Below the pieces are notes generated by a model. The model worked only from the letters and a program-made list of their open reading frames with translations, was not told where the DNA came from and did no database searches. A stretch of 32,126 bases of DNA from a virus. Made by a program: the position numbers and the translations under genes. Every line of letters begins with the position of its first letter. Positions within the stretch are counted from its first letter, which is position 1. This document shows, piece after piece, positions 1 to 32,126 of this stretch. The stretch lies in IMG/VR virus record IMGVR_UViG_3300023179_006775, positions 1-32,126 of that record, one strand, 5' to 3'.

Positions 1-316
1 CTAAACAGTTAGTGGCCACATAAAGAAAGTTTCTTTCAATTAGACTTTTAAAGAATAATGTTGTTAAACCGGCATAGACAAATATCATAAGGTCTACACT
101 AGGTAGTTTGTCATTTTGTGCCATTAATACTGCAAATAAGGTAGGGATACTGGCAAAGTGCAGAAGAACTATTGTTAGCCATCCTAATGTATGGGCGCTT
201 ATACGTCCTAAATGATTACGCAGAAACTCCCATACATTTACAGGAATATGTGCTACAAAGCTACCTGTAGATGATAGTGCTTTTTCAAATTTATTTGTAG
301 AAGATGTGTCGGCCAA
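1..316 (-). CDS. Small membrane protein, 3' end outside window
   Basis: An open frame runs from a TTG at 316-314 to the window edge with no stop, giving 105 codons. The product starts MADTSSTNKFEKAL and has two hydrophobic segments, about residues 43-66 (around GWLTIVLLHFASIPTLF) and 76-90, separated by a short polar loop; a basic segment precedes the first one. An in-frame TAG lies four codons before the TTG, no ATG or GTG occurs in the first part of the frame, and a GAAAGGG stretch lies about nine bases upstream, so TTG is the best start. It overlaps the end of the SleB gene by 26 bases, suggesting translational coupling. It is probably an inner-membrane protein expressed with the hydrolase, but a holin-like role is only a guess. 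I do not recognise the family with certainty. Confidence 0.7.
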   Translation of the reverse strand, partial: MADTSSTNKFEKALSSTGSFVAHIPVNVWEFLRNHLGRISAHTLGWLTIVLLHFASIPTLFAVLMAQNDKLPSVDLMIFVYAGLTTLFFKSLIERNFLYVATNCL

Positions 317-872
317 TTTTAGCTACCCTTTCTCGTTTCCAACCCGGATTAATGTAGTCTGCATGGAAATACAGTGCATGAGTAAGACTAGGAAGTCTAA
401 ACCCTTCTAGTAAAACTTTTTTAGCCACTTCCATACTTTCCTCGTATATATCAGAATGTTTTGGTTTAAAATTTACATTTCTATCACACACCCAACTAAA
501 TTGGCATAAAACTTTATCATAGATAAAATTCTTCTGATATATCACCTTGCAAATATCTCCAGGAAATTTTCCATCGCTATTAGCACGGTTAAGAGTTACT
601 TGTGCAACAGCTACCTTACCTTCAAATGGTTCAGATCCTGCTTCGTGATATATATTCTTGGCAAGGCAACCTAATTGCCTTTCTCTCATTTCAGCTGTGA
701 TTTTAGATGCTTCTAAGTTTTCTACTGATCCTATTCTATGCTTTACTGCCCATGACAACATATTAATAGAAAAGTATAAACCAATCATCATCATAAGAAC
801 ACCTAGAACAATAGCAACCTTTGTCTTGGTGCTCTTTCCTGCATGTTCCCTATCTAGCGTAATTTCAGTCAT
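291..872 (-). CDS. SleB-type cell wall hydrolase, N-terminally membrane anchored
   Basis: The 193-residue product is a probable peptidoglycan hydrolase. Residues 18-43 form one hydrophobic segment (VAIVLGVLMMMIGLYF...), likely a signal anchor that leaves the enzyme on the periplasmic side. Residues 68-193 match the SleB/hydrolase_2 fold: the CLAKNIYHEAGSEP block carries the likely catalytic Glu77, followed by GKVAVAQVTLNRA, the CQFSWVCD stretch and the family's closing YFHADYINPGW...IGRHIFYK. In phages this family serves as a lysis enzyme or a virion-associated lysin; the anchor favours a lysis role. The start is supported by a strong Shine-Dalgarno (AAAGGAGGTC) four bases before the ATG. It is the first gene of a unit separated from the glycan island by about 100 bases with its own promoter-like sequence. 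Confidence 0.88.
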   Translation of the reverse strand: MTEITLDREHAGKSTKTKVAIVLGVLMMMIGLYFSINMLSWAVKHRIGSVENLEASKITAEMRERQLGCLAKNIYHEAGSEPFEGKVAVAQVTLNRANSDGKFPGDICKVIYQKNFIYDKVLCQFSWVCDRNVNFKPKHSDIYEESMEVAKKVLLEGFRLPSLTHALYFHADYINPGWKRERVAKIGRHIFYK

Positions 873-876
873 TTCT

Positions 877-886
877 GACCTCCTTT
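877..886 (-). promoter_or_regulatory. Strong ribosome binding site of the SleB gene
   Basis: The minus strand reads AAAGGAGGTC, nearly complete complementarity to the 16S rRNA 3' end, four bases before the ATG at 872. It is much stronger than sites in the island genes I checked, which suggests the hydrolase is translated at a high level. Confidence 0.8.
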
Positions 887-895
887 CTCGTTAGC

Positions 896-911
896 GGTAA
901 GAATAATTACC
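896..911 (-). promoter_or_regulatory. Short hairpin in the SleB leader
   Basis: The minus strand reads GGTAA-TTATTC-TTACC, a perfect five-base-pair stem with a six-base loop, between the promoter-like sequence and the ribosome binding site. It is too weak and lacks the T-run of a terminator. It may be a 5' mRNA stabiliser or chance in AT-rich sequence. Confidence 0.35.
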
Positions 912-917
912 TTAATT

Positions 918-946
918 TCTATATTTTACACTGAAAAGGGTCAAAA
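918..946 (-). promoter_or_regulatory. Sigma70-like promoter upstream of SleB
   Basis: In the 106-base gap after the methyltransferase gene the minus strand has TTTTGA, a 17-base spacer and TATAGA; an alternative -35 is TTGACC with a 15-base spacer. It points at the SleB gene, 46 bases further on. The rest of the gap (947-978) is AT-rich with no clear terminator. Confidence 0.45.
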
Positions 947-978
947 ACAATTGATTTATCTATCTTTAAAAACTAAAT

Positions 979-1761
979 TTAATCTCTTACTATTTCTAGA
1001 TAATAATATGGTCTGTAAATCTCATCATAGTCAGACGCCAGAACGTTATTTTTAATTCTAAACTTATTGTACCTAATCATAGGTTCAAAAATTTCTACTG
1101 GTCCTGCACCCTTGCTCCCATTTTCACATAACCAAATTACTCCGTCGTCTGTAAGATAGTTGCCAATGCTGTCAAAAAACTCTTCATGACTTCTCCATCC
1201 CACATCACTTAGGATTCTAGTTTGATCGTCATCTAAGTCTGGATTTATTCCTGCACTATGTGGGGGATTACCAATCACTAAATCAAAACGTTCATGAGCC
1301 GGTAGTAGGGAAATTCTATCTAAATTGTACGCTACAACTTTATCTTGAACATTATTCTTTTGAATAGTTTTATTAGCATATTCTATAGCACGATCATGTA
1401 GATCCATTAGAGCAAGAGTTTCACAAAGTCCCCAATCCATCATTTCAAATCCACAGTATCCAGGACCTGAGCACCAATCGAGGCAACGGTTGAAAATTCT
1501 ATCAGGATTTAAATTTTTATAAAGTAAAGGGAATTGTGATCCCCAACTTCTTCCGCCACCATCTAGTCCCCATTCGTCGTAGACTTTAAATTTGTTAGGA
1601 CCTTTAGTTTCATAAGGTCTACAAACCCACTTTGCATCTACATAATCAAATTCTAAATGATACCAACGGTAATAATTATCTTGTATGCGAGGATTTTCCG
1701 CAGGGTCAAACACTGGTTCGTAATAATCTACCGGTAAACTAGAATCTGTAGGTCTTCTCAT
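979..1761 (-). CDS. Class I SAM-dependent methyltransferase with NPPH motif
   Basis: The product, 260 residues from the chosen start, has a GGGRSWGSQ block, a Rossmann glycine motif (LDWCSGPGYCGFE), an acidic strand end (LALMDLHDRAIEYA) and VIGNPPHSAG, the motif IV of amino- or amide-directed methyltransferases such as the HemK/PrmC and N6-adenine families. The substrate is unknown. The frame is open 16 codons upstream to an ATG at 1809, but that start lies inside the previous gene; the ATG at 1761 has TAAGGA just before it, overlapping the previous stop codon, so I prefer it. It is paralogous to the 3852-4562 gene (shared GGG...WCxG and GNPP blocks). As last gene of the island it ends about 100 bases before the lysis-type unit. 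Confidence 0.78.
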   Translation of the reverse strand: MRRPTDSSLPVDYYEPVFDPAENPRIQDNYYRWYHLEFDYVDAKWVCRPYETKGPNKFKVYDEWGLDGGGRSWGSQFPLLYKNLNPDRIFNRCLDWCSGPGYCGFEMMDWGLCETLALMDLHDRAIEYANKTIQKNNVQDKVVAYNLDRISLLPAHERFDLVIGNPPHSAGINPDLDDDQTRILSDVGWRSHEEFFDSIGNYLTDDGVIWLCENGSKGAGPVEIFEPMIRYNKFRIKNNVLASDYDEIYRPYYYLEIVRD

Positions 1762-1769
1762 GTTGTTCC

Positions 1770-2321
1770 TTATTTTGTTCCAATAATCATAAATCTTGAA
1801 AAACTCCAAGATGGATATTCAAAGTCTAATTGACCTTTATATTTAATCTGTGACAACGGGTAATTGTTAATAAACGCATTTATGTTTTTACTATTCACAA
1901 CGTGATCATCATGTTTCATATTATTTCCCTGTAATACCACCCTTGTACCTTTAGGAATATTATTAAACCAATGATTGGTATCGAAATGTTCAGTGCTAGT
2001 ATTGATTATTAAATCGGCTTGTGGTTGGATATTATTACAATCTTCTGTAACGGCTTTAAATTTCCAATCCTGCCATACCCAATTTTCGTTAATTAAATCT
2101 GCCATTGACTCGCAAGCAGGGTCAACATCATAACTTCGGATCTTTTTAACTTTAAATTTTGAACGACTCAGTAAAAGGAATGCTGTAATACCATACCAAC
2201 CTCCGTAGATAGCAGTTGATTTGCTGATCCACCTAGTTTTTTCTAATTCTTTGCAAAGCCAAATTTTACTACTAATCTGCCCACTGCTGAACGCATCTTT
2301 TAATTGTTGATTTTCCATCAA
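1770..2321 (-). CDS. Putative SAM-dependent methyltransferase, small
   Basis: The 183-residue product has a compressed class I methyltransferase pattern: AIYGGWYGITAFLL in place of the glycine motif I, then IRSYDVDPACESMADL with the acidic residue that would hold the SAM ribose, then DLIINTSTEHFD where motif IV is expected, and a C-terminal SFSRFMIIGTK strand. It lacks the NPP motif of its neighbours, so it probably acts on another group, perhaps a hydroxyl or carboxyl. The first ATG overlaps the stop of the SGNH-like gene upstream by four bases (ATGA-type coupling). Similar proteins occur among marine phage hypotheticals as far as I recall. The family call is moderate and the substrate unknown. 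Confidence 0.6.
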   Translation of the reverse strand: MMENQQLKDAFSSGQISSKIWLCKELEKTRWISKSTAIYGGWYGITAFLLLSRSKFKVKKIRSYDVDPACESMADLINENWVWQDWKFKAVTEDCNNIQPQADLIINTSTEHFDTNHWFNNIPKGTRVVLQGNNMKHDDHVVNSKNINAFINNYPLSQIKYKGQLDFEYPSWSFSRFMIIGTK

Positions 2322-3076
2322 TGATAGTTACCATACAAAGGAAGTTCTATCCTATTTCTAGGGCTTATGTATTTTGCCTTAAGTCGACCGAAAATTTCAG
2401 CCTGTTCCCCTGTACAGGTAAAGTCTATATTTTTACAAACTTCATCTAGATAAAGTTTACTTTTGTCAGTTATTAAATCTTTTAAGTATTGTTCTGCATA
2501 ATGGTAATGTTCTATTGGATCGGGGTGGCCATCTTCAATTGATGAAAATTCTTGCAGGGATTGATTAGTAACACAATGTTGAAAAATTTTTTTGGACATT
2601 GAAATTTCTTTGCTAGATAAATCTAAAATTTCATTGTGTAAAAAATGTCGATTATCCAAAGACATTACAAACCTATTTTTAATACCAAGTGTATCGAACA
2701 ATTGTACAGAATTGACAATCATTAACCATGTATCGTATATCCCATAGTTTTGTTTCCAAAAATGATTTTTCAAGAACTTTGTTTTTTCAGTACTAGGCCA
2801 ATTTTGAGGACCTCCATGGCAACACCAGCTAGGGTCGCCGTTTATTTCTTCTAACCAATTTAATCTACCAAAATTTGTTATGCCAATTAATACCAAATCA
2901 TTTTTATTAAACTTATAAAATTCGTTAGCCTCAATTAATCTATTATGAACCATTCTATTCGAAGATCCGGGCATACCTAAATTATAGTACTCATCAAAAT
3001 TGATTCCTATAAAATCAGCCCAAGTAGGCCAATAAAACCAATGCGTAAAACTACACCCAAAAGCAAAGCATCTCAT
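2318..3076 (-). CDS. SGNH/GDSL-hydrolase-like protein (paralog A)
   Basis: The 252-residue product starts MRCFAFGCSFTHW: a beta strand ending in G-C-S, with Ser9 in the nucleophile position of SGNH hydrolases. An NLGMPGSSN block (residues 32-40) fits the conserved Gly and Asn blocks that shape the oxyanion hole. Near the end EDGHPDPIEHYHYAEQYL (residues 181-198) supplies the Asp/His pair. This family includes esterases and sugar O-acyl transferases or deacylases; with no signal peptide it should act in the cytoplasm, probably on a sugar intermediate. It is one of six such proteins in the window and sits back to back with paralog B, with which it shares PTWADFIGINFDEYYNLG-type sequence, so tandem duplication is likely. 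Confidence 0.62.
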   Translation of the reverse strand: MRCFAFGCSFTHWFYWPTWADFIGINFDEYYNLGMPGSSNRMVHNRLIEANEFYKFNKNDLVLIGITNFGRLNWLEEINGDPSWCCHGGPQNWPSTEKTKFLKNHFWKQNYGIYDTWLMIVNSVQLFDTLGIKNRFVMSLDNRHFLHNEILDLSSKEISMSKKIFQHCVTNQSLQEFSSIEDGHPDPIEHYHYAEQYLKDLITDKSKLYLDEVCKNIDFTCTGEQAEIFGRLKAKYISPRNRIELPLYGNYH

Positions 3077-3855
3077 AGATTTTTCAACTTAGTGTCATTA
3101 ATAAAATTTTTCAACTGAACCTTATAAGAAGAATACCAGTTCTGTTGGGATCGTAAGGTGTCAAATTGGAAATTTTGTTCGCAATAATTGAAAAACTTTT
3201 CAGAAGATTGATTAACAAAATCTGGAAAATATTTTTTAAAATAATTGTAATGTTGTTTGATAGAAGGATGGCGATCAGTAGTTCCGTCTTCAAAAGTATA
3301 CCCTAACATTTCTCCCGCGGGCATGGTTGTTATTGTAAAGTTATCAATGTCGTCTTTAATCGAATGAAGATCATAAAATTGATTTAATAAAGAGTTTGTT
3401 TCGTTGTTTTGATATTGAAAGTTAATGTTAGAAACTGCCCCATAAACAATGTGTAGAACATTAAGGCTGTTTAAAATAACCTTTATGGTTTTAAGAGCAA
3501 GCAGAGACCGATAAGATGAAAAATATACACTGTCAAATTCTTTTGCCCATAACTGCTGTAATCTGTCGTGATAATGTTTAAGAGGAAATATGTCGCCGCT
3601 GTGATTCCATTCCTTCTTATCTTTATTATAGATGCTGAACCTGCCAAAGCCAGTGGTTCCGATTAAAATAAGATCGGTATTATTAAAATTGTAAATATCA
3701 TTGGCTTTAATTATCTGATCAACTATAAATGTATTTGATGATCCCGATATACCTAAATTATAATATTGGTTAAAATTTATTCCTACAAAATCAGCCACAG
3801 TTGGCCAATCATGAGAAGTATAACTACAGCCAAAGGCAAAACATCTTTCTTTCAT
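3073..3855 (-). CDS. SGNH/GDSL-hydrolase-like protein (paralog B)
   Basis: The 260-residue product begins MKERCFAFGCSYTSHDW with Ser11 as likely nucleophile, followed by PTVADFVGINFNQYYNLG and GSSNTFI, nearly the same order as paralog A. The C-terminal His block is TDRHPSIKQHYNYFKKYFP (near residue 215). It overlaps paralog A by four bases and the preceding methyltransferase by four, so this is a tightly coupled translational chain. A minus-strand ORF at 3111-3293 lies inside it in another frame and is a shadow. Enzymatic activity is not demonstrable from sequence; it could be an acyl transferase or esterase acting on sugars. Confidence 0.6.
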   Translation of the reverse strand: MKERCFAFGCSYTSHDWPTVADFVGINFNQYYNLGISGSSNTFIVDQIIKANDIYNFNNTDLILIGTTGFGRFSIYNKDKKEWNHSGDIFPLKHYHDRLQQLWAKEFDSVYFSSYRSLLALKTIKVILNSLNVLHIVYGAVSNINFQYQNNETNSLLNQFYDLHSIKDDIDNFTITTMPAGEMLGYTFEDGTTDRHPSIKQHYNYFKKYFPDFVNQSSEKFFNYCEQNFQFDTLRSQQNWYSSYKVQLKNFINDTKLKNL

Positions 3856-4562
3856 TTTACTTTAATATGCGCTATTTTTAAACTAGTATCGCGAGGCATC
3901 ATATCTATAACATTTGTGATTACAAAGCCTGCTGGCTCGCCAATTTTTTCACTGAAATAAGTGAATACTGTTTCATGTAAGGTAATAAAAACATCAGCAT
4001 CCTCTGTAATATAATTTTTCAAATTGTTAAAACATTCCCGATGACACTCAAACTCTTCATCTACAGCTAATCTTAGACTATGATTGATATGTTCATCCGT
4101 CAAGTTATCTTTTTTACCTTGTTGAATAAAATAATCACCATTCATACTATTAGGCGGGTTCCCTACAACAAGATCCCATTTTTCAGTTAATGGAATACTT
4201 GATACCACGGGCGTTATATAACCTTTAACACGGCTTTCGTATCCTAAGTTTTTGGCATTCTCTAATGAAACATTTACTGCTACATCGTAATAATCACTAA
4301 CGGTTAAATTTTCACATTTACCATGAGTTAAAATTTCAAAACCAATTATAGAATGTCCACAACACCATTCGTAAGCATTTACATACTTAGGTTTTCCGTA
4401 GTCAGATAGGGCACGTAGGAAATAATGCCTATAATCACCGCCACCACCATCTAAATACCATGGATGATAAAGTTTTTGACCGTTAGTTAAAATTGAAAAC
4501 TTAGATTCATGGGCGTTCATTCCTTCTAACACCTGTTGATTATTTGTAGGCCAGAGTTTCAT
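3852..4562 (-). CDS. Class I SAM-dependent methyltransferase with NPPN motif
   Basis: The 236-residue product has an N-terminal LDGGGGDYRHYFLRAL block, the YEWCCGHSIIGFEIL glycine-type motif I, a SDYYDVAVNVSLENA acidic loop and DLVVGNPPNSMNG as motif IV. The layout matches the 979-1761 gene closely (GGG, W-C-x-G, GNPP), so the two are paralogs with different C-termini. GNPP motifs are typical of amide or amine N-methyltransferases, but this lineage sits in a glycan island and the acceptor is unknown. The start ATG overlaps the stop of an 18-codon mini-ORF (ATGA), and the 3' end overlaps the next SGNH-like gene. Confidence 0.75.
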   Translation of the reverse strand: MKLWPTNNQQVLEGMNAHESKFSILTNGQKLYHPWYLDGGGGDYRHYFLRALSDYGKPKYVNAYEWCCGHSIIGFEILTHGKCENLTVSDYYDVAVNVSLENAKNLGYESRVKGYITPVVSSIPLTEKWDLVVGNPPNSMNGDYFIQQGKKDNLTDEHINHSLRLAVDEEFECHRECFNNLKNYITEDADVFITLHETVFTYFSEKIGEPAGFVITNVIDMMPRDTSLKIAHIKVK

Positions 4563-4615
4563 TCAGTATCTTTAAAAAGTATATAATCGCAGGCTGTAAA
4601 CGGTGAGTGTCTCAT
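4559..4615 (-). CDS. 18-codon mini-ORF coupled at both ends
   Basis: Between the stop of the SGNH-like gene (4612) and the start of the methyltransferase (4562) the minus strand encodes MRHSPFTACDYILFKDTE and a stop. Its ATG overlaps the upstream TGA as ATGA, and its own TGA overlaps the downstream ATG as ATGA. That double overlap is the junction style of real gene pairs in this island. It may be a leader peptide that carries ribosomes across the gap, or the last trace of a deleted gene. I recognise no domain in it. Confidence 0.4.
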   Translation of the reverse strand: MRHSPFTACDYILFKDTE

Positions 4616-5403
4616 ATTAGCCATTTAAAATTAGGATAATTGTTTTTTAGAAAACAATGATATTCTTTGTTCCTTGTGTCAGACTTAGGATAAGATTTAA
4701 AAAAAAATTCATTTACAGTTTTATTATAAAATTTTTCTGACTCATCTGTATAATATTTGGGAAAAAACTTTTTTACATAAGAAAAATGACGAGGCTGGCC
4801 CGGATGGCCGTCTAATCCATGATCATCATTCACACTATGGCATTCATTTTCGCAGCGATAATCGTCGATGGCTGGAATATCTTCTATAAACTGAAAATGG
4901 GTCCTAAATTTTTCTAATGTATTTGAACCTAATGAAAGATCTTTTTCTAGTATAAATTTAGAATTCATGCCTTGAAAAATTTTGTGGTCAACATTTATGA
5001 AATTTAAAAAAGATTTTATTTGTATAACAGCATTTGATGTTCTTAAACAAGCCCAATCTAAATTCCAAAGCTCGTTAAAAAATCCTTCGAACTTAGACCA
5101 GTCTTGTAAACCTGCCTGTTTAATAGAATTTTGCCAATTGTATAAATCGCCCGTTGGCCAAGCACTTCGATGGTCATACCAGGTCAATCTGTTTACACCA
5201 GTTGTGGCAACAAAAATTACATCCGTGTCTTTGTTAAATTTATATTTTAAATTGTCTTCGTGTACAGTATCTAGTATATAGGTGTGATCACATCCACCTC
5301 GACCGTGGTTATAGTATTCGTCAAAATTTACCCCTATACAATCAGCCCATGTAGGGTATTGCCATTTTGTAAAACTACATCCATAAGCAAAAAATCTTTT
5401 CAT
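4612..5403 (-). CDS. SGNH/GDSL-hydrolase-like protein (paralog C)
   Basis: The 263-residue product starts MKRFFAYGCSFTKWQYPTW with Ser10 as likely nucleophile, followed by ADCIGVNFDEYYNHGRGG, an insertion-free match to the start of paralogs A and B. The C-terminal block LDGHPGQPRHFSYVKKFFP holds the Asp/His candidates in the same D-x-H-P-(x)4-H spacing. No signal peptide is present. It lies four bases after the E1-beta-like gene's stop and runs into the mini-ORF that leads to a methyltransferase, repeating the SGNH-then-methyltransferase order seen again at 3076-979. The function is inferred only at the level of ester chemistry on a small or sugar substrate. Confidence 0.6.
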   Translation of the reverse strand: MKRFFAYGCSFTKWQYPTWADCIGVNFDEYYNHGRGGCDHTYILDTVHEDNLKYKFNKDTDVIFVATTGVNRLTWYDHRSAWPTGDLYNWQNSIKQAGLQDWSKFEGFFNELWNLDWACLRTSNAVIQIKSFLNFINVDHKIFQGMNSKFILEKDLSLGSNTLEKFRTHFQFIEDIPAIDDYRCENECHSVNDDHGLDGHPGQPRHFSYVKKFFPKYYTDESEKFYNKTVNEFFFKSYPKSDTRNKEYHCFLKNNYPNFKWLI

Positions 5404-5406
5404 AAA

Positions 5407-5949
5407 TTAATTTAAGTAATATAATTCTGGATATTCAACTAACACATGCACACTCCTACTCGTGTAGGCATTTTTATAACTATCAAAAATACTGTTTTTA
5501 TCTACTAAATCATGAAAGGTTATGTTTTTACACATGCTTTTGAATTCATTGAAATAGTTTCCCTTATGTTGATGACCCGGGTCTAAGGGTTTGTCACTAC
5601 CCTTACCTAGTCTAACTAATAAACTAATGTCTTTTCCGGTCATTAACTTAAATTTATCAATATGATTGATAAGCTGATTAGCTGCCAAAATAATAAAATC
5701 CCATCTAGGATAAAAAGTTACTACGGTTTTACCAGTCATAGCAATACCGAGGCTCATACCCATCTGACTTTCTTCCATCACTGGCAATTCTACCATTGCC
5801 TGTTTGTCAACATTGGTCAGTGTTGTACTCATAGGGTTACCGGCATAGACAATTTGCTGTCCTATAAAAACAACATCCGACTGTTGGCCTAGCCAAGTCA
5901 TAGATTGTGTTAAAGCATCTTTATATGGGGTCATTTGTGGATTAGTCAT
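5407..5949 (-). CDS. Transketolase/E1-beta-like pyrimidine-binding domain
   Basis: The 180-residue product corresponds to the PYR domain of thiamine-diphosphate enzymes (the beta subunit of pyruvate dehydrogenase E1 and relatives). It has PYKDALTQSMTWL at the N-terminus, ELPVMEESQMGMSLGIAM with Glu59 in the place of the cofactor-activating glutamate, and FYPRWDFIILAANQLINHIDKF, the typical phenylalanine-rich strand and DQI-like helix. The usual C-terminal transketolase domain is missing; normal E1 beta subunits are about 325 residues. Its partner, the PP domain, is most likely the gene at 14222-14851, nine kilobases upstream. In glycan pathways such pairs may add a two-carbon branch to a sugar. 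Confidence 0.75.
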   Translation of the reverse strand: MTNPQMTPYKDALTQSMTWLGQQSDVVFIGQQIVYAGNPMSTTLTNVDKQAMVELPVMEESQMGMSLGIAMTGKTVVTFYPRWDFIILAANQLINHIDKFKLMTGKDISLLVRLGKGSDKPLDPGHQHKGNYFNEFKSMCKNITFHDLVDKNSIFDSYKNAYTSRSVHVLVEYPELYYLN

Positions 5950-6775
5950 TTTTATATTTTTGAATGCATGTAATTATATTTTCTGCTATTACTTTATGAC
6001 AACTAGGACTAGGATGATGATCTTTAGGGGTAATCTCAAATTCATTTTCGTCCCATTTAATCGTAAGCTCAGGATTGTATCCCTTATTTTGCATAGTTCC
6101 TGGGTGCATCAAATCCTCGATACTACGATAACGTATTCCTTTATATTCAAATTCTATTAACCTTTCTTTTAACCATGGATCATTATCTATTAACCTTAAA
6201 TACTCACTTGGCCAAGTATGAACTAGCGTTTTAATTCCATAACTTTCGCAATCTATTAAAAAAGATTTTACATATTCAAATCCACTGCGAATATATTGTT
6301 CTATCCAAGAATCCAAACTTAATTTTTCTCTTTCTAAGAATTTCAAAAAGAATTTTTTATTTTCTTCTTGATTACAGGCATGAAATGGCAAATTAAATTG
6401 TTTCCCATCAATCTCAAATTTAAAATTATCTCGCTCCCATTGAGTAAATTGGAAAACAAGATAAGAAATATCAGATTGTTGAAGTTTATGATTAAAACAA
6501 TCTTTCCACCAATTTACTGCTCCCTGATTACTTCCCCCGTTATGAGGATGGACTAATTCAAAGGTATCAAAATACTGGGCCACCAGTCGAGGGTATCGTA
6601 TCCTTTCAGCAAATTTCAAATGAGTTTCTCTAATCATTTTAGGATCGTACTGATCTGGTGGTGGTTCATCTAAACTTGGCAAATTGCTGTAATAGTAAAG
6701 TCCCTGTCCCCACGTGAAACTACAACCTGCAAAGATCATACCTTTCACAACTCTAGCATCTATTTTACTTTTCAT
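5942..6775 (-). CDS. SGNH/GDSL-hydrolase-like protein (paralog D)
   Basis: The 277-residue product has KGMIFAGCSFTWGQGLYYY at residues 11-29, with Ser19 as likely nucleophile, HNGGSNQGAVNWW as Gly/Asn block and PKDHHPSPSCHKVIAENI near the C-terminus as the Asp/His block. It is more diverged from paralogs A-C: the N-terminus is longer, and the region after the nucleophile carries an extra YSNLPSLDEPPPDQYDP loop. It overlaps the E1-beta-like gene downstream by eight bases and the small helical gene upstream by eleven, so it belongs to the same coupled series. A role in acylating or deacylating a sugar is inferred from context. Confidence 0.62.
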   Translation of the reverse strand: MKSKIDARVVKGMIFAGCSFTWGQGLYYYSNLPSLDEPPPDQYDPKMIRETHLKFAERIRYPRLVAQYFDTFELVHPHNGGSNQGAVNWWKDCFNHKLQQSDISYLVFQFTQWERDNFKFEIDGKQFNLPFHACNQEENKKFFLKFLEREKLSLDSWIEQYIRSGFEYVKSFLIDCESYGIKTLVHTWPSEYLRLIDNDPWLKERLIEFEYKGIRYRSIEDLMHPGTMQNKGYNPELTIKWDENEFEITPKDHHPSPSCHKVIAENIITCIQKYKND

Positions 6776-7181
6776 CGTTAGTCCAACTTATTTCCCAATC
6801 CTTAAAATCTGCGGCTAGGCAATCCACCTTATAATCTAATCTGCCGCCTACTATTTCTTGAATTTTATTTTTTCCCGTATTACGTATACCATTAAGACCG
6901 TGTGTCAATGCAAGATTTCCTTCTTTCATGCCTCTACGATAAGCAGATTCATTATGCCAAATATGTAAATTCATTTGACTTACAACCACAATCGCACGAA
7001 TAGTTTCTGCTGTAATTTTCGCATCCGTTTCATTTAATACAACCTGTATATCATGAACTATATCTGCGATTTCTTCGCTATAGTCCTGCTTATGTTCAGG
7101 AATAAACACTTCTTTGAGTTGTACTATGCTTAAACGATCAATTAAATCGCCTAATGTATGTAAATATTTTCTTTGGGTCAT
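6765..7181 (-). CDS. Small helical protein of unknown function
   Basis: The 138-residue product starts MTQRKYLHTLGDLIDRLSIV and looks all-helical: heptad-like stretches at about 8-25, 32-55 and 57-75, then a polar stretch with NLHIWHNESAYRRG and NTGKNKIQEIVGG. No catalytic motif or membrane segment is evident. Small proteins with a similar LGDLIDRLSIVxLK opening occur, as far as I recall, beside glycosyltransferases and nucleotide-sugar genes in bacteria, but I cannot name the family. It overlaps the SDR gene upstream by four bases (ATGA) and the SGNH gene downstream. Start and frame are well supported by these overlaps. Confidence 0.65.
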   Translation of the reverse strand: MTQRKYLHTLGDLIDRLSIVQLKEVFIPEHKQDYSEEIADIVHDIQVVLNETDAKITAETIRAIVVVSQMNLHIWHNESAYRRGMKEGNLALTHGLNGIRNTGKNKIQEIVGGRLDYKVDCLAADFKDWEISWTNDEK

Positions 7182-8107
7182 AGATTTGTAAAGCTCCTAT
7201 TGTTATGTGCTATTACCATGGGATAAGCCTGTATGAGTTCCTTGATACCATAATCAAGATCATATATTGGAAGAAAACCGCGTTGTTCAATTTTATCATT
7301 TGAAACTAGGTAATTTCGCTTATCAAAATCTTCTTTGAACTCGTCTTGTTTAATTATTAGGTTTGGTATATACTCTTGAATTTTTTGGGCTAATTGTAAT
7401 TTTGTTAAATTAGCTGAACTTAGACCAACGTTAAACACTTCACCTTTACATATATTATAGTTATCTATCATAAATTCAAAAACTCTACTAACATCTAATA
7501 CATGTATGTAATTTCTAATAAAGTGACCTTCAAACAGAACAAGATAACCATCTACTATAGATTTATAAACAAAATCATTGACCAACAGATCTTGTCTCAT
7601 TCTGGGGCTAACACCAAATACAGTTGCTAGTCTAAGAACAATACCATTGCCTTTATTTAACACATATTTTTCAGCATCACATTTAGTTTGAGCATAAAGA
7701 CTAAGCGGGTTAAATGGACTTTCCTCAGTAATTATAGAATTACTAGATCCATATTGACTATTTGTGTTAGGAATAATTAACTTTTGGTTATTTGTTAAAA
7801 CATCTACAATATCGGCAATGTGCTTAAAATTTACAGCTACAGCTAATTCTGGATTGGCTTTACATGCAGGCATGCCTACTATGGCAGCAAGAGGAATAAC
7901 AATGTCATGTTCTCTGACCAATGACTGAAGTTGTTCTTTATCTCGCACATCACCTTTAATAAATTTTAATCCTTTTTTGAAAAGATGCATCAAGGATATC
8001 TGCTTGTAGGATAGATTATCATAAACTGTTACTCTATGTTTTTCTAGTAAACGTTCAGCCAAAGTAGATCCTAAATATCCTGCTCCCCCTGTGATAAGAA
8101 CTTTCAT
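7178..8107 (-). CDS. NAD-dependent nucleotide-sugar epimerase/dehydratase (extended SDR)
   Basis: The 309-residue product has the N-terminal NAD-binding motif LITGGAGYLGSTL (GxxGxxG, residues 7-13), Asp30 at the end of beta2 (VYDNLSY) for NAD ribose binding, KGDVRD, the catalytic Tyr138-x-x-x-Lys142 (LYAQTK), a preceding SQYGSS serine region, and a C-terminal substrate half with RNYIHVLDVSRVF. This is the full set for UDP- or GDP-sugar epimerases and dehydratases. The substrate cannot be read from sequence. It is the only one of the three SDRs here with an intact YxxxK. It follows an SGNH-like gene by 15 bases and overlaps the small helical gene by four. Confidence 0.88.
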   Translation of the reverse strand: MKVLITGGAGYLGSTLAERLLEKHRVTVYDNLSYKQISLMHLFKKGLKFIKGDVRDKEQLQSLVREHDIVIPLAAIVGMPACKANPELAVAVNFKHIADIVDVLTNNQKLIIPNTNSQYGSSNSIITEESPFNPLSLYAQTKCDAEKYVLNKGNGIVLRLATVFGVSPRMRQDLLVNDFVYKSIVDGYLVLFEGHFIRNYIHVLDVSRVFEFMIDNYNICKGEVFNVGLSSANLTKLQLAQKIQEYIPNLIIKQDEFKEDFDKRNYLVSNDKIEQRGFLPIYDLDYGIKELIQAYPMVIAHNNRSFTNL

Positions 8108-8122
8108 GTCATTTCTTTCATT

Positions 8123-8815
8123 TTAAATTAAATTAAGATTAAGGATATGATTTTTTAAATTTTCAGCTGTAATCTCATGACCTGCTTGATTCATATGGCA
8201 TTGATCATTTTCAGCTAGATCGTACTCTTTGACTGCCGCTGTTATGTCTCTGTATATCAATGGTTTATAGCAATCTAAAATAATTTCATCTTCAAATTGA
8301 CCAATTCTTTTTGTCATGTTAAAAATAACTTTCATTTTAAGATTTGACAGCATGTGTTGAAAATTAAAGTTATTCACTGTGAAATTTTCTCTAGAAAATT
8401 TATCGTTTACAAAATATTTTTCATACGCACGATGAAAATTCTTTTCAATTTCATAATGTTGCCACGTATAAGATCCCATTTTCCATTTTAAAATTCGGCC
8501 ACCATTATGGCTCGGTTCTTCAGAGGGCCCTTCGTGCTTATAGGAGGGCATAGGGTATACACTCCAAAATTCAGTCCTTACAGGTTCGGTGTATTGAATG
8601 ATGATAATATCGTTTTCAGTAAGTGTCCCGGCTAGTATATGATTTGTAATCCGTCTCCAAATCCGTGCGTTACTACCGCAGCCGGAGCCTTCATGTAGAT
8701 ACTCAAATCCTAGATTTTCAGATAGAATTTCCCCATAGGTTCTATCTACCCGGGTATAATCACTGATGCTACACCCAGCCACACATAATTTACGTTTGGT
8801 ATTATTGAAACTCAT
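8123..8815 (-). CDS. SGNH/GDSL-hydrolase-like protein (paralog E)
   Basis: The 230-residue product has KLCVAGCSISDYTRVDRTYG with Ser16 as nucleophile candidate, EGSGCGSNARIWRRI as Gly/Asn block, IIIIQYTEPVRTEFWSVYP, and ENDQCHMNQAGHEITAENL as the C-terminal His block. It is closer to paralog F at 16820-17563 (shared strand followed by W/YTEPxRxxF) than to A-C. No signal peptide or membrane segment is present. Its start lies 14 bases inside the end of the SDR gene upstream. It is probably a cytoplasmic esterase or acyl transferase of the glycan pathway. Confidence 0.6.
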   Translation of the reverse strand: MSFNNTKRKLCVAGCSISDYTRVDRTYGEILSENLGFEYLHEGSGCGSNARIWRRITNHILAGTLTENDIIIIQYTEPVRTEFWSVYPMPSYKHEGPSEEPSHNGGRILKWKMGSYTWQHYEIEKNFHRAYEKYFVNDKFSRENFTVNNFNFQHMLSNLKMKVIFNMTKRIGQFEDEIILDCYKPLIYRDITAAVKEYDLAENDQCHMNQAGHEITAENLKNHILNLNLI

Positions 8816-9761
8816 TTTGATTATCTAAATACCAATTATAAGCATTCATTAAACCAACGTGAAGCGGTGTGGTAGCTGACCATCCTAGATTCTCTTTTAT
8901 TTTATCAGAACTAATCTTACGAGTAGGAATCATACTAGGTTTACCTTGAACATATTCAATAGGATTATCATTGTTGACCAATTGTTTCATTGTAAGCAAT
9001 ACATCATTTACAGAATAAACAACATTTGATCCTACGTTATATACATCATATGTTTCTTGCTTTTCAATAACTAATTGAAGGGCTTCTATAAAATCATCGA
9101 TATATAGTAAGTCACGTAATTCAGTACCGTCGCCCCAGACTGGAATAGGATTTAAATTATCTGCTACTTTCCGAATAGTTGCAGGAGTTACATGGCACTT
9201 GGCGAAATCGTATTTGTCATGCGGACCATATAAATTAGCAGGCCGAATAACCACCGTGGTCATTGGATTAGGAAGATATTTTGCATATAGTTCACATTGA
9301 ACTTCAGCGTAACGCTTCATCCAGCCTACCGGGAAGTAGACAGGATAAGGAGCATCAAATAAGAAATCTGATTCCATAACAGGATCATCTCCTTTAGGAG
9401 GATAGACTGTATTACTGCTAATAAAGATATACTTCTTGACCTTGTTTCGATAAGCACTATCAATTAAAAAGTTATTCATAGCAACATTAGGAGTAACATG
9501 GGCCAAAGGATCTTGAACCGTGTCAACGGCGTTACTGGTGCTTGCCGCAGCATGGACAACAACATCTACATCTTTGGTAACTGCTAGGCAATCCTTATAA
9601 GTTGTTAAATCCCCCGAGACATAGTAAACAGACGGATACTTAATCCTAGGTTCCCGTGAATGAATATGTACTCTTATGTTCGAATAACCCTGCTCAACTA
9701 ATCTCTTTGTTAAATTTTGTCCTACTAAACCAGATCCTCCAGTTATTAAAATTTTATCCAT
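8802..9761 (-). CDS. Extended SDR epimerase-like protein lacking the canonical Tyr
   Basis: The 319-residue product has an intact NAD motif LITGGSGLVGQNL (residues 5-17), VSGDLT, HAAASTSNAVD, IFISSNTVYPP with the catalytic Ser/Thr region, and a C-terminal substrate domain (VVIRPANLYGPHDKYDFA, LRDLLYIDDFIEAL). The layout resembles GDP-4-keto-6-deoxymannose epimerase/reductase. At the active-site helix it reads PVGWMKRYAE: Lys149 is present but Val145 stands where YxxxK puts tyrosine. The 334-residue SDR upstream has the same GWxKR variant, so this is probably a shared subfamily trait rather than decay. An AGAGGA ribosome binding site lies close before the ATG. It overlaps the SGNH-like gene downstream by 14 bases. 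Confidence 0.82.
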   Translation of the reverse strand: MDKILITGGSGLVGQNLTKRLVEQGYSNIRVHIHSREPRIKYPSVYYVSGDLTTYKDCLAVTKDVDVVVHAAASTSNAVDTVQDPLAHVTPNVAMNNFLIDSAYRNKVKKYIFISSNTVYPPKGDDPVMESDFLFDAPYPVYFPVGWMKRYAEVQCELYAKYLPNPMTTVVIRPANLYGPHDKYDFAKCHVTPATIRKVADNLNPIPVWGDGTELRDLLYIDDFIEALQLVIEKQETYDVYNVGSNVVYSVNDVLLTMKQLVNNDNPIEYVQGKPSMIPTRKISSDKIKENLGWSATTPLHVGLMNAYNWYLDNQNEFQ

Positions 9762-9770
9762 TTTCCTCTT

Positions 9771-10424
9771 TCAATTAAATTGTTGTATGGTAATAAAATT
9801 AACATATGCCATTCTAATAAAATCATTCTTAACTAGTTTAACTTCGTGTTTAATATTATGTTTAGTATAATCCAAAAGCACAAAAGTTCCTTTAACAGGC
9901 ATAACAACAATATCGTTATTTAATATCAGTTCTCCGCCACCAGATTTTTCAATGTAGTCGCTGTAATTAGAAAGATAAATTATAAACCCGCAGATCCTTT
10001 CAGGGTTTCCGCCGTCGACATGATTATTGATGTGATCCCCGCTGACCATAACATTTAAGTTATCGTTATGATGATAATAAAATGGTTTATCTAATGGGTA
10101 TATCGGTTCAATAAAACTTTCAATACACTTTTGAAAATATTTCCTAGAGTGTTCAGGAGGAGGACCTGTGTAGAGCTGTTGAAATACAGAATATTGATTT
10201 TTTTCAACTAACCTTTTCCGCTCGGCAATTTCATCTATAGAAATAAAACTTGCAATACTTTGATCGTTTGAAATAGTATGGTTATATCTCCAAACTTTTG
10301 AATCTTTATTTTCAAACGATTGTTTCATTGCCATGACGTTATTTTCAAATAAATCTTTATCCTTAAAAATTTCGTCTAGGGTACCCGTGTAGTACCCATT
10401 AGCAAAGTAAGCCTGTAAGTTCAT
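9771..10424 (-). CDS. 2-oxoglutarate/Fe(II)-dependent oxygenase, prolyl-hydroxylase-like
   Basis: The 217-residue product has a double-stranded beta-helix core at about residues 113-210: HINNHVDGG with His135 and Asp137 as the HxD iron ligands, the SGGGELIL strand, HNIKHEV with His193 as distal ligand and Arg204 as 2-oxoglutarate binder in NDFIRMAYVNF. This matches the P4HA-type hydroxylase family. Residues 1-110 are a helical region shared with the two oxygenase paralogs upstream (compare RKRLVEKNQYSVFQQ with RQRLIEDNHFIIDQQ). It is the first gene after a terminator-like hairpin and promoter-like sequence, so it probably opens the second transcription unit. I see no clear Shine-Dalgarno. The substrate could be a protein side chain or a sugar. 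Confidence 0.8.
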   Translation of the reverse strand: MNLQAYFANGYYTGTLDEIFKDKDLFENNVMAMKQSFENKDSKVWRYNHTISNDQSIASFISIDEIAERKRLVEKNQYSVFQQLYTGPPPEHSRKYFQKCIESFIEPIYPLDKPFYYHHNDNLNVMVSGDHINNHVDGGNPERICGFIIYLSNYSDYIEKSGGGELILNNDIVVMPVKGTFVLLDYTKHNIKHEVKLVKNDFIRMAYVNFITIQQFN

Positions 10425-10437
10425 AGATAGATAGGTT

Positions 10438-10463
10438 AATTTATAAACATATTTATTTTATAG
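10438..10463 (-). promoter_or_regulatory. AT-rich promoter-like sequence, late-type
   Basis: The minus strand reads CTATAAAATAAATATG followed by TTTATAAATTAACC. AATAAATA (10450-10457) and TATAAATT (10438-10445) each match the T4 late consensus TATAAATA at seven of eight positions. They lie directly after a terminator-like hairpin and 14-26 bases before the oxygenase start at 10424. In AT-rich DNA such matches occur by chance, so position is the main support. Confidence 0.4.
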
Positions 10464-10471
10464 TTTTCCTT

Positions 10472-10505
10472 AAAAACAAGAATGGTACACGGCTGTAGCC
10501 TTCTT
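10472..10505 (-). terminator. Probable Rho-independent terminator
   Basis: On the minus strand a stem of ten pairs forms as AAGAA-GG-(c)-TAC, loop AGCCGT, GTA-CC-(a)-TTCTT, with one single-base bulge on each arm, followed by GTTTTT. It lies 16 bases after the stop of the 215-residue gene, within the 96-base gap before the next gene, the widest gap in the island apart from the one at 23.3 kb that holds a gene remnant. It would end or attenuate the transcript of the upper part of the island. Confidence 0.55.
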
Positions 10506-10520
10506 AGATAAAAAATATTT

Positions 10521-11168
10521 TTACAAGTCGAAAAGATTAACTGTGGTTCTAAACATAAAGCGAGGAACAGCATCACTTTCTACTTTAGATACTCCTAAAC
10601 CTAGCCCAAACTTTGAATCAGCTAAAATGAAAGTGCCCTTTGTTGGATCTATTGTAGTATCTCCTACAGTAACCTTTCCGTCTGTAATTGATGATATGTC
10701 TACATCAGAAATGCAGAGGATAACTTGGCATAACTTGTCAGACATAAATTGCGGAGAAATAAAGTCTTGCCTATTAAAACACGCAACCTGACTATTAAAC
10801 CAAAAATCTTTACCATCTTCCAGAGGATATAGTTCCTGAAGCATGTTTGTAAGCAAACTCTCAAATTCTTGAACAATAAAGTTAGGAGTTAGAGTTAATT
10901 TGAAATATTGTTGATCAACTATTAGACCTTCTTCTTTAACTTTATCATGTCTGGCTTCAGCATCTTCAATATTAATGTGTACAGGCATGTCCTCTTCTGC
11001 CATTCCCAAAATCATGTTTTTATAAACCCAATATGAGGATTTTTCAGTGACCCAACTGTCGGTTAAGGCATTTAACCAACCATTCAAGTCAAAGTCTGGC
11101 GCTATCTCGCTAATATTTGCCACGGCGTATCCTTTGGAACCTAACATGTTTTTAAAATTTTCAATCAT
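10521..11168 (-). CDS. Degenerate 2-oxoglutarate oxygenase paralog without metal ligands
   Basis: The 215-residue product aligns along its length with the neighbouring oxygenases: GYAVANISEI with GYHTGIVSEF, RHDKVKEEGLIVDQQYF with RQRLIEDNHFIIDQQWT, LQELYPLEDG with LFFLYPDLKS. At the active site it reads QDFISPQFMSD where the 11191-11877 paralog reads GDFTDVHIDG, so Gln140 and Met142 replace the His and Asp ligands; at the distal site GLGLGVSKV stands against QLYHGVEKV, placing Leu191 where His is needed. Arg203 remains. The reading frame is intact with a good AGGAGA ribosome binding site, so it is not an obvious pseudogene. It may be a catalytically dead partner or binding protein. Confidence 0.72.
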   Translation of the reverse strand: MIENFKNMLGSKGYAVANISEIAPDFDLNGWLNALTDSWVTEKSSYWVYKNMILGMAEEDMPVHINIEDAEARHDKVKEEGLIVDQQYFKLTLTPNFIVQEFESLLTNMLQELYPLEDGKDFWFNSQVACFNRQDFISPQFMSDKLCQVILCISDVDISSITDGKVTVGDTTIDPTKGTFILADSKFGLGLGVSKVESDAVPRFMFRTTVNLFDL

Positions 11169-11190
11169 TTTGATTCTCCTATATTTTTAT

Positions 11191-11877
11191 TTACTCTAAC
11201 GATAAATCTTCGTTAGATACAAAGTCTAAGAAAGCAAATCTCTTAAACCCATTTTTAACCTTCTCAACACCGTGATAAAGCTGGTGTTTTTCAATATCTA
11301 TAATTATGTAATTAGGAAAGACCGGTAAAACTTCTCCGCTTACTTCTCCTGAATTAAACTTTGTAAGCAGAAGTTTGCCACCGCCATCCTTATAGTCTTC
11401 TGCATCACTCAAATACAATAAAATAGCACATTTTCTTCTATGATCTAAACCATCAATATGAACGTCTGTAAAATCCCCATCTTCGTAAAGAGTAAATCTT
11501 TTGTTATGTTTTATATTATTCGACTTTAAATCTGGATAAAGAAAAAACAATAAATCTTCTGTAATCGACGTGTAAAAGTTTAATAGTTCATTGCCAAAAA
11601 AGGTCCACTGCTGATCAATTATAAAATGATTATCTTCAATTAACCTTTGTCGTTCTACTTTTTCGTTGTACTTAATTTCTCTAGGGTATAAGTTTCCTTT
11701 TGGGCCATGAATACAACTTGTATATACTAGTCCATTATTTCGCAGGGTGTGTTTATAAACAGTTGTTCTTACTTCTCGTGCCGCTTCATAATATCTATCC
11801 ATGTCGCTATAAAATTCACTTACAATTCCGGTATGATATCCTTTTTCGTCTAAGTTTTTTTTGATTCTATTGAACAT
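11191..11877 (-). CDS. 2-oxoglutarate/Fe(II)-dependent oxygenase, prolyl-hydroxylase-like
   Basis: The 228-residue product has the full set of ligands: His140 and Asp142 in DFTDVHIDGLDHRR, the DGGGKLLL strand, His202 in QLYHGVEKV and Arg213 in NGFKRFAFLDF. The first 115 residues are helical and shared with the other two tandem paralogs. Family members hydroxylate prolines, other side chains or small molecules. The gene begins 28 bases inside the upstream SDR gene and has TAGGAG six bases before the ATG. Together with the genes at 10521 and 9771 it forms a three-gene tandem array in which the middle copy has lost the metal site. Confidence 0.82.
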   Translation of the reverse strand: MFNRIKKNLDEKGYHTGIVSEFYSDMDRYYEAAREVRTTVYKHTLRNNGLVYTSCIHGPKGNLYPREIKYNEKVERQRLIEDNHFIIDQQWTFFGNELLNFYTSITEDLLFFLYPDLKSNNIKHNKRFTLYEDGDFTDVHIDGLDHRRKCAILLYLSDAEDYKDGGGKLLLTKFNSGEVSGEVLPVFPNYIIIDIEKHQLYHGVEKVKNGFKRFAFLDFVSNEDLSLE

Positions 11878-12854
11878 TGGCCGCTCCTACTTGCATATTT
11901 AATGATAGACTGCTCTATACCATGTTCTAGACTTGTTTGAGGAAGAATATCATAAAATTGTTGCCTTTCCGGGCTAAGACACCTTAATAAATCTCCATTG
12001 GGCTTGGTAGTGTCCCACACGATATTTTTATCTTTTCCTGTTAATTTACGGTAAACCTTGACTATTGTTTCTATTGTTTCTTTGATCGAGACCGCTTCAC
12101 CGCATCCGAAATTTAGTACATTATTAACTTCTTTTTTAACAACATCGATACTAGCTTGAGCTACATCATCCCCAAATACGAAATCTCTGCGAGCAGACCC
12201 GTCTCCCCAGCAGATCATATCACCTTCGGTATTAAACAATTTCCAAATGTTAGCTCCTATTACAGTGGCATCTTGGGCAAAGTTGTCGTTAACACCGTAG
12301 ATGTTGCTAGGACGTATCACTGTCCACTTATTCCATCCATGTTGTATTTTTAAGGCATCTAGTGCTAGTTCTCCCATACGTTTTGTCCAGCCAGGATGCC
12401 AATCGTTTTTGCTAGGCATTGTAGACCACACAGAGTCTTCTACCATAACTTCTGCAGGAGCATAAACGCCAACAGAACTAAGATATACAAACCAATCAAC
12501 CTTTGCTTTAAATGCGCTATGAATCATATTGATGTTAAACATGGTCATAGGAAACAAATAATCAGCAGGACATTTTGCGGTTCGGGATGGGGATCCTTTG
12601 ATCCCTGCAATGTGTAAAACAATATCTATTTTTGAATTGAGAAACAAAGCCTCGCAGTTATGAAGATAAGTCAGATCAGTTTTAACCAAGGTCAATCGAT
12701 CAGAGTTATCTTCTTTAAGTTTGAGAAGATCTTCTCCGATTTTTATATCAACTGCTATGACCTTATCTGCCTGTTCTAAGCATTTGACTACTGTAGGAAG
12801 ACCTACAAGGCCGTTGGCACCAGTTATCAATATTGATTTATTTTTAATGTCCAT
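11850..12854 (-). CDS. Extended SDR epimerase-like protein lacking the canonical Tyr
   Basis: The 334-residue product carries an NAD motif ILITGANGLVGLPTV (residues 8-22), VIAVDI with Asp36, LVKTDLT, HIAGIKGSPS, VYLSSVGVYAP, and a C-terminal half with VIRPSNIYGVND and ARRDFVFGDDVAQA, as in GDP-fucose synthase and related nucleotide-sugar epimerases. At the active-site helix it reads WHPGWTKRMGE: Lys158 is present but Pro154 occupies the usual tyrosine position. The same GWxKR pattern is found in the SDR at 8802-9761. The start overlaps the putative glycosyltransferase gene upstream by eleven bases, and the end overlaps the oxygenase gene. Activity on a nucleotide sugar is likely but the reaction type is uncertain. 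Confidence 0.82.
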   Translation of the reverse strand: MDIKNKSILITGANGLVGLPTVVKCLEQADKVIAVDIKIGEDLLKLKEDNSDRLTLVKTDLTYLHNCEALFLNSKIDIVLHIAGIKGSPSRTAKCPADYLFPMTMFNINMIHSAFKAKVDWFVYLSSVGVYAPAEVMVEDSVWSTMPSKNDWHPGWTKRMGELALDALKIQHGWNKWTVIRPSNIYGVNDNFAQDATVIGANIWKLFNTEGDMICWGDGSARRDFVFGDDVAQASIDVVKKEVNNVLNFGCGEAVSIKETIETIVKVYRKLTGKDKNIVWDTTKPNGDLLRCLSPERQQFYDILPQTSLEHGIEQSIIKYASRSGQCSIESKKT

Positions 12855-14220
12855 TAATAATTTCTTTCAAACAATCTTCTAGAATATTATAATCCTTAAA
12901 AGTTAGTAAATGCTGTTGGTTATAAACTAATATATCTTGAATAGAGTAATACCATTCATGCAATTCTTCTAAGGGCATATGATAAAACTTTAATATTTCT
13001 TCTTGTATCATTTCCCAACGTAATTGAGAATTTGTTTCGTCATCATAACTTTCATCTATAAAAGGATGAAAAGTTTTAAACCCTAATTCTTTTACCCTTT
13101 TAAGAGTCCCGGCATTGTTCATCATAATAAATGGCTGAAGATTCATTATAGGTCTAAATGTTTTTTCTGTGATGTAGGGGGTTCTATTGTCTTTGAATTG
13201 GGTTTCAGAAACGATGTGTATATAGCTATCTAAATAAATTTCCTTTTTATTATTATCTATAGTTCTAAAAGAATACCTACCTTCGTCGGTTAGAGTAAAG
13301 GTATCAATTTCATAAGGTATAAGAGATTCTATGCCTTCACAAATCATATCTAGTTTATATTTTGGCCAATTATAAAAATATTTCAAGCAATCATGACATA
13401 TATTAAAAGAATTTAAAAAAGAGAAATATCCAGAATCAAAAAGATTATGTTTTTTTACAAAATAAAGCAATGCATATCTATGACTTCGATTTATTGATCT
13501 ATTCCAACTTAAAAACCTTTTATTTCTAAATTTATTCTTATCTAAGTCTGAAATTCTTACATAATCACTTACATAACCTAGGGATCCTTTCCCTGGGTAG
13601 CAAGCCATTACCTGAGCAATATCTCTTATCGAACATAAAGCAGTTTTTTGTTTCAATTTGCCTTTATAGTCTAAATTAATGTTCCCAGATAGGAATATTA
13701 TATTTTCTAAAGGCACACCCATTAATTTGAATCTAATCTCAGCCGATTTCAAATGTCCTTCAAAACATTTATTATCAATCCAAGAAAAAATAATCTTGCC
13801 CTTATTCCTTCTTACCAAAGCATAAATCTCTTGAGGGATTTGATTTAACATATGATAAGTTATTTCTTCCCCGTTATCATTGGTATATTTTCGATTAACA
13901 AAACTGTCGTTAGAATAGTCTAACTCTATAACATAAAGATAAATTGTATCAGAATCTAAATCAACTTGATCTAATGAAATTAAGTCTTTAGTGCCATAAT
14001 AGGTTGTCCAAATTTTATAAAAGTAATCGTGAATTTGGCAAAAGGATACGGAATCATGGTGTAACAAATCTGTTAGAAGAGATTTTGATACTTCATCTAT
14101 TTCAATTTCAGCAGCACGTTTAATAGCCTTTCCATTTAAATATCCTAGATTGGCATTTGGCAAAGGATAAGAAAAATTTTCTTTTCTGATCCAGTCAGTG
14201 TAAATTAATTTTATATTCAT
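12844..14220 (-). CDS. Putative glycosyltransferase, phage hypothetical family (copy 2)
   Basis: The 458-residue product is related to the 471-residue gene at 15395-16810. Shared blocks are FLSWNRSINRSHRYALLYF against FPIHRGRPHRLALLFK, a YITEKTFRPIMNLQPFIMMN against SITEKVFKPMANLQPFLFIA block, LGFKTFHPFIDESYD, and a C-terminal HEWYYSIQDILVYNQQHLL helix. The ITEKxFxP...QPF block resembles the C-terminal nucleotide-sugar site of GT10/exostosin-like GT-B enzymes, but similarity is faint. The frame is open to an ATG at 14277, inside the previous gene; the ATG at 14220, two bases after the previous stop, gives an N-terminus (MNIKLIYTDWI) that looks native and is preferred. Confidence 0.55.
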   Translation of the reverse strand: MNIKLIYTDWIRKENFSYPLPNANLGYLNGKAIKRAAEIEIDEVSKSLLTDLLHHDSVSFCQIHDYFYKIWTTYYGTKDLISLDQVDLDSDTIYLYVIELDYSNDSFVNRKYTNDNGEEITYHMLNQIPQEIYALVRRNKGKIIFSWIDNKCFEGHLKSAEIRFKLMGVPLENIIFLSGNINLDYKGKLKQKTALCSIRDIAQVMACYPGKGSLGYVSDYVRISDLDKNKFRNKRFLSWNRSINRSHRYALLYFVKKHNLFDSGYFSFLNSFNICHDCLKYFYNWPKYKLDMICEGIESLIPYEIDTFTLTDEGRYSFRTIDNNKKEIYLDSYIHIVSETQFKDNRTPYITEKTFRPIMNLQPFIMMNNAGTLKRVKELGFKTFHPFIDESYDDETNSQLRWEMIQEEILKFYHMPLEELHEWYYSIQDILVYNQQHLLTFKDYNILEDCLKEIINGH

Positions 14221-14221
14221 C

Positions 14222-14851
14222 TTAAAAAGCGATCCATTTTCCCGATCCATAATGGGGATATTTAGATTTATATTCATAATGAATTACATTATCAGGTATA
14301 TTTCTTTTAACATTCCAGGTTTTATCTGTAGGTGTGTAAGTTGAAATACCGTTGTCTTCGACTACAAAATGTAAAGGTAAATTAAAATTTTGAGCATATT
14401 TATGGGCTTCGTAAAAAGAGCCTGTTTCAAAACTCATATCGCCGATAAAGCACCAAACTTTGTTCGGTTTATTATCTTTTTTAATAGACAAGGCGACACC
14501 TAGAGCAATTGGTATCGTTGAAGCCACTATGGCAGAGCTATAAAACTTTTTTTCCATATTACAAAGTGTAATAGATTTACCCTTTAATATTTCTTCTTCA
14601 ATCCATTGAGGATTAATAGGTTTTAATAAAGCATGATAATGACTACGCCATGTTGAAAACACCCAATCATCATCACTGATTCGTTTAAAAATTTCTATTA
14701 AAGGTTCTTCATTTCCGTCAGATAAATGAACTGGTCCTCTTATTTTAGCATCTTCCCAGTGTCTTACGATTTTTGTTTCAAAGTCTTTTAAATCATGTAC
14801 AGAGTAAACAGCGTCTCGTACTATTGGAAATTTTTCTAGGTTTTTAATCAT
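14222..14851 (-). CDS. E1-alpha/transketolase-like thiamine-diphosphate-binding domain
   Basis: The 209-residue product corresponds to the PP domain of thiamine-diphosphate enzymes. It shows RGPVHLSDGNEEP, WVFSTWRSHYHALLK (histidines where E1 alpha subunits have HGHALA), SSAIVASTIPIALGVAL, and the cofactor motif from GDM (137-139) through ETGSFYEAHKYAQNFNLPL to Asn167 in VVEDNGIS. The usual GDG is GDM here. Typical E1 alpha subunits have about 320-360 residues, so this is a trimmed form that ends just after the core (GKWIAF). It overlaps the RmlC-type gene by four bases. The matching PYR domain is at 5407-5949. A branched-sugar or other carboligation role is inferred. Confidence 0.78.
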   Translation of the reverse strand: MIKNLEKFPIVRDAVYSVHDLKDFETKIVRHWEDAKIRGPVHLSDGNEEPLIEIFKRISDDDWVFSTWRSHYHALLKPINPQWIEEEILKGKSITLCNMEKKFYSSAIVASTIPIALGVALSIKKDNKPNKVWCFIGDMSFETGSFYEAHKYAQNFNLPLHFVVEDNGISTYTPTDKTWNVKRNIPDNVIHYEYKSKYPHYGSGKWIAF

Positions 14852-15393
14852 CTATCTCTCTTTTGTAGTATAGGTGTATCTGTAGGCCATTCAATGTTAA
14901 ACAGAGGGTCGTTCCATTTTATTACACCTTGTTTATTTTCATTGACATAGTCGCCTGTGTAGAATAGGTTATAATGAAATATACAATCTGTAAGTGCAAA
15001 ATGTCCATTGGCAAATCCCGGGGGCACTAACACCTGATCTCTTGTGCGTTCACTTATTATATATGATTCCCATTTTCCAAATGTTGGGCTTTCTTCTCTT
15101 ACGTCCAGGACAACTAAGTATATTTCACCTACTAAGGCTTGAACTAGCTTTGAAGTTTTATCATCATAGTGTAGTCCTCTAAGCACACCTCGAAAACTTT
15201 TTGAAAATCTTCCATGTACATGACAGTGTGGTTCTAAAAAATTCATTACAGGATGACTCTGACTGTGAAATGTAGTAAAGATTTCTCCTCGATATTCTCT
15301 ATAGACACTAGGCGAAAAAACAGGGACTTGCTTATTAAATGTTTTAAGATAGTCTACATCAAAACTGTCCCACTTGAAATTTTTATAATTCAT
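14848..15393 (-). CDS. dTDP-4-dehydrorhamnose 3,5-epimerase-like (RmlC family)
   Basis: The 181-residue product, the usual size for RmlC, has the cupin signature LRGLHYDDKTSKLVQALVG with the catalytic His75, VVLDVREESPTFGKWESYI, VPPGFANGHFAL in place of GFAHGF, and HYNLFYTGDYV...VIKWNDPLFNIEWP with Tyr141 and Asp162 in the expected places. RmlC epimerises C3 and C5 of a 4-keto-6-deoxy dTDP-sugar. No RmlA, RmlB or RmlD is recognised in the window, so the 4-keto substrate would come from the host, from genes outside the window or from one of the SDRs. Its product could feed the SDRs and the thiamine enzyme encoded beside it. Confidence 0.85.
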   Translation of the reverse strand: MNYKNFKWDSFDVDYLKTFNKQVPVFSPSVYREYRGEIFTTFHSQSHPVMNFLEPHCHVHGRFSKSFRGVLRGLHYDDKTSKLVQALVGEIYLVVLDVREESPTFGKWESYIISERTRDQVLVPPGFANGHFALTDCIFHYNLFYTGDYVNENKQGVIKWNDPLFNIEWPTDTPILQKRDR

Positions 15394-15394
15394 A

Positions 15395-16810
15395 TTAATT
15401 TTTTACCTTACGATGTAAATGATTTATAAATTCTATAGACAACGGCTCAGATTTGTATTTTCCCAATAAGTGATTCCTGTTAAAGCTAAGAATTTCTTCC
15501 ATCTGCCAATACCAGTTGTGTAAATCTTGTTTTGACAGTCTACATAATTTTTCTACTTCACGGAATATCATATTCATTCTGTTGGCATATTCGCCCTCTA
15601 AATCGTAACTTTCATCTATAAATGGTGAGAACGTTTTAAATCCTAATTTTCTAAGTTCTTCTAATGCTCCAGGGAAAGCAATAAACAAGAAAGGCTGTAG
15701 GTTTGCCATAGGTTTGAAAACTTTTTCAGTAATTGATTTATAAGGTAAGTGAACATAGGTTTCAGATGCAATATAAAAATAAGAGTTGAGATAAGGTTTG
15801 GGAGACCCATTAGCATCCCAACCTACTTCACTTTCAAAAGTTTTACCTTGCTCGTCTTTAAGGTTATGTGGAATTTGGTTTCTTAATCTGTTCACATTGT
15901 CCATGTTTAGTGAAAAAACCTGCGATGCTTCGTGTATTCCTGCATCGAAAGGCGTACGATCTAAAATAGACCAATCTCCTAAATCTAATAAATTCTCAGA
16001 TGCCATTTTGAAAAGCAAAGCTAGTCTGTGAGGTCTTCCCCTGTGAATGGGGAATAAGAAATGATTTTCTCTCAAATGATTTTTTGAATTAACGAAATCA
16101 TTAGTTGTTATTCTTGCCTGCGGATTAGCATCAAAAAAGTGTGAAATGTTAGTCATTAAAAAGGGTAGATTTCTAACTTCTAGTCTTCGTTGATGTTCGG
16201 GAAACCAGGATTCGTATACTTCTTGAGCATTAAAACTGTTAATAGATAAAACAATAGATTCTTTAGGAATCCCGCTTAACTCTATAGCCCTATGAAGCTC
16301 GTGATATTCAGTGGTTGAAATAAAATTTTCATTGGCCCAATCTAAGAACACACATGCCTTACCACTTCTTAGATCATTAAGCACTTCCTGAGATATATGT
16401 TTCCAAAAGAATTCTCCGTTCTGCTTTAATCCAATATTATCAAAACCTGTGAAACGAGCAAAATGTAAAGTCACTTTGATAGGATAAATGTATTTTCCGT
16501 ACATTTGTTTACCCATGAATACAGAATTTTCCTCAAGACGGACCATGTGTCTAAAACAGGATTGTTTAAGATATGTATAGTTTTGACTTAAACTATTAGG
16601 CATCAAACCAAGATGCTGTCCAAACATTCTAAAAAATGGATTGTTATCGTTATAGTCTTCGCACCGACTTTCAAAGAATGTTTCACACTTAAGATTGTTT
16701 GAATATTGTGTATTAATGTAATTAATAATTCCTTGTTCTACTGGTGTAGCATTTGGTAGTATGAAATTAGGAAAAACATAATCGTAGAAAAAAGGCAATC
16801 GTGCTGGCAT
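15395..16810 (-). CDS. Putative glycosyltransferase, phage hypothetical family (copy 1)
   Basis: The 471-residue product shares its middle and C-terminal half with the gene at 12844-14220: HRGRPHRLALLFKMASENLL, YIASETYVHLPYKSITEKVF, KPMANLQPFLFIAFPGAL, LGFKTFSPFIDESYDLEGEY and an LHNWYWQMEEILSFNRNHLL tail. The N-terminal 200 residues (MPARLPFFYDYVFPNFILPN...) differ and may set acceptor choice. No signal peptide or membrane segment is visible. The SITEKVFKP block is loosely like the donor-binding part of GT10/exostosin-like enzymes, so a GT-B glycosyltransferase is my best guess. The start has AAGGAA six bases upstream, overlapping the previous stop. Confidence 0.55.
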   Translation of the reverse strand: MPARLPFFYDYVFPNFILPNATPVEQGIINYINTQYSNNLKCETFFESRCEDYNDNNPFFRMFGQHLGLMPNSLSQNYTYLKQSCFRHMVRLEENSVFMGKQMYGKYIYPIKVTLHFARFTGFDNIGLKQNGEFFWKHISQEVLNDLRSGKACVFLDWANENFISTTEYHELHRAIELSGIPKESIVLSINSFNAQEVYESWFPEHQRRLEVRNLPFLMTNISHFFDANPQARITTNDFVNSKNHLRENHFLFPIHRGRPHRLALLFKMASENLLDLGDWSILDRTPFDAGIHEASQVFSLNMDNVNRLRNQIPHNLKDEQGKTFESEVGWDANGSPKPYLNSYFYIASETYVHLPYKSITEKVFKPMANLQPFLFIAFPGALEELRKLGFKTFSPFIDESYDLEGEYANRMNMIFREVEKLCRLSKQDLHNWYWQMEEILSFNRNHLLGKYKSEPLSIEFINHLHRKVKN

Positions 16811-16819
16811 GTTTATTCC

Positions 16820-17563
16820 TTATCTTGATACATAAAAATTATATAATTCTTCTGCATAAAGTCTATGAGGTTCCTCTCCGTGATGATACCAGACAGCCTT
16901 TTCATTAACATAACCCGAGTTTTTATATTTTGTATAAAAGGCCTCTTCATTTTTATTAAAATTTAGGTAATTTTTTTTATCTATCACATCTAAATAAAAT
17001 TTAAGATGTTCATCATTGCCAAAAAGATGAGTAGAGTTACACATGATGTAATCTATGTTTAATGATTTAAAAAAGTATTGAATCTGGAGTATGTTATTTG
17101 CACTTTGGATTTCAAAATATAGAGGACAATCTGCCATAAACTCATGGCAAGTTTTAAGAATGCCTTTTTCCCAATCATTTAGACCCTTCCACGCAATATT
17201 AACTTTAAGATAATTCCTTGCTGTAATTGAATAAAAGTCAGCAGCAGGATTTCTAAATTCATCATATTGAATATTTTCAACCGGAACAGGAAAATCAATT
17301 CTTGTCGGTTCAGTCCACGATACCAAAACCTTTACTTCCATAGTTTCATGGTCATAATTTTTTGAAAACCATTCTAAAATAGTTCTTGCAATGCATTGAT
17401 TATTGGAAGCGCCAATAGCCGCATTTAAAGGGGTGTATCCTATTTTTTCAGCAAAAAGATTCCCAAACGATTTTGATCTATTATAGGTGCTGTCTTGTGT
17501 TCCATCTATTTCGCTACCAGCAGCATGACTGCATCCTGAAATTAATAAAATTCTATTTTTCAT
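16820..17563 (-). CDS. SGNH/GDSL-hydrolase-like protein (paralog F)
   Basis: The 247-residue product starts MKNRILLISGCSHAAGSEID with Ser12 as nucleophile candidate, then NAAIGASNNQCIARTI as Gly/Asn block, VLVSWTEPTRIDFPVP, and a terminal HHGEEPHRLYAEELYNFY His block. The SWTEPTRIDF stretch pairs it with paralog E rather than with A-C. The acidic partner before the terminal His is not the standard DxxH, so catalytic competence is uncertain. It overlaps the cobalamin-type radical SAM gene by eleven bases and is followed by the first of the two putative glycosyltransferases. Confidence 0.58.
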   Translation of the reverse strand: MKNRILLISGCSHAAGSEIDGTQDSTYNRSKSFGNLFAEKIGYTPLNAAIGASNNQCIARTILEWFSKNYDHETMEVKVLVSWTEPTRIDFPVPVENIQYDEFRNPAADFYSITARNYLKVNIAWKGLNDWEKGILKTCHEFMADCPLYFEIQSANNILQIQYFFKSLNIDYIMCNSTHLFGNDEHLKFYLDVIDKKNYLNFNKNEEAFYTKYKNSGYVNEKAVWYHHGEEPHRLYAEELYNFYVSR

Positions 17564-19775
17564 TTCTCTTAATAGTAGAAATAGGAATAGTAGCTATTTC
17601 TGGAATATCGGCTTGAATTACACTATGATTCGGAACATCTATAGTGTAAGAATCTGTATCGCACCAGTCACCTGAGTCAGTGTAGTGATACTCAAAACTG
17701 AAATCAGTGTTAGAATTTAAATCTATTTCCTCATTTAAAAGTTTAGCAAAATCGTCTCCTGAGCGACCATCTTCTAGACTCCAACCGGGTTTGGCTAATT
17801 TTCTGGCTCGTCTAGCTGTATTACTCTGTAATCTACTAAAGTCAATGGCTAAGAAAGGACCCATTCTTGCTTGCTCCCCATGCTTGTACTTATCGTCCGG
17901 GTTAGGCAGCTGAACAAATTTAATTTTAAAATTTGCTTCCCACTTACCTGCCTTATTGATACTAAAATAAAATTCAGCAGTTAATCCATGAGGACCATAT
18001 GTTGATCCAAACTCTCTTTCATCAATTTCTGGATTAAAAAGAATTGTAGCATCATACCCACCTCGACACTTCCACAGCATCCGAAAGAAAACCCACATTT
18101 CATTAACCAGTGTATTAGCATAAGGATTGATATCTATGTTAATGATATTGTAATCAAATTTTTCGTATTCTATTTCTCTAATATCATTTTTATCATGTAG
18201 ATTAATTCTATAATGTTCTTTTGCAAGATTATATCTAATAGGATAACTAAACGCATGATTTGCAGTTTCTTGCATTAGATCAAGGAAGATATGAAAGGAT
18301 TTAACACGCATCATTACATGGGTACCTCCCATATCTAAATCTTTGGTAATCCAGTGAGTAAGATATTTTTGAAAACTTAAGTTAAAACGATGTGGGTTCT
18401 GCCCTGTTAAAGTCTCAGGGCCTTGAGCGAAACCTACACCCGCACCTATGTTATTAATATTGTTGTTTCTCATTCTCCAAAGGAATGAAATAGTATCAGC
18501 AAAATCTTGAAATTTTTCTGTAGGGAATCCAATGATCCAATTTGTAGCAGCCCAAATACCTACCTTCTTACAGTCAATAAAGTTCTGCTCCATCTCTTTA
18601 ATCGTAACACCTTTGTGCATGTTATCTAAAACTTGTTGACTACCAGACTCTACACCGAAGTTAAACATGATACACCCGCCATCGGCTAAATCTTGAAGGT
18701 AGGCTAAATCCATACGGCCGTCGCAGCGAGCGTATCCTGTCCATCGTACCTTAAGGCCTTTGGCTTTGAGCGCTAGAGCAAATGCTCTTAATTCTTTCAG
18801 ATTACCGTTAACCAGGCTATCGATAAACCATATTATGTCTGTGCCTTTGTTATAGTAGAGCCATTCTACCTCTGTGACTAGGTCTACGGCCTGTCGTTGA
18901 CGATATTTCCAAAAATGCGTTTCTTCGCAGAAACTACATTTTGCGGTACAACCTCTGCTGATTTCACTGTTAACGCCATTGGGTAAATCGTAAAGACTGA
19001 AGTCAATGCTTTCGTAATCAGGCATAGGAAGACCGTTTAAATTTAATCGTTGGTCTTCCGGCTGTTTAAGAATACGGGGATACTCCATTTGGGTTTTTTC
19101 TTCTATTTCATCAAGCATGACTAGAAGGTTATATTCTCCTTCACCGACTACGATATAATCATATTCAGGAATAGCTTCAAACCAACTTTTGTGTGCATTA
19201 GGACCTCCAACAGCAATTTTTATATGTGGAGCCAACTGTTTAATTTTCCTAGCCATCCATTTTGTCGGCTCTTCACTGATATAGTAGATACTGAAACCCA
19301 CTACATCCGGATTCAAGCCCAGAATTTTATCTACATGTTCAGATAATAAAGGTTCCAGCAAGGGGTGGACATCTCTATGATAGGTTTCTCCCAGCCAGCG
19401 CCAACTTGCGCTAGGATCCCATAGTCTGAAAGGTATCTTTCCTTTAGGCTTCCAATCATCTCTATACTGTTTATAGGCAAGAACATTCAAATCAAAAATA
19501 TAAGTTTCGTAACCCGCGCTTTTTGCCACACCACTAAGCCTAGCCAAACTAAAAGGAGGCATATAAGGACTCCATTCAGGACATAAAACTAGCACTAGTT
19601 TAGTATTTCTAGTTTTATAATCGATATAAATTGGAGTGAGATTTTTTTGTTCTGTAGGTTTAGCATAAGGTGCAATAGCTGCCATCATAGATAAATGCCT
19701 ATCGTTGGCTACATCACTATCTGGCTTATCCTTAGGCTTCGCGTCCGAGGCAAGGTGTCTTAGTGTAAAATCCAT
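17553..19775 (-). CDS. Cobalamin-binding-type radical SAM enzyme
   Basis: The 740-residue product begins with a polar stretch (1-55), then a Rossmann B12-binding-type domain at about 58-230: LVLVLCPEWSPYMPPFSLARL, DVVGFSIYYISEEP, IKIAVGGPNAHK and YDYIVVGEGEYNLL. The radical SAM core follows with ISRGCTAKCSFCEETHFW; Cys276, Cys280 and Cys283 would bind the 4Fe-4S cluster, and NFGVESGSQQVLDNM and NWIIGFPTE are typical later strands. There is no DxHxxG motif, as in most B12-radical SAM proteins that bind cobalamin base-off. Members methylate unreactive carbons or rearrange rings. About 240 C-terminal residues match nothing I recognise. It lies within the radical SAM series, four bases after the 323-residue gene. 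Confidence 0.85.
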   Translation of the reverse strand: MDFTLRHLASDAKPKDKPDSDVANDRHLSMMAAIAPYAKPTEQKNLTPIYIDYKTRNTKLVLVLCPEWSPYMPPFSLARLSGVAKSAGYETYIFDLNVLAYKQYRDDWKPKGKIPFRLWDPSASWRWLGETYHRDVHPLLEPLLSEHVDKILGLNPDVVGFSIYYISEEPTKWMARKIKQLAPHIKIAVGGPNAHKSWFEAIPEYDYIVVGEGEYNLLVMLDEIEEKTQMEYPRILKQPEDQRLNLNGLPMPDYESIDFSLYDLPNGVNSEISRGCTAKCSFCEETHFWKYRQRQAVDLVTEVEWLYYNKGTDIIWFIDSLVNGNLKELRAFALALKAKGLKVRWTGYARCDGRMDLAYLQDLADGGCIMFNFGVESGSQQVLDNMHKGVTIKEMEQNFIDCKKVGIWAATNWIIGFPTEKFQDFADTISFLWRMRNNNINNIGAGVGFAQGPETLTGQNPHRFNLSFQKYLTHWITKDLDMGGTHVMMRVKSFHIFLDLMQETANHAFSYPIRYNLAKEHYRINLHDKNDIREIEYEKFDYNIINIDINPYANTLVNEMWVFFRMLWKCRGGYDATILFNPEIDEREFGSTYGPHGLTAEFYFSINKAGKWEANFKIKFVQLPNPDDKYKHGEQARMGPFLAIDFSRLQSNTARRARKLAKPGWSLEDGRSGDDFAKLLNEEIDLNSNTDFSFEYHYTDSGDWCDTDSYTIDVPNHSVIQADIPEIATIPISTIKRNEK

Positions 19776-19778
19776 AGA

Positions 19779-20750
19779 TTATGTTTCGTAAGAAGATCTT
19801 TTAGGAATAATAATATCTGTACCACAATGGCAATGTTCTTTTTTGCAGATAATTGATTTAGGTCCTATTCCATCTATTTCATCTAAAATATTTCCCACAA
19901 ACCCTCCTTGACCGCAACTTGCTAAACTAATCGCCCCTGCCGGATTTATGAAAATTGCGTCACCAACATCGCATTGCCAATATTTAAAAAAGTTTTGTCG
20001 TTCTACAATAATTTCATTACTGTTACAGTTTGCTTTAGTTTGATCGCTATACCTGCTGTAACTAACACAATTATTGGCTTTAGAAGGCTTAGGTACTGTA
20101 AAATTCATATCAACGGTATTATTTTCTAAGAACTTACCCATATTAGGATCTATATATTCCCAGGGTTTGGCATTTGAAGTCATTTCATTGAATAAAGGCG
20201 TCCATTCAATAAAATAGTTAGGCATTTTTTCTTTTAGTTTATTTCCAAAATTAACTACCTCCCAAAATCTTTCTTCATGCATCAACATTTTACATGCAAG
20301 GTAGTTAACTTTATCACAGAGGAATAATGCGTTATTTTCATAAACTTTTTTATTGGCAAATTCTATATGAAAGCTGGCTACTACATCATCAAACAAATGA
20401 TAATTCTCTTCCCACCATTTTAACGGTCGACTAAGATTTGTATTGACCGCTATGGTACAATCAGGGAGTTCTTCTTTCAAATATTTACAGATAGGAATAA
20501 GGTTTTTCCATACTGTAGGCTCTCCTCCGCTAAAGAAAAATTTAAAATGTCTATAGCCTGCGTCCTTGTATTTGGAAATAAACAAATCTAGATTTTGTAA
20601 GTAGGTTCCAAGATTGCCATCATTCTTTTCTGTTCCGCTCCAGTTTCCTGGATTACAATAACTACACTTAAAATTACAGTAATTGTTTACCTGCCACGTT
20701 ACCGCCAGATATTTTTCTTTGGCAAATATTTCTATTAGTTTTTTGCCCAT
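19779..20750 (-). CDS. Radical SAM enzyme with C-terminal cysteine-rich region
   Basis: The 323-residue product has an immediate radical SAM core: WQVNNYCNFKCSYCNPGNW with Cys25, Cys29 and Cys32, then FFFSGGEPTVWKN (SAM amino group motif), and TIAVNTNLSR. The C-terminal part has Cys260, Cys279, Cys302, Cys307 and Cys309 (QCDVGDAIFINPAGAISLASC and CKKEHCHCG), which looks like an auxiliary cluster domain of the SPASM/twitch type. Unlike the next three it has no N-terminal twitch domain. Such enzymes often modify peptides or carbohydrates. Its start lies 16 bases inside the previous radical SAM gene. Confidence 0.85.
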   Translation of the reverse strand: MGKKLIEIFAKEKYLAVTWQVNNYCNFKCSYCNPGNWSGTEKNDGNLGTYLQNLDLFISKYKDAGYRHFKFFFSGGEPTVWKNLIPICKYLKEELPDCTIAVNTNLSRPLKWWEENYHLFDDVVASFHIEFANKKVYENNALFLCDKVNYLACKMLMHEERFWEVVNFGNKLKEKMPNYFIEWTPLFNEMTSNAKPWEYIDPNMGKFLENNTVDMNFTVPKPSKANNCVSYSRYSDQTKANCNSNEIIVERQNFFKYWQCDVGDAIFINPAGAISLASCGQGGFVGNILDEIDGIGPKSIICKKEHCHCGTDIIIPKRSSYET

Positions 20751-22021
20751 TCATAGACCTCTTTTAATTCTGGTATTATTTCTAAAATGTTTTCTTTCCG
20801 TGTTGCATCAACTTCGTCGTTATATTTTATAAACTCAAGTAACCCTTCCTTATTAGGCGAGCCACTTTGAATTGTATATATTACCATCTTGAACGCATTT
20901 TTCAAATCCTTATTAAATTCATACTTATCTAGAGATTTAACCCAACGTTGACATACTTTATCCTTAACATGCTGTGGTAAAATTTGAACATTTGCATACC
21001 AAGGATAGGTTAACAGGTTAAACCTCGCATTAGAATACCATCGAGGATTTTTAAAATCTAAAAGACCTTCTGTAACTAAATTATCAAAAAAATCTGGAAA
21101 TAAAAAAACATTCCATATACTTATGGTAGGTGTGATTTGAAAATCTGCATGTGGTACCTCTTCTCGTAGTTTTTTAATATTTTCTACTATTTTATTCCAT
21201 TTAGTACCTTTTCTGAGTAATTCGGCCTGCCTTCCTTCAGCATCAAGGCTAGCCCAAATCTTAATGTTAGGAAACTTTTTCCATAGTTTAATAAGATCCC
21301 TATTTTTGTACTTCAAAACACTAAAATTGGTTGTATATGTAAGCTCTACCTGTTCGGTTAGATCGTTTTCAATCCAATAATCTAAACATTCATAATGTTC
21401 AGGAGTAATGATAACCTCACCACCTGCAAAGTACACTTCAGTAACATCTTTCAAATAAGGTTTTAGTTTTGTCATAAAAACTTGATCTTCATTACTATTA
21501 ACAACAATAGTTTTCATTCCAAAAAACTTTTCTAACTGTTCATATCCCCATTTTTCTTTTACATATTCTTCAGCCCATTGGCTAGAACATCCTGGGCCAC
21601 AGCTTCGACATTTCATATTACAAAGATTACTAAATCTAATATCCATGTACTTCATTTGAAAATCGTCGATACTTCCGTCATCGTTTGTCTTTGAAATTAA
21701 ATCCAGATATTCAAATCCTCTCCGTTTGTTATGACTTTGACGCATAGTCCATGTGCCTAGCAATTCTAAATCGTAGCATCTTTTACATTCGGCACTGGGC
21801 TTATCGTCAAGCATGTCTCTGCGTAGGCGCTTAAAGTCGTCACTATTCATCATTTCAATGATAGACTCGTCTTTCTTAAGATGGCCAACTGGCTTATCAC
21901 TATCAGCTATACAGCAAGGCATAACTTTGCCGCTAGGCCAAGAATGGAAATGAACCCACGGTAATACACAAAAATGTTTGCCAGTTTTAAGCAATTCTTT
22001 AATTTTATCTTTTTCAATCAT
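20735..22021 (-). CDS. Radical SAM enzyme with N-terminal twitch domain (copy A)
   Basis: The 428-residue product has an N-terminal cysteine domain at about 15-95: HFCVLPWVHFHSWPSG, VMPCCIADSDKP and CKRCYDLELLG (Cys18, Cys36/37, Cys79, Cys82), where an auxiliary Fe-S cluster would bind. The radical SAM core follows: MDIRFSNLCNMKCRSCGPGC with Cys134, Cys138, Cys141, and YFAGGEVIITPEHY as GGE motif. It ends ENILEIIPELKEVY, a variant of the N-x-x-F/I-x-x-x-x-P-E tail seen in its paralogs. This architecture is known as N-twitch radical SAM; its reactions are unknown to me. The end overlaps the 323-residue radical SAM gene and the start overlaps copy B by eight bases. Confidence 0.85.
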   Translation of the reverse strand: MIEKDKIKELLKTGKHFCVLPWVHFHSWPSGKVMPCCIADSDKPVGHLKKDESIIEMMNSDDFKRLRRDMLDDKPSAECKRCYDLELLGTWTMRQSHNKRRGFEYLDLISKTNDDGSIDDFQMKYMDIRFSNLCNMKCRSCGPGCSSQWAEEYVKEKWGYEQLEKFFGMKTIVVNSNEDQVFMTKLKPYLKDVTEVYFAGGEVIITPEHYECLDYWIENDLTEQVELTYTTNFSVLKYKNRDLIKLWKKFPNIKIWASLDAEGRQAELLRKGTKWNKIVENIKKLREEVPHADFQITPTISIWNVFLFPDFFDNLVTEGLLDFKNPRWYSNARFNLLTYPWYANVQILPQHVKDKVCQRWVKSLDKYEFNKDLKNAFKMVIYTIQSGSPNKEGLLEFIKYNDEVDATRKENILEIIPELKEVYEWAKN

Positions 22022-23255
22022 GTAATGTCTCTAACGAGGCAATCTCGGGGAAAGTTTTAAAAAAATCTTCGTTCCTTATCCTATCCAAATATCGTGTGTG
22101 TTTGAAAAATTGGTCTTTGGCTTCGGCCCATGTATCTTTAGCACTGGCAAAATTTATAGCGTTAGTGAGCAACTCATTTAATTTTGGATGAGTTTCTCCA
22201 TGAGAACTGATCAATTGCAGGTTTTTTTCTTTTGCTTGTTCTTTTAAAACCTTAGGCAAACTAGTAGCCGAATAGTATAAAGGGTTAACAGCAAGGTAAA
22301 GAGTTGTATGCCAGTCTCCATCTCTAATCAATTGTTTATCCTTCATGTAGGTATAGAACTCACTTAATGTCAGGTAATTAAAAAGACTGAAAACAGTATT
22401 AATTTGAAAACTGACAAAATCAAGATTACGCAAGGTTATCAAGTTACTTTCTACTTCACCCCAATTTGTGCCATGACGTAGCCATTCTGCCCGTTCACCG
22501 TAGTGGTCGATTGAACAACTTAATTCAATGCGCTTGAAGTGTTTCCATAGTTTAAGAATATCATGGTTTTTATATTTCATGTTACTAGCATTAGTATTAT
22601 ATCTTAAAACTTTATCTGTCTTACCTCTGCGTATCATCTCTTCTAACATAATATAATGTTCGTCAGTTATTAATGGTTCGCCACCAGCAAAGTAAGCGAT
22701 TTCGATATGATCAATGTGTTCTAGAACTTCCTCGATTAATGTACCTTTACCGTCATCGGCTTGAAAAAGGATAGGAAACTTTTCTCTACCAGGTAGAAGA
22801 CGTTCTTCTGCAGCCCATTGACTACTAAAATCAGATCCACAAGTCCTACATTTGAAGTTACAGATATTTCTAAAGCGAATATCAAAATATAGCATTTTAA
22901 ATTCAGGTAAAGATCCATCCTTATTAGTGGTATTAACTAACTCGTCAAAGTGCTGACCAAAATTATCAATTGAATACTTTCTAAAACTATGAGGGCCTGC
23001 TTCTTCGTGCTTATAACAAAAATTGCAATAGTCAGTCTTATCACCATTTAACATATTCAAACGAAGCTGTTTCATACTATCGCTATTAAAGGTCTGCTTT
23101 AGAGAACTATTTTTTACATTGGCAAATGTTCCATCGTAGCTGGTTGTACAACATGGATATATATCACCAGTCGGAGTAACATTAAGATGCGTCCAAGGAA
23201 ACATACAAAAAACTTTAGACTCTTTTAATAGATAATCTTTATTAAATTCAGTCAT
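22014..23255 (-). CDS. Radical SAM enzyme with N-terminal twitch domain (copy B)
   Basis: The 413-residue product has the N-terminal cysteine domain KVFCMFPWTHLNVTPTGDIY, PCCTTSYDG and CNFCYKHEEAG (Cys17, Cys35/36, Cys77, Cys80), the core motif FDIRFRNICNFKCRTCGSDF (Cys132, Cys136, Cys139), and YFAGGEPLITDEHY. It closes with RIRNEDFFKTFPEIASLE, a tail signature also present in the 464-residue copy and in the orphan fragment just upstream. The ATG sits inside the last codons of that fragment, the same coupled arrangement as between intact genes here, so the fragment was probably a full gene once. The ribosome binding site is weak. Confidence 0.85.
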   Translation of the reverse strand: MTEFNKDYLLKESKVFCMFPWTHLNVTPTGDIYPCCTTSYDGTFANVKNSSLKQTFNSDSMKQLRLNMLNGDKTDYCNFCYKHEEAGPHSFRKYSIDNFGQHFDELVNTTNKDGSLPEFKMLYFDIRFRNICNFKCRTCGSDFSSQWAAEERLLPGREKFPILFQADDGKGTLIEEVLEHIDHIEIAYFAGGEPLITDEHYIMLEEMIRRGKTDKVLRYNTNASNMKYKNHDILKLWKHFKRIELSCSIDHYGERAEWLRHGTNWGEVESNLITLRNLDFVSFQINTVFSLFNYLTLSEFYTYMKDKQLIRDGDWHTTLYLAVNPLYYSATSLPKVLKEQAKEKNLQLISSHGETHPKLNELLTNAINFASAKDTWAEAKDQFFKHTRYLDRIRNEDFFKTFPEIASLETLHD

Positions 23256-23355
23256 TATTTTCTTCTAATAAATTTGCTAGTTCAGGAAAAACTTTTGAAA
23301 AATTCTCATTTCTAATTTTATCTCCTCTTATAGTCTCTCTTCTAAACTCTGCTTT
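23248..23355 (-). pseudogene. Orphan C-terminus of a twitch-type radical SAM gene
   Basis: Between the oxygenase stop (23360) and the start of copy B the minus strand holds an open stretch of 35 codons that has no start codon and is preceded by an in-frame TAA. It reads KAEFRRETIRGDKIRNENFS and then KVFPELANLLEENND before a TGA that overlaps the ATG of copy B. KIRNENFSKVFPEL matches RIRNEDFFKTFPEI at the end of copy B and RRNTDFIATFPEM at the end of the 464-residue copy. The rest of the gene is gone, and the oxygenase occupies its place, so a deletion or replacement removed it. It is too short to have a function of its own. Confidence 0.72.
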
Positions 23356-23359
23356 TTAC

Positions 23360-23926
23360 TCATTGTAAAAAACCAACTAACATTAGTCTGGGTTCCAGAG
23401 CATGAATGGCAACTTCGGAGACGAAATGAGGAATCTGTCCCTCCTGATGATCGATGATAACAAGATTATTAAATTGAGGAATATAAACATTAGCAGATAA
23501 GCCTTCGTTGACTGTTATTAATAATCCACCCCAATCCCATTTCCAATCTTTTGACAGGTACCAAATAAAACCAAAAGATGATTGGTAATCATCTTTATGT
23601 ATTCTAAAATGCCCTCCAGATGTCATTTTATAACATCGAAGGTCGTGATGTAAAAAAACACAGTTGGTCCGTTGTATTATGACAGGTAAAATATACTCTT
23701 CATAAACCTTTTTAATCAGAGCAGAGTTTTCTAAATATCGACTTCTATGATAATGTGCAGAGAATACTTCTTGAGGATCAGGTGTTGCTTGAAATTTTTC
23801 GTCCTTTTCTAAAGTATATTTTTTCCTTCTTTTTTGAATTACTTCATCGTAATCTGCATCAATAAAGGCCTGCCTTATTTTAAGTGCAATTTCATTAGGT
23901 ACAACATTATTCAATTGTTCAATCAT
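23360..23926 (-). CDS. 2-oxoglutarate/Fe(II)-dependent oxygenase, separate lineage
   Basis: The 188-residue product has the hydroxylase core: CYKMTSGGHFRIHKDDYQSS with His110 and Asp112 as HxD ligands, FGFIWYLSKDWKWDWGGLLI, IIDHQEGQIPHFVSEV with His167 as the distal ligand, and Arg180 in EPRLMLVGFLQ. It does not share the N-terminal region of the three tandem paralogs at 9771-11877 and is about 30 residues shorter, so it came from another line of the family. It sits between the 464-residue radical SAM gene and a remnant of another. An AAAGG element precedes the ATG by about nine bases. The substrate may be a peptide side chain or a sugar. Confidence 0.78.
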   Translation of the reverse strand: MIEQLNNVVPNEIALKIRQAFIDADYDEVIQKRRKKYTLEKDEKFQATPDPQEVFSAHYHRSRYLENSALIKKVYEEYILPVIIQRTNCVFLHHDLRCYKMTSGGHFRIHKDDYQSSFGFIWYLSKDWKWDWGGLLITVNEGLSANVYIPQFNNLVIIDHQEGQIPHFVSEVAIHALEPRLMLVGFLQ

Positions 23927-23959
23927 ATAGAAGCCTTTAAAGTATATATTTAATAAATT

Positions 23960-25354
23960 TCATTTAGAATTTATTTGACCTAATGACTTACACTCTTTAA
24001 AAAACTGTTTCATTTCCGGAAATGTAGCGATAAAATCAGTGTTGCGTCTGTAATCCAATTCAGAGAACCAGTTATAAAAGTCATGTCTACCTTCTATAAT
24101 TTTTGATTGGGAATAATTTGAAGATTCCATATATTTTACAATTCTACGAAACCTTTCAAACTCTACAAGACTAAACTTAAATGGATCATGATCGTCTGTG
24201 TTCTTTTCTATAAAACTTAGACAATCATACATGTAGGGCATATATTGTTCTTTTGGTAGAATATTGATGTCATATTGTAAAGGCTCTTTGAGATATGGAG
24301 TATCAAATCTTACCATCTGATGCTGAGAACTCTTATTAAATTTATTATACTTTTTCCTCCATTTTAAAATTTGTTGGAGTAATTTTTTAAAGGTTGTAAC
24401 AGAAAGAATATTAAACGTAATCATAAAACTTATTGGATATCCCACCTGTGTAAGATATCTATCAAGATTAGATTCCCAAAGCTCAAGATCCAATCCTGTT
24501 CTGATATACTCAGCTCTAGGTCCCCATGTATCTATACTAGTGAACAATTTAAAGGCTCTGATATTATCATTTTCAATAAGATGATTAACATTGGTAATGA
24601 GTTTATCCACCAAGGCTGTTTTAACACCTAGGTTACTGTTAACATTGAGCTCTAATCTAGGAGCAGGATTATTTTTTAAATCGTCAAATAATCTCCATGT
24701 GCTGGTATGCATGAGAGGTTCTCCGCCAGTGATACGTAAGATGGTTAGATCATTTCTAAGATTAGGCCACCATTTCCACCATGCATCTACATAGGGATTT
24801 GCCTCTTCCCGTTCATATAGCTTAAACCAATCTATATCACATCGATGATTATTCACCGAGGTAACAGGACCATGCTCTCGAATTTCATTATAAAATCTAC
24901 TACTGGCTTTGGGGTGACAATAACCGCATTTGAAATTACACTCATTTCCAAAACTTATTTCGACATATTCAGGATTGACATCATTTTTAGCACTCCCTTT
25001 GGCAATTTTTAGTCTATCTGGCGTATAGATGGCTGCACTCTTAATATGCCTATCACTGATATAATCCTTTCCCATATTTTCTATGTTCCAACAGTATCGG
25101 CATCCTGAAGTTTGAATACCTTTTTTCATCTCTTGACGTTCTACTTTTTTGTGCTCGGTATTATGCAGAGCACTGGGATTTAATTTTATCTCATCAATTT
25201 CAATCGCATGGGGAGCAGGATGATAACAACTATGATTTTCACCAGTCTGTAGGTATAAGGTCACATGAAACCATTTAGCCAAACAAAATGTTGGACTAAG
25301 GTTATTAATTAAAGGTATAACCTTTTGAATCCTTTGATGATCCGTATCACTCAT
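23960..25354 (-). CDS. Radical SAM enzyme with divergent N-terminal twitch domain (copy C)
   Basis: The 464-residue product has an N-terminal cysteine domain at about 20-95 (TFCLAKWFHVTLY, NHSCYHPAPHA, SGCRYCWNIENMG; Cys24, Cys43, Cys85, Cys88). It has one Cys where copies A and B have a Cys-Cys pair, and His/Pro follow it. The core motif is VEISFGNECNFKCGYCHPKA with Cys139, Cys143, Cys146; LRITGGEPLMHTSTWRL is the GGE region. The tail reads YRRNTDFIATFPEMKQFFKE, the shared signature. Its ATG overlaps the stop of the glycosyltransferase reading frame as it would be before the frameshift upstream. The reaction is unknown. Confidence 0.82.
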   Translation of the reverse strand: MSDTDHQRIQKVIPLINNLSPTFCLAKWFHVTLYLQTGENHSCYHPAPHAIEIDEIKLNPSALHNTEHKKVERQEMKKGIQTSGCRYCWNIENMGKDYISDRHIKSAAIYTPDRLKIAKGSAKNDVNPEYVEISFGNECNFKCGYCHPKASSRFYNEIREHGPVTSVNNHRCDIDWFKLYEREEANPYVDAWWKWWPNLRNDLTILRITGGEPLMHTSTWRLFDDLKNNPAPRLELNVNSNLGVKTALVDKLITNVNHLIENDNIRAFKLFTSIDTWGPRAEYIRTGLDLELWESNLDRYLTQVGYPISFMITFNILSVTTFKKLLQQILKWRKKYNKFNKSSQHQMVRFDTPYLKEPLQYDINILPKEQYMPYMYDCLSFIEKNTDDHDPFKFSLVEFERFRRIVKYMESSNYSQSKIIEGRHDFYNWFSELDYRRNTDFIATFPEMKQFFKECKSLGQINSK

Positions 25355-25424
25355 TCACTAGTTCCTTAAATGTTTTTTCTAACCATGCTCTATCATTAAT
25401 TTTGATTAACATAGACATATTATT
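25347..25424 (-). pseudogene. Displaced C-terminus of the twitch-glycosyltransferase fusion
   Basis: In the frame one base off from the fusion gene this stretch encodes NNMSMLIKINDRAWLEKTFK then ELVNE and TGA. It matches the end of the paralog at 26313, KNNKSQLLKINNIEWLKNQF. The break falls in a run of five A at 25423-25427; one more A restores EFFKNIKNN against the paralog's NFYLKNKNN. The restored stop overlaps the next ATG as ATGA-type coupling. It is a real one-base deletion or a homopolymer error in the sequence. Confidence 0.75.
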
Positions 25425-26326
25425 TTTATGTTTTTGAAAAATTCTCTGCCCTGTTCAATCCCTAGGATAGCATATAATTTAAAACTGCTATCTTTACTGA
25501 CCCAAGATGCAAGTTTTTTCTTTTCATTATTTTGGCAAAGTTTTACCGTTTCTCGAAAGGCGCTGCGCCAGGTGCTAAACTCATCTACATTAAATTTTGT
25601 AACATTACTTATTTTATTCATTACCTTAACACCTGCCCCTATTGTGGTGCTTAGATCCAAGCTAGTCCATTTATGCATTTTTAAAATTGCTTGTCTGGGA
25701 AAAAGTTTAACACCTCCATAGCCATAGTTTAGATCATTAAATGGATTGGCACTGACCCAGATGTAGACATATCGTCGATCAAATAAATCTGGCGAAAAAT
25801 CAAAATTCCAGTCATCCACTAACCATGCATCTCCATCTACCACATAGAACATATCAGTCTCTGCTATTTGGCCAGCAGCACGATGCGCTTCAAAAATTCC
25901 ATCTACCCCATTAACTCGCTTGGAGTAGGGTGCTTTGGATTTTACTCTACGCCAGTGTAGGTCAGCATCCGGTTCGTGGTAGCTGATAAAAACAACATCT
26001 AGTCTAGTGGCAAGGTCTAGGTCAATATATCCCATATCCTTGACCTGCGTGGCATTATCATCTAACTTGGCTCTTACAGCCCAGATTTTTTCTTCGTGTT
26101 TATAACATACCTTACATCCATCTATCAACTTTCCTTCAATCATATTGGTTCTAAGTTCTTTCATCTCAACGCTATTAACGATTTGATCTAAATTTTTGCC
26201 AGAAATGTTTCCAGTCTTACCGTGGGCAATACAACAAGGGTAAACATCACCTATAGGATTCGTATATACATGAACCCATGGTGCCAGACTAAATGAAGGA
26301 TTTTTGTCTATATTAAAAATTAACAT
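25406..26326 (-). CDS. Twitch-domain/glycosyltransferase fusion, frameshifted at the end
   Basis: The 306-residue product joins two unlike parts. Residues 1-78 are an N-terminal twitch domain like those of the radical SAM copies: SFSLAPWVHVYTNPIGDVYP, CCIAHGKTG and GCKVCYKHEE (Cys31/32, Cys71, Cys74; the first cysteine of the set is Ser13). Residues 80-293 match the C-terminal half of the glycosyltransferase at 26313: RLDVVFISYHEPDADLHW, GIFEAHRAAGQIAETDMF, YVVDGDAWLVDDW with D164-G-D166 as metal and nucleotide-sugar site, and FNVDEFSTWRSAFRE. The radical SAM core is absent. The last residues (KIICLC) differ from the paralog because of a one-base shift. A donor is not predictable. Confidence 0.78.
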   Translation of the reverse strand: MLIFNIDKNPSFSLAPWVHVYTNPIGDVYPCCIAHGKTGNISGKNLDQIVNSVEMKELRTNMIEGKLIDGCKVCYKHEEKIWAVRAKLDDNATQVKDMGYIDLDLATRLDVVFISYHEPDADLHWRRVKSKAPYSKRVNGVDGIFEAHRAAGQIAETDMFYVVDGDAWLVDDWNFDFSPDLFDRRYVYIWVSANPFNDLNYGYGGVKLFPRQAILKMHKWTSLDLSTTIGAGVKVMNKISNVTKFNVDEFSTWRSAFRETVKLCQNNEKKKLASWVSKDSSFKLYAILGIEQGREFFKNIKIICLC

Positions 26327-27491
26327 TTTTGAATTGGTTTTTTAACCATTCGATATTATTTATTTTTAATAATTGAGATTTATTATTTTTGTTTTTAAGG
26401 TAGAAATTTTTACCATCTTCTAGACCTCTTAAGGCAAATTCAGAATGTTGAACTTCTTTCTTAGTTACCCAATTGTTCAGTATAGTAGTTTGACCTTGGG
26501 CGCAGAGCTTAACAGATTCCCTAAATGCGGACCGCCAAGTTGAAAACTCGTCTTGATTAAATTCTGTAATGACACTGATCTTATTCATTACTTTGATATT
26601 AGGTGTTAAAGTAGTGGTAAGATCTAAAGTAGGCCACTTCTTTGCCTTAAGCAAATTATATTTAGAAAATAACTTCACACCTCCGTAACCGTAGATAAGA
26701 TCATTATAGGGATTTTTAGATAACCATATATAAGTACAATCCCTATCAAAAATACTAGGATCAAATTGAAATTTCCAGCTATCAACTAACCAAGCATCAG
26801 CATCTACAACAAAAAACATTTCTGTTGTACTAATTTCTGCTGCCTTCTGATGCGCTTCAAAAATTCCTTTGACCCCATGTATCCTTTTAGCCCAGGGTGC
26901 TTTTTCCAGAACTCTACACCAGTTTTTCTCTGCTATAGGTTCGTCATAACTAAGAAAAACGACATCTAGTCTACTGGGCAGATTGGGCTTAACTAGGCCC
27001 ATGTCTATTATTTCTATCGGATCAGCATTGACAGGCAAACATTTAAAGGCCCAAACCTTATCCTTTAAAAAGTGAGTTTTAGGATCAAGATACCAAACTA
27101 ATTCATGTTTCGATTCCCAAGGATCCGGGAAGTAGTTTTTATATTCAGTTTGATCAAAATTAGTGTGCCTTCCTAAAGAAGGATTTATAACCCATTTAAG
27201 TTTGGGTAATTCGATCTCTACTGAAACATAACCTTTTTTGGGGTTCCAACCGGATGGAAAATGTTTGGCTATCCATTCACCTTTCCATTTCAGTACAGTG
27301 CATTTAACAGTTTTCTTAATATTTCTTACAAAATAAAAAGGTTTAGTGTCAGATGCCCATGGATTTAGGATAATGAAAGGTTGGTCATTAGGACCTAATT
27401 GATAGAGAGATTGGTCGTAGGTTTTGGAATCACCAGTCCATTCAATCTCTTTAACTTGATCTGAACTGATGATTAAAATATCATTTATCAT
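26313..27491 (-). CDS. DXD glycosyltransferase of the marine-phage type
   Basis: The 392-residue product has a distinct N-terminal region (1-150, SDQVKEIEWTGDSKTYD...) and a catalytic-type region at about 173-375: RLDVVFLSYDEPIAEKNW, GIFEAHQKAAEISTTEMF, FFVVDADAWLVDSW with D230-A-D232 as the likely metal/nucleotide-sugar site, and YGYGGVKLFSKYNL. Such proteins are frequent in marine T4-like phages. No signal peptide is present, so it would act in the cytoplasm. It is the first gene after the structural genes and overlaps the fusion gene by 14 bases; a promoter-like sequence precedes it, so it could open the island's transcript. Confidence 0.72.
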   Translation of the reverse strand: MINDILIISSDQVKEIEWTGDSKTYDQSLYQLGPNDQPFIILNPWASDTKPFYFVRNIKKTVKCTVLKWKGEWIAKHFPSGWNPKKGYVSVEIELPKLKWVINPSLGRHTNFDQTEYKNYFPDPWESKHELVWYLDPKTHFLKDKVWAFKCLPVNADPIEIIDMGLVKPNLPSRLDVVFLSYDEPIAEKNWCRVLEKAPWAKRIHGVKGIFEAHQKAAEISTTEMFFVVDADAWLVDSWKFQFDPSIFDRDCTYIWLSKNPYNDLIYGYGGVKLFSKYNLLKAKKWPTLDLTTTLTPNIKVMNKISVITEFNQDEFSTWRSAFRESVKLCAQGQTTILNNWVTKKEVQHSEFALRGLEDGKNFYLKNKNNKSQLLKINNIEWLKNQFKNVNF

Positions 27492-27495
27492 CTAG

Positions 27496-27524
27496 TAATT
27501 ATACTATCTTTTATCAGCGTTCAA
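27496..27524 (-). promoter_or_regulatory. Promoter-like sequence at the head of the island
   Basis: The minus strand has TTGAAC, a 15-base spacer and TATAAT, which is part of TATAATTA, a seven-of-eight match to the T4 late box TATAAATA. It lies in the 22-base gap between the adhesin stop and the glycosyltransferase ATG and extends into the adhesin 3' end. Five bases separate it from the ATG, a very short leader, so it may not be a promoter. Confidence 0.3.
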
Positions 27525-30483
27525 TAGTTTCTGCACCACCGTCCTGAGTCCCAGCACCTACTTCTGTAACTGGGTTACTGCCTGTACTGCCTGTAGGTGA
27601 ACCTGGATAGTTCTGTAGACTGGTTACCACTAGGCCGTTAAGATCAAACCCTCTAAACCAACGTGTCTGTGTTCCATCGCCTTCTGGAGCACTGGCTATA
27701 TTTTCTACTCTCCAACTACGAGTTGAGTAATAATAGAATAATTCCTTAGCATACAATATTGTAGGATCGGATGAACCTAATGCGGTGTTGAAATCTGGAT
27801 TGACTGTAATGGTCACATTACCACTACCATCGTCTACCACAATAAACATATTGTTACCATTGAATCTATCGCCGTATTTGTAACCATCTAGTAACTGCCA
27901 TGACTTAACCAAATATTGACTAGAGTAATAGGTTGAAGCAGTGCCATTAGCCAGTATTGGAAATCTATATACCTCGCTCCAGTTTGTATAGGCAATACTG
28001 GTACGGACAGCATCACGAGTGCTCCAAATCTGTTGATTGTCAGATGTACGCTTTAACTGTATGGCGATACCTGTGGGCCCTCTACTGTCTCCAGATACAT
28101 TCCATATTATGGTATGTGTACCCGCTGTGAGATAAACTGTGCCGCTTTCACTATATCCGTAGTTATTACCGCCGGTATAAATCTCTGTGCTGTCAATCAC
28201 GATCACAGCCGAATAATCTATGCTAACTGTCCATGTATAGTCTGCACTGGTAGGTGCTGTAAATGTGTAATATCTCAAAGCCTCACGGCCTCTGGGACCG
28301 TTTCGATCCAGTCCAGAATATACTGATCCACTTCTTATCCATACACCATAGGTTTGGAAGAATGACCCAGATCCACTATCTGTATCTGAAGCATAAACTA
28401 TCTGTCCAGCAGCCTGGTTTGGATCTGCGTCGTAGCGTAGGTTACTAACAAGAGCATGATTACCTGTTTTACTTGTACCGTTTGTGATCTGGGGTGATCC
28501 GTCTGCGCCAGTGCCTACACCAATTGTGATGTATCTCGCATCTTGTATTATATCGTAACTGATGCCTATTACACCGTTGTTCTTTTGAATAGGACTGATC
28601 CAACTACCCAAATTAGTTGTCTCAGCAATAGGAACATTTAATATAACAGTAATAGGTACCTGTACAGTTTTAGCATTTATGGTTATGTTTACTTGACAGC
28701 TATAAAGATCATTACTCTTACCCACAGGATCAAAGGCTATGGTAGGCCCTAACAGTGTATTATTATCTAGCACAAAGCTAGCAGCATTGGTGCCTGATAG
28801 GCTAGGTGTAGTATCATAAGATCCCGGGCCTGTAAAATATGTTCCATTAAATTCATTTATGGTTAACTGAGCAGCGGCATAGGCAGTGTTTGTCAGGGTT
28901 ACACTGATTGAGTCTGGGCTGACAGTAAAATAATAGGCTGGACTGGTAACCACCTGTCTTGTTTGTACAGTTACATTACCACTGTTATTATTACTTAGAA
29001 TGGTAAAACTATTATTGTAGGTGCCCGCAGTTGGTGCAGTATATCTCAGTGCAAAGGTATGGGTAATCCCTGGGGGTACACTATGAACTGCGGATCCGCC
29101 CATGTCTCCTGCATAATTAGGGTCTGCCGTTACGCCGTTACTGGTATAATTTATAGCCGTGATGTTCACTGGGGCATTACCCGAATTGTCAAGACTGACC
29201 ACATGGTATAGGCTGTTCATAGCCTGGGTAAAGGTAAATGTGCTAGACGTCATGCTGGCTGTCAATACCCTTGTAGAAGGAATAACTGGGGGTGGGGGTG
29301 TACCCCCAGTCTCAAATCCTATGTCAGTTCTAGTTGTAGGTATGGGTGCGGCTAGGCCTGTATACCCATTTACTGCCTGATCCCCTACACTATAGGTCAT
29401 TGTTAGGGTATGGTAAGGCTTGAAGGTATGTGTGGTGCTTTCGGAATCTAACAGGCCTAGATGATAATCTATGGTATGGGTATTTCTTGTAACATTTAAA
29501 AACACCACTTGTGAAAGCGAGTTGCCATCTAACATACTGGTAGGGTCTGTACTCCATACAAACCCAGATCCACTCTGCTGAGCCCACAAGGTGGCAGAAG
29601 GGTTGGTAAACTCAGCCCACCCATAACTGTTTGCCTGGAGTCGTGTATTTGCTGCTGGTATCAAAGCACCCCAGGTAAAGTCTGCACTGCCCGTATAACC
29701 TATGTCACTGGACAACTCACCACCTAGTAAAAAGAAACGCTGCATGTCCACACTGGTAGCCCAAGTCAGTGTGCTAGAATGTAGAAGTGTAGATGACCAA
29801 GAGGTAGCCCGCGAACTAGTAGTGGCTACGGCCGTGTTAGTTTGGCTAGGGTGAACAGTTGAACTATTTGCGTAACTTGAATTGACTGCATCAATGAGTA
29901 GGTTCACATTACTGGTTGTGAGAACAAGCACTGACTCATCCCAGTCTAAGACTTGATTGGTTTGATGTACCCAAGTCTTTTGAAAATCCTGTACCAAATC
30001 TGCCCAGTCTGTTTCCACGATCAATTCATTAGGTTCTATGCTATGACTAATAACTCCTGAATACCCATAATCAGATAACAGCCCCTCTACCTGATTCTGT
30101 AGCGTGTTATAAAATTCCGCAAAGATTGGAGTCACAGTGGTCACATTATTAATGGTTGTAGGATAATCTAGGGCAGTAGGACTACTCACTGTGATATTTG
30201 AACTGAATTCCAATACACCTTCATCATCATAATATATATAAACTCTCGCAGCGTAGGTTCCCGGAGCACTGGCAACATTAGCATAATCTATACTAAACGA
30301 TTTGCTAGCCGATGCAGCGATTGTTACATTGTTTATAAATTCATCACCTGTATAAGATGAACTACCTCCAAAGTTGCCTAGATTAGCAGAATGAGATAAG
30401 GTAGGTGGTGTAACAAATACAAATCTTTTGATTGTAGTAGACACTACAGTATTGTTTGTTACAGTAAATGTTTGAGCAGTCAT
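27514..30483 (-). CDS. Large multidomain beta-rich structural or adhesin protein
   Basis: The 989-residue product is rich in Ser, Thr, Asn, Gly and Val and has almost no Cys. Residues 1-100 and about 405-515 look like Ig-like domains of the choice-of-anchor type (VTNNTVVSTTIKRFVF; NSGNAPVNITAINYTSNG with PPGITHTFALRYTAPTAGTY). A PPPP linker at 396-399 separates halves. About 515-620 is another beta domain, and about 700-812 resembles a PA14/GLEYA-like lectin fold (LRYYTFTAPTSADYTWTVSI, YLTAGTHTIIWNVSG). No signal peptide is visible, which fits a virion protein. It is likely a tail-fibre or decoration protein that binds carbohydrate. It lies five bases after the propeller-stalk gene. Confidence 0.65.
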   Translation of the reverse strand: MTAQTFTVTNNTVVSTTIKRFVFVTPPTLSHSANLGNFGGSSSYTGDEFINNVTIAASASKSFSIDYANVASAPGTYAARVYIYYDDEGVLEFSSNITVSSPTALDYPTTINNVTTVTPIFAEFYNTLQNQVEGLLSDYGYSGVISHSIEPNELIVETDWADLVQDFQKTWVHQTNQVLDWDESVLVLTTSNVNLLIDAVNSSYANSSTVHPSQTNTAVATTSSRATSWSSTLLHSSTLTWATSVDMQRFFLLGGELSSDIGYTGSADFTWGALIPAANTRLQANSYGWAEFTNPSATLWAQQSGSGFVWSTDPTSMLDGNSLSQVVFLNVTRNTHTIDYHLGLLDSESTTHTFKPYHTLTMTYSVGDQAVNGYTGLAAPIPTTRTDIGFETGGTPPPPVIPSTRVLTASMTSSTFTFTQAMNSLYHVVSLDNSGNAPVNITAINYTSNGVTADPNYAGDMGGSAVHSVPPGITHTFALRYTAPTAGTYNNSFTILSNNNSGNVTVQTRQVVTSPAYYFTVSPDSISVTLTNTAYAAAQLTINEFNGTYFTGPGSYDTTPSLSGTNAASFVLDNNTLLGPTIAFDPVGKSNDLYSCQVNITINAKTVQVPITVILNVPIAETTNLGSWISPIQKNNGVIGISYDIIQDARYITIGVGTGADGSPQITNGTSKTGNHALVSNLRYDADPNQAAGQIVYASDTDSGSGSFFQTYGVWIRSGSVYSGLDRNGPRGREALRYYTFTAPTSADYTWTVSIDYSAVIVIDSTEIYTGGNNYGYSESGTVYLTAGTHTIIWNVSGDSRGPTGIAIQLKRTSDNQQIWSTRDAVRTSIAYTNWSEVYRFPILANGTASTYYSSQYLVKSWQLLDGYKYGDRFNGNNMFIVVDDGSGNVTITVNPDFNTALGSSDPTILYAKELFYYYSTRSWRVENIASAPEGDGTQTRWFRGFDLNGLVVTSLQNYPGSPTGSTGSNPVTEVGAGTQDGGAETIER

Positions 30484-30488
30484 AAGAA

Positions 30489-32126
30489 TTAACCTAATTG
30501 ATCGGGCCAGGGGCCGTTTACATTAGTGGACACAGTAAAATTAGCAGAGGTCACACTTAGGTAGACCCCTGTAGGTGCAGGTGTTGGGGCCGGAGTCGGT
30601 GCAGGTGTTGGACTTGGAGTAGGTGCTGGTGTTGGAGCCGGAGTAGGTGCTGGTGTTGGAGCCGGAGTAGGTGTTGGTGCCGGTGTTGGACTTGGCGTAG
30701 GTGCAGGTGTTGGAGCCGGAGTAGGTGTTGGTGTTGGAGCCGGAGTAGGTGTTGGTGCCGGTGTTGGAGCTGGTGTTGGTGCAGGTGTTGGACTTGGCGT
30801 AGGTGCTGGTGTTGGACTTGGAGTAGGTGCAGGTGTTGGAGCCGGAGTAGGTGTAGGCGCAGGAGTTGGTGCTGGAGCCGGAGTAGGTGCTGGTGTTGGA
30901 GCCGGAGTAGGTGTTGGTGCCGGTGTTGGACTTGGCGTAGGTGCAGGTGTTGGAGTGGGGGTTGGAGTGGGGGTGGGACCAGACCCCACCGGTGTAGATG
31001 TACTAAGGATGATTTTTTGGATTATGAAATCATTTAATCCAGAGCCAACATCAATATAACCATGAAAATATTCACTATTATAGTAGTCTATCCATACTCC
31101 GCTTCTATTTCCGCCGGACAGAGATATTGGGTTCCACCAGGTATTCTCATGTTGTCCCTGCCCTGATCCAGACCCTGTAAAGGCCATGACAAAGTTATTT
31201 TTATTTGTTGAACTTAAACTGCCCCAATTGCTATCTGCACCTGGTAAGGGATAAGACTCGCTTTCCCCGGATATGAATATGGTCCCGCTGCCTGTGATCA
31301 TCACATCATGAGCACCATCCTGTTCAGTAGACCCTACAATAGAATTTATTTCTACAGTGCCGCTGTCGGAATACCTCCTAACCCAAGCATCAAGATTACC
31401 ACGATAGGTAGCTCCATCTATTGATTGTGTGGCTTCACCTGCCACATAAATTTTTCCATCTAAAAATTTTAAACTGTAGATAATAGGACTGTAATAGCCA
31501 ATTGCACCACCTATGGACTGACTCCAAACTAGGCTACCGTCCGTGGCACTATGTTTACGCACATATGAACTTCGAACACCTGCACTGGCAGCAATGTAAA
31601 AATAATTACCTCCAGGTTCAACTGTGTTTAAAGTAAAACTTTTACTCCCACCGGCATATGCATCAATCTCCGGAGGATCACTACTGATAAAAAATCCACC
31701 ATTAGCATTCATGGCCGTTGTGAGATTGCTACTACTTGTGGCAGCAGACCATGCCTGAGGTGTTACCTTGCCTAGAAAACAAGCCGAACTATGGGAGCCG
31801 CTGACAAATAGATTCCCTTGAGAATCTACACTTAGCCCAGAAATTACAGTTTGATTTTGACCGTCTCGCAAACGTCTATATTGATATACGGAAGGAGTCA
31901 GTGGATCTGGTATCTTGATAATCAAACCATCATTGAGACTGGCATTATCATCTGCAGTTTTTCTACCATAGATATAGACAGCTCCAGAACTAGAGTCTGA
32001 GACTATGCCATTAAAAAATACAACCTTATTGGCAAACTTAAAAAGATATTCGTTCACCAGCTGGCCTGACAGATTATATCTGGCCAGAATACCGGTGCTA
32101 CCACCGGCATTTTCGTAGGTAGATCC
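30489..32126 (-). CDS. Beta-propeller-like structural protein with Pro/Thr stalk, 5' end outside window
   Basis: The frame is open to the window edge (545 codons visible), so the GTG at 32057 that looks like a start is probably internal (upstream residues read [20 protein letters not shown]). About 350 residues consist of propeller-type blades with SBBP-like repeats: [54 protein letters not shown]. Then come 136 residues of alternating Pro with Thr, Ala or Ser, and a 26-residue tail ([19 protein letters not shown]). A propeller head on a rigid stalk is what a phage adhesin or host-range fibre could look like. The product would be in the virion, with the following gene as its partner. Confidence 0.65.
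30570..30977 (-). repeat. Pro-Thr/Pro-Ala coding repeat (stalk)
   Basis: The 408 bases encode 136 residues in which every second residue is Pro and the others are Thr, Ala or Ser ([15 protein letters not shown] type). At DNA level, six-base steps such as GGTGTT, GGAGCC, GGAGTA and GGTGCC recur in higher-order units. This favours slippage and variable length and can also mislead assembly. The encoded peptide should be an extended, stiff polyproline-like rod. Confidence 0.93.

Follow-up and report, generated by a model that had tools for sequence, protein, structure and literature searches.

The window analysed here, a metagenomic virus record of 32,126 bases (IMG/VR), carries on its minus strand a chimeric ORF (P0001) situated between an intact glycosyltransferase (GT) gene, GT392, and a gene for an N-twitch radical SAM enzyme, RS464 (Table 1). 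The chimeric join is real in the sequence itself: a single minus-strand ORF of 306 amino acids encodes a twitch domain and then a GT domain, and the boundary between KHEE and KIWAVR is as sharp as the initial annotation had described it. The same annotation had matched the GT part to the gene next door, and this also holds, residues 78-298 being 53% identical to the product of GT392. Searches for tRNA genes and Rfam families gave no match anywhere in the window.

Table 1. Chimeric ORF, its parts and the neighbouring genes, with positions in the window.
Feature	Positions	Strand	Basis or remark
Chimeric ORF P0001	25406..26326	-	306 aa, open by translation; its start lies inside the last codons of GT392
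Start of an N-twitch radical SAM gene (residues 1-79)	26090..26326	-	Pfam SPASM, NF033640, BtrN twitch fold
Codon 13, AGT (Ser); first cluster cysteine, elsewhere invariant	26288..26290	-	Alignment of domains
Join region	26080..26115	-	L005 homology breaks off; ~25 nt upstream still L005-like
Second half of the last repeat and GT-A domain (residues 80-298), DGD at 164-166	25433..26089	-	L005 DNA identity; GT-A fold via the paralog model
A5 run (A6 in L005), 1-nt deletion, frameshift	25431..25435	-	DNA alignment
Former coding sequence of the conserved GT C-terminus, now out of frame	25347..25430	-	Sequence; L005 in frame here; conserved I-N...W-L..F columns
Intact paralog GT392, with an N-terminal domain and one repeat ahead of its GT domain	26313..27491	-	Model; 25-nt ORF overlap with the chimera
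RS464, N-twitch radical SAM enzyme	23960..25354	-	NF033640, 292.9 bits (cut-off 170); usual successor of this GT family
RS413 ("copy B"), intact N-twitch radical SAM enzyme	22014..23255	-	NF033640, 370.7 bits
RS428, intact N-twitch radical SAM enzyme	20735..22021	-	NF033640, 372.4 bits

Judged by profiles and by a predicted structure, residues ~10-78 of the chimera are a twitch domain. The Pfam SPASM profile (PF13186) matches residues 15-75 with an E-value of 5.8e-9 and 36.6 bits, against a gathering cut-off of 21.5, and the NCBIfam profile N_Twi_rSAM (NF033640) matches residues 10-80 with an E-value of 9.8e-19. The second match covers profile positions 2-75 of 398 (74 positions) and scores 67.7 bits against a curated cut-off of 170. 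The radical SAM core was not found in P0001 by HMM or Pfam searches, and its CxxxCxxC motif is absent too. The two domains of the chimera were treated apart for folding, and the model obtained for residues 1-99 (pLDDT 87) has BtrN as its best match in the PDB (Foldseek rank 1, E 0.016, probability 1.00); a profile made from 50 related twitch domains also finds BtrN by sequence, at 2e-5. The VIA-align Z values, 6.1 to anSMEcpe and 4.1 to BtrN, are low, as is usual for small domains. The twitch fold that had been proposed for residues 1-78 was thus recovered both by model and by profile, with the twitch domain of BtrN as the best match.

The cysteine set attributed to these residues stood for three of its members, but not for the first cluster cysteine, which is replaced by Ser13. 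This position is a cysteine in 106/106 of the other aligned domains and, in a wider set, in 272/272, serine being found in the chimera only; in the alignment it lies opposite the first twitch cysteine of BtrN (position 169 of chain 4m7s). The four-cysteine set of the auxiliary cluster is incomplete in the chimera, where three remain; C13S is the one apparent defect of the twitch part. Compared with the N-twitch radical SAM proteins of NF033640, the chimera has the same N-terminal placement of the domain and the same C31/C32 and CxxC, but it stays below the cut-off set for full-length members, lacks the core and has a serine as its first ligand. Compared with BtrN (PDB 4m7s, 4m7t), its best match by profile and by fold, it differs in that the twitch domain of BtrN is C-terminal to a radical SAM core, whereas the chimera has no core and only three of the four cysteines. 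The auxiliary cluster of BtrN is bound by four cysteines (PMC9012708), and the twitch clusters of MoaA and SkfB are held by three protein cysteines (PMC6231123, PMC9012708). Because three cysteines suffice in these last two enzymes, C13S alone is no proof of cluster loss; the auxiliary cluster has likely been lost in the chimera, and the twitch part most likely does nothing, with one cluster ligand gone and no radical SAM core to serve.

The fold of the GT part was read from the paralog GT392, the model of which (pLDDT 89) adopts a GT-A fold. Foldseek relates it to SunS/ThuS, TarP and WrtF (1.6e-5, probability 1.00), and VIA-align superposes it on B4GALNT1 with a Z of 11.4 and 2.8 A over 136 residues. 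The likeness to the SunS/ThuS S-glycosyltransferases, TarP, WrtF and B4GALNT1 is one of fold, but sequence identity is ~10-15%, and neither the acceptor nor the sugar can be inferred. This phage GT family has no match in Pfam, PHROGs or NCBIfam, and no relative of the GT was detected when solved structures were searched by sequence. In the nearest family members the GT domain comes last, preceded by an N-terminal domain and by ~70-residue repeats, of which there may be one or many. With these phage repeat-GT proteins (GT392, and GT793 of the related IMG/VR contig L005) the chimera shares the GT domain and its DGD motif, together with the conserved core columns; among the 50 columns with a conservation of at least 95%, it departs at 124 (as does L005), 135, 152 and 306 only. 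The architecture of the family, however, is not preserved: half a repeat precedes the GT domain, the twitch domain stands in front of it, the N-terminal domain is missing and the conserved C-terminus has gone through a frameshift. Some glycosyltransferase activity of the chimera is possible.

The unnamed ~70-residue repeat ahead of the GT domain (..EHVWYLDPKF..KIWAVKI..GVKDMGY..NPDLP..) is present in the window at 26313-27491 and in another locus (L086) at 2586-5741; it occurs in one copy to many and has no match in Pfam.

The search for other proteins with the same architecture produced no second twitch-GT protein, and the chimera is unique within the loci examined. Our survey covered 267 sources, namely 266 related loci and the window, with twitch domains accepted up to an E-value of 1e-8, and yielded 206 distinct GT ORFs and 301 distinct twitch ORFs, among which no second ORF has a twitch domain before a GT domain. 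A radical SAM core accompanies the twitch domain in 289/301 of these ORFs and is lacking in 11 that lie at a contig end, so that the chimera is the sole internal exception. GT392 alone, used as a query against IMG/VR, gave no match, and neither the chimera nor GT392 was matched in 50,697 phage records. Cellular genomes contain 20 loci encoding the GT, several of them adjoining N-twitch genes, and at none of the 20 does a twitch domain precede the GT. A sister contig very close to the window may have escaped these searches. No twitch-GT fusion was found in the open-access literature. A single occurrence in a metagenomic record, at a join whose DNA pattern has 0 matches in other IMG/VR records, would be expected if the ORF were an assembly or library chimera, the halves of which never lay on one natural molecule.

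The surroundings of the join bear on this. In L005 the GT part of the chimera is found at 98.6% DNA identity (9 differences in 218 codons) inside GT793, whose 793-aa product has its repeat array at the N-terminus and lacks a twitch domain, and the homology between L005 and the window ends at the join. Just ahead of this point, 25 nt of the window have kept a resemblance to the flank of GT793, with a score of 12 that no control window reached. Within the last GT repeat the join falls mid-way, so that the KIWAVR strand is kept and the HEWYV strand that precedes it is lost. This short patch of similarity and the halved repeat fit illegitimate recombination better than the exchange of a whole domain. 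As for the other half, at the loci with short GTs (L053, L063, L065, L067, L080) the gene of an N-twitch radical SAM enzyme overlaps the end of the GT gene by 22 or 25 nt, and the overlap of GT392 with the chimeric ORF is 25 nt, like that of such pairs. From the overlaps and the gene order, the front of the chimera corresponds to the gene expected after GT392 and its back to the GT expected before RS464. No direct donor of the twitch part came to light; the nearest domain, from a search of 80 loci with a closer twitch set, is 52% identical.

Several changes in the chimera look like damage. Relative to L005, a 1-nt deletion at 25431-25435 ends the ORF early, as KNIKIICLC and a stop codon, and removes the conserved GT C-terminus. 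The GT part differs from L005 by 3 synonymous and 5 nonsynonymous codon changes, against 23 synonymous and 4 nonsynonymous changes for RS413 (Fisher p 0.015 between the two); the nonsynonymous excess, which rests on 8 codons, has a p of 0.049 when compared with the three radical SAM genes pooled and of 0.12 when compared with RS464 alone. The four amino-acid changes that were polarised with the help of another locus (L013) all fall on the side of the window, and two of them affect conserved columns, A135S (alanine in 56/58) and A152G (alanine in 58/58). In spite of the small numbers, C13S, the frameshift and the substitutions point to relaxed selection.

Returning to the possibility of a misjoined record, the similarity at the join is short, imperfect and far under the usual de Bruijn k-mer overlap, the front follows GT392 with a natural 25-nt overlap while the back runs into RS464 as it does in L005, and a misjoin would not be expected to bring extra substitutions and a frameshift. 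In view of this evidence, and of the single occurrence on the other side, we consider an artefact of assembly or library preparation unlikely.

The GT and N-twitch families meet also outside the chimera. Among the distinct full GT ORFs, 76/121 have an N-twitch radical SAM gene as their next gene, which is of the RS464 type in 56 cases. A natural fusion of 984 aa, encoded at 4128-7079 (+) in L016-L019 and L021, runs from repeats to a GT domain (291-540) and a complete N-twitch radical SAM enzyme (566-970); it is partial in L020 and L022, and since the five full copies are identical at the protein level, L016-L022 represent one virus population. Like the chimera, this fusion unites the two protein families in one polypeptide, but it runs repeats-GT-twitch-radical SAM and every domain is complete, whereas in the chimera the order is reversed and the core is missing. 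Other GT proteins end in an RS323-like radical SAM domain (L014 4392-6689, L024 4146-6758 and L069 1378-4227, +). L016, L024 and L069 share the linker that follows the GT, but beyond it L016 has another kind of radical SAM enzyme, and this points to an exchange of the C-terminal enzyme. In a few bacterial MAGs, too, GT and N-twitch genes are neighbours. A functional tie between the GT and the N-twitch enzymes is supported by gene order and by these fusions of opposite order, independently of the chimera, and with a large unnamed phage GT family tied to N-twitch enzymes, a shared glycan or carrier substrate becomes a testable idea.

Alternatively, the chimera could work as a protein of two parts, its twitch domain guiding the GT as a docking module, or as one that binds a carrier or a peptide, in place of the lost N-terminal repeats. 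The join is in frame and lies just after a complete twitch fold, GT genes are frequently followed by N-twitch genes (the 76/121 given above) and natural GT-twitch-radical SAM and GT-radical SAM fusions are known; yet there is one copy only, its domain order is opposite to that of the natural fusions, a GT repeat is cut in half and the protein has C13S, A135S, A152G and the C-terminal frameshift. We find a functional protein of this kind quite improbable. The initial annotation had offered as one of its alternatives a twitch domain used by both enzyme types to bind a carrier or substrate, and this idea is not supported, given the lack of a second case within the loci examined, the repeat cut mid-way and the decay. 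Less probable still is the specific version in which a twitch domain without core, holding a three-cysteine cluster, would be a docking or substrate-binding module in place of the GT repeats; if true, the domain would here be used without the radical SAM core to which it is otherwise tied in the loci examined.

The origin that we regard as probable is a recent accident of illegitimate recombination in a hypervariable surface/glycan gene region of a phage, and not a new two-part enzyme. An N-twitch radical SAM gene would once have directly followed GT392 and supplied the 5' end of the chimera; an L005-type repeat-GT gene (GT793) would have contributed its 3' half, joined on in frame where the two DNAs are briefly similar. 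The product would now be under relaxed selection, and it is probably decaying. The DNA shows the breakpoint with its microhomology and the damage, the two kinds of parental gene both exist, and within the loci examined the ORF is unique. The gene gains and losses between L005 and the window in this cluster, and the radical SAM cassette differences reported for pelagimyophages (PMC7029224), speak for the same origin. Against an accident speaks the reading frame, kept across the join and open for 306 codons; yet one random join in three would keep it. The other alternative of the initial annotation, recombination between neighbours, is retained in a modified form, as a join between two ordinary GT-to-radical SAM gene pairs.

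We infer that these two pairs came from two phage genomes. A deletion within one genome bearing GT392, an N-twitch gene and GT793 in tandem would give the same product in a single step, and tandem full-length GTs would account for the presence in the window of GT392 plus a second GT domain, but no locus with a full GT, an N-twitch gene and another full GT was met in the gene-order survey. We therefore give this variant a rather low probability, somewhat above that of a misjoined record and already contained in the one assigned to an accident as a whole.

The setting of the window fits published regions of radical SAM and glycosyltransferase genes: the host-recognition regions of pelagimyophages are reported to be hypervariable, to contain glycosyltransferases and to differ by radical SAM cassettes (PMC7029224), and one marine T4-like virus has 12 radical SAM genes (PMC5332604). 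The gene cluster of the window may modify a surface glycan. Read as an accident, the chimera neatly illustrates how fusion ORFs arise from phage mosaicism, with the parents, the patch at the breakpoint and early decay all visible, and it calls for caution, a single metagenomic fusion being poor evidence of function.

Other observations concern the window at large. Between 23944 and 26100 its DNA is ~98-99% identical to L005 from the join to ~24340 and 72-87% identical thereafter, and the drop near 24340 marks a second mosaic boundary, inside RS464. At 23360-23926 (L005 7606-8970) lies a 2OG oxygenase gene with an internal gap of 460 bp in L005; that contig also has one extra N-twitch radical SAM gene relative to the window, a turnover of cassettes in the same cluster. 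Short genes at 5407-5949 and 14222-14851 resemble, by eye, the beta and alpha parts of a putative TPP-dependent enzyme. Finally, a tandem array at 30570-30956 codes for a Pro-Thr-rich (PTPAPTP) tract within a beta-propeller-like protein of 522 aa (30489-32057).
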